DNA from: Elusimicrobiaceae bacterium
Lineage (GTDB): Bacteria; Elusimicrobiota; Elusimicrobia; Elusimicrobiales; Elusimicrobiaceae
Reading direction: 5' to 3'
Length of the DNA stretch: 60,435 nt
NCBI GenBank assembly: GCA_017528825.1
Contig: JAFXOI010000015.1
Span: 1 to 60,435, forward strand
Shown in pieces: positions 1 to 60,435 of the stretch. Position 1 is the stretch's first letter, and the number at the start of each line of letters is the position of its first letter. Below the pieces are notes generated by a model, which did not search any database, was not told the DNA's origin, and saw only the letters and a list, made by a program, of their open reading frames with translations. The translations under genes and the position numbers were made by a program.

Positions 1-183
1 ACACTCGGCACAAAGCAACCGGGTAATTAGTCCGTTCACTTTGTGCCTGCTATCGGCTGCTTTTGGAGTGTGAAGGTGCCTTGAGTATCCTCAAAGCTCT
101 CCGTATTCTGCATACGGTTCCAAAAACAGATTAAATTGTAAGGTGTGCCCTTGCGGGGCGGTGATATCCTCCTTAAAAAGGAT
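1..183 (-). ncRNA. Structured RNA, copy 1 (partial, runs off the left edge)
   Basis: No ORF is visible. Read on the minus strand, the RNA would start near 183 below a strong promoter. It contains a small hairpin (CCGTA at 117-113, TACGG at 105-101) preceded by the block ATCTGTTTTTGGAA, then a long hairpin with stem GGCACAAAG/CTTTGTGCC (47-39 with 15-7) around an inner imperfect stem. The same order of elements recurs at 57171-57386 with compensatory base changes, so the fold is probably conserved. ACACTC (74-69) can also pair with GAGTGT at 6-1. The regulated gene, if any, lies to the left of the window. I could not match it to a known RNA class. Confidence 0.7.
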
Positions 184-189
184 AATTGT

Positions 190-217
190 ATTATACTAAT
201 TTGTGAATACCGGTCAA
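190..217 (-). promoter_or_regulatory. Promoter of structured RNA copy 1
   Basis: On the minus strand there is a -35 TTGACC (217-212), a 16-bp spacer and a -10 TATAAT (195-190), close to the sigma-70 consensus. It points away from dnaB, so the 1-357 gap is a divergent promoter region. Confidence 0.8.
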
Positions 218-357
218 GAATTATAAGTCTTCCTCTAATCTTTTCTAGCAGACATAAACAAGCCCAAAATTGCTACAATAACTAAAAAGGTGCGTGCTGT
301 GTTGCACGCGCCAGGGTTGTCGTCACTTTATTAGAGAATAATTGCAGGAGAGTTGTT

Positions 358-1767
358 ATGCCCCAAACCAATTTATTAGAAGAAAGAATTCCGCCCCAAG
401 CCATTGACGCGGAAATGGCCGTGTTGGGTTCTATGCTTTTAGAATCCGATGCAGTGGAACGTGCCTTGGATATTTTGAAACCGGAGCATTTTTATAAGGA
501 CATTCACCAAAAGATTTTTTCCGCTATGAAAGCATTGGCCGATAAAGGACGGGCCATTGACTTAATTACGTTGACCGAAGAATTAAAAACGCAAAATTTG
601 TTAGTACAGGTGGGGGGCGAACTGTATTTAACGGATTTGATCAATAAAGTGTCCACCACCGCCCACGTGGAACATTATGCCAATATCGTCTATAAGAAAT
701 TTTTGGTGCGGGATTTAATTAAAACAGCCACCAGTTTGGTGCAACAATGCTACAAAGAGGAAGAAGAACCGGAGAAATTGATTGATATTGCTCAGGAACA
801 AATTTTCAAACTGAGTCAAAAGCAGGATTTGAAGGGTTTCGTGTCTTCTAAAGATCTAGCGGTAGAAGTCATGGAGATGATCGAAAAGGCCCATTTGGAC
901 AAAAATCCCGTCAAAGGGGTGCCGACCGGTTTTTCTGAGTTTGACTATAAAACAGGCGGTTTCCGCAAATCGGATTTAATTATTTTAGGGGCTCGCCCCA
1001 GTCAGGGAAAAACCGCTTTGGCGTTAAACATTGCTCACCATGCGTGCGTCAATGCCGGTTTCCCGACCGCTATTTTTTCCTTAGAAATGGGACGTCACTC
1101 TATTTACGAGCGTATGTTATGCTCGGCGGCCATGGCCGAGGTGCATCAGGTACGCAATGGTTATTTTCCGCGTAGCAAATGGAAAGATTTAACGCGTGAG
1201 TTGGCTCGTTTGGCCGAGGCGCCCTTGTTTATTGATGATACGCCGGGTATTACGATTACGGAATTACGTATGCGTGCGCGCCGCTTGGCCAATGAACTAG
1301 CCAAACAAGGCAAGAATTTGGGGCTTATTATCATTGATTATTTGCAACTTATCCGTTCTTCGGGCCGTATCGAAAGCCGCCAACAGGAAGTGTCTGAAAT
1401 TTCGCGTATGCTTAAAGAATTAGCCCGTAATTTGAATGTACCGGTGCTGGCTTTGTCCCAATTAAGCCGTAAAAATGAAGACAAAACCCGCGTAGATAAT
1501 AAACCGCAACTTTCTGACTTGCGCGAATCTGGTTCTATTGAACAAGATGCCGATGTGGTGGCTTTAATTCACCGGGAAGGATATTACAAAAGAGACGATG
1601 AATCCCTCAAGCGCAAAGCTACGTTAATTATTGCCAAGCAGCGTAACGGGCCGGTGGGAGATATTGATTTGAATTTTATCAGCGAATATACATTGTTTAC
1701 CAATCCCGCGCGGGATCCAGAATCCATGGGTCCGATGGAAGAAGGGGTTATGACATTACCGGAGTAA
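358..1767 (+). CDS. dnaB: Replicative DNA helicase DnaB
   Basis: This is the hexameric helicase that unwinds DNA ahead of the replication fork. The 469-residue length is normal for the family. The N-terminal helical DnaB_N domain lies at about 12-110 and the RecA-like ATPase domain at about 175-450. Walker A is GARPSQGKT (about 211-219), Walker B is LIIIDYLQL (about 322-330), and an SxLRESGSIEQDAD segment follows. The ATG has an SD (GCAGGAGAG) just upstream. A weak -10 (TACAAT, 274-279) and a small hairpin (GCGTGC/GCACGC near 293-309) lie in the leader. It is first in an operon, with alr starting 2 bp after its stop. Confidence 0.97.
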   Translation: MPQTNLLEERIPPQAIDAEMAVLGSMLLESDAVERALDILKPEHFYKDIHQKIFSAMKALADKGRAIDLITLTEELKTQNLLVQVGGELYLTDLINKVSTTAHVEHYANIVYKKFLVRDLIKTATSLVQQCYKEEEEPEKLIDIAQEQIFKLSQKQDLKGFVSSKDLAVEVMEMIEKAHLDKNPVKGVPTGFSEFDYKTGGFRKSDLIILGARPSQGKTALALNIAHHACVNAGFPTAIFSLEMGRHSIYERMLCSAAMAEVHQVRNGYFPRSKWKDLTRELARLAEAPLFIDDTPGITITELRMRARRLANELAKQGKNLGLIIIDYLQLIRSSGRIESRQQEVSEISRMLKELARNLNVPVLALSQLSRKNEDKTRVDNKPQLSDLRESGSIEQDADVVALIHREGYYKRDDESLKRKATLIIAKQRNGPVGDIDLNFISEYTLFTNPARDPESMGPMEEGVMTLPE

Positions 1768-1769
1768 TT

Positions 1770-2882
1770 GTGGAAATTCCTTGCTTGCGCCCGACATGGG
1801 TCGATATTAATCTGAGTGCTTACGAGCGTAACTTGCAGAAGATCCGGCAGAAGATTGGACCGGATGTAAAGCTACTGGCTTTGCTCAAGGCCAATGCGTA
1901 CGGACATGGCGCCTTGGAATTGGGGCGCTTTGCGGAGCGGAAAAATTTGTGCCAGTTTTTTGGAGTGGCCTCCGTAGAAGAAGGCATTGCCTTGCGCCAA
2001 GGGGGAATTACACTTCCGATCTTGGTGTTGGGGAGCTTGTATCCATTTGAAGCGTTCGAATATGCCATTGCGTATGATTTATCTGTAGCTATTGCCAGTG
2101 TAGAAGCGGCACAAGCTGTTAAAAAAGCGGCGCGTAAACTGGGTAAAAAAGCTCGTTGCCACGTCAAGCAAGATAGCGGTATGGGGCGTATCGGAACGCG
2201 TCGTGGCGGTGTAGTCAAAATACTAGAAACTTTGCAAGGCGATGAATGGATTGAGCTGGAAGGTTTATTTACCCATTTGTCCAGTGTGGACAGCGACAAA
2301 GCCTATACAGAAGAACAAATCGGTTATTTCCGCGATACTATGACTCATGTGCGGCTCAATCATATTCCGGTCCGGTTGTGCCATATGGCGGCTTCACCGG
2401 CCATTGAGTTGCGGCCGGATACTTACTGTGATATGGTGCGTGCCGGGCATGCTTCGTTTGGGCTGGCGGATTCTTTTGAGCCGATTTTATCTTTGAAAAG
2501 TCGTATTGTATTTGCGAAAGATGTGCCGGCAGGAGCCAGTATTAGCTACAACCGCAGTTTCCGTGCACCGCAGGCGATGCGGGTGGCTACCATTCCGGTA
2601 GGATATGGCGATGGATATTTGCGGGCTTTGTCTAATAAAGCAGAAGTGCTCATTGGGGGGCAACGTTGCCGTGTGCTGGGCAATATCACTATGGATATGT
2701 GTATGGTAGATATTTCACATGTGCCACAAGCCCATGTAGGAGAGGAAGTGGTCCTTATCGGCCGGCAAGGAAAAGAGCAAATTTTGGCGCGGGAACTGGC
2801 TGAAAAGGCAGGTACGATTGACTATGAAATCACCACCTTACTCATGGCACGCGTGCCGCGTTTTTATCGGGAAGAAATATGA
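1770..2882 (+). CDS. alr: Alanine racemase
   Basis: This PLP enzyme interconverts L- and D-alanine and supplies D-Ala for peptidoglycan. The PLP lysine is in LLKANAYGHG (K about 40) and the catalytic Tyr region is PVGYGDGY (about 275). At 370 residues it matches the family. The start is GTG at 1770, with GGAG a few bases before it that overlaps the dnaB stop region. Its 3' end overlaps mlaE by 4 bp (ATGA), which indicates translational coupling in the dnaB operon. Confidence 0.96.
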   Translation: MEIPCLRPTWVDINLSAYERNLQKIRQKIGPDVKLLALLKANAYGHGALELGRFAERKNLCQFFGVASVEEGIALRQGGITLPILVLGSLYPFEAFEYAIAYDLSVAIASVEAAQAVKKAARKLGKKARCHVKQDSGMGRIGTRRGGVVKILETLQGDEWIELEGLFTHLSSVDSDKAYTEEQIGYFRDTMTHVRLNHIPVRLCHMAASPAIELRPDTYCDMVRAGHASFGLADSFEPILSLKSRIVFAKDVPAGASISYNRSFRAPQAMRVATIPVGYGDGYLRALSNKAEVLIGGQRCRVLGNITMDMCMVDISHVPQAHVGEEVVLIGRQGKEQILARELAEKAGTIDYEITTLLMARVPRFYREEI

Positions 2883-3655
2883 TAACAGCCATTGGCAAAA
2901 CAGTAGATAGTTGGATGACACAAATGGGCCAGGCCACTCAAATGGTACGCTCTGTACTGTTTTGGCTGGCGCATGCACGGTTTGAGTTCAAACAATTCGT
3001 GTTGCAGAGTGTGGTCATAGGGGTGGATTCTTTCGGCGTAACGGCATTAACCAGTTTGTTTACCGGTATGGTGTTGGCACTGCAGGGTGGAAATACGATT
3101 GGTAATATCTTCGGAGACCCTATCTATGTAGGTACGTTAGTTACCTTCTCACTAATTCGCGAATTAGGGCCGGTATTGACGGCTGTAGTCGTTTCCGGTC
3201 GGGCCGGCGCGGCGGTAACGGCACACATCGGCACTATGGCGGTAACGGAACAATTGGATGCGTTGTACACATTAGGAACTAATCCGACGCAATACTTGGT
3301 CATTCCCCGAATGGCGGCCTTCTTATTAACGATTCCTATTTTGACCATATTTTCAAACATTTTCGGTGTGTTCGGCGGATATTTGGTGGCGGTGTATGCA
3401 CTAGGGATACCCGGAGAAGTATACATGACGGATGTCACTTCTTTTATGGGCGTGTCCGACTTTATGCACGGGTTTTTGAAATCTTTTGTTTTTGCCTTTT
3501 TGGTGGCTACCGTTTGCTGCTACAAAGGGATTAGTACCCGCGGCGGTGCCGAAGGGGTAGGAAAATCTACCACGGGAGCTGTTGTAACTTGTATTGTAAT
3601 GATTTTGGTGTTGGATTACTTTTTAACAGCTATTTTGACAGCTTTTAAGATATGA
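2879..3655 (+). CDS. mlaE: MlaE-type phospholipid ABC transporter permease
   Basis: This is the permease of an Mla-type ABC system that moves phospholipid between inner and outer membranes. The protein is 258 residues with about five hydrophobic segments. It has the MlaE/YrbE signature region of EQLDALYTLGTNPTQYLVIPR type at about 122-142. Overlaps of 4 bp with both alr and mlaF point to one polycistronic message. It forms a set with the following ATPase and MCE-domain gene. No mlaB, mlaC or mlaA homologue lies in the cluster. Confidence 0.93.
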   Translation: MITAIGKTVDSWMTQMGQATQMVRSVLFWLAHARFEFKQFVLQSVVIGVDSFGVTALTSLFTGMVLALQGGNTIGNIFGDPIYVGTLVTFSLIRELGPVLTAVVVSGRAGAAVTAHIGTMAVTEQLDALYTLGTNPTQYLVIPRMAAFLLTIPILTIFSNIFGVFGGYLVAVYALGIPGEVYMTDVTSFMGVSDFMHGFLKSFVFAFLVATVCCYKGISTRGGAEGVGKSTTGAVVTCIVMILVLDYFLTAILTAFKI

Positions 3656-4413
3656 TTGAAATTAAACATTTGGAAAAAGCGTACGGCGAGCGCAAAGTAT
3701 TGCAGGATGTAAACCTGAAAATAGAGGATGGAAAAGTCACTACTATTTTAGGCGGATCCGGCTCGGGTAAAAGTACGTTGATTAAATGTTTAATGCGTTT
3801 GCACAACGCCACCAGCGGACAAATTTTAGTCAATGGACGTGACATTACCAAAGTGTCAGATCCCATGCGTTTGGCAGTCATCCGGCGTCATTTTGGATAT
3901 TTGTTCCAAGAAGGCGCTTTGTTTGACTCTATGACTGTAGGGGAAAATGTAGCTTTTGGCTTGTCTTATTTAACAGATATTCCGAGAGAAAAATATCCGG
4001 CTATTGTCAAAGAAAAGCTGGCTATGGTAGGTTTGAAAGAGGATGTTGCTCTGTTAAATCCGTCTGAGTTATCAGGCGGCATGCGCAAACGTGTCAGTTT
4101 GGCGCGGGTATTGGCAGTCAGCCCGAAATGTATTTTGTATGACGAACCCACCACCGGATTGGATCCGATTATGTCGGATATTATTAGCGATTTGATTTTA
4201 GAGATGAAGCATAAATTAGGCATTACATCCGTAGTGATTACGCATGATATGCATTCTGCTTTTAAGATTTCCGATTATATCGCTTTTTTGTATGAAGGAC
4301 GCGTGATGTTGTATGGCACGCCGGAAGATTTTAGAAACACCGATAATCCGTATGTGCGGCAGTTTGTGGATGGAAGCAGCCACGGGCCGATTCAAATGAA
4401 ATTACGGGATTAA
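3652..4413 (+). CDS. mlaF: MlaF-type phospholipid ABC transporter ATP-binding protein
   Basis: This is the ATPase that powers the MlaE permease at the inner membrane. The 253 residues include Walker A GGSGSGKST (about 34-42), the ABC signature LSGGMRKR (about 140-147), Walker B with DEPTTGLDP (about 164-172) and a His switch in ITHDM. The Met-Arg in the signature motif is typical of MlaF-like subunits. It overlaps mlaE by 4 bp and is followed closely by mlaD. Confidence 0.94.
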   Translation: MIEIKHLEKAYGERKVLQDVNLKIEDGKVTTILGGSGSGKSTLIKCLMRLHNATSGQILVNGRDITKVSDPMRLAVIRRHFGYLFQEGALFDSMTVGENVAFGLSYLTDIPREKYPAIVKEKLAMVGLKEDVALLNPSELSGGMRKRVSLARVLAVSPKCILYDEPTTGLDPIMSDIISDLILEMKHKLGITSVVITHDMHSAFKISDYIAFLYEGRVMLYGTPEDFRNTDNPYVRQFVDGSSHGPIQMKLRD

Positions 4414-4434
4414 GAGTTGAAACGAGAGGAATAT

Positions 4435-5703
4435 ATGAAACCAGAAACGAAATTGGGTATTTTTACAGTACTGGGACTAGCAGTCTTGGGGTTCTCTTTG
4501 TATATATTGGGCGGATTTTCTATTTCACGCAACTATGAGGTGAATGTAGAATTTGCCGATGTATCAGGCTTGCCGGTAAAAGCCGCTGTTAAATTATCCG
4601 GCGTGGAAGTAGGAAAAGTAAAGCATATCAAAATTGAAGGGGATAAAGTTATCGTAGTAGCGGCGATTAATGAAGGGGTGCCGTTATACAAAGGAGCTCA
4701 ATTTTCTGTAGTCATGACGGGGATTATCGGCACAAAGTATGTAAAAGTGGTACAAGGCAATGCCGCTCTGGGGCGGATAGAGCCCGGTGACTATGTGCGG
4801 GGAATGGATGAGAAACCGATGGACGAACAAATTGCCAGCACCATGCAAAGTGTCCGCCAACTGGTAGACAGTATTAATAATCAAGGCCAATTTGGAGCTC
4901 AACTCAATGATGCCATGCGCGACATTCGCCAACTCTCTGCTAACGTCAATCAATTGGTAATGACCATGCGCCCTTATATTTCTGCTTCCATGCAAAACTT
5001 GGAGCAAATTACCGAAAAATTAAATGCCGTTATGGATAGTATTACCAACGAAGAAGGGGTGCTGGGAGCGGTCATTAAAGATAAAGAAATGAAAGAGCAG
5101 GTTAAACAAAGTGTCAGCGAGCTTAAAGAAACCATGACGGAAGTGAAAAGTTTTGTGGGCAAGATGAGCCGTTTCCGCGTGTATTGGGATTTTGATATGT
5201 TTTATGCTCCCAATTCTGGAGTAGCCAGCAGTGATTTGGCCTTAGAGATTTTCCCGTCTAGTGGTTACACGTACTACCGGGTGGGTATCGCTAATGCGGG
5301 TAATAAAGATGATAAATTAGACGAAAAAGATTATTTGGAGCGCAATAAATTGGACGTTCGTCTTGGCTTATACAACCAATGGGCCAATGTGTCAGCTGGT
5401 ATTATACGCGGTGCCGGCGGATTGGCATTGGAAGTCAAACCGTTTTATGATCACGAATTTTTACAGCGTTTTACGGCGGGTGTTGAATTTAGTGATTTCG
5501 GACGTGACCGCGTGATTAATAACCGCCAATTTAATAAACCCAATTTGTCTTACGGGGTGGATTACCGCGTGAGTAAATACTTCTCCGTGGGCGCTTGGAT
5601 GCGCGATACGTTGGAAATCAATGAGTTTAATGTGAAGGCCAATATCTCGTTTAATGACCAAGATATATCTTCTTTCTTTGGTTTTGCCACGATGGCTAGG
5701 TAA
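4435..5703 (+). CDS. mlaD: MlaD-type MCE protein with long C-terminal beta-rich domain
   Basis: The protein has an N-terminal TM anchor (about 5-25), an MCE domain (about 31-110) and then a helical or coiled stretch (about 125-235) that probably forms a periplasmic needle. The ATG at 4435 is preferred because GAGAGGAA precedes it; an in-frame TTG at 4417 has no such site. At 422 residues it is more than twice the length of E. coli MlaD. The last ~170 residues are rich in alternating aromatic/polar strands and end in aromatic residues, like a small outer-membrane barrel. That barrel reading is inference. It is the substrate-binding partner of MlaE and MlaF. Confidence 0.88.
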   Translation: MKPETKLGIFTVLGLAVLGFSLYILGGFSISRNYEVNVEFADVSGLPVKAAVKLSGVEVGKVKHIKIEGDKVIVVAAINEGVPLYKGAQFSVVMTGIIGTKYVKVVQGNAALGRIEPGDYVRGMDEKPMDEQIASTMQSVRQLVDSINNQGQFGAQLNDAMRDIRQLSANVNQLVMTMRPYISASMQNLEQITEKLNAVMDSITNEEGVLGAVIKDKEMKEQVKQSVSELKETMTEVKSFVGKMSRFRVYWDFDMFYAPNSGVASSDLALEIFPSSGYTYYRVGIANAGNKDDKLDEKDYLERNKLDVRLGLYNQWANVSAGIIRGAGGLALEVKPFYDHEFLQRFTAGVEFSDFGRDRVINNRQFNKPNLSYGVDYRVSKYFSVGAWMRDTLEINEFNVKANISFNDQDISSFFGFATMAR

Positions 5704-5708
5704 CAGAT

Positions 5709-7073
5709 ATGAAATTTAAAACGGTGTTTGTTTGTCAAAAGTGTGGGTATGAGTCTGTTAAATGGGCGGGGAAATGTCCGGACTGTGGAGAATGGAACAG
5801 TTTGGTGGAAGAAGTAAAGGCCCAAGAAAGCAAGCGAGAAACCCGCACGCGCAGTTTTACGGATTTTTCTTCCGAAATTGTTAAATTGGCAGACAGCCGG
5901 TCTGTGCAAGAAGAGCGTATCCCCACCGGAATCGGCGAGTTTGACCGTCTGTTAGGCGGCGGACTGGTAAAAGGTCAGTTGACCTTGCTAGCCGGAGCAC
6001 CGGGGATTGGCAAAAGCACTTTAATGCTACAAGTAGCAGATGCGTTGGCTAAGCAGCGAAAGGTGTTGTATATCTCCGGTGAAGAGAGCATTAATCAAAT
6101 CTCCGGCAGGGCTGAGCGTCTAGGTGCGAAGAATGAAAATATCTACCTGCATTGTGAAACCAATATACAAAAGATTATTGAATCGGTAGATAAGGTCAAT
6201 CCGGATGTGCTGGTGCTGGATTCTATTCAAACGGTGTATCATCCGGAGTTTACTTCTTCGGCCGGTACAATCGGGCAGGTGCGCGAATGTGCCGCAGAAT
6301 TGGTGCGCTTGTGCAAACCCAAAGGGATTATTACTTTTGTACTCGGACATGTAACTAAAGACGGGGAATTGGCAGGACCGAAGATTTTGGAACACATGGT
6401 GGATTGTGTGCTATATTTTGATACGGAAAAAGACAATATATTACGCTTGCTCCGTCCTCATAAAAACCGTTTTGGTTCCACTTCGGAAATTGGTCTTTTT
6501 AAAATGACGAGCCATGGCTTGGAAGGCGTAGAGAATGCGGGGGAGTATTTTGCGCAAACCTCTGCCCAGCAAGCTCTGAAAGGACGTGCCTATACCTTAG
6601 CCTTAGAAGGCTCGCGCCCCTTGCTTACAGAAGTACAAGCATTGGCCAGCCCTACGCATTATCCTTATCCGCGCCGTGTGGTGACGGGGATGGACTTAAA
6701 CCGCTGCTTGATGTTATTTGCCGCCCTTGAGAAACATGTGGGACTGAGTTTAGATAATAAAGACATCTATGTCAGCATTGCCGGAGGGGTGAAGTTCAAA
6801 GATCCGGCTTTAGATTTGGCAGTTTGTGCCGCGATTATCAGCTCTGTAAAAGAAGTGCCGGTGCCGCACGATTGGCTTTTCTTGGCAGAAGTAGGTATTT
6901 TGGGACAAATTGCCAAAGTCCCTCTGATAGACCGCCGCTTGGAAGAGGCCCAACGCTTGGGATTTAAGAAGGTGTTCACGGCCCCCGTTTCTAAGAGCGA
7001 AAAACAAAAATTGACTGCGCTTTCCCTGCAAGAAATCCGCGAAATTAATGAGCTGGCTCTTAAGCTACGCTAA
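5709..7073 (+). CDS. radA: DNA repair protein RadA
   Basis: RadA is a branch-migration ATPase in homologous recombination. The N-terminal zinc finger uses C9, C12, C23 and C26 (CQKCG...CPDCG). The RecA-like core has Walker A GAPGIGKST (about 97-105), and the RadA-specific KNRFG motif is at about 251-255. A Lon-protease-like fold forms the C-terminus. The 454 residues are the usual length. It starts 5 bp after the mlaD stop and is the last gene of the dnaB operon. The phage-type block begins about 100 bp after it. Confidence 0.97.
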   Translation: MKFKTVFVCQKCGYESVKWAGKCPDCGEWNSLVEEVKAQESKRETRTRSFTDFSSEIVKLADSRSVQEERIPTGIGEFDRLLGGGLVKGQLTLLAGAPGIGKSTLMLQVADALAKQRKVLYISGEESINQISGRAERLGAKNENIYLHCETNIQKIIESVDKVNPDVLVLDSIQTVYHPEFTSSAGTIGQVRECAAELVRLCKPKGIITFVLGHVTKDGELAGPKILEHMVDCVLYFDTEKDNILRLLRPHKNRFGSTSEIGLFKMTSHGLEGVENAGEYFAQTSAQQALKGRAYTLALEGSRPLLTEVQALASPTHYPYPRRVVTGMDLNRCLMLFAALEKHVGLSLDNKDIYVSIAGGVKFKDPALDLAVCAAIISSVKEVPVPHDWLFLAEVGILGQIAKVPLIDRRLEEAQRLGFKKVFTAPVSKSEKQKLTALSLQEIREINELALKLR

Positions 7074-7121
7074 GCAATTTCTTACGCCCTTTAATCTTGT
7101 GTACGTCGATATAGAAAGATG

Positions 7122-7142
7122 ATAAGTTCCTACAGAACTTAT
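7122..7142. promoter_or_regulatory. Perfect palindrome upstream of the phage-block promoter
   Basis: ATAAGTTC-N5-GAACTTAT is an 8-bp perfect inverted repeat (7122-7129 and 7135-7142). It lies between radA and the first phage-block promoter, centred about 74 bp upstream of the expected start of transcription. No T-run follows, so it does not look like a terminator. It could be a binding site for a dimeric regulator, or a weak hairpin at the radA 3' end. Confidence 0.45.
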
Positions 7143-7170
7143 TGTCTTCGTCTGTATAAATAGCAGTTAT

Positions 7171-7199
7171 TTGACAAAATTAATAAAATTTGCTATAAT
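7171..7199 (+). promoter_or_regulatory. Consensus promoter of the phage-type block
   Basis: TTGACA (7171-7176), a 17-bp spacer and TATAAT (7194-7199) match the sigma-70 consensus exactly. Transcription should begin near 7206. The spacer resembles that of the promoter at 9163-9191 (12 of 17 positions identical). Confidence 0.88.
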
Positions 7200-7203
7200 A
7201 ATA

Positions 7204-7234
7204 AAATACAAACGGTCCTGTTTGTATTTTTTTT
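7204..7234 (+). terminator. Terminator-like hairpin at the very start of the phage transcript
   Basis: A 10-bp perfect stem (AAATACAAAC/GTTTGTATTT, 7204-7213 and 7220-7229) with a 6-nt loop is followed by a run of eight T (7227-7234). It falls almost exactly at the predicted transcription start, so it could abort transcripts at about 25-30 nt, act as an attenuator, or serve as a DNA operator. Confidence 0.5.
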
Positions 7235-7281
7235 CCTCTATTTTTCCTGTAGTTCTTACTTTCATATCTGTTGGAGTTTCT

Positions 7282-7785
7282 GTGCCTAAAAAAATAAGTC
7301 CTCTGTCCGAGGAAAGTCATACTACGTCTTCTTTATTTCCACTTGAAGAATCTGCCGAGAAGAAACCGCGCAAATCGCGTCGGTCTACCAAGTCTTCTTT
7401 AAGCTATCAACCTGCCTTTTGCCAACAATTGCTTTGCTTCTTTGACGTGCCGCCTTTTCGAGTCACTGAGGTGCAAAAAAAGGATGGTTCTATCTCGCTA
7501 GTGGAAACCGCCTCCGAACTACCTACTTTTGCCGCATTTGCCCGTCATTTGGGCACCACACAAGCACAACTTATGAAATGGGAAGAAAAATATCCGGATT
7601 TTGCAGAAGCGGCCAAAAAAGCACGAGATTTGCAGGGCGATATTTTAATTCAGAACAGTTTGCGTGGAAATTATTCTTCCTCTTTTGCGGTATTTACCGC
7701 CAAAAACATCTTGGGTTGGACCGACGGAAAAGATACACCGGTTATTACTCCTAAACACATTGTCGTACATTGGGAGAAAGAATGA
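7282..7785 (+). CDS. Phage terminase small subunit
   Basis: This is the DNA-recognition subunit of the packaging motor. The start is GTG at 7282 with TTGGAG ahead of it. Longer in-frame reading would begin inside the promoter and the hairpin. The 167 residues begin with a Lys/Ser-rich arm. A central helix-turn-helix-like segment (TFAAFARHLGTTQAQLMKWE, about 80-99) and a helical region with AAKKARDLQGD follow, as in small terminases. The stop overlaps the terL start (ATGA). Confidence 0.8.
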   Translation: MPKKISPLSEESHTTSSLFPLEESAEKKPRKSRRSTKSSLSYQPAFCQQLLCFFDVPPFRVTEVQKKDGSISLVETASELPTFAAFARHLGTTQAQLMKWEEKYPDFAEAAKKARDLQGDILIQNSLRGNYSSSFAVFTAKNILGWTDGKDTPVITPKHIVVHWEKE

Positions 7786-9101
7786 AACGTTCGGTCAAAA
7801 ATACCTGTGAAATTGTAATTCCTTATAAGCCGCGTTATCCGCAAACGCTGATTCATCAGGCTTTAGAAAGTCACCGTTTTTGTGTGTTAGTTACGCATCG
7901 TCAAATGGGAAAAACCGTCTGTGCGGTAAATCATTTGCTCAAGAGTGCATTACAAAATCCGCGTCCGGCCGCGCGTTATTTTTATGTAGCTCCTTTTTTG
8001 AAACAAGCCAAAATGATTGCTTGGGATTATATGAAGCGTTTTGCGACTCCTTTGCCACAAGTAAAACTTTGCGAAACGGAACTAAGTGTGCAATTACCGA
8101 CGGGGGCAAAAATTTGGCTGTTGGGAGCGGATAATCCGGATGCCTTGCGCGGTACGTATGCCGATGGCGTTGTGCTGGATGAATATGCCCAAATAAAACC
8201 GGATGTATTTTATGAAATTATCCGTCCCATGTTGCTCTCAAGAGAAGGGTGGGCCTTGTTTACGGGCACGCCAAAGGGGCAGAATCAATTTTACGAACTA
8301 TATAATCACGCCTTGCTATCCGCTCAAACAAATCCGTCATTATGGTGGTGCGGAGTGTTCCGTGCCGATGAGACAGGGGTGATTTCGGCCGCGGAACTGG
8401 AAGAAATCCGTCGGCATACGCCGGAACATTTATTTCGGCAGGAGTATTTATGTGATTTTACGGCAGACGCGGAAGATGTATTAATTCCGGTCAGTTTGGT
8501 GTCTGAGGCGTGCCAACGTACTTATGGTTCTGCCGATATCGCCCACGCTCCTAAAATTATCGGAGTAGATCCGGCCCGTTTTGGGATGGACCGGAGTGTA
8601 ATTTTCCGTCGGCAAGGTTTGCAGGCCTTTATGCCGGAGGTATTGCAAAAAGTAGATCAAATGACTTTAGCAGCTCATGTGGCGGCGCATATACAATCCT
8701 TTCATCCGGATGCAGTTTTTGTGGACGCCGGTTGCGGCGGTGGGGTCATTGACCGTTTGCGTCAGCTGGGATTTGAAGTGACAGAGGTCGCTTTTGGAGC
8801 GGCCGCCTTAAAGAGCGGACAGTATGTCAATAAACGTACAGAGATGTGGAATGATATGCGGCAATGGTTGCTAGAAGGGGGCGCTTTGCCTGCAAGGGGA
8901 GATTTGAAGGCGGACTTGTGTTCCTTGCGTTATGATTTTGATGCCGCCGGAAAAATGCGCTTGGAAAGTAAAGAAAACTTAAAAGCGCGTACGGGCCACA
9001 GCCCGGATTTAGCAGACGCGCTTGCCTTAACTTTTGCGTTTCCGGTAGGGAGGAAAACAGAGCAACGTGCTTTTGCAAAAACAGAGTATGAAGTGATTTG
9101 A
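7782..9101 (+). CDS. Phage terminase large subunit
   Basis: This is the packaging ATPase/nuclease. The ATG at 7782 overlaps the terS stop by 4 bp and has GGGAGAAAG before it. In 439 residues the ATPase has a Walker A-like THRQMGKT (about 38-45) and Walker B VVLDEY (about 129-134). The RNase H-like nuclease has acidic clusters GVDPARFG (about 260), FVDAGCGGG (about 311) and SPDLADA (about 406). All key acidic residues look present, so the motor appears intact. Confidence 0.93.
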   Translation: MKRSVKNTCEIVIPYKPRYPQTLIHQALESHRFCVLVTHRQMGKTVCAVNHLLKSALQNPRPAARYFYVAPFLKQAKMIAWDYMKRFATPLPQVKLCETELSVQLPTGAKIWLLGADNPDALRGTYADGVVLDEYAQIKPDVFYEIIRPMLLSREGWALFTGTPKGQNQFYELYNHALLSAQTNPSLWWCGVFRADETGVISAAELEEIRRHTPEHLFRQEYLCDFTADAEDVLIPVSLVSEACQRTYGSADIAHAPKIIGVDPARFGMDRSVIFRRQGLQAFMPEVLQKVDQMTLAAHVAAHIQSFHPDAVFVDAGCGGGVIDRLRQLGFEVTEVAFGAAALKSGQYVNKRTEMWNDMRQWLLEGGALPARGDLKADLCSLRYDFDAAGKMRLESKENLKARTGHSPDLADALALTFAFPVGRKTEQRAFAKTEYEVI

Positions 9102-9103
9102 AA

Positions 9104-9180
9104 TACTAACAATTTTTTCTATTTTATTAGACGTAAAAAATATAGTTTACTAACAAAAAAACTTGACATTACTAACAAAA
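9104..9180 (+). promoter_or_regulatory. Three spaced direct repeats (operator-like)
   Basis: TACTAACAA starts at 9104, 9148 and 9170. The last two copies extend to TACTAACAAAA. The steps are 44 and 22 bp, about four and two helical turns, so the repeats face the same side of the DNA. The third copy lies inside the promoter spacer at 9163-9191. This pattern suits a transcription factor that controls the promoter. Confidence 0.6.
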
Positions 9181-9191
9181 TATGCTATAAT
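9163..9191 (+). promoter_or_regulatory. Consensus promoter for the capsid and tail genes
   Basis: TTGACA (9163-9168), a 17-bp spacer and TATAAT (9186-9191) form a second perfect sigma-70 promoter in the block. It would read through a leader of about 400 nt, antisense to the small minus-strand gene at 9340-9525, and into the portal gene. Confidence 0.85.
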
Positions 9192-9198
9192 AGCCTTA

Positions 9199-9339
9199 AT
9201 AACAGTAGTACGCTTCCGCAGTTCTTAAGCCGTTTCCGGCTCAGATTCACAATAGATGTAAATAATGATACCGTAGGGGTGGGGTTGTCGCGTTATGTCG
9301 TGTGCCGAACAATAGAGCCGAGATACAGGCACCCCACAC
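9199..9339 (+). other. Untranslated, possibly structured leader
   Basis: No ORF or RBS is visible. Short complementary segments (GTGGGG at 279-284 of the 9xxx block with CCCCAC at 332-337, and GCCG/CGGC near 9229-9240) could fold the RNA made from the 9163 promoter. No known RNA is recognised. Confidence 0.35.
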
Positions 9340-9525
9340 TCAGTACAACGGGTGTTTTATCAAAAAACCCAGTAAGACACCCAGTAGTATCAAAACCAGT
9401 AAAAGTGTCAGTCCGCCCGCTATCCAAGCGGCCGTTCGTTTAGCTCCTCGGGGAAATATAGCTCGTGTAATAATATAAAAGCCCGGAAAAGCGATTAAAA
9501 TTACAAATAGCAAAATCAAAATCAT
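9340..9525 (-). CDS. Small two-segment membrane protein (candidate moron)
   Basis: This 61-residue protein is mostly hydrophobic. One membrane segment lies at about 1-23 and a second at about 33-55, separated by a basic loop (PRGAKR). A good SD (AGAGAGGA) lies 7-8 bases before the ATG. It is encoded against the direction of the surrounding terminase and portal genes and sits between them, the usual position of a cargo (moron) gene. A possible promoter TTGAAA-18-TATGTA lies just upstream on the minus strand. The family is not recognised. Confidence 0.6.
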   Translation of the reverse strand: MILILLFVILIAFPGFYIITRAIFPRGAKRTAAWIAGGLTLLLVLILLGVLLGFLIKHPLY

Positions 9526-9615
9526 ACGCGCGTCCTCTCTTTTCTACATAGTAGTAAATTTCAAGCAATTTCAAAGTACTTTCTTTAATTAGATACATAG
9601 TTTCAAAGGTGGTTT

Positions 9616-11193
9616 ATGACTCAAAAACAAATGATGACAGCGGAATATTTCCGCCAGCAGTACGATAGTATGAAAGCCGACGCGGCCACGTGGCAAAAAA
9701 CATGGAAAGAATTGTCTCGTTATATTGCTCCGACGCGCGGTTTTTTTGAGGGAGATCAAGCTAATGACGGGCGGAAAATTGATCACCGCAGTTTGATTGA
9801 TTCCGACCCTATGTTGGCGGTAGAAGTGTTAAGCGCCGGCATGGTCTCCGGTTTGACCAGTCCAAGCCGTAGTTGGTTTGAACTGCGCCTAGCCGATGCG
9901 GCTAGTGGCACAGAGGCCTCGGCTCGTCATTGGCTGTATGAAGTGCGCCGTCGCATGGAAGAGGTATTTTCGCGTTCTAATTTATATCACGCCTTACATA
10001 GTTTTTATCAAGAAATTGCAGTATTTGGTACGGCGGCTTTTCTGCTAGAGGAAGATTTTGAACGAGTGATTTTTTGTCGTACTTTTACGGCAGGAGAATA
10101 TGTATTGGGTACCGATGAAAAAGGCCGGGTGAATTCTTTTGGAAGAGAATTTTTTATGACGCCTTCTCAGATGGAAAAACAATTCGGCAAAGCCCAGTTG
10201 CCTCTTTCTATTCGTCGGGCGGCTGAAGAAAAACAGAACAGCTGGCATAAAGTAATTCATGTTATTGTTCCTAATCCGCAGGCGGATGATCATAAATCAG
10301 ATTCTTTGCATATGCCCTATGCTTCCGTGTATTTTACTTCGCAAGGGGATTTGCTCAAACGCGGGGGATATTATGAATTCCCGGTGATTGCTGCCCGCTG
10401 GGAAGTGCGCAATACATCAGATATTTACGGTCGCGGACCCGGTTGGAAGGCTTTGGGCGATGTTAAAATGTTGCAAAAAATGCAGAAAACAAAACTGATT
10501 GCTTTGGATAAAAATACCAATCCGCCCATGATGGTCTCTGCCAATGTACAAGGAGAAGTTAATTTACTGCCCGGCGGCTTGACACGCTATAGCGGTACGA
10601 CGGATGCGGCGGTAAAACCTGCCTATCAAGTGCCGGTCGATTTACAAGCCTTAGAGCTGAGCATTGAAAAAGTAAAGAAAACGATTAAAGGGCAGTTTTT
10701 CGCAGATGTTTTTTTAATGCTGAGTAATCAAAATTTCTCTCATATGACAGCGACGGAAGTGGCAGAGCGGCATCAAGAAAAAATGCTGGTGTTGGGGCCG
10801 GTGTTAGAACGCTTGAAAAATGAATTATTAGATCCTTTGATTGAACGTACTTTTGCCATTATGATGCGTCGGGGAGTAATCCCGTTACCGCCGCAACAAA
10901 TTGAAGGGGAAGAAATGAAAGTGCAATACGTCTCTATGATTGCACAAGCTCAAAAACAAAGCAGCATGAGTGCAATTGAACAAGGTATTGCTTATACGGC
11001 TAGTTTGGCACAAGGCAATCCAGAGGTATTAGATAAGGTCAATTTTGATGCCGCGTTAGAAGAAGGATTAGATTTATTGGGAGTGCCTCCGGTGATGTTA
11101 CGTTCGCAAGAAGAAACCCAACAAATCCGTCGACAACGCCAGCTACAGCAAGCAGCTGTGGCCGCCGCAGAACAGCAATCAACTGTTTCCTGA
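9616..11193 (+). CDS. Phage portal (head-to-tail connector) protein, podovirus type
   Basis: The 525-residue protein resembles the T7/BPP-1 type head-tail connector. Features include a Tyr-rich N-terminus, the segment LSRYIAPTRGFF, the segment GMVSGLTSPSRSWFEL (about 74-90), which is characteristic of this family, and a Gln-rich helical tail. It forms the dodecameric DNA gate of the capsid. The ATG follows AAAGGTGG. It is full length with no frameshift. Confidence 0.92.
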   Translation: MTQKQMMTAEYFRQQYDSMKADAATWQKTWKELSRYIAPTRGFFEGDQANDGRKIDHRSLIDSDPMLAVEVLSAGMVSGLTSPSRSWFELRLADAASGTEASARHWLYEVRRRMEEVFSRSNLYHALHSFYQEIAVFGTAAFLLEEDFERVIFCRTFTAGEYVLGTDEKGRVNSFGREFFMTPSQMEKQFGKAQLPLSIRRAAEEKQNSWHKVIHVIVPNPQADDHKSDSLHMPYASVYFTSQGDLLKRGGYYEFPVIAARWEVRNTSDIYGRGPGWKALGDVKMLQKMQKTKLIALDKNTNPPMMVSANVQGEVNLLPGGLTRYSGTTDAAVKPAYQVPVDLQALELSIEKVKKTIKGQFFADVFLMLSNQNFSHMTATEVAERHQEKMLVLGPVLERLKNELLDPLIERTFAIMMRRGVIPLPPQQIEGEEMKVQYVSMIAQAQKQSSMSAIEQGIAYTASLAQGNPEVLDKVNFDAALEEGLDLLGVPPVMLRSQEETQQIRRQRQLQQAAVAAAEQQSTVS

Positions 11194-11239
11194 TTTGCAG
11201 CCGCACGGGTAGCCACTACAGAATGAGCTACGTCGGCCA

Positions 11240-11274
11240 TATAGAGGGGGATATCCCCTAGATCCTCCTCTATA
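11240..11274 (+). repeat. Stem-loop between portal and scaffold genes
   Basis: TATAGAGG (11240-11247) pairs with CCTCTATA (11267-11274). The sequence just before the next ATG is pyrimidine-rich (TCCTCC) rather than an SD, so translation of the following gene may depend on this structure or on coupling. Confidence 0.4.
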
Positions 11275-11280
11275 AAATTT

Positions 11281-12177
11281 ATGAAAAAAAACATTCGAGA
11301 AAAGCGAAATGCGGCTGATTTAGCCTGCATTTTAAAAATGCCCCAGGGCCGACGCCTTTTATGGCGTTTGTTGCAAGCCTGTCGTTTAGAAGAACACGGC
11401 TTTGTGCCGGGGGACAGTCAAGCTACCGCGTTTCATTGCGGGCAAAAAAGCATTGGCTTATTTTTACAGGCGGAAATTGCGCAAGTATCCCCGTTAGTGT
11501 TGGCGCAAATGCGGGCAGAATATTTGTCTGAAATTACGGCTGAACAAAACCAAATTAATAAGAAAGTGAGGTATTACATCATGTCTGAAACTGCCACCAC
11601 CGCAAGTGATATGGCCCAAACAAACGATTTTTTACAGGCCGACGAAGGATCCGGCCGGTCGAGCCAATCAGCCACAGGGGCTGTGACGGATCGGCCGTCA
11701 GAAAAGGAAGAAACGTTTTCTCCGGAGGATGCCTATAAAGACCTCCGCCTGCCGGAAACGTTACAAGGATGCGAAGCGGGGTTCGCATCGTTTAAGAAGC
11801 TGGCGGGAGAATTAAAGCTGCCCGCCGAAACGGTACAGAAACTAGTGGAATGGGAAAGCACTGCCACGCAAGAAGGACAACAGAACAGTCAGCGTGAACG
11901 GGCGGAAATCCTGCAAAAATGGGCCGAGCAAACTAAGCAGGCCTTGGGAGCCTCCTATCAGCAGGATATTGCACACGCCTTGCAAGCAGCGCAACGTTTC
12001 GGCGGGCCGGAGCTGCGCGAACTCTTAGAAGTAACAGGTTTAGGCAGCCATCCGGTTGTGGTAAAAACGTTTCATGCTATTTATCAACAAACCAGCGAAG
12101 ATGTATCCGTAAGCGGACAAATTCGCCATCATACGGACAAAACTTTTGCTGAGGCGTTGTACGGGAAGGCGTTGTAA
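11281..12177 (+). CDS. Fused Bbp19-like protein and capsid scaffold
   Basis: The 298-residue protein has two parts. Residues 1-98 resemble the small Bbp19-type phage protein (GRRLLWRLL, then ATAFHCGQKSIGLFL). Residues 101-298 resemble podoviral scaffold/capsid-assembly proteins: an acidic, low-complexity start, a long Gln/Glu-rich helical region, and a C-terminal PELRELLEVTGLGSHP motif. In relatives these are usually separate genes. An internal ATG at 11581 (codon 101) has GTGAGG 9-10 bases upstream, so a second, shorter scaffold may be made in the same frame. Confidence 0.75.
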   Translation: MKKNIREKRNAADLACILKMPQGRRLLWRLLQACRLEEHGFVPGDSQATAFHCGQKSIGLFLQAEIAQVSPLVLAQMRAEYLSEITAEQNQINKKVRYYIMSETATTASDMAQTNDFLQADEGSGRSSQSATGAVTDRPSEKEETFSPEDAYKDLRLPETLQGCEAGFASFKKLAGELKLPAETVQKLVEWESTATQEGQQNSQRERAEILQKWAEQTKQALGASYQQDIAHALQAAQRFGGPELRELLEVTGLGSHPVVVKTFHAIYQQTSEDVSVSGQIRHHTDKTFAEALYGKAL

Positions 12178-12226
12178 AACGCCCTCTCCAGTCTGAATAA
12201 GACCAATCTATAAGGAAATATATTTT

Positions 12227-13204
12227 ATGGCAATTATTGCAGATAAATCTTATAACCTGTTGGATTATGCCAAACAATTCGATGAATCCGGCCAAGAGCT
12301 GGCTATTGCAGAAGTATTGAGCAAATCCAATCCGATTATCGGCGACGCGCTGGTAATCGAAAGTAATTTAGATAGTGGGCACGAATATGCCGTGCGCACG
12401 GGTATCCCGGAAGGGACTTGGCGTCGTGCTTATCAAGGTATTGAACCGGCCAAAGCTACCACCAAAGTGGTAGTAGAAGGGTATGGCACTCTTTCTGCTT
12501 ATTCAGTAGTAGATAAACTGATTGCGGAAAAAGGCGGTAATTTAGAGGCAGTTCGTACCGGTCAAAGTAAAGCCATTATTGCGGGTATGTCTAATACCAT
12601 GGCGCACAATATTATCTATGGCAACGCCGGAGATACACCGGAACGTTTTACCGGTTTAGCCGCTCGTTACAGTGCTTTGTCCGGTGCCGAAAGTGCTCAT
12701 AATGTCATCAATGCAGGCGGAAGCACCAACGGACAAAACTCCTCCATTTACTTGGTGGTGTGGGATACAGATAAGGTCTTTACCTTCTTCCCCAAAGGTT
12801 CCAAAGCCGGTATTCAACGGGTGGATCATGGCTTAGTCAACCACGTCGATGGTAGCGGAAATGAATATCCTGCTTATAAGGAATATTTTGAATGGAAGCT
12901 GGGGCTAGCGGTACAGGATTGGCGCTATGCCGGCCGTATTTGCAATATCGATGTAACCAGTGTACCGTCTACCTTGATTGACAATATGTGTGAGTTGGAA
13001 GAACGCATCCAGAGCCTGAACTTAGGCAAACCGGTTTGGTATATGAACCGCACCGTCAAAGCGGCTTTGCGTAAATTAACCAGCAATAAACAAAATGTTC
13101 AATATACGCCGGATCAAGTGACCAGCCGTCCGATGATGACCTTCAATGAAATCCCGGTGCATGTATGCGATGCTATCGCCGATACGGAAAACGTGGTAGC
13201 CTAA
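12227..13204 (+). CDS. Major capsid protein
   Basis: The 325 residues are consistent with an HK97-fold coat protein of the BPP-1 (Bbp17)-like group. It lies right after the scaffold and before the Bbp16-like gene, which is the conserved order in those phages. Central segments such as YLVVWDTDKVFTFFPKGSKAG and a C-terminal MMTFNEIPVHVCDAI fit that family. It carries a clear AAGGA SD and no truncation. Confidence 0.85.
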   Translation: MAIIADKSYNLLDYAKQFDESGQELAIAEVLSKSNPIIGDALVIESNLDSGHEYAVRTGIPEGTWRRAYQGIEPAKATTKVVVEGYGTLSAYSVVDKLIAEKGGNLEAVRTGQSKAIIAGMSNTMAHNIIYGNAGDTPERFTGLAARYSALSGAESAHNVINAGGSTNGQNSSIYLVVWDTDKVFTFFPKGSKAGIQRVDHGLVNHVDGSGNEYPAYKEYFEWKLGLAVQDWRYAGRICNIDVTSVPSTLIDNMCELEERIQSLNLGKPVWYMNRTVKAALRKLTSNKQNVQYTPDQVTSRPMMTFNEIPVHVCDAIADTENVVA

Positions 13205-13213
13205 GGAGGATAT

Positions 13214-13591
13214 ATGTTAATTGATAATACCTTAGTACTTTCTGAAGAACAAGCCGTTACGGCCACCGCTGCCTCTACCAATGTAGTGGATCAAAAGGCA
13301 GCCGGTAATGCCCACACGCATGCAGCCCTAGTAGTGCGGGTAGATGAAACCTTTGCAGGGGCAACGGGTGTGAAAATTGCCTTGGAAACCTCTGCCGCTT
13401 CTGGCTTCGGTACAAAAAAAGAAGTGTTTGCAGTTTCACCGGCAGTCTCTGCTCTTACCAAAGGAGCTACGATTGTGAAAACAGTGTTGCCTGCAGGATT
13501 GTTGCGTTATATCCGCGGTTACTATACCATAACCGGTACGGGTACGGCAGGTAAGTTGTCTATGTTTATCACAGAAGCAGTGGATATGTAG
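13214..13591 (+). CDS. Bbp16-like capsid-associated protein
   Basis: This 125-residue, Ala/Thr-rich, beta-type protein starts 9 bp after the capsid gene and has a strong AAGGAGG SD. Position, length and composition match the Bbp16 family that follows the major capsid gene in BPP-1-like podoviruses, probably a cement or decoration protein. There are no cysteines and no signal peptide. Confidence 0.7.
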   Translation: MLIDNTLVLSEEQAVTATAASTNVVDQKAAGNAHTHAALVVRVDETFAGATGVKIALETSAASGFGTKKEVFAVSPAVSALTKGATIVKTVLPAGLLRYIRGYYTITGTGTAGKLSMFITEAVDM

Positions 13592-13599
13592 CCAAAACC

Positions 13600-13626
13600 G
13601 GGGGCGCCTTTTTCTGCCGCGCCCCC
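13600..13626 (+). terminator. Strong GC hairpin after the capsid genes
   Basis: GGGGGCGC (13600-13607) pairs with GCGCCCCC (13619-13626). No run of T follows, so it may be a pause, a processing site or a transcript-end stabiliser rather than a classical terminator. Confidence 0.5.
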
Positions 13627-14078
13627 AAATCTAATTTTGTGGTAAATTTTTGATGTTTTCTGTATATTCGGATATTCCTCGTATTGCGAAAACCCGTATA
13701 TGCGGTAAAAATGTGCAAAAAAGCATATTTTGTGATAGAAAACGGACTATATTTTTGTTGGAGAAGGATAAAGAGATGCGGAATATGGTGCAAAACAGGT
13801 AAGAATAAAATGGCTGGAAAAAATAATAAAAAAGACCTGTTTTAAGCAATTTTTCATCTTTTACAAAAAATATAGTAAATTTGAAAACATTTAAATTTTA
13901 AGTATTTTTATAAAATACATTTAATTTTGTTTTTATATAAAAATACAAATTCATAAGTTATAAAATAATATATATTATTATGAAAATTATTAAATAATAA
14001 TGATTTCTAAAATTCATATTAAAAATCTATTTTATAAAAATACTTAAATTTTAATATAAATTAAAATTGGAGATTAAA
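13627..14078. other. Non-coding gap with hairpin and AT-rich inverted repeat
   Basis: No credible gene is seen. AAAACAGGT (13792-13800) and ACCTGTTTT (13835-13843) form a 9-bp stem followed by a short T-run (13849-13853). From 13861 to 14065 the DNA is almost pure A+T. Two short frames behind SD-like sequences (near 13775 and 13810) are only 8-11 codons long and are not called. Confidence 0.7.
13891..14054. repeat. Long AT-rich inverted repeat
   Basis: The 27-nt arm at 13891-13917 matches the reverse complement of 14028-14054 at 26 of 27 positions, and the match continues imperfectly inward. The 110-bp centre is also AT-rich and partly palindromic. Possible roles are a cruciform or origin-like site, a MITE-like insertion, or a strong transcript hairpin. 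Confidence 0.75.
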
Positions 14079-14666
14079 ATGATATCTAAAATTGACATAT
14101 GTAATATGGCTTTAGCGCAACTGGGACAAGAACCAATTGCTTCTTTAGATCAAGATGATGAACGGGCCAGAAGATGCCGCTTATTTTATGAACCGGTTAA
14201 GCAAGAAGTGCTCCGAACACATCATTGGGCCTTTGCCCGCGGGGTGGCAGATTTGGCCCTGTTGGACACCGATTTTGACGCCCGCTGGCCTTATGTATAT
14301 GCTTATCCGGCCGATTGTTTGTTCTTGCGTAAGGTGTTTGGGAGCGGACAGCATAAAGAAGCGCAAGGGTTTGAGGAGTTTTATCGCCAGGATATACAAG
14401 CTCGCGTGATTGGTTGTGCGCTTTCTCAAGCTAAAGCAGAATATACACGTAATGTGCAAGATGCCTCTTTATTTGACCCTGCCTTTGTGAAGGCCTTTTC
14501 CTTAGCCCTGGCGGCTGATTTGGCGATGGCCCTTAGTGCAGATGCGGCGTTAGCGCAGCGCATTTTGCAAAAATACACCCTGGCTTTAGACGAGGCCCGT
14601 CGTAGTAATATGACTGAAAATTGGGATATTCATAACCCTAGCAGTGTTTTTGTGGAGCATCGTTAA
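14079..14666 (+). CDS. Tail tubular protein A
   Basis: This is the T7 gp11-type protein that attaches below the portal. The 195 residues have the family's N-terminal signature (ISKIDICNMALAQLGQEPI) and later WPYVYAYPADCL. The ATG at 14079 follows TTGGAG at optimal spacing; that TTG is itself in frame but is part of the RBS. Its TAA is 1 bp from the next gene's ATG. Confidence 0.9.
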   Translation: MISKIDICNMALAQLGQEPIASLDQDDERARRCRLFYEPVKQEVLRTHHWAFARGVADLALLDTDFDARWPYVYAYPADCLFLRKVFGSGQHKEAQGFEEFYRQDIQARVIGCALSQAKAEYTRNVQDASLFDPAFVKAFSLALAADLAMALSADAALAQRILQKYTLALDEARRSNMTENWDIHNPSSVFVEHR

Positions 14667-14667
14667 T

Positions 14668-17268
14668 ATGGCTATACACAGCATACAGTCTAATTTCCTG
14701 GGCGGAGAGGTAAGTCCGCATTTATATACACGGGTAGATTCGCCCTTGTATCCCAGTTGGTTAAAGAAGGCTTGTAATTTTTTAATCCATCCGCAGGGCG
14801 GAGCCTCTAACCGACCCGGTACCGCGTACGTGCAAAATACGAAGTATGATAACCACAAGTGTCGTCTGATTCCGTTTGTGCTTAGTGAAGACGAGGCCTA
14901 TGTATTAGAAGTGGGGCACCAATATATTCGCATTCATACCCAAGCGGGCACCTTACTACAGGACGGAAATATATTTGAAGTAAGTACTCCGTATCGGGAA
15001 TCGGAGCTGTCTCACATTCACTATGTCCAATATGGACAGGAGTTATATATAACACATTCGTCGTATGCTCCGCGCAAATTGATTAAGTTAAATACGGGTT
15101 ATTTTGCGTTACAGGAAGTGGCTATAGTAGACGGTCCGTTTATGTTAGCCAATACGGACACAAGTAAAAAAATGCGTGTTGTAAGTGTGAGTGATACGGT
15201 GGTGTCGTCTGGGGTGAAGGCATCGCTGTCTTTTCTGCCAGTCAGTTATCCTAACTACTTTATTCAGGCTTACTGGAGGGGAGACCATTTTTATGATCCC
15301 AGCGGATATGGGTTTAATGTGGCGGAAGTGGTGCAATATTTTAATGCACGCTATAGTTCCACCGGTTGTGTGGCCTACAATCAGGGGGGTGTATTACGCA
15401 TTGAATCTCCTCAAGCTACCGGCGGAAATTATAACGATTCGGAATTGACCATTTATTATTATTCCAGTTTGCTTTCGGAACCTAAATTGATTGTGACGCA
15501 ACGTATGAGCGGTGGGCAAAATGCCGGGGAAGTCATTAGTTCCGGAGAAGCGAAGTTGTATTTGGATGCTGATTTTGATGCCTTTCGGCCGGGGCACGAA
15601 GGGGCGCTGTGGGCCTTGCACCACCGAGTGGAGAGCTCTTATCAAACAGGTACCTTGGGATATTCGGGTATTTCTAATACCATCCAAACAGGGGGCGATT
15701 GGAGCTTGCGCACAACGGGTACTTGGTACGGAGAAATTGTGCTGGAATCTTCGGAAGATCAAGTAACGTGGGAGAAAGTTAAACATTTTACGAAAGCAGA
15801 GAACGAAGGTAATATCAGCATGGTGGGGAACTTAGCTCCGTCGGCTAAAATGCATTATTTGCGGGTACGTTGTTTAGGGATTGCCGGCGAAATGGGTTAT
15901 GTGTTGCAGGCGGAGGCGTTTGATCAGGAAGGGATTGTAAAACTGCTTCATTACGTCGATGCTCGCAGAATGCAGGTAAGTATACAACGTCATTTAGGAG
16001 ATAGTGGCTGGACCTATGATTGGGCAGAAGGGGCGTTTAGCCAAGATGCCGGATTCCCCGGGTGCGTATTTTTTTATCAAGATCGTTTGGGGCTGGCCGG
16101 CACGAAGCGCGAACCTCAAAGTATTTGGTTTTCTAAGACGGGAGAATATAATGATTTTGGGTATAATCGTACGTTGATAGATTCCGATGCAATCAGTATC
16201 ACTTTGTCCAGTAATAAACTCAATGCAATTAATTCCGTGGTCGTAGGGGGAAAATTGCTCGTATTTACTGCCGGTAGTGAGTGGAGCGTGGGCAGTAATA
16301 GTGCGTTGACTCCTTACAACATAGAAGTGGCACAGGAAGGAGAACGTGGAGCCAGCTCGGTGGCACCGGTAGTGGTGGGCAATCGGGCCTTATATGTACA
16401 AGCTCGCGGTGGTATTTTGCGTGACTTTTACTACGAATATAGCAGCGATTCTTACACGGGACGGGATTTGACCTTGCGGGCGAAACATTTATTCTTCAAT
16501 CGAGAGATTACCCAGATGAGTTACCAGCAGGAACCGGATAATTTAGTTTGGTGTATATTAGACGATGGTGCCTTATTATCGCTAACTTATTTGGCGGAAG
16601 AAAATGTGTTTGCGTGGACGCAACACCAAACGCAGGGCTCCTTTGTCAGCGTCTGTACGATTCCTGCTAAAGGGTATGATGCCACGTGGTTTGTGGTGCA
16701 GCGTAACGGTAAATACTATGTGGAGCGTTTATTGCCGCGCCTGACGAGTAAAAAACCGGAAGAACAGATATTTTTGGATTGCAGTTTGTCTAAGAAAAAT
16801 TTGCAGCCGTTTTCAACAATGTCCGGTTTAAGTCACTTAGAGGGAATGACGATATCTGCCTTAGCGGATGGCAGTCCGTTGACGGGATTAACCGTACAAA
16901 ACGGCGTGCTTACTTTACCTAAAGCGGTATACACGCTACATGTAGGCCTTCCTTATCAAGCTCAGTTGCAGACATTACCGGTTGCCATGGAATGGACGGA
17001 CGGCACTTCCCAAGACCGTAAACGCCGTATGGTGCAAGTGATGTTAAAAGTGCTAGACAGCCGAGGGGGAGAAATGGGAATAACAGACGGAAAATTAGAT
17101 GAGTTAGTTTACACAGCATCTTCTCATTATAACGAGCCCGCTTCCCTTGAAAGTAAAGAAATACGGCAGATGCTCTGTTCATCACATAGTTATTTCCCGT
17201 CTATTACCGTGCAACAATCTGCGCCTTTACCGTTAAGTATTGTGGCGGTTTTATCCCAAGTGGTATAA
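14668..17268 (+). CDS. Tail tubular protein B (nozzle)
   Basis: This large 866-residue, beta-rich protein is of the T7 gp12 type and forms the tail nozzle. The N-terminus (IQSNFLGGEVSPHLYTR...LKKACNFLIHPQGGASNRPGT) is diagnostic for the family, and a central FYQDRLGLAGTKREPQSIWFSKTG segment is also typical. The ATG at 14668 is chosen because GGAG lies 11 bases upstream and the prior stop is adjacent. It is intact throughout. Confidence 0.92.
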   Translation: MAIHSIQSNFLGGEVSPHLYTRVDSPLYPSWLKKACNFLIHPQGGASNRPGTAYVQNTKYDNHKCRLIPFVLSEDEAYVLEVGHQYIRIHTQAGTLLQDGNIFEVSTPYRESELSHIHYVQYGQELYITHSSYAPRKLIKLNTGYFALQEVAIVDGPFMLANTDTSKKMRVVSVSDTVVSSGVKASLSFLPVSYPNYFIQAYWRGDHFYDPSGYGFNVAEVVQYFNARYSSTGCVAYNQGGVLRIESPQATGGNYNDSELTIYYYSSLLSEPKLIVTQRMSGGQNAGEVISSGEAKLYLDADFDAFRPGHEGALWALHHRVESSYQTGTLGYSGISNTIQTGGDWSLRTTGTWYGEIVLESSEDQVTWEKVKHFTKAENEGNISMVGNLAPSAKMHYLRVRCLGIAGEMGYVLQAEAFDQEGIVKLLHYVDARRMQVSIQRHLGDSGWTYDWAEGAFSQDAGFPGCVFFYQDRLGLAGTKREPQSIWFSKTGEYNDFGYNRTLIDSDAISITLSSNKLNAINSVVVGGKLLVFTAGSEWSVGSNSALTPYNIEVAQEGERGASSVAPVVVGNRALYVQARGGILRDFYYEYSSDSYTGRDLTLRAKHLFFNREITQMSYQQEPDNLVWCILDDGALLSLTYLAEENVFAWTQHQTQGSFVSVCTIPAKGYDATWFVVQRNGKYYVERLLPRLTSKKPEEQIFLDCSLSKKNLQPFSTMSGLSHLEGMTISALADGSPLTGLTVQNGVLTLPKAVYTLHVGLPYQAQLQTLPVAMEWTDGTSQDRKRRMVQVMLKVLDSRGGEMGITDGKLDELVYTASSHYNEPASLESKEIRQMLCSSHSYFPSITVQQSAPLPLSIVAVLSQVV

Positions 17269-17300
17269 AAAATAGCCCGCGCTTTTTCACCGCGCGGGCT
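17267..17300 (-). terminator. Intrinsic terminator for the minus-strand cargo gene
   Basis: AGCCCGCGC (17274-17282) pairs with GCGCGGGCT (17292-17300). On the minus strand it is followed by six T (17272-17267), so it ends the transcript of the gene at 17318-18055. On the plus strand it lacks a T-run. Confidence 0.85.
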
Positions 17301-17317
17301 GGATAAAACATTTATTT

Positions 17318-18055
17318 TTAGAATTCAAAACGCAGACTTTGCAACGAGTTCCATAACATATTATCTGTTTGAGTGCTGATCCCTATCAAGTAATAAGCAA
17401 CATCTTGCTGTACGGTAATGAGCAAAGCGGTCTGCATGCTATTATTCTGCAATTCGGGAGTATATATTACTCCGGTTAGGAACGAAGCGATATGATCTTC
17501 TCCAAGCGGAATTAATGTCGGTTCTCCCGAGGGTTGAAATTGGGCGTTTGAAGAAGAAGCATTCACTACTTGCGGCAGTATTTGCGCCATTAGTTGATCG
17601 GGTTGTGTCCCGGCGGGAACTGCTTTGCGGAGCAGAAAAATACTGGTAAGGGTTTTTTCTTTTGCAGGCATTTGTTTAAGAAAAATGTTGGTATCAATAC
17701 CGGCTAATGCCTCTATATCTCCCAGCTTAATCCACTGGCTAAACACCATACCGTTATACGTAGTAATACTAAATCCATATTGTGGATCTATGTATAAACG
17801 TTGCCCATAGATTGGGTGTTGTTGGGAACGTACGGTTTGTATGATTGGTTGAAACGGTTTGGTAACACGTTGATATACACGATACAGTGCCACTGCGGAC
17901 AAGACAACTATTATCGCCGTAGCTACCCCGGCCCAAATGAGCGGTCCTTTGTTACTTTTGTTTTTACGCAACAAAGCAATCAACTTAAAGATGATAAAAA
18001 ACAGTCCATATACAGCAGCAATCGCCAATAATCCTAATACAATCAGTTCAGCCAT
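17318..18055 (-). CDS. Membrane-anchored protein of unknown function (candidate moron)
   Basis: This 245-residue protein has two N-terminal membrane segments (about 3-28 and 41-62), separated by a Lys/Asn-rich loop, and a soluble C-terminal part of about 180 residues. A strong SD (GGAGGGACC) precedes its ATG, and a possible promoter TTTACA-17-TATCAT lies upstream. It runs opposite to the phage genes and has its own terminator, which is the layout of a lysogenic-conversion gene. I do not recognise the soluble domain. Confidence 0.8.
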   Translation of the reverse strand: MAELIVLGLLAIAAVYGLFFIIFKLIALLRKNKSNKGPLIWAGVATAIIVVLSAVALYRVYQRVTKPFQPIIQTVRSQQHPIYGQRLYIDPQYGFSITTYNGMVFSQWIKLGDIEALAGIDTNIFLKQMPAKEKTLTSIFLLRKAVPAGTQPDQLMAQILPQVVNASSSNAQFQPSGEPTLIPLGEDHIASFLTGVIYTPELQNNSMQTALLITVQQDVAYYLIGISTQTDNMLWNSLQSLRFEF

Positions 18056-18098
18056 CGGTCCCTCCGGAAAGATAAAATCTACTCTCTATGATATTAGT

Positions 18099-18593
18099 TT
18101 GCAACCTGTTTGTAAAGCACATTTACAAGAGTTATCTTACCAATTAAGAGAAGAGGACCGGCGAGAATTGGAGGCCTGTTATCAACGGCCGGTATTAGAA
18201 GGATTGGAATACTGTTGGCGGCGTAGTAGTTTGGCTTTGGCTTTTTGTTACCAAGGGCAAGTAGGAGCAATAGCCGGTATAGAACCGATTAGTTTGTTGG
18301 GCCAACAGGCTTGTGTGTGGTCTTGGACAGGAAAAGTAATAGAAAAATGCCCGGTCCGATTTTGGAAAATCTCTCAAAAAGTATTAGCTCATTTTTTAAT
18401 GCAATATCCGTATTTGTACGCCGCTTGCGACGAGAGGTATAAAAAAGCGCAGCGGTATTTGCAGAAACTAGGCGCCACGCCGCATGGCAAGCCTTTTTAT
18501 TTAGCAGATAAAACAGTTCGTTTTTATTTGTATCAGTTTGCACCGCAGGTGCTAAATCAGATCAAGGAGGATTCTCTATGGGAGGAGCCATAG
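18099..18593 (+). CDS. Internal virion protein A-like (T7 gp13/DUF2833 type)
   Basis: The protein is about 164 residues with a GNAT-like layout. It has an N-terminal helix with REEDRRELEAC, a strand region CYQGQVGAIAGIEPI, and a C-terminal RYLQKLGATPHG that resembles the acetyltransferase-like gp13 family. The start is uncertain. TTG at 18099 is the first usual codon downstream of the divergent gene's start, and GGAAAG at 18066-18071 is far from it. Longer frames would be antisense to the 17318-18055 gene. The 3' end overlaps the next gene by 16 bp. Confidence 0.65.
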   Translation: MQPVCKAHLQELSYQLREEDRRELEACYQRPVLEGLEYCWRRSSLALAFCYQGQVGAIAGIEPISLLGQQACVWSWTGKVIEKCPVRFWKISQKVLAHFLMQYPYLYAACDERYKKAQRYLQKLGATPHGKPFYLADKTVRFYLYQFAPQVLNQIKEDSLWEEP

Positions 18594-19090
18594 GAAACGT
18601 GTTAACAATGGGAGGTAGCGTAGTTTCTACGGCTGCTTCTTTATTAGGAAACGATACGAAGGAAAAAAAATATTATCGTTCTTTGGCTAAAACAGCGGAA
18701 GAACAAGCACGCCAAGTGGAAGAAAATGCGCGCCGTAATGCGCTTTATATGATGCAAGAGGCGGGCTATGAAAGCAAACAGCTATCAGATAGCTATCGTG
18801 ATTTGGTAGGTACGCAAAAAACTTCTTTGGCGGCCAGCGGGCTTACCGGCCAATCCGCCACAGCGCAATTAATTTTGAAAAATAGCCGGCTCAATGCAGC
18901 ATTAGATCAAGAACGATTAGCCGCTAATCTAAATCGTTCCATATATGAAAATGACACCTATGCCGGATTAGAGGCACAGCAATACCGTGCTCAGGCCAAA
19001 CAGTACCGTCAAGCTACGAAAAATAAATGGAGTTGGTGGAGTAAAGTGGGGACGGCGGTAAGTGGATTTTTTAGCAGAAATAAGGAGTAA
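18578..19090 (+). CDS. Internal virion protein B-like (T7 gp14 type)
   Basis: The 170-residue protein begins with a Gly/Ala-rich hydrophobic segment. A helical central region (YYRSLAKTAEEQARQVEENA) follows, with an SLAASGLTGQSATAQLIL segment characteristic of the gp14-like channel protein that enters the outer membrane during DNA ejection. A near-perfect SD (AAGGAGG) precedes the ATG inside the previous gene. Confidence 0.8.
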   Translation: MGGAIGNVLTMGGSVVSTAASLLGNDTKEKKYYRSLAKTAEEQARQVEENARRNALYMMQEAGYESKQLSDSYRDLVGTQKTSLAASGLTGQSATAQLILKNSRLNAALDQERLAANLNRSIYENDTYAGLEAQQYRAQAKQYRQATKNKWSWWSKVGTAVSGFFSRNKE

Positions 19091-19093
19091 AGC

Positions 19094-20587
19094 ATGAAAA
19101 TTCCGAGTTATCAAACACAAGTTGCGTATAAGGCGGCACCGGTTCGTTCGGTACGCTTAGTGCCCACTGTATCGGGCAAGCCAAATAAATGGGAAAAAAT
19201 AGGTATTGTGAATCAGCTTATACAAAATGGGCGAGAAATTTACGACGGAGTAAGAAATATAATCCAAGCGCGCAATAAGCAGTCAGCCGCAGGGCGCTCC
19301 TCTAATTCCGAAGCGGAATTATTGTCTCCCACTTTGCCAAAGAAGGCAGAAACAGCTCCTGCCACTGCCAGTCCATTTTCCGATCCGGCCCGTCGAGCTT
19401 TATTCGAGGAAGGCGTACAATACCGGGCTGGGGGGAATTTGCCTGTCCACAATTTATCAACAGCCGTGGAAACGTTGGATAATTATGTAAATACACAAGC
19501 GCAAGGCAAGGGAGTGTTGCCGGGAGAAAAAGAGCCGCTGTGGATACAAGATTATGTAATCATTCGTCGAGAACTACAACATCTGCAACAGCAAGAACAG
19601 CAACAAACCGATTTATCCACATTTGAGCAAGCGGCTCAACATTTTGTGCAAACGGCAGGTCTTGTGCGTTCAACGAAAGCGTTAGAAGAATATGTGCAGG
19701 ATAATTTGGCGGCCGCCGAACAAGAAGCTGTGCAACAAGGAGTGCCAAGTGAGGTGTGGCAACGTCAGAAGACCCAACTGTATGCGCAAGCAGTCAATCA
19801 CAACGTGCGAGCTGCTTTGCAAGCCGGGGAAATAGCACAAGCGCAAGCGGTAGCAGAACATTTTTCTGCTCAAGTGCCGTCTTGGCAGCAGCAAGATTGG
19901 CAAGCCCAAATAAAAGCGGCCCGTGCCGAGCAGATTCTTACGGCTAATTGGCCTGATTGGCAAGTAAGTTGCCGCGATGAGCAAGGGAAATTAAATAAAG
20001 AGCAGATTCAGCATCTTTTGCAGGAAAAGTACGGCGGGACCCAATTGGAAGAGCCTTTGCAACGCTCTTTTGAACAGCGGTGGCAACAGTATCAACAACA
20101 ATGTTGGCAAAAACAAGCACAATACTATGCTCAGTGTTTACAAGGGGAAAAATGGCCACTCTCCGATGAGTTGGAAGGACAAATTCCCGAGCAAAAAGAA
20201 CTGAGCCGCCAGTTGTTAACTCAATACCGCGGCGGTGACAATACTGTCACAAATGTTGAAGTATTTAACAGTTTGTATGAACAAATTTTGGCGGGCAACG
20301 CACAAGAATCCGAGTTGGATCAGGCATTTCAAACAAAACAGCTATCGGCGCAGGATACGTTGCGGTTGAAAAAGTATTTTTGTGAAGGGCAGGCCGGTTC
20401 AGCAGATACACGTCAGAAGATATTGAGTAGTAGCTTGGCTCATTTTTGTCATCAGTATGACTTAACGGAGCAACAAATGCAGTTAGCCAAATACTGGGTA
20501 TATGCCGCCGGTACCACAGTCAAAGATCAGTTACATGCGGCGCATGAATTAAAACAGATGTTCGCCTTACAGGAGAAAAATAAATGA
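19094..20587 (+). CDS. Internal virion/ejection protein (T7 gp15-like by position)
   Basis: This 497-residue protein is Gln-rich, soluble and mostly helical, and lies directly after the gp14-like gene. Order, length and composition suggest the periplasmic tunnel component of a T7-like ejectosome. Sequence similarity visible by eye is weak. The large third ejection protein with a transglycosylase domain, normally next, is absent. It overlaps the tail-fibre start by 4 bp. Confidence 0.6.
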   Translation: MKIPSYQTQVAYKAAPVRSVRLVPTVSGKPNKWEKIGIVNQLIQNGREIYDGVRNIIQARNKQSAAGRSSNSEAELLSPTLPKKAETAPATASPFSDPARRALFEEGVQYRAGGNLPVHNLSTAVETLDNYVNTQAQGKGVLPGEKEPLWIQDYVIIRRELQHLQQQEQQQTDLSTFEQAAQHFVQTAGLVRSTKALEEYVQDNLAAAEQEAVQQGVPSEVWQRQKTQLYAQAVNHNVRAALQAGEIAQAQAVAEHFSAQVPSWQQQDWQAQIKAARAEQILTANWPDWQVSCRDEQGKLNKEQIQHLLQEKYGGTQLEEPLQRSFEQRWQQYQQQCWQKQAQYYAQCLQGEKWPLSDELEGQIPEQKELSRQLLTQYRGGDNTVTNVEVFNSLYEQILAGNAQESELDQAFQTKQLSAQDTLRLKKYFCEGQAGSADTRQKILSSSLAHFCHQYDLTEQQMQLAKYWVYAAGTTVKDQLHAAHELKQMFALQEKNK

Positions 20588-21633
20588 CCTTATCTACAAC
20601 CATAAGCAAAATTACATACACGGGAAACGGGTCTACGACACAATGGGATATTCCCTTTCCTTTTTTGAACAAAGACGATTTGCGGGTATATCGTATTGAT
20701 AGTAACGGTGTCATAACGCTGTTGACCAGTGACTATCAGATCAATGAGAGCACTAAAGTATTAACGTATCCATTGCAGGGCAATGGGGTAGAACCGCTTC
20801 CGGCAGGAGCCAAATTGCTTGTTTCACGCAATACGCCGCGTACGCAAGGCATGCAACTCAATGCGCAGGACACGTTGGATGCTTCTCTGCTAGAAGATGG
20901 ATATGATAAGACGATGATGGTATGCCAAGAGTTGGACGAAAAAATTAGCCGTTGCATTCAAATCCCTGTGGGTACGCAGCAGCAAGTTACCGATACACAA
21001 AGTTATTTGGGCCGTATGGAGGAATTATTTTCGCAGGCCACGGAGACTTTGGAACAGGCAGAGGCATTGGCGCAAGATTTGGAGGACGCGCAGGAATCTG
21101 CTGAGTTGGCACAAGCCTGGGCTACTAAAACAGATGGCCCTGTGTCCGGTACAGAATATTCAGCCAAACAATATGCCCAACAGGTAGCGGACAGTTTGTC
21201 ATTGACGGCTAATACTTTTTTGTCTAATTTAACATCGGCGGGAGAAGCTAAATTTACTGAAAAAGCCAATACATCTCTGTCTAATCTGACCGACAGCGGC
21301 CAAATTATCGCAGCACACGCTTCTATGCCAAGTAGCACATCGGATACGCTTACTTTAGGAGCTAGTGGTGCTTCTTATACGGCTCCAGCAGACGGATATT
21401 TTTCTTTTGAAACATGGTCTACTGCCACGCCAATTTCTTATTTTTATTTACTCAATTATACGAGTGATATTGGGGTCGTATTCTGCCCCCCACAAGGAGC
21501 AGAGTATCAGCAAAAAGGTTTTGTACCTGCAAAGAAAGGGGATTCTATTACACTGTCGTATGGCAACATTGATTCTAGCCGAACCGTATTGAGATTTATT
21601 TATGCGGTGGGAGCTACCTCGGAGGCAAACTAA
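20584..21633 (+). CDS. Tail fibre protein
   Basis: The 349-residue protein has an N-terminal virion-attachment domain like the T7 tail fibre (TTQWDIPFPFLNKDDLRVY, then TSDYQI and LPAGAKLLVSRNTP). A helical and coiled stretch (about 125-235) and a Ser/Thr/Gly-rich distal beta domain follow, probably the receptor-binding tip. The ATG overlaps the previous stop (ATGA). Confidence 0.85.
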   Translation: MTLSTTISKITYTGNGSTTQWDIPFPFLNKDDLRVYRIDSNGVITLLTSDYQINESTKVLTYPLQGNGVEPLPAGAKLLVSRNTPRTQGMQLNAQDTLDASLLEDGYDKTMMVCQELDEKISRCIQIPVGTQQQVTDTQSYLGRMEELFSQATETLEQAEALAQDLEDAQESAELAQAWATKTDGPVSGTEYSAKQYAQQVADSLSLTANTFLSNLTSAGEAKFTEKANTSLSNLTDSGQIIAAHASMPSSTSDTLTLGASGASYTAPADGYFSFETWSTATPISYFYLLNYTSDIGVVFCPPQGAEYQQKGFVPAKKGDSITLSYGNIDSSRTVLRFIYAVGATSEAN

Positions 21634-21995
21634 TGACATATTATATTGAACATGAAAATAAAATTGTCTTATTTGATACAGACAAGTCAAAATTACAACA
21701 AACCTTGCTGTTTATGCCGCAGTACCAAGGCAAAGAAATAAAAGAAACAGAACGGCCGATCGCAGATTTTGAATTTGCGGACTCGTCGGAATATATCGTC
21801 CAACAAGCGGCGAGTGAGAAGGCGGCCCGCGTGCAGGAGTTACAGGCACAGTTAGAGGAGTTGGATCTGAAATCTTTACGTGCCTTGCGTGCCGTGGGGA
21901 CAGGGCAAGATACGCCAGAAGACCATGAGCGACTGGCTCAGTTAGAGGCACAAGCTGTAGCCTTGCGTGCGCAATTAATGGAGTTATCCAAATGA
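21633..21995 (+). CDS. Small protein after the tail fibre (possible assembly chaperone)
   Basis: In this 120-residue protein the first half is beta-like (YYIEHENKIVLFDTD) and the second half is a charged coiled coil with LRALRAVGTGQDTPEDHERLAQLEAQ. Small proteins with such a C-terminal helix often follow fibre genes and help fold or attach them; that role is inferred from position. Start and stop overlap both neighbours, so it is translationally coupled. Confidence 0.6.
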   Translation: MTYYIEHENKIVLFDTDKSKLQQTLLFMPQYQGKEIKETERPIADFEFADSSEYIVQQAASEKAARVQELQAQLEELDLKSLRALRAVGTGQDTPEDHERLAQLEAQAVALRAQLMELSK

Positions 21996-22171
21996 ACCTA
22001 GAGATAGAAACCGTGTGGAAAATTCTGGCGGTGGTGTTTGGAGCCGGGGTTTTTTGGGCGGAATTGCAAGCAATTCGCAAAGATATTTCCCGCTTGGAAG
22101 AAAAGCAGGATAAATACAATCATTTGCAAGAGCGGGTGGCCAAATTGGAAGCCAAACTGGAGGATGAATAA
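21992..22171 (+). CDS. Small membrane protein with coiled coil, XhlA/holin-like
   Basis: A 59-codon gene starts at ATG 21992 (overlapping the previous stop) and ends with TAA at 22169-22171, which overlaps the lysozyme ATG. It has one membrane segment (about 9-25) and then a heptad-like helix (ISRLEEKQDKYNHLQERVAK). This layout resembles XhlA-type lysis accessory proteins. Confidence 0.65.
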   Translation: MNLEIETVWKILAVVFGAGVFWAELQAIRKDISRLEEKQDKYNHLQERVAKLEAKLEDE

Positions 22172-22587
22172 TGCATAGTCAGCCGGTAACGGATTTAATT
22201 AAGAAACACGAGGGATTTCGAGCAAAACCCTATCGGGACAGCGTGGGCAAATGGACCATTGGGTATGGCCGTAATTTAGAAGAGAACGGCATCAGCCAAT
22301 ACGAAGCCGAAATGTTGCTGGCCTCAGACATACAAAATTGTTATGCAGACTGTAGCCGCCTGCCGGGCTGGAACACCTTAAACGAAGCGCGGCAAGCGGT
22401 GCTACTGGATATGTGTTACAACTTAGGGGTGGCGCGTCTAAAGAATTTCAAAAAAATGTTAGCGGCATTGACGTTGGCAGACTATGCAGCTGTTGCCCGC
22501 GAAATGTTAGACAGCAGGTGGGCCCGGCAGGTAAAAACACGGGCAGTAGAATTAGCTGAAATTATGAAAACAGGAGAAATAAAATGA
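22171..22587 (+). CDS. Phage lysozyme (GH24 endolysin)
   Basis: The 138-residue T4-type muramidase cleaves peptidoglycan at the end of the lytic cycle. The catalytic triad is E14 (KKHEGF), D23 (YRDSVG) and T29 (WTIGYG), followed by the LDMCYNLG region. There is no signal peptide or SAR segment at the N-terminus, so release should need a holin. It is coupled to neighbours by TAATG and ATGA overlaps. Confidence 0.94.
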   Translation: MHSQPVTDLIKKHEGFRAKPYRDSVGKWTIGYGRNLEENGISQYEAEMLLASDIQNCYADCSRLPGWNTLNEARQAVLLDMCYNLGVARLKNFKKMLAALTLADYAAVAREMLDSRWARQVKTRAVELAEIMKTGEIK

Positions 22588-22775
22588 AATTTTTAACGCA
22601 ACATGCAGAAGAAGTATTGCAAATTCTGGGAGCGGTGGTAACTTTGGCTACGCTGATTGTGAAGCTGACCCCCACTTCTAAAGACGATGGCATTTTGGCT
22701 AAGATTATTAAAGTGTTAAGTGCCTTGTCTTTGTGTAATGCCGATGGCAGTTTTATCGGGCAAAAGGAAAAATAA
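22584..22775 (+). CDS. Small membrane protein, probable holin
   Basis: The 63-residue protein has one strong membrane segment (ILGAVVTLATLIVKL, about 14-28) and a second weakly hydrophobic helix. Its place between lysozyme and spanin genes makes a pore-forming holin likely. No specific family is recognised. Confidence 0.6.
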   Translation: MKFLTQHAEEVLQILGAVVTLATLIVKLTPTSKDDGILAKIIKVLSALSLCNADGSFIGQKEK

Positions 22776-22975
22776 TGACAGCGGTAGTGGCAGGGTTTTT
22801 GCTGGCATGTGTATGGGGGATCTGTTGCTACCATGCCGGCAAGAAGGCGGCCGAATATAAACACCTAAAAAAACAAGAGGGGGAAAGTGTATATGTGGAC
22901 GAAGTGGTGTCTGCTCATAGCGGGCTTGGGCGCGATGAGCTGCTTGAGCGCTTGCAGAACAATACCCACAAATAA
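22775..22975 (+). CDS. Rz-like inner-membrane spanin
   Basis: The 66-residue protein has an N-terminal membrane anchor (about 3-20) and a short charged periplasmic tail. It is shorter than classical Rz, but the overlapping +1-type lipoprotein gene at 22893 makes a spanin pair convincing. The start overlaps the holin stop by one base. Confidence 0.65.
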   Translation: MTAVVAGFLLACVWGICCYHAGKKAAEYKHLKKQEGESVYVDEVVSAHSGLGRDELLERLQNNTHK

Positions 22976-23087
22976 AAATGTTATGTGTCGAATTTCGTTT
23001 GATTATTCTGATGAGGGACTAGCACAACTCAACACGCAGAATTTACGTGCCCTATTAACTTTCAAACAGGTGTGTTCGACCCGGTAA
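22893..23087 (+). CDS. Rz1-like outer-membrane lipoprotein spanin
   Basis: It begins inside the Rz-like gene in another frame. ATG 22893 is preferred over GTG 22887 because GAGGGGG (22877-22883) then has normal spacing. The 64-residue product has a lipoprotein signal ending in LSAC (C21) and a short periplasmic part. Embedded or overlapping Rz/Rz1 pairs are a hallmark of phage lysis cassettes in Gram-negative hosts. Confidence 0.7.
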   Translation: MWTKWCLLIAGLGAMSCLSACRTIPTNKNVMCRISFDYSDEGLAQLNTQNLRALLTFKQVCSTR

Positions 23088-23140
23088 AGTACGTGCGTGG
23101 AGTGATAAGTCATGCGCAACCCAGACAACACAAGCAGCAT

Positions 23141-23170
23141 AAAAAAACCGCCCCGGTAAGGGGCGGTTTT
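23141..23170. terminator. Bidirectional terminator closing the phage block
   Basis: AACCGCCCC/GGGGCGGTT has A/T runs on both sides (seven A at 23141-23147, TTTT at 23167-23170). It serves the plus-strand lysis genes and the minus-strand pilin. No att-like direct repeat is visible between this end and the radA side. Confidence 0.85.
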
Positions 23171-23186
23171 CAAAACCTATCAGTGA

Positions 23187-23669
23187 TTAGAAACCACTGT
23201 TTTTGCCGCTAGAGATAGCGTTGCAGGTCTTGGTGGCATCATCAGTGCCTTTGTCATTCTTGGCGCAAGAGCGGGTATAGGTGCCGTCAGCTCCAGTAGT
23301 ACCCGTGATTGTGTAACCTAAATTACCGGTAGCTGCTGTACCAGCACTCGTATAGCGTTGAGCAGTAATAACGTAATCAGTACCAGAGGCAGCTCCACTA
23401 ATTAAAAAGTTCTTAGTTTTGAAGGATTTTTTGTCAGATTCCAAGGCGGCAGGAGCTTGGATATCCAATTCTTCAAAAGTAGTCGGCCAAGAACCAGTTT
23501 GCAAACGAGCACGTTCGGCAGACAAGCGCAAGGTGCCAATCAACGTTAACGCTTCAGTAGCGCGGGCCTTTTCCACTGCCGTAGTGTATTGCGGCAATGC
23601 AATGGCGGACAGAATGCCGATAATGAGTACCACTACCAGCAATTCGATCAAGGTGAAACCTTTCTTCAT
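23187..23669 (-). CDS. Type IV pilin-like (PulG-type) protein
   Basis: The 160-residue protein has a short class III leader, MKKG, then FTLIELLVVVLIIGILSAIALP, the conserved hydrophobic helix with Glu5 of the mature pilin. A small beta head with two cysteines and a Gly/Ser-rich end follows. The leader is cut and N-methylated by a prepilin peptidase. It is a single gene with SD AAGGAG and its own promoter and terminator; no pilus machinery lies nearby. Confidence 0.93.
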   Translation of the reverse strand: MKKGFTLIELLVVVLIIGILSAIALPQYTTAVEKARATEALTLIGTLRLSAERARLQTGSWPTTFEELDIQAPAALESDKKSFKTKNFLISGAASGTDYVITAQRYTSAGTAATGNLGYTITGTTGADGTYTRSCAKNDKGTDDATKTCNAISSGKNSGF

Positions 23670-23716
23670 GATATTCTCCTTTTACTAATTAAAGTAGTAC
23701 ATCTAGTACTCCTTAC

Positions 23717-23744
23717 ATTATAACAAAGAAAAAGGAAAATGCAA
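23717..23744 (-). promoter_or_regulatory. Promoter of the pilin at 23187-23669
   Basis: Minus-strand TTGCAT (23744-23739), a 16-bp spacer and TATAAT (23722-23717). The expected leader is about 40 nt. Confidence 0.75.
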
Positions 23745-23853
23745 TGGCTTTTTTTAGAGTTCAAGAGCAAAGCAGAGTAAATGTTAAGTCGCGGCTATTG
23801 AGCGGATGAGACATATTATTTTCTCTTTATCGTAAAATTGCTACTATATAATT

Positions 23854-26136
23854 ATGGTGACATCTTCTCGCAAAAATCGTAAACGAGTCCCAGCAGAAAC
23901 ACCGGACACTACTTCGTCGCGGGTTTCGCTCTTGCCCTTTTTGAATAAAGCTATCTCGTGGGGGTTGGGGCTGCTGTGTGTTTTAATTTCCATCAGTTTC
24001 TATACAGGCACGTACGATACTGCGTTTGTCAAACTGACTTTATTTCAAATGGGTGGTATTACACTGGCGGCCCTCTGGCTTTGTTCGCTGGCGGTGCAAA
24101 AACGCTTTCCGTTAAATCGCCAAAATATCTTGTGGTGTTTACCGTTTGTACTCTATTTCGGGTGGAATTTTATCGGTTATTTATGTGCGCCTTATCCGGC
24201 GGAAGCCTTTGATGAATTTTTTCGCTATGTATTGTATTTCCTATTAACCCTGATGATTGTGGATTGTTTTACGCAAGATCAACCCCGTGTACTGACCAAA
24301 TGTATGTTAATGGCGGCATGGATTTCCTGCGTGTACGGATTTATGCAGGTGCTGGATCATTGGGTGGCGGGGGTGGATATTTTCCCGTGGAGAGGATTTT
24401 TCGGTGCGCGTATTTTTTCCACGCATGCCAATCCCAATTTCTTTGCTGATTTCCTGGTGTTTTGCGCATGGATTGTCGGAGCGGAGTATTTACGTAGCCG
24501 GCGGAAAAGTTTGCTTGTACTGGCGGCGCTACTGGTAACGGATTTATTTTTTACGGAAAGTAAAGGCGCGTGGTTAGGATTTGCCGCCTCGGCGGGATTT
24601 TTTACTTTCTTATATGCACAATCGGCCGCCTGGACACAAAAATATATTCGTTATTGTACGATTTTTGCCGGGGTGGTCATATTAGCAATAGGCCTGTTGG
24701 CAGGTGTATATGCCATGAAACGTTTTCAGTCGGTCAGCTTCCGCGCCTATACCTGGACTTCTACTTTTGAAATGGTGCAGGACAGCCCTGTAATGGGGAC
24801 GGGAGTGGGCAGTTTCAAAACGATTTATCCTGCCTATCGTAAACCGCAAATTTTCTATTTGGAAAAAATACATAACAATGAAACGCAACACGCCGAAAAT
24901 GAGTATTTAGAACAATGGGCCACCGCCGGAACGGTAGGGTTAATTTTCTTTTTGTATATGATTTGGTTTGTGTTATACGGTGCGTGGCGTGCGCTGAAAG
25001 CCAAAGAGGGGAAATTAGACGAGCAAGCCTATTGGTTGCTGGGATATACAGCGGCATTTTTCGGCATTTGTGTGCATAATGCTTTTGATGTGAGCATGCG
25101 CTTTGTATCTACCGGGCTCTTTTTTGCCGTGTTTGCGGCCTTGGTCGTACGGTTGAGTATGCCGGCGCAACCTGTGTCTGATTCCCAGGTGCCTACGGAC
25201 GGGCCCAAGTGGCTCTTGTGGACAGGGCGGCTATTATTGGTAGCAGGACTAGGTTGGCTGTTATGGAAAGGGTTTAGCGCATTTGCACAAATTTCGGGTA
25301 ATGTAGGCGCGCAAGGTGCAGGCGGGTGGTTAGTGAAAACGGTGGGTTGGATGATATTTGGCGGCGTACTGTTGGGCGGTACATGGGTATATTTGCGGGC
25401 GGCCTGGCTAAGCAGGTGGGCGCGTGTGCCGTTTATTTTGTTACTCAGTGTGTGGCCGTTACAATTTGTGTATGGGTTTTTCTTAGCGGACCATTATTAT
25501 GGTTTAGCGGCGGCTTTTTCGGCGCGAAGCAATTGGGAAGGCGCTTTGGATTTTTATCAGAAAGCTATCGAGCATAATCCGTTTAATGTGTCTTATTATC
25601 AATATCGTGCCTATGTGTTACGCTCCATGATGGATTTACAGCGCGGATATATGCCGCTTAAAGGAGATAAAAAACCGGCCATCGCGGAAAAACCCCTCAA
25701 TGATTATGAAAGGGTTTTACGGGATTTGTCTATGGTACGTCGTCGCGCGCCCAACAATGCGTTGTTATACCAGGCGTATGGGGAATTTTACTACAGTTAT
25801 GCGGTGTACTATACCAATCTGTCTCAGACGGCTGAGCTGGATTATCAACGCAAAGAATATGAAGCAAAAGCGATCGAAAATATGGAGCTGGCCAAGAAAA
25901 GTTTTCAACGTTCTCTCTTAACAGATCCGGTCAACGAAGCGACCTATGTTTACTTAACCAGTATCGCGATGATGGAGCGCAATCCGGCCGCCGCTCAGGC
26001 GTGGATTGACGCCTATCGCCGGGGGCCTAAGGGCGTAACGGAAGAAGAATTTCTGAAAACGCATCAACAGTCATTTCGTTTAGCGCAAATGGAACAACAG
26101 TTGCGTCTGCCGCCTTTTTCAGGCTGGTGGAAATAA
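23854..26136 (+). CDS. O-antigen ligase/polymerase-like membrane protein with TPR tail
   Basis: The 760-residue protein has about 10-12 membrane segments in residues 30-540 and the Wzy_C-type loop around 300-350 (MGTGVGSFKTIYPAYRK, then TQHAENEYLEQWATAG). Such proteins join or polymerise glycan chains on the periplasmic side. The last ~200 residues are a soluble TPR-like region. A TATAAT ends one base before the ATG, so the true start or promoter may lie elsewhere. Whether the substrate is lipid A-core or a glycoprotein is not clear. Confidence 0.85.
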   Translation: MVTSSRKNRKRVPAETPDTTSSRVSLLPFLNKAISWGLGLLCVLISISFYTGTYDTAFVKLTLFQMGGITLAALWLCSLAVQKRFPLNRQNILWCLPFVLYFGWNFIGYLCAPYPAEAFDEFFRYVLYFLLTLMIVDCFTQDQPRVLTKCMLMAAWISCVYGFMQVLDHWVAGVDIFPWRGFFGARIFSTHANPNFFADFLVFCAWIVGAEYLRSRRKSLLVLAALLVTDLFFTESKGAWLGFAASAGFFTFLYAQSAAWTQKYIRYCTIFAGVVILAIGLLAGVYAMKRFQSVSFRAYTWTSTFEMVQDSPVMGTGVGSFKTIYPAYRKPQIFYLEKIHNNETQHAENEYLEQWATAGTVGLIFFLYMIWFVLYGAWRALKAKEGKLDEQAYWLLGYTAAFFGICVHNAFDVSMRFVSTGLFFAVFAALVVRLSMPAQPVSDSQVPTDGPKWLLWTGRLLLVAGLGWLLWKGFSAFAQISGNVGAQGAGGWLVKTVGWMIFGGVLLGGTWVYLRAAWLSRWARVPFILLLSVWPLQFVYGFFLADHYYGLAAAFSARSNWEGALDFYQKAIEHNPFNVSYYQYRAYVLRSMMDLQRGYMPLKGDKKPAIAEKPLNDYERVLRDLSMVRRRAPNNALLYQAYGEFYYSYAVYYTNLSQTAELDYQRKEYEAKAIENMELAKKSFQRSLLTDPVNEATYVYLTSIAMMERNPAAAQAWIDAYRRGPKGVTEEEFLKTHQQSFRLAQMEQQLRLPPFSGWWK

Positions 26137-26138
26137 AA

Positions 26139-26160
26139 AACCCCGCCTAAGCGGGGTTTT
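26139..26160 (+). terminator. Terminator after the O-antigen ligase-like gene
   Basis: CCCCGC/GCGGGG stem flanked by AAAA and TTTT, directly after the stop codon. It would also stop minus-strand transcripts leaving the tRNA gene. Confidence 0.8.
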
Positions 26161-26168
26161 AAATTTCT

Positions 26169-26241
26169 AGCCAAGACGGGGGATCGAACCCCGGACCTGC
26201 CGCTTACGAAGCGGCTGCTCTACCAGCTGAGCTATCTTGGC
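26169..26241 (-). tRNA. tRNA-Thr (CGT)
   Basis: A full cloverleaf reads on the minus strand. The acceptor is GCCAAGA/TCTTGGC, the D arm is GCTC/GAGC, the anticodon stem is GCCGC/GCGGC with loop TTCGTAA (anticodon CGT, threonine ACG codons), and the T arm is CGGGG/CCCCG with TTCGATC. The 3' CCA is not encoded. A promoter-like TTGTAT-17-TATAGA lies upstream on the same strand. Confidence 0.95.
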
Positions 26242-26310
26242 GTACAAAAATCGTCTATATTCATATTTTAGCAAAAATACAATTATTTGTGCATTTTTAT
26301 TTCTCGGTAT

Positions 26311-26340
26311 AAAAAAACCCCACTCTTGCGAGTGGGGTTT
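26311..26340 (-). terminator. Terminator of the aldolase gene
   Basis: Stem AACCCCACTC/GAGTGGGGTT with a run of seven T on the minus strand, 15 bp after the fba stop. Confidence 0.88.
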
Positions 26341-26355
26341 CTGCGAAGTGAAAAC

Positions 26356-27333
26356 TTATTTCACGCGGCCGGCAGAACCAAATACTTTTTCGTTCTTTTC
26401 GGCATACATTTTGATCAAGGCTTCGCGGGCCGGACCTAAGTATTTGCGCGGGTCAAATTCGGCCGGTTTTTCTGCAAAGATTTTGCGGATGGTGGCGGTC
26501 ATGACTAAACGACCGTCGGAGTCCACGTTAATTTTGCATACGGCAGATTTAGCAGCTTTGCGCAATTGTTCTTCCGGAATACCGGCGGTATTATCCAATT
26601 TACCACCGTATTTGTTAATTTCTTCCACGGCCCATTGCGGTACGGAAGAAGAACCGTGCAAGACAATGGGGAAACCGGGCAAGCGTTTGGAAACTTCTTC
26701 CAAAATATCAAAGCGCAGTTCAGGCAATTTCTCGCCGGGTTTTACTTTGAATTTGTAAGCGCCGTGAGAAGTACCGATAGAAATAGCTAAAGAATCTACA
26801 CCGGTGCGTTTTACGAAATCTTCTACTTGAGCCGGATCGGTATAGGTGTGGTGTTCGGCGGAAACTTCATCTTCAATACCGGCCAGTATGCCCAATTCAC
26901 CTTCTACGGTTACATCGTGTTGATGAGCATATTCCACTACTTTTTTGGTCAAAGCGACGTTTTCTTCGTACGGTAAGTGAGAGCCGTCAATCATCACGGA
27001 AGAGAAACCGTTGTCGATACAATCTTTGCACAATTCAAAAGAATCGCCGTGGTCTAAGTGTAAGGTTAAAGGAACCGGTTTGCCGATTTCTTTCATCATT
27101 TCTACAGCACCGCGGGCCATCCAGCGTAATAACGTGGCATTGGCATATTGGCGGGCGCCTTTGGATACTTGCAAGATTACCGGAGAACCGGTTTGGACAC
27201 AAGCGGTTACGATAGCTTGCAATTGTTCCATATTATTGAAGTTATAAGCCGGAATAGCATAGCCGCCGGCCATGGCATCTTTGAACATTTGGCGGGTATT
27301 TACCAAGCCAAGTTCTTTATAAGAAACGGTCAT
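26356..27333 (-). CDS. fba: Class II fructose-bisphosphate aldolase
   Basis: This zinc enzyme splits fructose 1,6-bisphosphate in glycolysis and works in reverse in gluconeogenesis. In 325 residues the zinc-binding HLDHGD (about 93-98), the GELGILAG(I)ED loop, SIGTSHGAYK (about 186-195) and VLHGSSSVP (about 230-238) are all present. SD TAGGAGGAG precedes the ATG. It has its own transcript, with a terminator behind it. Confidence 0.95.
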   Translation of the reverse strand: MTVSYKELGLVNTRQMFKDAMAGGYAIPAYNFNNMEQLQAIVTACVQTGSPVILQVSKGARQYANATLLRWMARGAVEMMKEIGKPVPLTLHLDHGDSFELCKDCIDNGFSSVMIDGSHLPYEENVALTKKVVEYAHQHDVTVEGELGILAGIEDEVSAEHHTYTDPAQVEDFVKRTGVDSLAISIGTSHGAYKFKVKPGEKLPELRFDILEEVSKRLPGFPIVLHGSSSVPQWAVEEINKYGGKLDNTAGIPEEQLRKAAKSAVCKINVDSDGRLVMTATIRKIFAEKPAEFDPRKYLGPAREALIKMYAEKNEKVFGSAGRVK

Positions 27334-27452
27334 AAAACTCCTCCTAAAAATAAACTGCTGTCCTACTTATTTTACTATTTTTTTAATCTCTTAACACAGC
27401 AGTTTTCATGGTGATTTCGTGAAAAGAATGATTATTTTGGTCTATTAAAAAC

Positions 27453-27481
27453 TTGCCAAAAGGGGCGTTTGTGAGTATAAT
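27453..27481 (+). promoter_or_regulatory. Promoter of the M42 peptidase/transketolase operon
   Basis: TTGCCA (27453-27458), a 17-bp spacer and TATAAT (27476-27481), 37 bp before the first ATG. Confidence 0.82.
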
Positions 27482-27518
27482 GTAAAATACCACGCGCGTA
27501 CGCGCACAGGGAAACACC

Positions 27519-28553
27519 ATGGATTTTACAAACTTACAAAAATTAACACAATTAGACGGCATTTCCGGACGGGAAAGTGCTGTTCGCGAGGAAATCGTTC
27601 ACCAGTTAGTTCCGCTGGCCAAAGAAGTTCACACGGATGCAATGGGCAATGTGCTCGCTTTCGTGCCGGGAAAAAGTGAAAAAACGCTCATTTTAAGTGC
27701 CCACATGGACGAAGTGGGGCTAATGATTTCCTATATCTCTGCGGAAGGATTTCTCTTCTTTACAACAGTAGGCGGCATAGACTATCGGACGTTGCTAGCC
27801 CAGCGTGTGCGGGTACATACTGCACGAGGCGTGCTGACGGGTGTTATCGGTACAAAACCGGCCCATATCACAAGCGCCGCAGACCGTTCCAAAAGCGTAC
27901 CTTTGGAAGAATTATATATCGACGTTGGTTTGGGCAGTGCAACCGCTCAATACGTGCAAGTGGGGGATTTTGCCACCTTGCAACGACCGTATGAAGAGTT
28001 GGGAGATGATTTTGTTTCTACCAAAGCATTAGATGACCGCGTGGGTTGTTTTTGCATTTTAGAAGCGTTGAAAAAAGTCCCACATCCGGCGTTGAATGTG
28101 CAGGTTGTATTTTCCACACAAGAAGAAGTTGGTTTGCGTGGCGCCATGGCGGCCGCGACGGGGCTAAAAGCAGATGTGGCCTTGGCGGTAGATGCCACCG
28201 GCGCTGCCGACGTGCCGTTTTGTCATCCGAAGGATTACATCATGCGGTTGGGCGGCGGTGCGGGTATCAGCGCATTAGATGCCGCCACCATTACGCAAGC
28301 GTGGTTATTTGAAAATCTAAAAGCGTTGTGTGAACAACAACAGATTGCCTATCAGGTGCGCATTGCTCCGCGCGGCGGAAATGACGCGGGGGCCTTTAGC
28401 CGCATGGGCATGCCGGCCTGTGCCTTATCCGTGCCGGTGCGCAATATACATTCTAACGTAGAAGTAGCCAATAAAGGCGATATCGTGGCCATGATTGATT
28501 TATTAAGTGCCATACTAGCAGGAAAATTACAATTACCAAAAGAGGATTTATGA
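27519..28553 (+). CDS. M42 family metallopeptidase
   Basis: The 344-residue aminopeptidase is of the glutamyl aminopeptidase/PepA or cellulase-M type and forms large cytosolic complexes. Metal ligands are in AHMDEVG (about 67-73), ALDDRVG (about 170-176), TQEEVGLRG (about 199-207) and AVDATGAAD (about 225-233), and a late HSNVE supplies the last His. It is first in an operon and overlaps the transketolase gene by 4 bp. Confidence 0.9.
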   Translation: MDFTNLQKLTQLDGISGRESAVREEIVHQLVPLAKEVHTDAMGNVLAFVPGKSEKTLILSAHMDEVGLMISYISAEGFLFFTTVGGIDYRTLLAQRVRVHTARGVLTGVIGTKPAHITSAADRSKSVPLEELYIDVGLGSATAQYVQVGDFATLQRPYEELGDDFVSTKALDDRVGCFCILEALKKVPHPALNVQVVFSTQEEVGLRGAMAAATGLKADVALAVDATGAADVPFCHPKDYIMRLGGGAGISALDAATITQAWLFENLKALCEQQQIAYQVRIAPRGGNDAGAFSRMGMPACALSVPVRNIHSNVEVANKGDIVAMIDLLSAILAGKLQLPKEDL

Positions 28554-30895
28554 CAAAAACCAGTATCGTACCCAATAAACGTGCTCAATATATGGAGATT
28601 ACTCCGTCCTTGCTCAAGCAGTATGCACTACCCAAGCAAGACCTCGCGCAATTAGAAAAAATCGATGCGGTGTACCGCGCGTTGGTGGCGGTGTTGTTTA
28701 ACTTCGTGCCCAATTCCGGTCATCCGGGAGGCAGTATTTCATCGGGCCGAGCGGCAGGTACCTTGTTATATAAAAATATGGCCTACGAACTGGCAGACCC
28801 TTTACGGGACGATGCCGATATTTTATCCTATGCGGCCGGACACAAAGCTTTGGGCATGTATGCTTGGTGGGCCCTTCGCAATGAATGCGTGCGCTTAGCA
28901 CGGCCGGAGTTACTGGCCAAGACGGAAAAAGAACAATTGCGTTTGGAAGATTTGTTAGGTTTCCGCCACAACAAAGTACAAGGCACTCCGTTATTTAGAA
29001 AATTTAATGTTAAGCCGTTGGGCGGTCACCCGGAACCTTCTACGCCGTTTGTGCGCACCTCTACCGGTGCAAGTGGGGTGGGAGACTGCTCTGCGGTGGG
29101 ACTTGCTTTGGCGGCGGCCGATACCTATGGGGAAAAAGCGCCTGTGGTACACGTACTGGAAGGGGAAGGCGGTTTGACAGCCGGACGTGTCAATGAAGCC
29201 CTTGCCTGTGCGGCTACCGCGCAACTCAAAAATCTGGTATTTCACATCGACTGGAACGAGGCCTCTATTGAAAGCAACCGCGTCACTGCCGACGGAGAAA
29301 ACCCCGGCGATTATGTGCAATGGACGCCGATGGAATTGTTCCGCATTCATGATTTCAATGTAATTCGCGTACCCAACGGGCACGATTTTAGTCAAGTGTA
29401 TGCGGCGCAACAAATTGCGTTGAGCATGGACAATCATCAGCCGACTGCCATTGTGTACCGCACCACCAAAGGGTGGAAATACGGTTTAGAAGGAAAAGCC
29501 TCGCATGGTTCCGGTCATAAATTCTGCTCGCCGGAGTTTTACCAGACGTTGACGGAAGTGGAGCAGTTATTCGGTGTAAAATTCCCGCATTTTGAAGGGG
29601 AGAAAACGCCGGAAAATATAGAGGCCAATTATTTGGCGGTGCTGGAAACCTTCCGCCAGGCTTTGACACAAGATAAGGATTTAACAAACTATATTGCTTC
29701 TTGCATTGCACAGCGCGGTGAAAAATTGCAACAGGCCGGTCGCGTGGCCCGTGCAGATTTGGGCGACGTACAAAAAGTATATACGGATTTTGTACCGGAG
29801 AATGTGCCGGAACAATTCCATTTCACCGTTGGAGAAAGTTATACAGTGCGCGGTGTGATGGCAGATGTACTTGCTCATATCAATAAACAAACCGGCGGTA
29901 CTATTTTGGCCGGTTCGGCCGATTTATACGGTTCTACCAATGCCGGCAAAATCGCCAAAGATTTCCCCAAAGGATTTTTTAATACCGTTTCTAATCCGCT
30001 CAGCCGCCAATTATCTATCGGCGGTATTTGCGAAGACGGTATCGCGGCGGTGTGTAGCGGGGTCTCTTCGTTTGGACGGCATATTGGGGTCTATTCCTCT
30101 TATGCGGCATTTTTAGGTTTTGGCCATATTGCCGCGCGTTTACATGCCATCGGCTACGAAGCTGCCAAAGAAATCGGCGCGCATCCCAACACCTTTATTT
30201 GGATGAACGGCCACGCCGGTTTGTCCACCGGAGAGGACGGCCCGACACATGCCGACCCGCAAGCCTTGCAGTTGGTGCAGGACAATTTCCCGAAAGGAAC
30301 TTGTATTTCACTGACCCCGCTTGAAATAGACGAAATTTGGCCGCTGATGACACGTGCTTTGCAATTGCGTCCGGCGGTGCTTTGTCCGTTTGCGGTGCGC
30401 CCGTCGGCTAAGTATTTAGACCGTAAGGCCTTAGGTATGGCTGAGGCGGCGAAGGCGGTCAAAGGGGTGTATTATTTACGTAAACCCCAAGGCGAGCCGG
30501 ATGGAGTGGTATTTGTGCAGGGCTCGGCTGCAGGAAGAATTTTTGCACAGGGCGTGCTGCCTGTGTTAGAAAAAGAAAATTTGAACGTGGCGGTCATTTA
30601 TGTGGCCAGCCGCGAGTTGTTCGAACTCTTGCCCAAAGAGGAGCAAGACGCGTTAGTTCCGCCGGCATGGAAACGTATTGCCACCGGAATTACCGATTTT
30701 ACATTGCCTACATTGGATTGTTGGCTTCATAGCGATGACGGACGTGCCAGCGCGCTTTATCCGCATAAACAGGGCGGATTTTTGGGCAGCGGTCCGGCCG
30801 CCAAAGTGTATGAAGAGGCCCATATGGATGCCGCCGGCCAACTGCGCGCCGTGAAGGATTATTTAACGCTGCGTAAAAAATCTAACTGGCAATAA
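28550..30895 (+). CDS. Transketolase-like enzyme, long form
   Basis: This TPP enzyme of the pentose-phosphate pathway transfers two-carbon units. Recognised features are GHPGG (about 58-62), the N-terminal TPP/metal motif GEGGLTAGRVNEA (about 205-217), the pyrimidine-domain segment with a likely catalytic Glu in CEDGIAA (about 493), and GEDGPTH (about 559-565). At 781 residues it is about 100 longer than usual. The first metal-binding Asp of the GDG motif is Glu here, which is atypical. It is coupled to the peptidase gene by ATGA. Confidence 0.85.
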   Translation: MTKTSIVPNKRAQYMEITPSLLKQYALPKQDLAQLEKIDAVYRALVAVLFNFVPNSGHPGGSISSGRAAGTLLYKNMAYELADPLRDDADILSYAAGHKALGMYAWWALRNECVRLARPELLAKTEKEQLRLEDLLGFRHNKVQGTPLFRKFNVKPLGGHPEPSTPFVRTSTGASGVGDCSAVGLALAAADTYGEKAPVVHVLEGEGGLTAGRVNEALACAATAQLKNLVFHIDWNEASIESNRVTADGENPGDYVQWTPMELFRIHDFNVIRVPNGHDFSQVYAAQQIALSMDNHQPTAIVYRTTKGWKYGLEGKASHGSGHKFCSPEFYQTLTEVEQLFGVKFPHFEGEKTPENIEANYLAVLETFRQALTQDKDLTNYIASCIAQRGEKLQQAGRVARADLGDVQKVYTDFVPENVPEQFHFTVGESYTVRGVMADVLAHINKQTGGTILAGSADLYGSTNAGKIAKDFPKGFFNTVSNPLSRQLSIGGICEDGIAAVCSGVSSFGRHIGVYSSYAAFLGFGHIAARLHAIGYEAAKEIGAHPNTFIWMNGHAGLSTGEDGPTHADPQALQLVQDNFPKGTCISLTPLEIDEIWPLMTRALQLRPAVLCPFAVRPSAKYLDRKALGMAEAAKAVKGVYYLRKPQGEPDGVVFVQGSAAGRIFAQGVLPVLEKENLNVAVIYVASRELFELLPKEEQDALVPPAWKRIATGITDFTLPTLDCWLHSDDGRASALYPHKQGGFLGSGPAAKVYEEAHMDAAGQLRAVKDYLTLRKKSNWQ

Positions 30896-30912
30896 AGAGG
30901 AAGGAGAATAAA

Positions 30913-31341
30913 ATGGCAGAAGAAAAACCTTATTTAACCGGAAGAACGTATATTTTTAAGTTGCCCAAAGGCAAAGACTTGATGGAATCTCTGGCAGTGT
31001 TTTGCCACGATAATCAAGTGAAGTGCGGGATTGTCAATGTGATTGGCGCAGTAGAAAATGCCACCATTAGTTTCTTTGACCAATCCAAGAAAAAATATGA
31101 TAAAAAAGTCATTGCCCAACCGCTGGAAATTGTCAGCTTGAGCGGCAATATCAGTATCCAAGATAACCGCCCCTGCGTGCATGCGCATATCATGCTGGCT
31201 GATAAAGAAAGCCAAGTATTCGGCGGTCATTTATTGCCGGGTACGAAAATCTTTATCGGCGAGGCCTATATCCAAGAACTCGTGGGTGAACCCAAAGTGC
31301 GCCGTATGGATAAAGTGACCAAAGCCTCTTTGTGGAGCTAA
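30913..31341 (+). CDS. PPC/DUF296 domain protein
   Basis: This 142-residue single-domain protein is of the plant-and-prokaryote-conserved family, which forms trimers and in some members binds DNA or metal. It carries the family's late HAHIML and GGHLLPG segments (about 95-112). It follows transketolase by 17 bp with SD AGGAAGGAG, so it is the third operon gene. Its cellular role is not established. Confidence 0.85.
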   Translation: MAEEKPYLTGRTYIFKLPKGKDLMESLAVFCHDNQVKCGIVNVIGAVENATISFFDQSKKKYDKKVIAQPLEIVSLSGNISIQDNRPCVHAHIMLADKESQVFGGHLLPGTKIFIGEAYIQELVGEPKVRRMDKVTKASLWS

Positions 31342-31362
31342 TATCGTAACGATTGTATTTTG

Positions 31363-31395
31363 ACAGGGTGGAAACTCTTTTCCGCCCTGTTTTTT
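31363..31395 (+). terminator. Terminator of the M42/transketolase/PPC operon
   Basis: Stem ACAGGGTGGAAA with TTTCCGCCCTGT followed by TTTTT. Confidence 0.85.
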
Positions 31396-31456
31396 ACGGC
31401 TTGTGGGAAAATTCTAGTCAAAAAACTTGATAGAATTTACCAAGCAATCTAAACTA

Positions 31457-31493
31457 AAATTACCCCCTGCTCTGAAAAGCAGGGGGTAATTTT
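31457..31493. terminator. Terminator of the SPFH/NfeD operon
   Basis: TTACCCCCTGC/GCAGGGGGTAA with A/T-rich flanks on both strands. It lies just beyond the SPFH gene on the minus strand. Confidence 0.8.
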
Positions 31494-31513
31494 ATTAGTA
31501 CAACTAAAACTGC

Positions 31514-32518
31514 TTATTTCTGCGGGGCGCCGCCGGTTAAATCTTTAATGGCGGCCACGGCACCCAGTACATTGCTGGCCTCGTAGGGCATGTAGATAAT
31601 TTTATTATCTTTGCCGCTGGTCATTTCCGTCAAGGCTTCAATGTATTTCAAAGATACTTGATAATTGGCCGGATTGGCTTTATCACCTACGCCGGCGGCC
31701 AAAATGCGTACCGCTTCGGCTTCGGCGTTGGCTACGGTAATTTTGGCTTGAGCGATACCTTCCGCCTCTAAAATCGCCGCTTGTTTGGAACCTTCGGCCT
31801 TTTTAATTTCGGCTTCCCGCACGGCTTCCGCTTTTAAGATTTGAGAAGTTTTCAAACCTTCGGCTTCGGTTACGGTTGCACGGCGGTCGCGTTCGGCTTT
31901 CATTTGCTTTTCCATGGCTTCGCGAATGGCGGTGGGGGGGATAATGTCTTGCAATTCCACGCGGTTGACTTTCACGCCCCATTTGTTAGCGGCATTGTCC
32001 AAGGTAATTAACAGTTTGCCGTTGATTTTTTCGCGAGCGGTATAAGTTTGGTCCAAATCCAGTTCACCGAAAATGTTACGCAACGTCGTTTGCGTTAATT
32101 TTTCAATAGCCGTCGGTAAAGATTCCACTTCATAAGCGGCTTTGACCGGATCGGTAATTTGGAAATACAACACCGCGCTGATTTCAATAGTGGCATTATC
32201 TTTGGTAATAACACTTTGACGCGGGAAATCATAGACGGTTTCGCGCATATCAATAACGGTGCGGATTTCTTTGTAGGGCATGACGCGGGTGCGGCCGGTG
32301 TTGTCTACAAACTCGCGGCTGTTGCGCCATTCCATAATGTGCGGACGGTCCATGATGGGGATAATCCAGTTAATACCCGGATATAAGACCCCATGGAATT
32401 TACCGAAGCGTTCGACGATAATCACTTGCGCTTGGTCCACAATTTTGATACCTTTGGCAATTAAAACCACTGCAAAAAATACAATGGCTGCCAAGAAAAT
32501 TACATATAAGTCCATCAT
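31514..32518 (-). CDS. SPFH/band 7 membrane protein (paraslipin type)
   Basis: The 334-residue protein has an N-terminal membrane anchor (about 3-22), an SPFH domain (about 28-190, with IIVERFGKFHGVLYPGIN), a long Ala/Glu coiled coil (about 195-265) and a short conserved tail. Such proteins form ring-like membrane scaffolds and usually work with an NfeD partner, encoded just upstream with a 1-bp overlap. Confidence 0.92.
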   Translation of the reverse strand: MMDLYVIFLAAIVFFAVVLIAKGIKIVDQAQVIIVERFGKFHGVLYPGINWIIPIMDRPHIMEWRNSREFVDNTGRTRVMPYKEIRTVIDMRETVYDFPRQSVITKDNATIEISAVLYFQITDPVKAAYEVESLPTAIEKLTQTTLRNIFGELDLDQTYTAREKINGKLLITLDNAANKWGVKVNRVELQDIIPPTAIREAMEKQMKAERDRRATVTEAEGLKTSQILKAEAVREAEIKKAEGSKQAAILEAEGIAQAKITVANAEAEAVRILAAGVGDKANPANYQVSLKYIEALTEMTSGKDNKIIYMPYEASNVLGAVAAIKDLTGGAPQK

Positions 32519-32961
32519 TATTTTGCTTCCTCCTGTGTTGGAATAGTTGCTACAAAAAGGGTATTGCCGTCTATTTTTTCTACGCGCACTTTTTCGCCTT
32601 CTTTGGCGGCTGCATTAAAATGAGCCCGCCAGTTATCTCCGTCGGTTTGTACACGGCCGATATGGTCCTCGTCGGGGGCAGTGACTACAATTACCACACG
32701 CCCGATCAATGCATCCACATTTGTTTTGACGTGCTTGGTGTGCATGTACAACCATTTTTTGGCCATGGGCCGTACGGAAATAAAAGCCAGCAGGGAGATA
32801 CACACAAACAAAACCGATTGGCTACCGATGCCCAGTCCTAACCATGCCGCAAAGGCAGAGCCCAACAGCCCGATACCAAAGCAGGTAAGAGAAAAGTCCA
32901 TCGTGAACAATTCTCCGATAAAACATCCTACCGCTACAATCAAATAAGTATAGTAAGGCAT
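32518..32961 (-). CDS. NfeD-like membrane protein
   Basis: The 147-residue protein has three or four membrane segments (to about residue 65) and a C-terminal OB-fold domain (ALIGRVVIVVTAP...GRVQTDGDNWRAH). ATG at 32961 is used because GGAGGAATC lies directly before it; a longer TTG reading would include the RBS. It is the partner of the SPFH protein. Confidence 0.9.
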   Translation of the reverse strand: MPYYTYLIVAVGCFIGELFTMDFSLTCFGIGLLGSAFAAWLGLGIGSQSVLFVCISLLAFISVRPMAKKWLYMHTKHVKTNVDALIGRVVIVVTAPDEDHIGRVQTDGDNWRAHFNAAAKEGEKVRVEKIDGNTLFVATIPTQEEAK

Positions 32962-32976
32962 GATTCCTCCCGACAA

Positions 32977-33828
32977 TTAATTTTTTAACACGTCCATATA
33001 CTGACGTAAAAACGTAAGCCGCCTCTCATCGCGCAGTTTGTTGAGAATAAAAATCATGTGGCTGAAGAAACGGCGCAATATCAAACGAGAAGAAAGTGGT
33101 TGTACAAATGCCTCATTCCATTCCAAATTGCGCTCAAAAATATAATTTTTGCAATCTTCTAAAGTAAGCAAGCGGCCGTTTTCTAACGGATCGGCAAATA
33201 AAGGTTGCGAGGCGTCTTGAGGTTGCAAAGTAGGCAGTACTCGTCCGGCCAAATCGACTACGCCGGCTTCCAGCCCAAAACGTTTTGCGCAGACGGTGTA
33301 CAAACAGCACATGCACAAGGCAGCGCCTTGCTTTTTTTGCAAAAAGCGCCCAAATGAAATTTCCTTAATGTCATGGGCGGCCGGCAGCACCGCATATTGT
33401 TGGGTATGAAAGAAAAATTGCCCCAAATAGTTCCAAATATCCGCCGCAGACGTGCAGTTAGCCAGTATCGGGCGCAACTGACGGGCCAGCTCGTCAATGT
33501 GCTGGCTGATTTCTTGACGGGTGATAGCGGGATTGACAAAGCGGGTGACCAGCGTAAGGGCTTCTTCCAGTTCCGGATTGATTTTGCCGGTGAAAAGAGA
33601 AATCTGTTTTGTTAAATCTTCCCAATATACTTCTTGCATGGCACCTACAAAAGCGGCCGGTAAAGAAGAATGAAAATCTTGCTCAATGACGCTGTGCAAC
33701 GCCTGGGGATTGTTTTGCATGATATGCGCCAATTCCTTTTTGAGCAAAGCCGCCTCCGGGCCGGTTTCGCGGCCCAATAAATCGATGAGTGCTTTAATTT
33801 GGGAAGGTCGAATTTGTTGCATATACAT
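32977..33828 (-). CDS. SirB1/transglutaminase-like protein
   Basis: In this 283-residue protein an Asp/Glu-rich helical N-terminus leads to a segment (FGRFLQKKQGAALCMCCLY, then AKRFGLEAGVVDLAGRVLP) that matches the layout of SirB1_N/transglutaminase-like core 2 proteins. Two Cys occur near the position of the papain-like nucleophile, but activity is not certain. No clear SD is visible at the start. It lies 15 bp upstream of the nfeD gene and may share its transcript. Confidence 0.65.
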   Translation of the reverse strand: MYMQQIRPSQIKALIDLLGRETGPEAALLKKELAHIMQNNPQALHSVIEQDFHSSLPAAFVGAMQEVYWEDLTKQISLFTGKINPELEEALTLVTRFVNPAITRQEISQHIDELARQLRPILANCTSAADIWNYLGQFFFHTQQYAVLPAAHDIKEISFGRFLQKKQGAALCMCCLYTVCAKRFGLEAGVVDLAGRVLPTLQPQDASQPLFADPLENGRLLTLEDCKNYIFERNLEWNEAFVQPLSSRLILRRFFSHMIFILNKLRDERRLTFLRQYMDVLKN

Positions 33829-33930
33829 AATCTAGCAAATTTAGCCGTTTCGTGCACGAAAATAAAAGGAGTATTTTTAATTGTAAAATGTTTTACATAG
33901 GTTTGCCACTAAACGCTCGTTTTTAATAAA

Positions 33931-33959
33931 AAAACCCGCGCCAAAAGCGCGGGTTTTTT
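33931..33959. terminator. Bidirectional terminator
   Basis: Stem AAACCCGCGC/GCGCGGGTTT with A and T runs on both sides. It ends the OmpA lipoprotein gene (minus). Confidence 0.85.
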
Positions 33960-33973
33960 AACGAGCAAAAGAT

Positions 33974-34627
33974 TTATTGAATATCTTTTTCGTTAGCGGT
34001 AATCAAGAGTTCCACGCGGCGGTTTTTGGCGCGGCCGGCTTCGGTGCTGTTGTCAGCCACCGGTTGGGCAGAACCATAACCGACGTATTGAATGCTCAAG
34101 GTTTTCAAACCGTTACCGATTAAATAATCATATACGGCTTTAGCACGTTGAGTGGAAAGCGGCTTATTGACCGCATCAGAGCCGGTAGAATCGGCGTGAC
34201 CGGCGACGATGATATTGTTTTTCGGATATTTCTTCAACACACGCAATAAATCATTAAGCGTGGTCACAGAAGCGGAAGACAAGGCCGCATTACCGGTTTC
34301 AAATAAAATATCGTTTTTCAACGTAATGACTAAGCGAATCGTTTTGCCGTTTGCATCTTTGACTTTGGTTACGTCAGCAATGGCGGCTAACTCTTTGGCT
34401 TGTTTGTCATAATAGTTACCCAAAGCACCACCGACTGCAGCACCTGCTAAGGCACCATAGATGGCTCCCTGATAACTTTTTCCGCCGGTATTATTGGCGA
34501 TTACGGCTCCGGTTAAAGCACCTACGGCCGCCCCGCCGCCCGCACCGATAGCGGTACGTTTACCCGGGGTGGTGCAAGCAGTCAGCAATAATGCCACGCT
34601 TACGCCCAGTAACATCATTTTTTTCAT
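33974..34627 (-). CDS. OmpA-family lipoprotein
   Basis: The 217-residue protein has a lipoprotein signal with lipobox LTAC (C18). A glycine-zipper region (about 28-72, GAGGGAAVGALTGAV) follows, and the C-terminal OmpA domain (about 105-212) has NIIVAGHADSTGSD and KNRRVELLI, which bind peptidoglycan. It tethers the outer membrane to the cell wall. SD AAGGAG is present, and it is transcribed alone. Confidence 0.94.
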   Translation of the reverse strand: MKKMMLLGVSVALLLTACTTPGKRTAIGAGGGAAVGALTGAVIANNTGGKSYQGAIYGALAGAAVGGALGNYYDKQAKELAAIADVTKVKDANGKTIRLVITLKNDILFETGNAALSSASVTTLNDLLRVLKKYPKNNIIVAGHADSTGSDAVNKPLSTQRAKAVYDYLIGNGLKTLSIQYVGYGSAQPVADNSTEAGRAKNRRVELLITANEKDIQ

Positions 34628-34715
34628 GGTATTCTCCTTTTTCGGCCTAGGGCCGGATATGTAGTAAATATATTTTAACTTTTTTGAACGAACTTGTAAG
34701 TACTTATTCCTATCG

Positions 34716-35666
34716 CTATTTAGCGCGTTGGTGAAAAATAAATTTCAACCATCCCGGATAAAGCGCCACTATGTAGAGTACAATAAAGCCCCGAGCCACC
34801 AATCTTCCCCAATGCGGCCCCATCCAAAGGATGCAATACTTCTGCAGAAACATAATAAGTAGCACCAAAGGAATTAACCCTACTATTCCCCAAATAATTT
34901 CTTTCCAGTTAAGGCCGGTTGCCTCAAAACCAATCCAGCGTTTTTCAATGTAGCGTGCGACACAAAATGCCGCCAAGGCCCCAATATCTTTATAGCCGTC
35001 ATTCATCATTTTTTGCGGATCTACCAATAGTTTTCCGTCGATATAATCTAAAGGATAAGGCTTGTAGGTGATGTATAATAGGGCCAATGCGGAAAATAAA
35101 ATTCCGCCCAATAAAAATTTATTTTCCTGCTCGGGATGTTTGTCCACATAGGCAAATATTTTCCACGTGCCCCACAACGAGAGAACTCCTAGTAACAGCC
35201 CTACGCCCACATCTTGCGGAGTGTGCACTCCCAGATAGTTACGGGAAAATCCGGTTATTAAAATGGCAATGATACATAAAACAGCCGCCCAACGCATGCG
35301 GGGGCTATGCCAAAAACCAACTGCCATACCGCCGTAAATGGGAGTAGCGGTGGTGGTGTGTCCGCTGGGGAAAGAATAACCCGTCGCCGTTTCAATGGCA
35401 TTTCCGGCAGGTAATACCCGCGGGTCCCGTATCCAAGGACGATAGGCGCACACGGTTAATTTCAGTACGGCATTGAATGCCACACAGATATGTAGCGCCG
35501 TTAACGTGAACAAACCGTTTCGTTTATGAACGGTCCAATAAATAAATGTAGGCAGTAACACCAAATAAGTTACCGCAAACAAGGAAACCATCTCCAAGCA
35601 CGGGGTCCAAGCATCTTGGATGCTGTTTCTAAATTGTTGTAGCCACAACAAGTATTCAATATCCAT
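34716..35666 (-). CDS. PAP2-family membrane phosphatase
   Basis: The 316-residue, multi-pass protein carries the three PAP2 motifs: KLTVCAYRPW (about 69-78), SFPSGHT (about 97-103) and SRNYLGVHTPQDV (about 142-154). Members dephosphorylate lipid phosphates such as undecaprenyl pyrophosphate or lipid A. The C-terminal third is extra, with four more hydrophobic segments. SD AAGGAG is present. Confidence 0.9.
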   Translation of the reverse strand: MDIEYLLWLQQFRNSIQDAWTPCLEMVSLFAVTYLVLLPTFIYWTVHKRNGLFTLTALHICVAFNAVLKLTVCAYRPWIRDPRVLPAGNAIETATGYSFPSGHTTTATPIYGGMAVGFWHSPRMRWAAVLCIIAILITGFSRNYLGVHTPQDVGVGLLLGVLSLWGTWKIFAYVDKHPEQENKFLLGGILFSALALLYITYKPYPLDYIDGKLLVDPQKMMNDGYKDIGALAAFCVARYIEKRWIGFEATGLNWKEIIWGIVGLIPLVLLIMFLQKYCILWMGPHWGRLVARGFIVLYIVALYPGWLKFIFHQRAK

Positions 35667-35682
35667 CTTTTTCTCCTTTTAT

Positions 35683-36831
35683 TTAATTTAATCCTAACGA
35701 AGTTAAAAGCCGGCGTAACAACCCTTCCGTTTTTTCTTTGGCCGGTGTGCGAGAAATGGCATTGGAATGACGTTGAGTATGCAGTGCCAAAGAAAGAGCC
35801 GAGGTAAAAGAAGGGCCCAGCATTTCTTCGCTATCTGCAATTAATTGATCATGTCCCGCCAGTTTCACCCGTCTAACGGAAAAAACAGATTTAGCGGCAT
35901 TTTTTACGGGAATATCAGCCCCACCGCCGGTAAGTACGATTTGGTGAGGGGCATATTTAATGTAAGAGAGCGATTGCACCAACTCGTGATGTATTTTTTT
36001 AAGTAGTTTTTGGGCGGCTTCGTCCAATACGTCATCCATAATTTCATCTTCCCCGTAGGTATAATCTCGCTGAATTTTTTGCGCTTCCTGAAATTCGTTT
36101 TGCAACGTGTAGGCTACTTCTTGAGTGACAAGTTCAGCCCCTAACGGGATTTCCCAAGCCGCTTCTAAAAGTCCTTTGTGGTACAAGGCTGCGGAACTGT
36201 TTTGCGCGCCGATATCTAAAAGCAAAACACCGGCTTGTTTTTCTTCGGGCTTAAGCAAAGTATCACACAAAGTTAATAGAGTCGGTACCACTACAAAATC
36301 TTCAGAACCGGCCGCAGTTAAGACGCGGTTCAAATTATGCAGATGGCTGCGCAAAGCACAAGAAATAAAACTTTCTACTTCTAAATTATTGCCGCTGAGC
36401 CCCACGGGATTAACTCCCATTTTCCCATCTAAAGTAAAACATTGCGGTAATACGTGCACAATCTCTAACTCTTCACTTAAACTTTCCGGCAAAGATTGAT
36501 CCAAGACGGCTTGTACATCTTTTTCGGTAATCACTTGATTTTTACTGGTGATGGAAAGAAAACCGCTGGTACGGCGGAAACTTAAAAATCCGCCTCGCAG
36601 TCCGACGGTAAGCGTGGGGGTAAAAGGAGCATATTCGCTCATTTCTGCCAGTAGCTCTGATACGGTACGTACCGCATGGTCAAAGTCCAGTATATAACTG
36701 GCACTAATGGAAGCGCACGGCACCTGCACGCTACGGCGTACGCGGAAGGTGTTGGTAATGCTGTCATAAGAGGTAAGCACGGCCGCAATTTGGCCACTAC
36801 CGAAATCTAAGGCTAAAAAGTGTTCTTCCAT
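35683..36831 (-). CDS. ftsA: FtsA-like cell-division ATPase
   Basis: The 382-residue, actin-fold protein has phosphate-1 motif LALDFGSGQIAAV (about 6-18), a 1C-type domain region (ITEKDVQAVLDQ, then LPQCFTLDG and NPVGLSGNNLEVE) that is typical of FtsA rather than PilM, and phosphate-2/adenosine motifs (LLLDIGAQNS, VLTGGGAD). It ends in a basic amphipathic helix (LLRRLLTSLG) suited to membrane binding. No ftsZ or ftsQ is adjacent, so the symbol is tentative. Confidence 0.75.
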   Translation of the reverse strand: MEEHFLALDFGSGQIAAVLTSYDSITNTFRVRRSVQVPCASISASYILDFDHAVRTVSELLAEMSEYAPFTPTLTVGLRGGFLSFRRTSGFLSITSKNQVITEKDVQAVLDQSLPESLSEELEIVHVLPQCFTLDGKMGVNPVGLSGNNLEVESFISCALRSHLHNLNRVLTAAGSEDFVVVPTLLTLCDTLLKPEEKQAGVLLLDIGAQNSSAALYHKGLLEAAWEIPLGAELVTQEVAYTLQNEFQEAQKIQRDYTYGEDEIMDDVLDEAAQKLLKKIHHELVQSLSYIKYAPHQIVLTGGGADIPVKNAAKSVFSVRRVKLAGHDQLIADSEEMLGPSFTSALSLALHTQRHSNAISRTPAKEKTEGLLRRLLTSLGLN

Positions 36832-36901
36832 GGCCTTATTTTATCAAATTTGGGGTGTAACTGCTTTCGCCTACAAATCGGCGTGAAAAGTAAATTTTTA
36901 T

Positions 36902-38818
36902 ATGGAACTTAGGCGGCAGAGAGAAGGGGGAATTTCATATAATATAGACGTGATAGAAATTAAGGATTTATCTTTTCATTTTGGGTTACGCACCTTGTTT
37001 GAAGGGGCGAATCTGCTTGTGCCCGACGGCGTGAAAATGGGTGTCGTGGGGCTCAACGGATGCGGTAAATCTACCTTATTTAAGCTGATCACCGGCGAAC
37101 TCTTTCCGGACGGTGGGAAAATCGATATTTCACGCGGAACACAGCTGGCCAGCGTGGCGCAGGAAATTAAAGATCCGTCCAAAAAATTACTAGATTTTGT
37201 ATTGGAATCTGACTTAGAAATGACCCGTTTGCAACACAAATTGCAACAATCTGATCTTTCCGGTGAAAAGTTAGCCGAAATTTATGATCGGTTAGATAGT
37301 TTGGGGGTGCACTCGGCTACGGCCCGGGCCAGTGCCATTTTAAGCGGTTTGGGATTTGTCAATGAAGATTTTGAACGCCCGCTGAAAGAATTTTCCGGCG
37401 GATGGCAAGTGCGCGCCAATTTAGCCGCCACTTTATATGCACCGAGCAACTGTTTACTACTCGACGAGCCCACCAACCATTTGGATTTAGAAACGGCCAC
37501 GTGGCTGGAGAATTATCTTTCTAAGACGGAAAAAACCGTACTTCTTATCAGCCATGACCGCCATATTTTAAATCGCTTATGCGATAAAATCGTACACGTA
37601 GAGCAAAGCCAGCTCAAAGTATATAACGGCAATTATGATACCTATGAGCGCACGCGGCAGGCCGAGCAGGAAGGGGCGCGTTTGGCGGCAGCTAAACATG
37701 AGCGGGTCGTGGCGCATTTGCAAAGTTTTGTGGATCGTTTCCGTTATAAAGCGACCAAAGCCAAACAAGCTCAAAGCCGCCTCAAAATGATTGAAAAATT
37801 GGGAGAGCCTCCGGAGGTAATTAAAGATCCGCAAGTGCATTTTCAGTTTCCTTCCCCAAGCCACTTGACGCAAGCCTTAATTACGCTGGAAGAAGCGGTG
37901 GCCGGATACGATGATCAACCGGTGTTGCAACATCTTACACTGCGTATTGAGCCCGATGACCGTATTGCTCTTTTAGGCGCAAACGGGAACGGAAAATCTA
38001 CGCTTGCCAAGGTGTTGTCGCATCGCTTGTTACTAATGAGCGGGCGAATGACGATTGCCAAAAAAATCAAAATTGCTTATTTTTCCCAGCATCAGACGGA
38101 AGAATTAGATCTTGAAAAAACACCGTTTGAAATGTTGGCCGGTTTAATGCCACCGGGGACGAGCGAAACACAAATCCGTGCCCAACTGGGTGCGTTTGGC
38201 CTTAATAAATCCAAGTCGGATACCGTTATCGGCAAATTGTCCGGCGGGGAGAAAAGCCGTTTGCTCCTGGCAATCATTACCAAAGATGCCCCGCATTTGT
38301 TAATTTTAGACGAGCCCACCAACCATTTAGACATTTTATCGCGCCAAGCCTTGCTGGAAGCCTTAAATCACTATGAGGGGGCAGTGGTGTTAATCACGCA
38401 CGATTTGCATGTGATAGAAATGGCTTGCGATACTTTGTGGCTGGTAAAGGGGGGCACGTGCCAGATTTATCGCGGAGATTTGGAGGACTATAAAGCCAGC
38501 CTTTTAAAGAAAAATGATAAGGGCTCCAGCGCTGCCAGCGACAAAGAAAACTCTGCCGAAACCCGCCGAAAAAATGCCGCTGCCAGGCGAGCTTTGCTGG
38601 CCCCGCTTAAAAAAGAAATCCGCGAACTGGATAAAAAATTGGAAAAATTAAACGCCCGTAAACAAGAGCTGGAAAATTTACTGGTGCAACGCTATGACGC
38701 CGATAACAGTATTGAGTTGGCCTTACTGGGAGATCAGATTTCAAACGCGGAAGAACGGTGGCTGTTTCTAAACCAACAATGTGAAGATGTTTTGGCCGGT
38801 AAAGAGGAGGCATTATGA
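36902..38818 (+). CDS. ABC-F family ATPase
   Basis: This soluble protein has two ABC domains and no membrane part; it acts on the ribosome or in related tasks. Walker A GLNGCGKST (about 50) and GANGNGKST (about 360), signatures FSGGWQ and LSGGEK, and two DEPTNHLD motifs are present. The linker (about 240-310) and a coiled-coil C-terminus (about 560-630) fit the YheS/Uup-like group. The start is uncertain: ATG 36902 gives 638 residues, but GTG 36950 aligns better with family N-termini and has a TATAAT 6 bp upstream. Confidence 0.92.
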   Translation: MELRRQREGGISYNIDVIEIKDLSFHFGLRTLFEGANLLVPDGVKMGVVGLNGCGKSTLFKLITGELFPDGGKIDISRGTQLASVAQEIKDPSKKLLDFVLESDLEMTRLQHKLQQSDLSGEKLAEIYDRLDSLGVHSATARASAILSGLGFVNEDFERPLKEFSGGWQVRANLAATLYAPSNCLLLDEPTNHLDLETATWLENYLSKTEKTVLLISHDRHILNRLCDKIVHVEQSQLKVYNGNYDTYERTRQAEQEGARLAAAKHERVVAHLQSFVDRFRYKATKAKQAQSRLKMIEKLGEPPEVIKDPQVHFQFPSPSHLTQALITLEEAVAGYDDQPVLQHLTLRIEPDDRIALLGANGNGKSTLAKVLSHRLLLMSGRMTIAKKIKIAYFSQHQTEELDLEKTPFEMLAGLMPPGTSETQIRAQLGAFGLNKSKSDTVIGKLSGGEKSRLLLAIITKDAPHLLILDEPTNHLDILSRQALLEALNHYEGAVVLITHDLHVIEMACDTLWLVKGGTCQIYRGDLEDYKASLLKKNDKGSSAASDKENSAETRRKNAAARRALLAPLKKEIRELDKKLEKLNARKQELENLLVQRYDADNSIELALLGDQISNAEERWLFLNQQCEDVLAGKEEAL

Positions 38819-40236
38819 GCGCATTTGATTTATTAACCCCGGATTTACAAGTTGCCCTGAAACGTCTGAACATCACGGAACCGACGCAGATACAACAATC
38901 GGCTTTACCGCCGGTGCTTCAAGGGCGTGACGTGTTGGCTACCGCGCAAACCGGTACCGGAAAAACATTTGCTTTCCTCTTGCCGCTTATCACACATCTG
39001 CGTGCACGGCCTGAGAGTGCGGCGCTTATCTTATCTCCTACGCGCGAACTGGCACAACAGACCCAAGCAGCCTTGGAAAGCCTGGTACCGCCCGAAGAAT
39101 TACTATCGGTGTTAATTATTGGCGGAGAAAATATACATAAACAATATGCACTACTGCGCCGAAAACCACGCCTGATTATCGGCACGCCGGGACGGATTAT
39201 AGACCATATTCTGCATAAAAGCATTCCCCTCAAAAACATTGCTTTTTTAGTACTAGATGAAGCGGATCGGATGCTGGATATGGGGTTTATTCCGGATGTG
39301 CGAAAAATTTGCACGGCCTTACCAACCCCGCGCCAAACATTATTATTTTCAGCTACTTTGCCCAAAGAAATTGAGCAATTAGCGGGGGGACTTTTGGTAA
39401 GTCCGGTGCGCGTACAAATCGGCTCAGTGACTCGTCCGGTGGATTTAGTAGTACAGCAAATCATTCGTTTGGGTACGCGCGAGCGCTTGGGGCAATTACT
39501 CACGGAACTGGAAAGCCGCCGCGGACAGATTTTGATTTTCGTAAAAAGTAAACACTTGGCAGATAAACTGGCCAAACAACTTAAACAATATGGAGTAAAG
39601 GCCAATGCTTTGCACGGCGATTTGCGTCAAAACAGACGGCGGCAAGTAATGGAGTTTTTCCGCACAGGGACAGTGCCGGTGTTGGTGGCCACGGATGTGG
39701 CAGCCCGCGGGCTTGATGTGGACGGCATGACTTGTGTGATTAATTATGATTTGCCGCAATGTCCGGAAGATTATATCCACCGTATCGGACGCACCGGCCG
39801 GGCCGGCAGTGTGGGCACCGCCCTTTCCTTTATACTGGAGGAAGATGACAGTAAGTGGAAGGATATTGTGCGTACGTGCCATTTAGGGAAAATAGCGGAA
39901 CTGACTAAGGGCGATCGCCCTTTACCAAAGCCCAAATTTGTGCCGGATAGGGGAGCTGCAAAACCCAAGAAAGTTTCGATTCAAAAAGAAAAATCCCTAC
40001 CGGTTGTATCTTCTGATAAATCTCGTTTGGAAGGAAAGAAAACCGCTTCTGCGCCGTCCGCTGCCAAGAAGAAACCGGTGCCGGCAACGGTGCCAGCTCC
40101 CGATAAATCTTTTGGTTTTGCGGTGATGCGTGTGGGACGGAAAAAGAGACAATCCGGTGTTTCCGCTTCGCAAGAAAAAGCCGCCAAACATCGCCGACCG
40201 TTTTCTTTTCACTTCAAAAAACGCCGCAAAAAATAA
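38815..40236 (+). CDS. DEAD-box RNA helicase (RhlE-like)
   Basis: The 473 residues carry motifs Q (TEPTQIQ), I (AQTGTGKT), II (DEAD, about 145), III (SAT) and VI (HRIGRTGRAG). The C-terminal ~90 residues are Lys/Arg/Pro-rich and likely bind RNA. The ATG overlaps the ABC-F stop by 4 bp, so the two ribosome or RNA-related genes are coupled. Confidence 0.95.
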   Translation: MSAFDLLTPDLQVALKRLNITEPTQIQQSALPPVLQGRDVLATAQTGTGKTFAFLLPLITHLRARPESAALILSPTRELAQQTQAALESLVPPEELLSVLIIGGENIHKQYALLRRKPRLIIGTPGRIIDHILHKSIPLKNIAFLVLDEADRMLDMGFIPDVRKICTALPTPRQTLLFSATLPKEIEQLAGGLLVSPVRVQIGSVTRPVDLVVQQIIRLGTRERLGQLLTELESRRGQILIFVKSKHLADKLAKQLKQYGVKANALHGDLRQNRRRQVMEFFRTGTVPVLVATDVAARGLDVDGMTCVINYDLPQCPEDYIHRIGRTGRAGSVGTALSFILEEDDSKWKDIVRTCHLGKIAELTKGDRPLPKPKFVPDRGAAKPKKVSIQKEKSLPVVSSDKSRLEGKKTASAPSAAKKKPVPATVPAPDKSFGFAVMRVGRKKRQSGVSASQEKAAKHRRPFSFHFKKRRKK

Positions 40237-40260
40237 CACCCCGCTTTTGGCGAGGTGTTA
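40234..40260. terminator. Terminator between the DEAD-box gene and the pilin
   Basis: TAACACCCCGC pairs with GCGAGGTGTTA, with A-rich DNA before it and no long T-run on the plus strand. On the minus strand it is followed by TTATTTTTT, so it best serves the pilin gene. Confidence 0.75.
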
Positions 40261-40274
40261 AACGATACACGAAA

Positions 40275-40748
40275 TTATTTAATTTCTCTGCAACCGCTGG
40301 GTAGCGTAGGAGTGGTGCTTGCCTGTGCGGTACTTTGACAGACCCAACTGGTGTCCGGGCAACAAGCAATCGGTGCATAGACGCCGTTGGCATTATGCGT
40401 AGGGTACATAAAGTCTAAATGGTAATCCCCTTTATTGCTGGTAACGCGTACGCGATCGCTCATTAAGGTATAGGTAAAATTGCCGTCGTCTATTTCAGTG
40501 CCCGCGAAAGAATCAACCCCGATAAACGAAGCGTCTATTTGATTAAAGTTGGTGGGGACTTCGCTGTTGATGGATCTGAAACGAACGGCTGAATCCAATA
40601 AGGTCTTTCCGTTTGTTAAACCTTCCATCATTTCTGCGCGGCGGATGGATTTGGTATATTGCGGCACGGCAATAGCAGTCAGAATGCCGATAATCAGCAC
40701 CACTGCCATTAATTCGATTAGAGTAAAACCTTGTTTATTAGCAAACAT
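40275..40748 (-). CDS. Type IV pilin-like (PulG-type) protein
   Basis: The 157-residue protein has leader MFANKQG, then FTLIELMAVVLIIGILTAIA, the class III signal and helix. A head domain with a C-terminal CCPDTSWVC...C cysteine cluster follows. SD AAGGAG is present, and it is a single gene. It differs from the two other pilins in the window in its head sequence, so they are paralogues rather than recent copies. Confidence 0.93.
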   Translation of the reverse strand: MFANKQGFTLIELMAVVLIIGILTAIAVPQYTKSIRRAEMMEGLTNGKTLLDSAVRFRSINSEVPTNFNQIDASFIGVDSFAGTEIDDGNFTYTLMSDRVRVTSNKGDYHLDFMYPTHNANGVYAPIACCPDTSWVCQSTAQASTTPTLPSGCREIK

Positions 40749-40778
40749 ATGAGCTCTCCTTAAGTATTTCTTTTCTAC

Positions 40779-40807
40779 AGTATAATGATTTCAGAGCTGT
40801 GTGGCAA
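40779..40807 (-). promoter_or_regulatory. Promoter of the pilin at 40275-40748
   Basis: Minus-strand TTGCCA (40807-40802), a 17-bp spacer and TATACT (40784-40779). Confidence 0.75.
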
Positions 40808-40872
40808 GCCCAAAATGGGACATAGGATAGCAGTCTTGCTAGTTGTTTGTCAATAGTAGATTAAAAAAGGAC

Positions 40873-40901
40873 TTGCAAAATGTTTCTCAAAAAGTTTTAA
40901 T
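40873..40901 (+). promoter_or_regulatory. Promoter of the porin gene
   Basis: TTGCAA (40873-40878), a 17-bp spacer and TTTAAT (40896-40901). A strong SD (AAGGAGG) stands before the porin ATG. Confidence 0.65.
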
Positions 40902-40944
40902 CTAGGTGTAGGGTAGTTTAAAACTAATAAGGAGGAAGTACTGC

Positions 40945-42180
40945 ATGAAGAAACTACTAGGCTTGCTGTTGGTCGCTGCTGTGGCCTTCCCCGCAAGCGC
41001 TGATGTATTGAAAAACGTAAACCTCATTGGCGAAATTCAAACCATCGCCTCTGATGTTAACCATAACACTGACCCGGCATATTATAATGACGGCGTACAC
41101 ACCCGTGTGTTGGCTGGTTTATCTGCCCAACTCGTGGAAGATGTAACTGCCAACATTTTGTTCCAATATGCTGATACTTGGAACGGTAATATGGATGGGG
41201 ATACCATCAATGACTATGAAGGTCGGGTAAGAGTATCCAACGCCAATGTAGTGTTGTCTAACTTATTTGATTGCTTAGAAGCGACCGTCGGTCGTCAATT
41301 CTACGGTGATGAAGACAGCGCTGTCATGTATGTTGGTCCGAACCACTACAATGCGGAAACCCGCGCTGCTTATGCCCAATCTTTGGATGCGGTCAAATTG
41401 ACCTATGCCGATGATGTAAAAGCTTTTACCTTCATCGCCGGTAAAGTGGGCGTTGTAGATAATGGCATGGGCCCTGTAAACGTCTTGGGCGGTCTTGCTG
41501 ATGGTACCAAAATCATGGGTGGTGACTTCCGCTTGAACGTTACCGATGCAGTCAAATTGCAAGCTTACATCTACAATTTCGAAAAAATCACCGTGCTCAA
41601 TATTCCGGACGGTAACACTGATAAAGATGCCGGCTTGTATGGTGCCAAATTGAGCTTCACTCCGGAAGCTGGTTTATTTAGCGTAGAATATGCCCGCAAC
41701 TATGGCGGTGACCGCTTGATTAAAGAACATAAAGATACCGGTTACATGGTAAAAGCTGATGCCAAATTGGACATCAACGAATTTGCCGTGCGCGGTGCTT
41801 TCTTGTATGAACATGAAAACTTCCGGGCTTGGGGCAACTATACTCCGGGTTTGATCATTGGTCATAGATTGGCTGGTCAAATCGGACAATACTCCGGTGA
41901 AGGTGTCCGTATGTTCAACTTGGGTGTCGATTTTAACCCGTTTGAAAAATGGACCTTCTCCTTGGATGGCTATTCCTTCCAAGATCGTTATGCTCACCAT
42001 GCCTCTACTTGGGAAGCTGACTTAACCGCCAAATATACGCACAATGAATATGTGCAATTATTTGCTGGCTTAGGTTATGCCAAGTATGGTAATGATGAAG
42101 TCGCTGCAGGCACCACCTATAAAGATGCCTTCCACAAAGACAACATCAAAGGCCAAATCGGTATGTTGATTAACTTCTAA
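40945..42180 (+). CDS. Outer-membrane porin-like protein
   Basis: The 411-residue protein has a Sec signal peptide (MKKLLGLLLVAAVAFPASA, cut after about 19). A chain of amphipathic beta strands follows and ends in the aromatic IGMLINF, the C-terminal signature read by the Bam complex. The repetitive, highly translated codon pattern, strong SD and good terminator suggest an abundant protein. No specific porin family is recognised. Confidence 0.82.
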   Translation: MKKLLGLLLVAAVAFPASADVLKNVNLIGEIQTIASDVNHNTDPAYYNDGVHTRVLAGLSAQLVEDVTANILFQYADTWNGNMDGDTINDYEGRVRVSNANVVLSNLFDCLEATVGRQFYGDEDSAVMYVGPNHYNAETRAAYAQSLDAVKLTYADDVKAFTFIAGKVGVVDNGMGPVNVLGGLADGTKIMGGDFRLNVTDAVKLQAYIYNFEKITVLNIPDGNTDKDAGLYGAKLSFTPEAGLFSVEYARNYGGDRLIKEHKDTGYMVKADAKLDINEFAVRGAFLYEHENFRAWGNYTPGLIIGHRLAGQIGQYSGEGVRMFNLGVDFNPFEKWTFSLDGYSFQDRYAHHASTWEADLTAKYTHNEYVQLFAGLGYAKYGNDEVAAGTTYKDAFHKDNIKGQIGMLINF

Positions 42181-42200
42181 TCTTAGAAGAACAATCTAAA

Positions 42201-42226
42201 CCCCGCTCCTCGGAGCGGGGTTTTTT
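42201..42226 (+). terminator. Terminator of the porin gene
   Basis: CCCCGCTCC/GGAGCGGGG followed by TTTTTT, 20 bp after the stop. Confidence 0.93.
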
Positions 42227-42235
42227 CTTGTAAGT

Positions 42236-42325
42236 AAAAAAGTACGGGGAATATGCAAGCACATTCCCCGTTCCCCATTTATCCCCCGATAGACCCTTGC
42301 GGGTCGGACAAAAATCGCTTTGTTT
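42236..42325 (-). ncRNA. Candidate small RNA of about 90 nt
   Basis: On the minus strand a promoter at 42359-42331 is followed by about 90 nt with no ORF. There is an internal hairpin GACCC/GGGTC with loop GCAA (near 42305-42292). A terminator stem ACGGGGAAT/ATTCCCCGT (42271-42263 with 42252-42244) comes next, then a T-run (42241-42236). This is the structure of an autonomous sRNA gene between the porin and lpxI. No known family is recognised. Confidence 0.6.
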
Positions 42326-42330
42326 CTTTT

Positions 42331-42359
42331 ATCATAGCAAGCGGGGGGACCTCAAGCAA
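42331..42359 (-). promoter_or_regulatory. Promoter of the candidate small RNA
   Basis: Minus-strand TTGCTT (42359-42354), a 17-bp spacer and TATGAT (42336-42331). Confidence 0.6.
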
Positions 42360-42397
42360 GTTAAAAAATTAATTAGATAGGAAGTCTTAGAAGACGC

Positions 42398-42434
42398 ACG
42401 AAACCCACGATAGCCGTAAGGTATCGGTTTTCGT
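42398..42434. repeat. Imperfect stem-loop with GTAA loop
   Basis: ACGAAACC pairs with GGTTTTCGT, with bulges. An inner GATA/TATC and CC/GG close a GTAA loop, which would be a GNRA tetraloop in a plus-strand RNA. There is no ORF between 42227 and 42479, and no promoter is clear for it. Confidence 0.4.
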
Positions 42435-42479
42435 AACTTTCAATTTAGATGGGGTTTTGTAATAGCAAAGGTACCGGCT

Positions 42480-43310
42480 CTAAATAGCGGTCAAACAAAT
42501 GCCATTTTGGTCGGCTATTTTGATGACTTCTTCTAAATCCAGTACAAGGGTTTTGTCCGCTTCAAAAGCCAGCAGTTTAAGGCCGCTTTCTTGCAAAGAA
42601 GAAATGGTGCCTTTGCCTATGACCGGCAGATCAAAACGATTATCTTGGTCGGGGCGGGCCACTTTGACGACGGCTATACAACTCTTTTTTTCAGCTGATT
42701 TTTTGTAGAGTTCGCCTGCACGGCGAATGCACGCGTCCGTCCCTTCCATGCCTTCCACGGCAATGACTGCGCTTTGGCTGACTACACACGTCAAACCGAT
42801 GTCTAAACCGGACAGGGTCTTAGCAATTTTGTAACCAAAAGCAATGGCTTTTTGCTCTTCTTCGGTAGGAGTGCGACGGCTCAGCGTGCCCTTGGGGGGC
42901 ATAAACCGTTCCAGAAAAGAAGCCGAGCTGACAAACTCTATGCCTTCCTTCTGAAATTCTTCGATAACGCGCGACAAAATATGTTTAGTCTGCATGGATT
43001 TGAGCGAGGCTAAAAATTTAGCCCCGCGCAAATCCGGCATTATGTTTTTGAAAATAGAGGTATGTTGCACACGGCCGGCCATTAGCACCCGAGATACTTG
43101 ATGCTTTTTGAAAAAACTGATGCCGGCACCCAGTTGGCCCATGCGTATACTACAGATGACTTCAGCAATGCCTTTGAAATCTTCTTCCTTGGCATTGCCT
43201 TTTAAGGCAGCCACCACCACGCGCACGCCTTTTTGGACGGCTTCGCGAGCAATATAAATGGGCATTTTGCCTTCACCGGCAATAATGCCTAATACCTCAT
43301 TATTATTCAT
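42480..43310 (-). CDS. lpxI: UDP-2,3-diacylglucosamine pyrophosphatase LpxI
   Basis: LpxI hydrolyses UDP-2,3-diacylglucosamine to lipid X in lipid A synthesis and replaces LpxH in many bacteria. The 276 residues carry the LpxI (DUF1009) layout: GIIAGEGKMP at the start, RVLMAGRV (about 84-91), VAVEGMEGTDACIRRAG (about 182-198) and a late LPVIGKGTI. It is last in the bamA-lpx operon and overlaps lpxA by 8 bp. Confidence 0.93.
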   Translation of the reverse strand: MNNNEVLGIIAGEGKMPIYIAREAVQKGVRVVVAALKGNAKEEDFKGIAEVICSIRMGQLGAGISFFKKHQVSRVLMAGRVQHTSIFKNIMPDLRGAKFLASLKSMQTKHILSRVIEEFQKEGIEFVSSASFLERFMPPKGTLSRRTPTEEEQKAIAFGYKIAKTLSGLDIGLTCVVSQSAVIAVEGMEGTDACIRRAGELYKKSAEKKSCIAVVKVARPDQDNRFDLPVIGKGTISSLQESGLKLLAFEADKTLVLDLEEVIKIADQNGICLTAI

Positions 43311-44109
43311 CGGCTTGGTTTATTTTACGTTTAGCAGCGGTAATTCCGCGTTGCGAGTTCTTGCAGAAATCCAACATCTCTTGTACAGGCGGAATAGGAT
43401 GTTGGGCTTCTAACTGCGCGATAGCGTCTTTGAGTAACAGTCTGGCGCGGAATAATACCTTAAAGGCACGTTGAACGGCCATAATTTCTTCCCGTTTCAT
43501 GCCGGCACGACGCATCCCCACCACATTTAATCCAACTAAACGGGCCCGTTCTCCTTGGGCGGTGCAGAAGGGGGGGATATCTTGCGGAGCCATGGTGCCG
43601 CCGGAAAGCATAGCCAACCGGCCGATGCGTGCAAATTGATGTACGCCGACCATACCGGAGGTAATCACGCGGTCTGCAATATGTACGTGCCCGGCGATAC
43701 CGGTGCAATTACCCAGAATGATATTATTTCCCAAGCAACAATCATGTGCTACGTGAGAATTGGCCATCAATAAACAAGAATTTCCCACAATCGTGGGCAC
43801 CTGTTCATTAGTGGCACGGTGAATGGTGACACATTCGCGGATCTTATTACCATTGCCAATTTGCACCATGCTTTGCATAGAATCGTCGTAAGACAAGTCT
43901 TGCGGTTTGACTCCGATGGTAGCATGGGCAATAAGCTCATTGTCATCGCCCATAACGGTATTTTCGATTAAGCAAAAAGGACCAATGCGGTTGTTTTTGC
44001 CAATCGTCACCCGCGGACCAATGACCGTGTAAGGGCCAATATAGGTGGACGGATCTATTTTAGCATCCGGTGCTATAATGGCGGTGGGATGAATATGTGC
44101 TTCAGACAT
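43303..44109 (-). CDS. lpxA: UDP-N-acetylglucosamine acyltransferase
   Basis: This is the first acylation of lipid A synthesis. The 268-residue left-handed beta-helix has hexapeptide repeats across about 1-190. The catalytic His is in NSHVAHDC (about 117-124), and the family's HQFARIGRLAMLSGG segment (about 152-166) follows. The helical C-terminal domain is present. It overlaps fabZ and lpxI by 8 bp each. Confidence 0.95.
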   Translation of the reverse strand: MSEAHIHPTAIIAPDAKIDPSTYIGPYTVIGPRVTIGKNNRIGPFCLIENTVMGDDNELIAHATIGVKPQDLSYDDSMQSMVQIGNGNKIRECVTIHRATNEQVPTIVGNSCLLMANSHVAHDCCLGNNIILGNCTGIAGHVHIADRVITSGMVGVHQFARIGRLAMLSGGTMAPQDIPPFCTAQGERARLVGLNVVGMRRAGMKREEIMAVQRAFKVLFRARLLLKDAIAQLEAQHPIPPVQEMLDFCKNSQRGITAAKRKINQADE

Positions 44110-44590
44110 GCAAGTTTTCTCCTAATATGAACGTCAGGTATGCCTGCGTGCAGAGTTTGCCATTGACGTACGCTTCCGCGTAAATGCGCGAGAGCTTGCC
44201 AAGGCGTAAAAATTGCACGGGCATTTCTAAAGTGTCCCCCGGAACAACCATCCCCCTAAATTTCGCATCTTCTACCCCTAGAAAGAGCGGTATTTCTTTT
44301 CCTTTCGATACGTGCCCCATCCCCGCACTGCCAAACGATTGCGAAATACTTTCCAAAATCAATACGCCGGGCATAATCGGTTTTTGCGGGAAATGTCCTT
44401 TGAAAAAATACTCTTCCCCCGTTACTTTCTTAATCCCTACGCAAGATTTTTGCTCTTCAATAATGCGTACTTCATCTACCAGTAAAAACGGATCCCGATG
44501 TGGGATGTTTTTCTGAATATCCTCTTTACTTAACACCCTAATGGCCGGCGCGGACAACAACGGTGCTAAGGACGGATGTTTTTCTTTCAT
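44102..44590 (-). CDS. fabZ: 3-hydroxyacyl-ACP dehydratase FabZ
   Basis: FabZ is the hot-dog-fold dehydratase of fatty-acid elongation. The 162 residues contain NIPHRDPFLLVDEV (about 28-41), then GHFPQKPIMPGVLILES (about 65-81) with the catalytic His and the adjacent active-site region. Placement between lpxC and lpxA links fatty-acid supply to lipid A; in some phyla it is fused to LpxC, but here they are separate genes overlapping by 4 bp. Confidence 0.95.
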   Translation of the reverse strand: MKEKHPSLAPLLSAPAIRVLSKEDIQKNIPHRDPFLLVDEVRIIEEQKSCVGIKKVTGEEYFFKGHFPQKPIMPGVLILESISQSFGSAGMGHVSKGKEIPLFLGVEDAKFRGMVVPGDTLEMPVQFLRLGKLSRIYAEAYVNGKLCTQAYLTFILGENLHV

Positions 44591-45411
44591 TTTTCCTCCG
44601 CATTAGCTAGTAATAACCGCCCAAATAACACATTGTGTTTATGGCCCCCCATATGACAGGTTATTTTTAAGGGCGGTAGCCGTTTGCCAATTAAGCGTAA
44701 ATCGCCTACTAAATCCAGTATTTTATGCCGCACTAACTCATCGGGAAAGCGCAGCTCATTTAGAAATTTATCTTTGCCCACGACTACTGCATTTTCCAAA
44801 CTGCCGCCTTTGGCCAATCCGTGCGCTTTGAGATAGGCCAATTCTTCTTCAAATCCAAAAGTGCGAGCCGGAGCAATCTGTGCCACATAATTTTCAGTTG
44901 AAAACGATAAGGTGTATTCCTGACGGCCTACCAAGGGATGTTTGTGTTCGTATACAAAGGTAAAAGTAAGTTGATCCGACGGCTCGGCCGCATACGAGAT
45001 ATTACCGGCAGAATAAGTAACCGGTTTTTTAAGATTTAATAGCGGTTCTTCTTCTGTTAAATCCGTCAGACCGGCTTTTTGCAAATGTTCGATATATACT
45101 TTGGCAGATCCGTCCATAATCGGCGGTTCCGGTCCATCCATTTCAACGCATACATCTGTTAGCCCTAAAGCGTGCAGGGCAGATAGAACGTGTTCCACGG
45201 TCCATACTTCGGCCGTTTCATTCTTTAGATTGGTGCCGCGCAGGGTAGAACCTACGTGAGCCAAATCGGCCGGGATAGGGGCAGAACCGGCTAAGTCCAC
45301 TCTGACGAAGTGAATTCCGTCTTGGGCCGGCTTGAAAGTCATAGTAGCCGGGGCTCCCGTATGTATGCCTACGCCACTTACAGAAACAGATGTTAAAATG
45401 GTTTTTCTCAT
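44587..45411 (-). CDS. lpxC: UDP-3-O-acyl-N-acetylglucosamine deacetylase
   Basis: This zinc enzyme catalyses the committed step of lipid A synthesis. In 274 residues the metal and catalytic motifs are TVEHVLSAL (about 70-78) and RHKILDLVGDL (about 226-236), and PARTFGFE and GVGIHTG are also family-typical. It starts one base after lpxD ends and is coupled to fabZ. Confidence 0.96.
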   Translation of the reverse strand: MRKTILTSVSVSGVGIHTGAPATMTFKPAQDGIHFVRVDLAGSAPIPADLAHVGSTLRGTNLKNETAEVWTVEHVLSALHALGLTDVCVEMDGPEPPIMDGSAKVYIEHLQKAGLTDLTEEEPLLNLKKPVTYSAGNISYAAEPSDQLTFTFVYEHKHPLVGRQEYTLSFSTENYVAQIAPARTFGFEEELAYLKAHGLAKGGSLENAVVVGKDKFLNELRFPDELVRHKILDLVGDLRLIGKRLPPLKITCHMGGHKHNVLFGRLLLANAEEK

Positions 45412-45412
45412 G

Positions 45413-46438
45413 TTATTTCTCTACTGCTTTTTTAAGTGCTTTTAATTCTTTATACAGTTCCGGTAATTTACCCTCGATAGCCATAATGCGCAGGGTTTCT
45501 TTCATCGGGCGTGCCGGAGAGCCAAAATAGGTTTGTCCGGCCGGTATATCCGAAGTGACACCGGTTTGGGCGGCGAGTACCACTTTGTCTCCCACGTGCA
45601 CATGGCCTGTAATACCCACTTGTCCGGCCGCAATTACACCGCTTCCGATCGTGGTGGTACCGGCCACGCCTACTTGGGCACACATAATCGTACTTTGCCC
45701 TACCTTTACATTATGCGCAATTTGGACGAGATTGTCTACCTTCGTGTTGGCACCTACTACGGTGTGGGCCAGTTTAGCCCGGTCTACACAGCTGTTAGCT
45801 TGGATTTCGACATCATCTTCTAAAATTACATTTCCAATCTGTGGAATTTTATGGTGGCGGCCTTCGTGGAAGATAAAGCCAAATCCATCATTACCGATTT
45901 TGGCGCCCGGTTGCAAAATGACATGATTCTTAAGCACACAATCTTCGCGCACTACCACTTGCGGATACAAAATGCAGTCTTGTCCGATTTGAGTGCGTTT
46001 GCCAATATAAACTTGCGGGAAAATCACGGTATTATCTCCGATGACCACCTCATCTTCAATTACGCTATAAGCACCCACAGATACATTCTTGCCCAGTTTG
46101 GCAGAAGGGCTGATGACTGCTGTCGGGTGAATGCCAGGGGTGTGTTTAGGGGTTTGGGCATCCCAATATTGTACGAGTAGAGTATAAGCCCATTCGGGAT
46201 TTTTGGCATACAACAAATTGGTTTTGAGAGGCACCGTGATTGCTTTTGCTGTTTCCGGTACAATCAAAGCACCCGTCACAAATCCTTCCGGTACGACCAC
46301 TTTTTCTAGGCTGTTTAGATAACAAATCCCTTCCGGGCTGGGGGCGGCTAAATCACAAATATGTTTGATAACAAAATTTTCGTCTCCGTTGAGTTCGGTA
46401 TGGGTGATTTCGGCTACTTGTTTTAGGGTTAATTGCAT
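45413..46438 (-). CDS. lpxD: UDP-3-O-acylglucosamine N-acyltransferase
   Basis: This is the third step of lipid A synthesis. The 341-residue protein has a uridine-binding N-terminal domain (about 1-95), then a long hexapeptide-repeat beta helix (about 100-300). The catalytic His is in [12 protein letters not shown] (about 232-243), with a preceding [17 protein letters not shown] region, and the protein ends in a C-terminal helix. It lies between skp and lpxC in the usual order. Confidence 0.96.
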
Positions 46439-46447
46439 AATTACCTC

Positions 46448-47398
46448 TCATTTTTTACGATACTTTTTGGATTTTTTGAGCCTGCTTACAAAATCTTTGG
46501 TCACGTTCACGGGGTCTTGTCCGTATAAAATTTCATCTTTGCGGACAATAGCTCCGATGTTTCTCTTTTGTGCAAAGGTCTTAATCTCACTATAAATATC
46601 TTGCAAAATTTCTTTGACTTCTTCCTGTTCTAATTTTAGTATTTCTTCGCGGGTTTGGTACTTATAATTGTCTATAAAAAAGGTCCGCTCGGCAATAATT
46701 TTTTTATTGGTGGAGATCCGGTCCGTGATTTCTTCCAGTTGCGCCGGGGAGTTTAACGGACTGGTGGAGAGCACTTCGCTACCGGAGAAAAGCAATCGGT
46801 TGAGCACATTGGAAAAAGCTAAAGAATCTGCGTTTTCAGGTACTGCCGGAAGCAATAATTGGTCTGTTACAATGCTTTCGTAAAAGGGTTTTAATTCGGC
46901 TACTTGTCGAGAGAGTAGTCGGTTTTCCGATTCCAACGCGGCAATAATTTCTTTGGCATTTTCTACTTCGCGTTGTTTAGATTTAATTTTCTGGTCAATT
47001 TGTTTTTTCACGGCCTGCGTACGGGGATGTTCGTTAAATGCGATATCAATATCTATATACGCTACGGTCAAACACGCTTCGGGCGCTTGAGGAGCTGCTT
47101 CGTCTGTTTTTTCTGCTTCCGAAGGAACGGCCTTTTCCGATGAAGGTTGCTGTTTTTGTTCTTGCCAGGCTTGTTGTTTGGCATGTTCGGAGAGTTGGAT
47201 ATCCGTATCGGGTTTGTCTTGTGTGAGTTGCGGGGGGGCTTGCATCGGTGCTTGCATTTCTTGCTCAGTACGGTTTTTGGCCTTGATATTCTCTATTACG
47301 GATAATTCTTGCGCAGTAAATTCCGTTGCCGCTTCCTCTGCGTGTGCGGCACTGGTAAGTAGCAAACAGCCTAGACAAATTCCCAATAATTGGCGCAT
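46448..47398 (-). CDS. OmpH/Skp-like periplasmic chaperone
   Basis: The 316-residue protein has a signal peptide (about 1-20, ending in AHA). A Gln/Glu/Pro-rich linker (about 45-110), absent in E. coli Skp, comes before a long helical hairpin region (about 120-310) with VAYIDIDIAFNEHP at its start. It should hold unfolded barrel proteins on the way to BamA, which is encoded immediately upstream. The extra linker roughly doubles the normal length. Confidence 0.82.
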   Translation of the reverse strand: MRQLLGICLGCLLLTSAAHAEEAATEFTAQELSVIENIKAKNRTEQEMQAPMQAPPQLTQDKPDTDIQLSEHAKQQAWQEQKQQPSSEKAVPSEAEKTDEAAPQAPEACLTVAYIDIDIAFNEHPRTQAVKKQIDQKIKSKQREVENAKEIIAALESENRLLSRQVAELKPFYESIVTDQLLLPAVPENADSLAFSNVLNRLLFSGSEVLSTSPLNSPAQLEEITDRISTNKKIIAERTFFIDNYKYQTREEILKLEQEEVKEILQDIYSEIKTFAQKRNIGAIVRKDEILYGQDPVNVTKDFVSRLKKSKKYRKK

Positions 47399-47406
47399 AA
47401 AATCCC

Positions 47407-49770
47407 TTACATCATGTTAGAGATATTAAAGTAAAAGTGCGACCGATCTTCGTTATTCTTGTGATTCAAACCGTATCCCCAATCAATACGAATGGGTAAG
47501 GACGGTGTCGTAAAGCGTAACCCGGCACCTACCCCGGCTTTGAATTGATTTTCATCGGGGCCGAGCGAAAAATCTAAATCACTGGCTTTGTTCCAAGAGT
47601 TCCCCATGTCATAGAATAAGGCAAATTGGGCTAACGTGCGTCTTCCTTCACGCGCCAGCGGAAAGCGTAATTCCGCATTCATCACGTAATAGGTGGTACC
47701 ACCATACAAGGGGCCCACTTCTCCGGCGCGTTCATATCCACGAATGGTATCTGCGCCACCCAAGAAGAATTTTTCATAGGGGGGTACTTCTCCCGTGCGA
47801 CCATACGAGCGGACAGAGCCTATCTTGTTGGAAAACACAAATACAATGGGATAATTCCCGCCGATATTAAGCAGGGTATAATTAAATACAGAACGTGCAT
47901 TGAGATACCACAAATCCAAATCTCCGCCTACCGGTCCGCCGGCTAATGATACGCCTAAAGAGTTACGCCAACCGGTGGTAGGGTCCCAGATATTATCCCG
48001 CGTGTCAATCGCAAAATCGACCCCGAAGGAAGACATATTTGTGTCTCCCTTAGCGATATAATTTTCTTGTCCGGGCTGGGCAATAGGCTCGCGGAAGCGG
48101 GCATCAATATCATAAATATCGATGTTCTCGAAGGTGTAGCTAAAGGTCAACTGATAAATATCATCATTAAAGCGCGGTCCGACACGGATACGACCGCCGA
48201 TACGTTTTTCCGTATAGGCTTGGTTTTCAGTAGAGAAAGCACGGTAACGGCGGGTGTTAAATAAATCGATTCCCAAAGACGTTGGTTTATCATAAATCCA
48301 CGGGGTGGACCAAGTAACCGTGTAATCCAAAATTTCTTTACCAAACATCGTGCGTAAGCTGAGGCGTTGGGCACGGCCAAAGAGGTTCATGTGATTGATG
48401 GATAATTCCCCGTACAAACCGTCTTGAGAACTCATAGCCATACCGGCCGTAAACATACCGGGGCGACCTTCCACCACATTAAAATCTAAATCCACTTTTT
48501 GTGGGTCTGGTGTAGGTTGAATATCGATTTGTACATCATTAATAAATCCTAAATTCATGATACGGGTTTGGCTGCGCTCTATTTTTCGGGAGTCATACAA
48601 ATCACCGGGTTTAATAGTGATTTCACGCGTAAAGACATATTTTTTCGTATTTTCGTAACCGGTTACATCCACGTGGTCAATGAAAAATAAGTGTCCTTCG
48701 GTAATGTCATAGCTGATATTGAGCCGTCCGTCTTGAATATGAGTCTGCGGCGTGACACGCGCTTGCAGATAACCCTGATTGGCATATTGTTGTTGAATGG
48801 CGGAAATGGTATCATCAAAATCTTTTTGATTATATAAATGCCCCGAGCGAATATACGCTTTCTTTTTAAGTTCTTCGGAAGTAAAAACATTGTTTCCTTC
48901 AAAGGAAATATCGCCAAAATCTACTTTTTCGCCTTCTGTGACATCATAGGATAAAGTGACGGATGTTTTATCTTCATTTACAGCTACTTGGGGTTGAGTA
49001 AGATTAAATTCCGCGTAGCCTTTGTTGCGCCCGAAGAGCATCATTTTCACCCAGTCTTGTTGCAATTTTTGCGGCTTAAAGACTTTGCCGGGTCGGTTAG
49101 AGGCTTTCTTTATAATTTTTTTGGCAGGAAGCGGACTTTCGTCATTGATTCCATTTAAGTTCAGTTCGGCTACACGGACGCGGGGGCCTTCATCAATCAA
49201 AAATTTTACAGTAACTGTTTTTAATTCTTCGTCCGTAATTAACTCGTAGTTAATTTGTGCGTTGATGTATCCTTTCTCGGCGTATTTGGCCTTGATGCGG
49301 TCCAAATCCGCGACGAGTTTGGCTTCATTAAAAGGGTCTTTGAGCTTTAAATTCATGGCCGTGGTAATGGCGTTTTTGCCTAATTTTTTTCGGCCTTCAT
49401 ATAAAATGCGGTCAAAGATAGGTTTTTCTTCTACGATATAGGTAATACGGTGACAGGATTGAGGAGTGCTTTCTTCGTCTTTGCGGGTGCCTTTGCTACG
49501 AGTAATATCCACTTGTACGCTGTCGAAATTGCCTAAAGCGGAAATGTCGCGCACGTCTTCATTGACGTGGTAACGCTCATACCATTGGCCTTTTTTGGCG
49601 TGGGCGGCTTTGGTGACGGTGCGTTTGCTGATGTTTTTTAGTCCGTCGACGGCGATATCACAAATCATCCACGGGCCGTCGGTATCAATTTCGTCGGTAA
49701 TGTCTTGCGCAAAAAGGCCCACAGGTATGAGCAAACATAATACCGGCACCCACTTATAAAAATAATTCAT
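47407..49770 (-). CDS. bamA: Outer-membrane protein assembly factor BamA
   Basis: BamA is the core of the barrel-insertion machine. ATG 49770 is chosen because it is preceded by GGAAGGTG and begins a signal peptide (MNYFYKWVPVLCLLIPVGLF); longer frames are not signal-like. The 787 residues hold five POTRA-like repeats (about 25-420) and a 16-strand barrel with the VRGYERAGE-type loop (IRGYERAGEVGP, about 690) and the C-terminal strand NISNMM. It is first of the bamA-skp-lpx operon. Confidence 0.94.
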   Translation of the reverse strand: MNYFYKWVPVLCLLIPVGLFAQDITDEIDTDGPWMICDIAVDGLKNISKRTVTKAAHAKKGQWYERYHVNEDVRDISALGNFDSVQVDITRSKGTRKDEESTPQSCHRITYIVEEKPIFDRILYEGRKKLGKNAITTAMNLKLKDPFNEAKLVADLDRIKAKYAEKGYINAQINYELITDEELKTVTVKFLIDEGPRVRVAELNLNGINDESPLPAKKIIKKASNRPGKVFKPQKLQQDWVKMMLFGRNKGYAEFNLTQPQVAVNEDKTSVTLSYDVTEGEKVDFGDISFEGNNVFTSEELKKKAYIRSGHLYNQKDFDDTISAIQQQYANQGYLQARVTPQTHIQDGRLNISYDITEGHLFFIDHVDVTGYENTKKYVFTREITIKPGDLYDSRKIERSQTRIMNLGFINDVQIDIQPTPDPQKVDLDFNVVEGRPGMFTAGMAMSSQDGLYGELSINHMNLFGRAQRLSLRTMFGKEILDYTVTWSTPWIYDKPTSLGIDLFNTRRYRAFSTENQAYTEKRIGGRIRVGPRFNDDIYQLTFSYTFENIDIYDIDARFREPIAQPGQENYIAKGDTNMSSFGVDFAIDTRDNIWDPTTGWRNSLGVSLAGGPVGGDLDLWYLNARSVFNYTLLNIGGNYPIVFVFSNKIGSVRSYGRTGEVPPYEKFFLGGADTIRGYERAGEVGPLYGGTTYYVMNAELRFPLAREGRRTLAQFALFYDMGNSWNKASDLDFSLGPDENQFKAGVGAGLRFTTPSLPIRIDWGYGLNHKNNEDRSHFYFNISNMM

Positions 49771-49789
49771 CCGCACCTTCCCTACTAGA

Positions 49790-49822
49790 AAAATGCCCGC
49801 ACAAGGATATCCTCGCGCGGGC
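49790..49822 (-). terminator. Terminator of rpmB
   Basis: GCCCGC (49795-49800) pairs with GCGGGC near 49817-49822, with an internal GGATATCC symmetry and ATTTTTC after it on the minus strand. Confidence 0.75.
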
Positions 49823-49857
49823 TGACGGGTCAAAATACAAAGACTACGAAAGACCGC

Positions 49858-50052
49858 TTATTTAGCCGGTCTTTTGGCCAGACCGCTCTTAATGCAATTG
49901 GTGCATACATAAGCTGTCTGTGTTTTGCCTTCCAACACCACTTTTTGCTTTTGCAAGTTCGGGCTGAAAGTACGTTTGGTACGTAAGTTAGAGTGGCTGT
50001 AAGAACCGCCGGATACGGGGCCTTTACCACAAATTGCACATTTATACGCCAT
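49858..50052 (-). CDS. rpmB: 50S ribosomal protein L28
   Basis: This 64-residue, basic ribosomal protein has two CxxC pairs (CAIC at 5-8 and CTNC near 50-53) of the zinc-binding form. The conserved start MAYKCAICGKGP and SHSNLRTKR are present. It is a single gene with its own terminator and SD AAGGAAG. Confidence 0.95.
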   Translation of the reverse strand: MAYKCAICGKGPVSGGSYSHSNLRTKRTFSPNLQKQKVVLEGKTQTAYVCTNCIKSGLAKRPAK

Positions 50053-50119
50053 AAATTCCTTCCTTATAGTAAGTTAAATTTGGTTCTTATATTGTAGTAA
50101 ATATTGTGCCGTTTGTCCA

Positions 50120-51061
50120 TTAAGAAATAGATTGTTGAGGGGGAAAGAGTTTGCTGGCCACGATAGAAAGAGCCAACACCCCTCCGATAATCCCCAGTGA
50201 AAGCAGGATAGGCACTTGAATATAGTGTGAGGCAATCATCTTAGCACCTACAAAGAGTAAAATGATGGATACCCCATAGCGCAAATAGGCAAATTTGCTG
50301 GCCATACCGGAAAGCAAGAAGAATAAAGAACGCAAACCGATGATGGCAAAAATGTTAGATGAATAAACCAAAAAAGTATCTTGTGTAATGCTCAAAACAG
50401 CCGGGATAGAATCCAACGCAAAAATGACATCGGAAAATTCAATCATCACCAGTGCCGTTAGCAAGGGGGTGGCAAACCATTTGCCTGCTTCTTTAACCAA
50501 GAAATTTTCACCGTGATAATCGGTTTTAATGGGCATAATTTTTTTCAAGGTTTTTAGAATAAAGGATTGCCCCGGATCTGCCTGTTCATCTTCTTTTTGA
50601 AGTAACATTTTGGTAGCTGTAAAGAGCAACAACCCACCGAACACATAAATCATCCACGAGAAGGCAGAGATAAGTTGTATGCCGACAAAAATGAAGAAAA
50701 AGCGCAACGCTACCGCCCCTAAAATACCCCACAGTAAGACTTTGGGTTGCAAATTCTGCGGAACCGCAAAATAGCTAAAGATCAAAATAAATACAAACAT
50801 GTTATCGATAGAGAGGGAATATTCCAGCAAATAGCCGGTATAAAATTCCAACGCATGGTGCGGGCCTTCAAAGAGCCAAATTGCTCCGCCAAAAGATACC
50901 GCCAGCAAAGCCCATATCCCTACCAAAGCGGCAGATTCTTTTATAGATACATGGCCGTGATGTTTATTTAAAATGATTAAGTCGATGAGCAAGGCGACCA
51001 AAACGATCACCCAAAATGCAATCCACATGGCAACAGATACGGTGGTGGTAACAGGTTCCAT
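50120..51061 (-). CDS. TerC-family membrane protein
   Basis: The 313-residue protein has about nine membrane segments and the TerC/Alx features EYSLSIDNMFVF (about 79-90) and IEFSDVIFALDSIPAV (about 205-220), whose acidic residues line the transport path. Homologues export manganese or help load metals on secreted enzymes. SD AAGGAG is present. A -10 TATAAT at 51086-51081 lies beyond the 3' end of rnpB. Confidence 0.92.
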   Translation of the reverse strand: MEPVTTTVSVAMWIAFWVIVLVALLIDLIILNKHHGHVSIKESAALVGIWALLAVSFGGAIWLFEGPHHALEFYTGYLLEYSLSIDNMFVFILIFSYFAVPQNLQPKVLLWGILGAVALRFFFIFVGIQLISAFSWMIYVFGGLLLFTATKMLLQKEDEQADPGQSFILKTLKKIMPIKTDYHGENFLVKEAGKWFATPLLTALVMIEFSDVIFALDSIPAVLSITQDTFLVYSSNIFAIIGLRSLFFLLSGMASKFAYLRYGVSIILLFVGAKMIASHYIQVPILLSLGIIGGVLALSIVASKLFPPQQSIS

Positions 51062-51147
51062 ACATTTCTCCTTAAGTCATATTATAGCAGTTTTGAGAGG
51101 GGGACAATCTTTTCGGGTGAACGTCCCACAAACAAGGATTGTAAAAA

Positions 51148-51482
51148 CGAATGACGGCCCATACCCCAGATTCTGTCGGCGGAAAATTCCGTCGTGAGAA
51201 CCATTACTCTAAGCGGCCTACTTGGTCACGAACGCGGGACACGTATGGACCGGCTTGGCCTTGCTCCGCACGGGGTTTACCCTGCCACACCAGTTACCTG
51301 TTGTGCGGTGCGCTCTTACCGCACCTTTTCACCCTTACCCGAAGGCGGTTTGTTTTCTGCGGCACTTTCCGTACAAACGGTTTTGACCCCGTTTGCCCCG
51401 CCCTTTCGAGCGGCGTGCTACCCTATGGAGTCCGGAAGTTCCTCCCCTGAGTTACCTCAGGAGCGGTTCTCTGGGCCGTCAA
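51148..51482 (-). ncRNA. rnpB: RNase P RNA
   Basis: The catalytic RNA that trims tRNA 5' ends is read on the minus strand. P1 is formed by GACGGCCC (51480-51473) and GGGCCGTC (51160-51153). The conserved P4 segment GAGGAACTTCCGGACTCC lies just inside, and ACAGAATCTGGGGTATGGG is the 3' conserved half. The length, about 335 nt, is normal for type A. Its 5' end begins 3 bp after the RNase H gene, so the two are probably co-transcribed. Confidence 0.96.
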
Positions 51483-51484
51483 AT

Positions 51485-52036
51485 TTACAAATTGTCAAAC
51501 AAAGAAGGTTGTGCTTCTTGTTTTTTATTTTTCTTGCGGACAACCGGTTTTACTTCCACACCATTGACCACTAAATCCTCTTTTTTAGGGGCGGGTGCCG
51601 GGCGCGGATCTAAATTTTCAATCGGATTAAATCCTACAGATTGTTTTAAGTCCATGGCTTTATTAGCCAGAGCATCCGGTTCTTTATTGAGATGTCGCAA
51701 GACGTGGCGGATTTGAATTACAAATGGTTTAGCCAGTTGGCGGATTTCGGTCATGCGCTGAGCCAAATCTGCATTTTTAATTTTATATTCCCCTAAATAC
51801 TGTTTGACCAGTAGTAAAGAGTCAGAAATAATTTCTAAATCAGTCGCTTTTAATTCTGCGGCTTTAATCAAAGCCAAGCGCAGGGCAGTATATTCCGCTT
51901 GATTGTTGGTACAATGCGGCAGGAAATATCCTTCTTGTGCTAAAATCTTTCCGCTGGTATCTTTAATTACGTAAGCCGCTGCTCCGGGGCCCGGGTTTCC
52001 GCGGCTGCCGCCATCTATATTAATTGTTATGCGCAT
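51485..52036 (-). CDS. RNase HI-family protein with C-terminal extension
   Basis: The RNase H fold spans residues 1-130. Acidic residues are in INIDGGSRGNPGP (D8), NQAEYTAL (E48) and IISDSLLLVKQ (D72), and HLNKEPDALAN (about 115-125) supplies the last Asp. The family removes RNA from RNA:DNA hybrids. Residues 131-183 are a Pro/Lys-rich tail. The gene ends directly before rnpB. Confidence 0.9.
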   Translation of the reverse strand: MRITINIDGGSRGNPGPGAAAYVIKDTSGKILAQEGYFLPHCTNNQAEYTALRLALIKAAELKATDLEIISDSLLLVKQYLGEYKIKNADLAQRMTEIRQLAKPFVIQIRHVLRHLNKEPDALANKAMDLKQSVGFNPIENLDPRPAPAPKKEDLVVNGVEVKPVVRKKNKKQEAQPSLFDNL

Positions 52037-52058
52037 ACTTTATTTTACCAAAAAGTGT

Positions 52059-52064
52059 ATAATA
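52059..52064 (+). promoter_or_regulatory. -10 element of the symporter promoter
   Basis: A TATAAT at 52059-52064 would give a transcript starting near 52071, just before the inverted repeat at 52076-52100. No good -35 element is visible. Confidence 0.5.
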
Positions 52065-52075
52065 AGAAATAGTGG

Positions 52076-52100
52076 CCATCCTATAACATATAGGTTGGCA
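52076..52100 (+). promoter_or_regulatory. Inverted repeat in the symporter leader
   Basis: GCCATCCTATA (52076-52086) pairs with TATAGGTTGGC (52090-52100) with one mismatch. It sits at the predicted 5' end of the transcript and 4-10 bp before the SD (AAGGAG). It could be an operator or an RNA hairpin that protects or regulates the message. Confidence 0.5.
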
Positions 52101-52114
52101 TAAGGAGAAACAGC

Positions 52115-53299
52115 ATGAAACAAGGAATCGTTGCATCAGATTTATTATTGCTTGTCATTTTGGCAATTTTAACCGGTATTATCGGCGGTTGGTATTTGCC
52201 CCATTGGGTAGTGCGTACCTTTTTAACTTTCAATGGCCTTTTTAGTCAGTTCTTGGGCTTTATGGTTCCATTACTAATTATAGGTCTTATTGCTCCGGGC
52301 ATTACGGATTTGGGAAAAGGAGTGGGGCGCTTACTGGTTTATACAGTTGCTTTGTCATATGGTTTTACGGTATTTGCCGGGATGCTGACTTATGGATCAG
52401 CTTTGCTGACTTATCCGTATATTTTACATACGACTTCCGCTTCGGCTTTGGCTTCGTTCACTAGCCCGCAACAACTCACGCTGTATTTTACCTTGCCTAT
52501 TGCGCCTATCATGGACGTAGCTACGGCATTAACTTTAGCGTTTGTACTCGGCTTGGGCGCTTCCTTTACTTCTTCTCAGATACTCAGAGGGTTGTTGTCC
52601 GATTTGCGCGCAGTTGTGTACAAAGTGATTTCGAATGTGATTATCCCTGTTTTACCGTTGTATGTATTTGGTGTATTTATGGGTATGGCTGCCAACGGAC
52701 AGGTGGCAGGAGTAGTGAGTGTGTTCTTCAAAGTAGTCATTTTCTTGTTTGCTTTAACCTTACTCATCTTAGCAATTCAGTTTGCTATAGCGGCTTTAGT
52801 ATCCAAGAAAAATATGTTTGCAATTTGGAAGGCCATGTTGCCGGCATATTTTACGGCTTTGGGTACCTCTTCTTCTGCCGCGACAATTCCGGTCACTTAT
52901 CGCCAAGTACAAAGTTTAGGGGTGCGCGAAGGGGTAGCCGGTTTTACGGTGCCTTTATGTGCCAGCATCCATATGGCAGGCAGTACGATTAAAATCGTGG
53001 GTTGTTCCCTGGCTCTGTTATGGTTAACGGGGAATAATCTAGATTCCGTACATTTTACCGGATTTATATTCTTAGTCAGTTTGGCTATGGTAGCCGGACC
53101 GGGTGTCCCCGGCGGGGCTGTTATGGCGGCGGTAGGTGTGCTGCAGCAGATGCTCGGCTTTGATGAGCAAATGTTAGGACTGATGATTACTCTTTATATT
53201 GCGATGGATTCTTTCGGTACGGCTTGTAACGTAGCCGGAGATGGAGCGGTTTCCGTAATTATTGATTCGCTGTATAAAGAAAAACAAAATTATATTTAG
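52115..53299 (+). CDS. Dicarboxylate/amino acid:cation symporter (DAACS family)
   Basis: The 394-residue, inner-membrane carrier has about eight helices and two hairpins. The serine-rich hairpin TALGTSSSAATIPV (about 248-261) and a late MDSFGTACNVAGDGA (about 367-381, usually with NMDG/D) match Glt/SstT-type sodium- or proton-coupled transporters. The substrate is probably glutamate, aspartate, serine or a C4 acid. The gene lies near gdhA but on the other strand. Confidence 0.88.
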   Translation: MKQGIVASDLLLLVILAILTGIIGGWYLPHWVVRTFLTFNGLFSQFLGFMVPLLIIGLIAPGITDLGKGVGRLLVYTVALSYGFTVFAGMLTYGSALLTYPYILHTTSASALASFTSPQQLTLYFTLPIAPIMDVATALTLAFVLGLGASFTSSQILRGLLSDLRAVVYKVISNVIIPVLPLYVFGVFMGMAANGQVAGVVSVFFKVVIFLFALTLLILAIQFAIAALVSKKNMFAIWKAMLPAYFTALGTSSSAATIPVTYRQVQSLGVREGVAGFTVPLCASIHMAGSTIKIVGCSLALLWLTGNNLDSVHFTGFIFLVSLAMVAGPGVPGGAVMAAVGVLQQMLGFDEQMLGLMITLYIAMDSFGTACNVAGDGAVSVIIDSLYKEKQNYI

Positions 53300-53311
53300 T
53301 GTGTCAACTAT

Positions 53312-53347
53312 AAAAAAACTCCCCGAGAAATCTCGGGGAGTTTTTTT
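53312..53347. terminator. Bidirectional terminator
   Basis: AAAAAAACTCCCCGAGA/TCTCGGGGAGTTTTTTT: a perfect stem with A and T runs shared by the convergent symporter and gdhA genes. Confidence 0.93.
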
Positions 53348-53362
53348 ATGTTAAATAGACTT

Positions 53363-54712
53363 TTATACTAAACCTTGGTCAATCATCGCGTCGGCCACTT
53401 TAATAAAGCCTGCGATATTGGCACCGGCCATGTAATTGCCTTTCATGCCGAATTGTTCGGCGGCCGACAAACAATTATCATGGATGCTGTGCATAATTTT
53501 TTGCAGGTATTGATCCACTTCTTCGCGGGTCCAATAAATGCGCATACTGTTTTGGGTCATCTCCAAGCCCGATACAGCCACCCCTCCGGCGTTGGAAGCC
53601 TTTCCCGGCGAATATAAAATGTTGGCCGCTTGGAAAGCATCAATGGCATGCGGAGTGCACGGCATATTGGATCCTTCCGTCAAGCAGATACAACCATTGG
53701 CCAACAGCGTTTTGGCATCTTCGGTATGCAGTTCATTTTCACACGCTGTCGGACAGGCCACTTGGCACGGAATATCCCACGTTTTCTTTCCGACGCGAAA
53801 TTCGGCTTTTGGGAATTTTTGCACATATTCTTTCAAACTGCCGCGGCGTACGAAAACTAAATTTTTGAGGAAGGCCAGTTTTTCTTCATCGACACCGTCT
53901 TTATCATACACGCTGCCGTCATAGTCCATAAATCCGACCACTTTGGCCCCTAATTGTGTTAACTTTTCAATGGTGTAAATACCTACGTTTCCGGTGCCGG
54001 ACACAATCGCGGTTTTTCCTTTCAAACTATCCTGGCGTGTGGCTAACATATTTTGGGCGAAATAGGCCACCCCGTAACCGGTTGCTTCCGGGCGCAATAA
54101 ACTACCGCCCCAGTTGGGTTTTTTGCCGGTGAAAGCACCGGTGAAATCATTGGTTAATTTTTTGTATTGCCCGAACATGTATCCGATTTCACGCGCACCG
54201 CAACCTAAATCTCCGGCGGGAATGTCGGTATGATAGCCGATGTGGTGATATAACTCATTAATAAATGAGTGACAAAAGCGCATGACTTCGTTGTCGCTTT
54301 TGCCGCGGGTATCAAAATCCGAACCGCCCTTTCCGCCGCCGAGCGGCAAGGTGGTGAGTGAATTTTTGAAGGTTTGTTCAAAAGCCAAAAATTTCAAGGA
54401 ATCTGCCGTAACGGTTTGGTGAAAACGGATACCGCCTTTATAAGGCCCGAGGGCACTGTTATATTGAATGCGGAAACCGCGATTGACGTGAATTTCACCT
54501 TTGTCATCACGCCACGGTACACGGAAACTAATAATACGTTCCGGTTCCACAATGCGGTCTAAAATTTTTTCTTTGATATAGAGCGGATTTTGCTCAAGTA
54601 CAGGAGCTAAAGAACTAACCACTTCTTTTACAGCTTGTCGAAAGACTTTTTGTGCGGGGTCACGTTGTATAACCCGTTCCAGGAACTGCGTGGTGTATTG
54701 TTTGCTATCCAT
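53363..54712 (-). CDS. gdhA: Glutamate dehydrogenase
   Basis: This enzyme makes glutamate from 2-oxoglutarate and ammonia or the reverse. It is 449 residues from ATG 54712, which has AAGGAGG upstream; the longer reading lacks an RBS. Substrate motifs are GPYKGGIRFH and PLGGGKGGSDFD (catalytic Lys region), and the dinucleotide fold has SGTGNVG (about 240). The length and sequence fit the hexameric, mostly NADP-linked bacterial type. Confidence 0.95.
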   Translation of the reverse strand: MDSKQYTTQFLERVIQRDPAQKVFRQAVKEVVSSLAPVLEQNPLYIKEKILDRIVEPERIISFRVPWRDDKGEIHVNRGFRIQYNSALGPYKGGIRFHQTVTADSLKFLAFEQTFKNSLTTLPLGGGKGGSDFDTRGKSDNEVMRFCHSFINELYHHIGYHTDIPAGDLGCGAREIGYMFGQYKKLTNDFTGAFTGKKPNWGGSLLRPEATGYGVAYFAQNMLATRQDSLKGKTAIVSGTGNVGIYTIEKLTQLGAKVVGFMDYDGSVYDKDGVDEEKLAFLKNLVFVRRGSLKEYVQKFPKAEFRVGKKTWDIPCQVACPTACENELHTEDAKTLLANGCICLTEGSNMPCTPHAIDAFQAANILYSPGKASNAGGVAVSGLEMTQNSMRIYWTREEVDQYLQKIMHSIHDNCLSAAEQFGMKGNYMAGANIAGFIKVADAMIDQGLV

Positions 54713-54825
54713 GAGTAGCCTCCTTGGTCTAATTACATTATAGCAACAATTCAGATTTTTGCACACATGTTCTGACCAATATGTTAAGATATGGAAAAGT
54801 TAGTTTTCTTAACAATGGAGTCATT

Positions 54826-55203
54826 ATGTTAACCGCGCCCATGGAAGATTATTTGGAAGCCATCAGTTTGGTGCAAAATACCGACGGTTTTTCACGTGTA
54901 ACGGATGTACGCAATTTGCTAGGTGTGAAAACGCCTAGTGTGACGGGGGCCTTGCGCGTACTGGCCGAGCAGGGATATGTCAAGCATGAACCATATGGTG
55001 AGGTGAAACTAACTGCCAAAGGCCGCCGCGCCGCCGAGGATGTAAAGGCGCGCCACGCCATTTTGAGCCGCTTTTTGACCGAGGTATTGGGCGTGCGGGC
55101 CAAAACAGCGGATATGGACGCATGCAAAATGGAACACACGATTAGTCGTGAAACGCTGGAAAAACTACACGCGTTTTTACAAAAACAAACAAAAAGGAAA
55201 TAA
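54826..55203 (+). CDS. DtxR/MntR-family metal-dependent regulator
   Basis: The 125-residue protein from ATG 54826 (GGAG eight bases upstream) has a winged helix (about 5-65; EDYLEAI, then VKTPSVTGALRVLAEQGYV) and the metal-binding dimerisation domain (about 66-120; RHAILSRFLTEVLGV, MDACKMEHTIS). There is no SH3-like third domain. A GTTAAG...CTTAAC inverted pair (54783-54813) lies between the likely promoter and the RBS and may be its own operator. It is divergent from gdhA. Confidence 0.88.
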   Translation: MLTAPMEDYLEAISLVQNTDGFSRVTDVRNLLGVKTPSVTGALRVLAEQGYVKHEPYGEVKLTAKGRRAAEDVKARHAILSRFLTEVLGVRAKTADMDACKMEHTISRETLEKLHAFLQKQTKRK

Positions 55204-55270
55204 AACTTTTTTATTTCTATTCCCTCAGATAGCAGGAAGTCCTGTTTTAGTCATTTCACAAGAAATGTAA

Positions 55271-55302
55271 ATAAAAACCGGAACTTACTAAAAGTTCCGG
55301 TT
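55271..55302 (-). terminator. Terminator of lexA
   Basis: ACCGGAACTT/AAGTTCCGGT with TTTTTATT on the minus strand. Confidence 0.8.
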
Positions 55303-55349
55303 GAGGTTACTTATTATCCCAGCAGACCACTCAAATCCTCTCGTGCCTG

Positions 55350-55952
55350 CTAGAAATTGCGTTTGATAATACTACGTACGATTCCTTCTATATGAAAGCT
55401 ATCCCGATCGGCAATGATGGGGGAGTATTTTTTATTTTGTGATTCCAAAATAATATTTTCTCCGTCCTGGCTAAAGCGTTTGACCATCACTTCCCCTTGG
55501 TTGACACAGACCACAATATCGCGTTGATTGGGGCAACGGTTTTGTTCCACAATCAGCCAATCACGCGGGGCAATGATATTTTCCATAGAGTCACCTTTGG
55601 CTTCTACCATAAATCCTCTGCAGGCCGGAAAATAAATCATGCTCGGGTCGACGGGCACCACGCGGGTTGGCACACCGGAGAGCAGGGTGCCTTCGGGGCC
55701 GCATTTGGCTTGGCCGTACATAGGTAAATACACCACATTACGTTCCGGATCCTTGAGCAAAATATAATCGCGCGGATTTTCCGGATTGCGTTTCAAGTAT
55801 CCCTTTTTCTCTAATTGTTTGAGATGATGAAAAGCTACGCTCTTGCCGCTGACGCCCAAACGGTCGGCCAGTTCCTGCATAGTGAGCGGATCGGAAATAT
55901 TATTTTTTAAGATTTCTAATAGCTCTTGTTGTTTGGGATGTAGTTGTTTCAT
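55350..55952 (-). CDS. lexA: LexA-type SOS repressor
   Basis: The 200-residue protein has an N-terminal winged helix (about 6-65) and a C-terminal S24 self-cleavage domain. The cleavage site is C84-G85 (QAKCGPEG); most LexA use Ala-Gly, while Cys-Gly is seen in UmuD. The Ser-Lys dyad is S122 (GDSMEN) and K158 (VMVKRF). On DNA damage, RecA-stimulated cleavage would lift repression. The wing region differs from enterobacterial LexA, so the DNA site may too. Confidence 0.9.
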   Translation of the reverse strand: MKQLHPKQQELLEILKNNISDPLTMQELADRLGVSGKSVAFHHLKQLEKKGYLKRNPENPRDYILLKDPERNVVYLPMYGQAKCGPEGTLLSGVPTRVVPVDPSMIYFPACRGFMVEAKGDSMENIIAPRDWLIVEQNRCPNQRDIVVCVNQGEVMVKRFSQDGENIILESQNKKYSPIIADRDSFHIEGIVRSIIKRNF

Positions 55953-55973
55953 ATTTCTTATTATAGCAAAAAA

Positions 55974-55990
55974 GTTCTATATTTTGTTCT
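55974..55990. promoter_or_regulatory. Direct repeat upstream of lexA, putative operator
   Basis: GTTCTA-N6-GTTCTA (starts at 55974 and 55986, 12-bp step) lies over the -35 region of the minus-strand lexA promoter, whose -10 TATAAT is at 55965-55960. A GTTC direct repeat recalls the GTTC-N7-GTTC sites of alphaproteobacterial LexA, here with one extra base. Autoregulation is inferred. Confidence 0.55.
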
Positions 55991-56001
55991 AATTTTTTTA
56001 G

Positions 56002-56030
56002 AAAAAAATCCCCTGTCCAAAAACAGGGGA
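56002..56030 (-). terminator. Terminator of cdd
   Basis: TCCCCTGT (56009-56016) pairs with ACAGGGGA (56023-56030), with seven T on the minus strand. It separates cdd from lexA. Confidence 0.88.
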
Positions 56031-56035
56031 AATAC

Positions 56036-56464
56036 TTAAAAATCAGTAAAGCTGTACGGCATGAAGTTTCTAAGTTTCTTTTTGTACACCGTTTTTTTGC
56101 CTTTTTTATCGACAGAAATTAGGAAAAGCGGCGTATCGGGCTTCATAAACTCCGTCATGACCTGTAAGCAAGCTCCGCACGGAGTGCCGAAAGGTTGATT
56201 GGGCACTGGGTCGGTACATAAGGCAAGTGCCGTAAAACGGGTATAGCCTTCGCTCACTGCCTTAAACATGGCGTTGCGTTCGGCACATAAAGTCAGCCCA
56301 TAAGACGCATTTTCAATGTTGGTGCCGGCGTAGATCTTGTCATCTTCGGTCAAAACGGCAGCCCCTACTTTGAAATGAGAATAGGGCGAGTAAGAGTATT
56401 TTTTTACAGCGATGGCCGCTTCAATTAGCGAGTCCAGTTGCTTAGTAGTAATTTTTTTGCTCAT
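56036..56464 (-). CDS. cdd: Cytidine deaminase
   Basis: This enzyme converts cytidine and deoxycytidine to uridine forms in pyrimidine salvage. The 142 residues have the zinc and catalytic residues C60 and E62 (TLCAERN), C96 and C99 (PCGAC). It has the length of the homotetrameric type. The C-terminus is Lys-rich. It is transcribed alone. Confidence 0.95.
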   Translation of the reverse strand: MSKKITTKQLDSLIEAAIAVKKYSYSPYSHFKVGAAVLTEDDKIYAGTNIENASYGLTLCAERNAMFKAVSEGYTRFTALALCTDPVPNQPFGTPCGACLQVMTEFMKPDTPLFLISVDKKGKKTVYKKKLRNFMPYSFTDF

Positions 56465-56539
56465 ACTTTTATTTTATCTTTTAGGACGAAAAAGTCAAGT
56501 CTTTTGATATACTAACGGATTGTTTTGCTACAATAAAGT

Positions 56540-57142
56540 ATGAATAAATGGATATTAATTTTACTGATCATAGGTTTGATGTGGTATATGTTTTCTCCCT
56601 CGAAGCAAAAAATAAAAAATCTGGGCAATGCTCATGGAGTTATTGTAGCTTTTGGGGATAGTTTAACCTACGGTTACGGAGCATCGACACAGAGTAGTTA
56701 TCCGGCCGTATTGACGCGCAATTTAGGCAGAGAAGTAATCAATTTAGGTCGCAACGGAGAGACGGCTGTCCATGCTGTTACTCGTATTCAAGAGACTTTG
56801 GATTATGAGCCCTATATGGTGCTAATTGAGTTCGGGGCGAATGATTTTATGCAGTCGGTGTCTTTTGAACGCACCATTTCGGCGATGGAGCAAATGGTAG
56901 AGGCGGTCCAAGCCGCCGGAGCCATAGCTGTGGTAGTAGATACGGGCGGTACGCCGTTGATGAATCGCTACAGCAAGGCATACAAAAAAATCGCCCAAGA
57001 AAAGGGCGCGGTGTTCGTGCCCGGTATTTTGGACGGTATTTTTGGCAGAAAAGGATTGATGTCCGACCAAATACATCCCAACGCAACAGGCTACCGGATG
57101 GTGGCAGAAAAAATAGAAAAAGAAATAAAACCATATTTGTAA
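56540..57142 (+). CDS. GDSL/SGNH-family esterase (TesA-like)
   Basis: The 200-residue protein has an N-terminal membrane anchor or uncleaved signal (about 4-18). Block I is FGDSLTYGYG (S41), block III GAND (99-102) and block V SDQIHPN (D176, H179), giving a full catalytic triad. It is close to TesA/arylesterase-type lipases acting in the periplasm. A TACAAT six bases before the ATG suggests a very short or no leader. Confidence 0.92.
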   Translation: MNKWILILLIIGLMWYMFSPSKQKIKNLGNAHGVIVAFGDSLTYGYGASTQSSYPAVLTRNLGREVINLGRNGETAVHAVTRIQETLDYEPYMVLIEFGANDFMQSVSFERTISAMEQMVEAVQAAGAIAVVVDTGGTPLMNRYSKAYKKIAQEKGAVFVPGILDGIFGRKGLMSDQIHPNATGYRMVAEKIEKEIKPYL

Positions 57143-57164
57143 ATGCGAAATAATTTGTTATACT
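57137..57164 (+). promoter_or_regulatory. Promoter of structured RNA copy 2 and the two-headed pilin
   Basis: TTGTAA (57137-57142, overlapping the esterase stop), a 16-bp spacer and TATACT (57159-57164). Transcription would start near 57171. Confidence 0.65.
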
Positions 57165-57170
57165 AAAAAA

Positions 57171-57386
57171 GACGTATACAATTTTATCTGTTTTTGGAAG
57201 CGTATGTAGAATACGCAGAGCTCTAGTAATAGGGCAAACAGGAAGTCCAAGAACAGTCGTTTAGGTATAAAGTAGACGGCCTTATAACCCGTCTATTTTA
57301 TGCCAAATGTTTATCGTTTTACGATAGACTACGGCTGTTATATGCTTGGGTTACTTCCTGTTGCTCACATATAACGGCCGTTTTTT
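57171..57386 (+). ncRNA. Structured RNA copy 2: riboswitch-like leader of a pilin gene
   Basis: The RNA is non-coding and highly structured. In order it has the block ATCTGTTTTTGGAA shared with copy 1, hairpin GCGTA/TACGC (57200-57204 with 57212-57216), a long nested hairpin GGTATAAAG+TAGACGG with CCGTCTA+TTTTATGCC (57264-57304), a hairpin TATCG/CGATA near 57312-57326, and a terminator. AACAGGAAGTCCAAGAACAG (57237-57256) can pair with 57335-57362, which would break the terminator. That is the architecture of a transcriptional riboswitch. Motifs of c-di-GMP, T-box, cobalamin, SAM and lysine switches are not seen. Confidence 0.72.
57331..57386 (+). terminator. Terminator inside the pilin leader
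   Basis: ACGGCTGTTATAT (57331-57343) pairs with ATATAACGGCCGT (57369-57381), with a 25-nt loop, followed by TTTTTT. Its 5' arm shares CTGTT (57335-57339) with the competing upstream pairing, so termination should be conditional. Confidence 0.8.
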
Positions 57387-57424
57387 ATGTCCGTTTTCCA
57401 AAGACAGATAAAAGGAGAATGGAT

Positions 57425-58399
57425 ATGAAAAATCAAAACGCATTTACCCTCATTGAGTTATTAGTCGTCGTCTTAATTATCGGGGTACTCACCGCTATTG
57501 CCCTGCCGCAATTTCAAACCGCTATGGATAAAAGCCGCTATGCCACTTTAATGCCGCTTGCCAAAAGTGTCGCTAGTGCCCAAGAAGCTTATTATATGAA
57601 CACCGGTGCTTATTCGCCCGACCTGGCCTATTTGGACGTGCAACTGCCGGCCAGTAGCGCCGGAACACAAGCCAACCTAGGCGACGGCGCCACCGTTACA
57701 TTAAGTGAAAAGAAAAACTATGAATATGTAAAACTGAGCAAGGATACCTTGGAAAATAATTATGTGATTTACCAAGAAAAAAGTCCAAACTTCCCCAATG
57801 AAATACATTGTGAGGCCTTGCAAGGGAGCGCGCGGGCTGAAAGATTATGCACCACATTAGGCGGGAAAAAAATAAACGGAGCTTTAAAAAAAGGATATGA
57901 TACGTATGTGTTAGAAGGAGCCGGCACAGACGATTTTTATCCGCAATTTGCCAAAAACTGGAAAGCGGCCGGTATCCCGGAAGAAACGATCGATAAAATG
58001 GTGGATGCCATGACATTTTTGAAAGAGATTATAGAAAGTCGCGAGCGGTATTATGCCGAACATGGCGTTTATCCTTCTTGGGATCAAATGGATATATCTG
58101 TACCGCAAAATTTACGGGCTGGTGATTGGGCGGCAGGAAATGCACAAAATCCAAATACCTATGTGTTTTCTTGCCATGTTTTAAACTCAACTAATGAATG
58201 TATTGCCAACGCGGCTAATAAAGATCTGCCTATGTTCCAGTTTGGAGTAGCAGGCGGGAGTGTGGGGGGGAGTTGTTCAAATTATGGTGGCAAAAATGCT
58301 ACTACCGAAAATATATGCAGTCAAATGACTGTAAGTCGTGAAAGTTTTCCCGGGTGGGGGCATTTTTATGTTATCTCGGATGATATTAATGAGTTATAA
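57425..58399 (+). CDS. Pilin-like protein with two tandem head domains
   Basis: ATG 57425 is chosen because AAGGAG lies 7 bases before it; the ATG at 57419 is too close. The 324 residues start with a class III signal (MKNQNAFTLIELLVVVLIIG). A first pilin head (about 45-150) has EAYYMNTGAYSPD...LDVQLP and ends in a C...LCTTLGG motif. A second head-like part (about 175-320) without signal has RERYYAEHGVYPS...MDISVP and SCSNYGG. It is about twice the length of the other pilins here. It sits behind the RNA leader. Confidence 0.88.
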   Translation: MKNQNAFTLIELLVVVLIIGVLTAIALPQFQTAMDKSRYATLMPLAKSVASAQEAYYMNTGAYSPDLAYLDVQLPASSAGTQANLGDGATVTLSEKKNYEYVKLSKDTLENNYVIYQEKSPNFPNEIHCEALQGSARAERLCTTLGGKKINGALKKGYDTYVLEGAGTDDFYPQFAKNWKAAGIPEETIDKMVDAMTFLKEIIESRERYYAEHGVYPSWDQMDISVPQNLRAGDWAAGNAQNPNTYVFSCHVLNSTNECIANAANKDLPMFQFGVAGGSVGGSCSNYGGKNATTENICSQMTVSRESFPGWGHFYVISDDINEL

Positions 58400-58440
58400 A
58401 AGAAACTCCTGGCTATGCCGAAAATTCCCAATCCAATAAA

Positions 58441-58467
58441 ACAGGCTCCCCGGAACGAGGAGCCTGT
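58441..58467. terminator. Terminator between the two-headed pilin and ppdK
   Basis: ACAGGCTCC/GGAGCCTGT stem. On the minus strand TTTTATT follows, serving ppdK; on the plus strand it is less T-rich. Confidence 0.8.
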
Positions 58468-58488
58468 AAATCATGCAACCTATGTGGT

Positions 58489-60435
58489 TTATTTGCGTTT
58501 CTTTTTGGCCAAGACGTCTTTGGCAGCGGCTTGCGCAGCAGCCAAGCGAGCTATTGGCACACGGAACGCAGAGCAGGACACGTAGGTAAATCCTTCGCGG
58601 TGGCAGAATTGCACACTTTCCGGATCGCCGCCGTGTTCGCCGCAGATACCAATCTTAAGTCCCGGTTTAACCTCGCGACCTTCTACGACCGCGTGGGTAA
58701 TCAAGCGGCCCACACCGTATTGGTCTAAGGTTTGGAACGGATCGGCTTCTAAAATGCCTTGTTTCAAATATTCCGGCAAGAAAGAACCGATATCATCACG
58801 AGAGAAACCAAACGTCATTTGCGTTAAGTCATTGGTACCGAAGGAGAAGAAATCCGCTTCAGACGCAATGTCGGCCGCTAATACAGCCGCACGCGGAATT
58901 TCAATCATGGTGCCCACGGAGAAGTGCAGTTTTTTCTGTTTGGTCTTGGCTACAACTTCGTCATAGGCTTTGCGAATGAGTTTCTTTTGGTTGATGATTT
59001 CGTTCTTATCGCAGGTCAGCGGAATCATGACTTCCGGCGTTACTTTGACGCCTTCTTTCATCAATTCGGCCGCGGCTTCAAAAACGGCACGGGCTTGCAT
59101 TTCGGTAATTTCCGGATAGGTAATACCTAAGCGAATACCGCGGTGACCCATCATCGGGTTCACTTCATGCAAACCTGCGGCACGTTCACGGAAGGTTTCC
59201 ATCGAAATTTCCAAGGCGTCCGCCAAGCTGCGTTGTTTTTCATGCAAGGCAGGCACGAACTCATGCAAAGGAGGATCCATCAAACGTACCGTGACGCTAA
59301 AACCGGCCATCGCTTTCATGGTTGCCTTGATTTCTTGTTTCACATAGGGGAACAATTCATCCACGGCAGCTTTGCGTTCGGCTTCGTTACCGGCCAAAAT
59401 CATTTTGCGCAAGATGAACAAAGGCTTTTCGGAATTTTGTCCATAGAACATATGTTCTACGCGGAACAAACCAATGCCTTCGGCGCCAAATTTGCGCGCT
59501 TTTTCGGCGTCTTCTTTGGTATCGGCGTTGGCGCGTACTTTTAAGACACGCAATTTATCGCACAAGCCCAAGAAGGTGGCCAAATTTTTGTTGCCTTCGC
59601 CGGCGCCTAACATTTTCAAACCGCCCGCATAGACTAACCCTTTGGTACCGTTCAAGGTCAGCTCATCACCTTCTTTGAAGGTCTTGCCACCCATAGAAAC
59701 GGTTTTCTTGGCCATGTCCAATTCCAGCTCGCCGCAACCTACGATACAGCATTTACCCCAACCGCGGGCTACCAAGGCCGCGTGAGAGGTCATACCGCCG
59801 CGTTGCGTTAAAATACCGGAAGCGGCGCGCATTCCTTCAATATCTTCGGGGTTGGTTTCTTCGCGCACCAAGATAGCATTAACGCCTTTGGCATGTAAAG
59901 CAATGGCATCATTAGAAGTGAAAACGATTTTACCGCTTGCACCGCCGGGACCGGCCGGCAAGCCTTGTGCAATGGCTTTGGCTTCTTTTTCGGCTTTGGG
60001 GTCAATGGCAGGCAACAACAGTTCGCCTAATTGAGCCGGGCTGACACGTAAGACAGCTTCTTCTTTGGTAATTAGTTTTTCTTTTACCATGTCTAAAGCC
60101 ATTTGCACAGCGGCAATACCGTTGCGTTTACCGACGCGGCATTGCAACATCCACAATCTTTCGTGTTCAATGGTAAATTCAATATCCAACATGTCATGGA
60201 AATGTTTTTCCAAGCGTTTTTGGATTTGGTCCAATTCTTTATACACTTTCGGCATTACTTTTTCCAAGGTGGGCAAGTGGGCTGAGTGAGCATTGGTAGA
60301 CCATTTGTTCATCGGAGAAGGAGTGCGGATACCGGCTACTACGTCTTCCCCTTGAGCGTTGATTAAATATTCTCCGTAGAAATGGCTGTCACCGTTACCG
60401 GGGTTACGGGTGAAAGCTACACCCGTGGCAGAGGT
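58489..60435 (-). CDS. ppdK: Pyruvate, phosphate dikinase (5' end outside window)
   Basis: This enzyme interconverts pyruvate, ATP and Pi with PEP, AMP and PPi, common in anaerobes with PPi-linked glycolysis. The open frame continues to the right edge, so 648 C-terminal residues are seen; internal ATGs are not the start. The phospho-His is in GGMTSHAALVARGWG. The PEP-binding barrel has GLFRVEHMF, NPMMGHRGIRLG and FFSFGTNDLTQMTFG. The terminator at 58441-58467 ends it. Confidence 0.95.
   Translation of the reverse strand, partial: TSATGVAFTRNPGNGDSHFYGEYLINAQGEDVVAGIRTPSPMNKWSTNAHSAHLPTLEKVMPKVYKELDQIQKRLEKHFHDMLDIEFTIEHERLWMLQCRVGKRNGIAAVQMALDMVKEKLITKEEAVLRVSPAQLGELLLPAIDPKAEKEAKAIAQGLPAGPGGASGKIVFTSNDAIALHAKGVNAILVREETNPEDIEGMRAASGILTQRGGMTSHAALVARGWGKCCIVGCGELELDMAKKTVSMGGKTFKEGDELTLNGTKGLVYAGGLKMLGAGEGNKNLATFLGLCDKLRVLKVRANADTKEDAEKARKFGAEGIGLFRVEHMFYGQNSEKPLFILRKMILAGNEAERKAAVDELFPYVKQEIKATMKAMAGFSVTVRLMDPPLHEFVPALHEKQRSLADALEISMETFRERAAGLHEVNPMMGHRGIRLGITYPEITEMQARAVFEAAAELMKEGVKVTPEVMIPLTCDKNEIINQKKLIRKAYDEVVAKTKQKKLHFSVGTMIEIPRAAVLAADIASEADFFSFGTNDLTQMTFGFSRDDIGSFLPEYLKQGILEADPFQTLDQYGVGRLITHAVVEGREVKPGLKIGICGEHGGDPESVQFCHREGFTYVSCSAFRVPIARLAAAQAAAKDVLAKKKRK

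Follow-up and report, generated by a model that had tools for sequence, protein, structure and literature searches.

A recurrent leader RNA of Elusimicrobiota proposed to switch transcription, and in many copies also translation, between two states

The window analyzed here is the entire contig JAFXOI010000015.1 (C15; 60,435 bases) of Elusimicrobiaceae bacterium, assembly GCA_017528825.1. A type IV prepilin-like open reading frame is encoded at 57419-58399 on the plus strand, its start being probably the second ATG (57425, MKNQNAFTLIELLVVV), and the N_methyl Pfam domain was detected in sibling genes. The gene is preceded by a structured RNA element of 201 nt (57186-57386, plus strand), a complete copy running to the end of its U tract and matched by our covariance model with an E value of 2.7e-49. 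The original prediction had placed this element at 57171-57386; the element is indeed there, but its true start is at 57186, and positions 57171-57185 belong to the upstream leader. A probable -10 region, TTATACT (57158-57164, plus strand), was recognized by its sequence and is followed by a leader into a conserved ACAATTT box. The arrangement AATTTGTTATACT-N-ACAATTT was also found before many other copies. At many loci, L009, L011, L067 and L099 among them, promoter and box are separated by an additional short hairpin (AAGCC-UUAAACGU-GGCUU, for instance); the L009 hairpin has the loop CUGAUCC, which is one of the P5 loop modules described below. Elsewhere, the window carries an RNase P RNA of class A (51147-51482, minus strand) and a tRNA gene (26169-26241, minus strand), both ordinary.

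All parts of this copy lie on the plus strand. The 5' strand CUGUUUUUGGA (57188-57198) may pair either with the strand UCCAAGAACAG at 57246-57256, giving helix P1 of the putative OFF state, or with a strand beyond the terminator (57394-57409). It is followed by the P2 hairpin, GCGUA-N7-UACGC (57200-57216; 98.8% of cells paired, two-sided changes in 5 of 5 pairs), and by the P3 hairpin, GCUCUA-GUAA-UAGGGC (57220-57235; 92.4% of cells paired), in which every pair covaries and whose length differs among copies. A copy-specific strand, pk5 (AACAGGAAGU, 57237-57246), can form 10 bp with pk3 (57353-57362). The antiterminator 5' strand ACAGUCG (57253-57259) overlaps the P1 3' strand; it is paired with CGGCUGU in 98.0% of cells, and in divergent copies U-A pairs occur as compensatory changes. 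The P5 hairpin (57264-57304) bears an apical 9-nt loop, CC-UUAUAA-C (57280-57288), containing a 6-nt palindrome (57282-57287), while the P6 hairpin GUUUAUCG...CGAUAGAC (57309-57329) is paired in 95.3% of cells and covaries in 12 of 12 pairs. P5, P6 and the antiterminator helix together make a three-way junction. The intrinsic terminator (57332-57386) consists of a stem at 57332-57380, holding pk3 in its loop, and of six U residues (57381-57386), and it opens with the 7 nt of the antiterminator 3' strand. Two further strands precede the gene: an anti-SD strand, UCCGUUUUCC (57390-57399), with a 10 bp complementarity, as read from the sequence, to GGAGAAUGGA (57414-57423), and a second copy of the P1 3' strand, UUUUCCAAAGACAGAU (57394-57409), which is complementary to 57186-57199 and is a candidate anti-anti-SD strand.

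The sequence blocks on which the original prediction relied were all found in the window. In the plus-strand copy, GCGTA-N7-TACGC comes directly after ATCTGTTTTTGGAA, and a further pairing joins GGTATAAAG to TTTTATGCC; in the minus-strand copy, running from 131 to 1, the same block has CCGTA-N7-TACGG behind it, and the corresponding pairing is that of GGCACAAAG with CTTTGTGCC. This second copy, reported at 183-1, is a genuine member of the class but an incomplete one, as had not been noted: the contig end cuts inside it, leaving only the 5' part (1-131, minus strand), with the P1 5' strand within 131-118, P2 at 117-101, P3 at 99-78, the P1 3' strand at 67-57 and P5, with a UAAUUA loop, at 47-7. 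Its 3' half, with P6, terminator and gene, is missing. Positions 1-141 of the window are identical to positions 1-141 of contig C16 (genome G000), both stretches lying inside copies of the element, and the assembly broke at this contig end because the two copies share sequence there. The identical 5' parts perhaps reflect a recent duplication or gene conversion.

The element is highly repeated. The 1.53 Mb genome contains the 14-mer ATCTGTTTTTGGAA 30 times, while the reversed control is absent from it. A covariance model (R1) built from an alignment of 28 complete copies detected 44 full-length copies in the genome at E <= 1e-10, plus two contig-end fragments, and 48 matches at E <= 1e-3. Copies were also found by R1 in most congeners, and order-mates of another family gave only one marginal match. 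A second model (R2), built from 101 hits, matched 73 of 248 sampled Elusimicrobiota genomes at E <= 1e-5, all within two families (f1 and f12). At least 129 copies were counted in one relative (G132; a lower bound, as 150 candidates were scored), 56 in G243, 48 in G053, 25 and 22 in two f12 genomes and 1-9 in many others. The original prediction had suggested that further copies before diverse genes would favor a regulatory RNA, and such copies are present in this genome, in its relatives and across the phylum sample. At about 200 nt each, 129 or more copies in a 1.7 Mb genome amount to about 1.5% of the DNA, a density that is, to our knowledge, exceptional for a structured cis-regulatory RNA. 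A scan of named genomes with an 18-mer of the element returned mostly rumen, gut and fecal Elusimicrobiota (Elusimicrobiaceae, Elusimicrobium, Candidatus Avelusimicrobium), together with a few scattered, chance-like matches. Some divergent members (L093, L094, L131, L262, L263) lack parts of the element. L277 and L347-L351, from f12, diverge as a subclass: their P5 is of another type, with GCUAUG in its loop, their R2 scores are low, and they may be a separate subfamily.

The helices identified are P1 (CUGUUUUUGGA:UCCAAAAACAG), P2, P3, pk5:pk3, the antiterminator helix AT (ACAGYCG:CGGCUGU), P5, P6 and the terminator P7. In a plain MAFFT alignment (A1), the covariation score was 0.479, compared with 0.189 +/- 0.008 after shuffling. 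In the alignment of 101 copies (A2), 60 of the 62 consensus pairs showed a two-sided change in some copy and 1,521 cells were compensated (396 +/- 20 in shuffled data); the score was 0.660, against 0.195 +/- 0.004 for shuffled data and at most 0.110 for slid partners. A third set of 100 independent copies, outside model building (A3), gave 0.667 against 0.210. Because the A2 and A3 alignments were made by fitting copies to the model, its pairs are favored and the percentages flattered; A1 and the partner-swap test are free of this bias. The claim of covariation, originally drawn from two copies, is therefore sustained by pairing scores far outside both kinds of control, and it is so because the genome holds dozens of copies; a mere pair of them would have made only a weak case for a fold.

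The helix pk5:pk3 differs in sequence in nearly every copy, while 96.0% (A2) and 97.5% (A3) of its cells remain paired, with all four pair types occurring in A2. Among the 28 copies of the first set, its mean length was 10.3 bp when the two strands came from the same copy and 5.7 bp when they were swapped. P1 has compensatory changes of its own in divergent copies, and the terminator, accompanied by its U tract, covaries at stem positions 9-17 and in helices 9 and 10. A further antiterminator segment, CCAAA:UUUGG, was about 75% paired, showed few two-sided changes and was broken in several copies, and for these reasons was treated as optional; as a conserved part of the antiterminator it was dropped, since it breaks in copies whose terminator stem covaries.

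Searches against Rfam 15 at the gathering threshold, covering the window and 15 family loci, gave no match over the element, and the only matches, to RNase P, tRNA and 5S rRNA, were all off it. With relaxed filters, the best match to the window copy was unrelated (E = 1.3). These results rule out a known RNA class as represented in Rfam and agree with the initial description of the RNA as unrecognized; the papers we searched, an incomplete coverage of the literature, describe neither a structured RNA from Elusimicrobiota nor a regulatory RNA peculiar to that phylum.

The element lies before genes: 129 of the 192 callable downstream ORFs start within 62 nt of it on the same strand. Prepilin-like proteins, recognized by their N-terminal motif, account for 105 of the 192 copies with a callable downstream ORF. 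The other targets include glycosyltransferases of families 2, 8 and 9, LicD, rhamnan synthesis and polysaccharide synthesis proteins, outer-membrane barrels, lipoprotein-like proteins, HAD hydrolases, and DNA methylases, restriction and SNF2 proteins. The restriction-modification and helicase genes stand behind L077, L090, L097, L104, L120, L273 and L305 and encode N6_N4 methylase, EcoRI methylase, HsdR N-terminus and SNF2/ResIII proteins; the position of the RNA there hints at a control of defense genes. ORFs of at least 50 aa, which bear on the question of a leader peptide, occur in some copies and are absent in others; no codon-level comparison was made. Short palindromic repeats, e.g. around GTCATGCTGAGA or GTCATTCCCGAA, were seen in the start region of the downstream gene at L009, L014, L015, L016, L020, L032, L058 and L080. 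They either separate the RNA from the pilin gene or lie in frame after the start codon, ahead of the FTLIELL motif, and they remind us of the in-frame palindromic elements of Rickettsia.

A dispersed mobile repeat of the MITE or REP type, without any regulatory role, might account for the numerous copies, for the contig breaks within them and for the patchy copy number among relatives. The orientation and the closeness to start codons just described, before genes of various kinds, together with stem pairing kept at high divergence, make this reading hardly tenable, and it was set aside on account of orientation and closeness to start codons.

Taken as a whole, the data make it probable that the element is a new class of Elusimicrobiota cis-acting leader RNA with two alternative states, which switches transcription and, in many copies, translation as well. 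What the sequences show is a set of covarying helices, pairings that exclude one another and a position before genes, while the operation of the switch in cells is inferred in the absence of expression, termination or switching data. In the OFF state, the 5' strand would pair with UCCAAAAACAG to form P1, leaving CGGCUGU free to enter the intrinsic terminator. In the ON state, pk5:pk3, a copy-specific helix of 9-10 bp, and ACAGYCG:CGGCUGU would form an antiterminator around P5, P6 and the three-way junction, which would remove both P1 and the terminator and free the 5' strand. Since the antiterminator 5' strand overlaps the 3' strand of P1, and its 3' strand (AT3) is also the 5' strand of the terminator, P1 with the terminator excludes the single long helix in which the antiterminator continues into pk5:pk3. 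AT3 is nearly invariant, while most changes in its two partners are of the sort that G-U wobble pairing tolerates; judged from these alignments, this is the signature of a strand obliged to pair in two ways.

Folding calculations pointed to the same two states. When the RNA ended before the 3' strand of the terminator, the antiterminator was predicted in 122 of 144 classifiable copies and P1 in none of the 144, whereas full-length RNA was predicted to form the terminator in 136 of 144, 114 of these with P1. Such results are thermodynamic predictions that do not allow for pseudoknots and are not measurements. What is expected of an attenuator, namely a terminator and an antiterminator that exclude each other, is thus met on comparative and predicted, not biochemical, grounds.

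A second level of control is suggested by the strands beyond the terminator. In many copies, a strand following the U tract is complementary to the ribosome-binding site or the start region, as for GUUGUGUUUCA with UGAAACACAAC in the start region of copy L013. Helices with the SD sequence or the start codon scored 7 or more in 36% of own-copy comparisons and in 10% of swapped ones; outside the pilin type, most copies show no clear SD helix. The P1 3' strand is often repeated in this stretch, and a complement of the 5' strand after the terminator scored 8 or more in 32% of copies, compared with 3.8% of shuffled sequences. The freed 5' strand might then pair with the second UUUCCAAAACAG copy past the terminator and so release the ribosome-binding site. 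Since the 5' strand would be free in the ON state, read-through and release of the ribosome site are inferred to be coupled. The original prediction missed this sequestration at the level of translation, as it did the long-range copy-specific helix, the terminator with its competing antiterminator and the self-complementary P5 loops.

The apical loops of P5 are exchangeable modules occurring in several species. UAAUUA, UUAUAA, UCAUGA, UUCGAA, UUGCAA, UCUAGA and UAGCUA are all palindromes, and most 9-nt loops consist of two bases, the 6-nt palindrome and one base. Further modules are GAUC in CUGAUCC, AGCU, GGCC and GACG; the non-palindromic loops are few (UCGCU, CUCGCUA, CUCAUUA). A 6-nt palindrome was present in 21 of 27 distinct loops of at least 8 nt, compared with a mean of 2.5 and a maximum of 9 in shuffles, although the distinct loops are related by descent and the count is not a strict probability. 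No 6-nt palindromes were found in the loops of P2, P3 and P6, which are mostly shorter. Seven different palindromes argue for selection on self-complementarity. The loop type tends to follow the gene class, without statistics: UUAUAA and UUCGAA are found mostly before pilin genes, GAUC and UCAUGA more often before other genes. In L021, L025, L088 and L116, P5 is shortened and has the core AAAGGCGACGGYCUGC, or one close to it, with a GACG tetraloop.

Known counterparts of such loops are the 6-nt palindromic kissing loop of HIV-1 and the GACG kissing loop of Moloney viruses (PMC7357161). The likeness of P5 to the HIV-1 DIS and the Moloney GACG loop is confined to the self-complementary apical loop, palindrome or GACG tetraloop, and the overall folds are unrelated. 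An apical self-complementarity that is kept while the sequence changes is what a DIS-like loop requires, and P5 has it. By analogy, it is inferred but not shown that P5 loops may let two leaders dimerize. Dimerization might even be the primary function, the terminated 200-nt leader being the product and kissing between identical P5 loops coupling or silencing paralogous surface genes. We regard this as a serious possibility that nonetheless falls short of an even chance. It would account for the modular, shared and almost always self-complementary P5 loops, for their 2 + 6 + 1 layout and GACG module with the retroviral parallels (PMC7357161), and for the lack of 6-nt palindromes in the P2, P3 and P6 loops; yet no dimer data exist, contacts through most of the palindromes would be weak given their A/U-rich sequence, a few loops are not palindromic, and the terminator and antiterminator can be explained without it. 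A speculative and rather improbable reading goes further: terminated leaders might influence, in trans, those nascent leaders that share their loop class, via homo- or heterodimers formed through the exchangeable self-complementary P5 loops. If this were true, dozens to more than 100 surface genes would be linked in groups that communicate through RNA alone and determine the pilins and glycosyltransferases produced.

The three-way junction, formed only in the ON state, is the part of the element with conserved unpaired bases. Its strands are J1 (UUUUA, mostly ending in A), J2 (mostly GARU) and J3 (mostly YA), and one junction pair covaries (G-C in 94 copies, A-U in 67, G-U in 11). It is the likeliest place of contact for a ligand, a protein or a dimer; that a signal stabilizes it is inferred, and the identity of the signal is not known. 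A classical riboswitch for a metabolite or a second messenger, e.g. a cyclic dinucleotide, with the junction as its aptamer, would fit the conserved strands UUUUA, GARU and YA, the terminator/antiterminator expression platform and a regulon of pili and surface polysaccharides, and GGDEF proteins are present in the four genomes tested. This reading, for which no ligand-binding data are available, is possible but on the unlikely side: known Rfam riboswitches gave no match, strictly conserved unpaired bases are few for a ligand pocket, and dozens of copies precede unrelated genes, those for restriction-modification included. Cyclic di-GMP itself is not rejected, since GGDEF proteins are present, yet the known c-di-GMP riboswitches do not match.

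A further candidate is a protein-dependent antitermination leader, by analogy with the EAR or LoaP/RfaH systems, which act on surface and horizontally acquired operons; the target genes (pili, glycosyltransferases, outer-membrane proteins) are similar. We consider such a mechanism unlikely here, as no RNA family of this kind matched the element. Each of the four genomes tested has one NusG-family gene and no NusG paralogue, and therefore no paralogue of the LoaP/RfaH type; antitermination by a NusG paralogue was ruled out on this basis, while another protein remains possible.

The proposed leader switch can be compared with several known systems. It shares with terminator/antiterminator riboswitches and attenuators the leader position, the intrinsic terminator, the exclusive helices and the regulation of the adjacent gene, and differs from them in placing two control levels on one 5' strand, in its copy-specific 9-10 bp antiterminator helix, in the lack of an Rfam match and in occurring at least 129 times in one genome. 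T-box leaders are likewise numerous within a genome and choose between terminator and antiterminator; however, the targets of the element are surface and restriction-modification genes and not tRNA-related ones, and the T-box covariance model of Rfam 15 did not match over the element. Riboswitches for c-di-GMP (GEMM) stand before pilin genes in some other bacteria and resemble it in regulon and leader position, but its fold and size differ and no Rfam match was obtained. EAR and LoaP/RfaH leaders share the surface polysaccharide and pili targets, whereas the element contains an intrinsic terminator and a NusG paralogue is absent in the four genomes tested. GOLLD, ROOL and OLE are homo-oligomeric bacterial RNAs (PMC12286853). 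Like them, the element is a structured bacterial RNA with possible self-association, and it has no Rfam match. GOLLD, ROOL and OLE are not known to serve as attenuators before genes. Leaders that choose between a terminator and an antiterminator are a known kind of switch, and no family tested matches the fold, copy number, copy-specific antiterminator, two-level 5' strand and self-complementary loop modules found here. If our reading is correct, one RNA class governs much of the cell surface in gut and rumen Elusimicrobiota, and its copy-specific antiterminators and modular self-complementary loops raise the question of whether bacterial mRNA leaders dimerize, thereby coordinating gene families.
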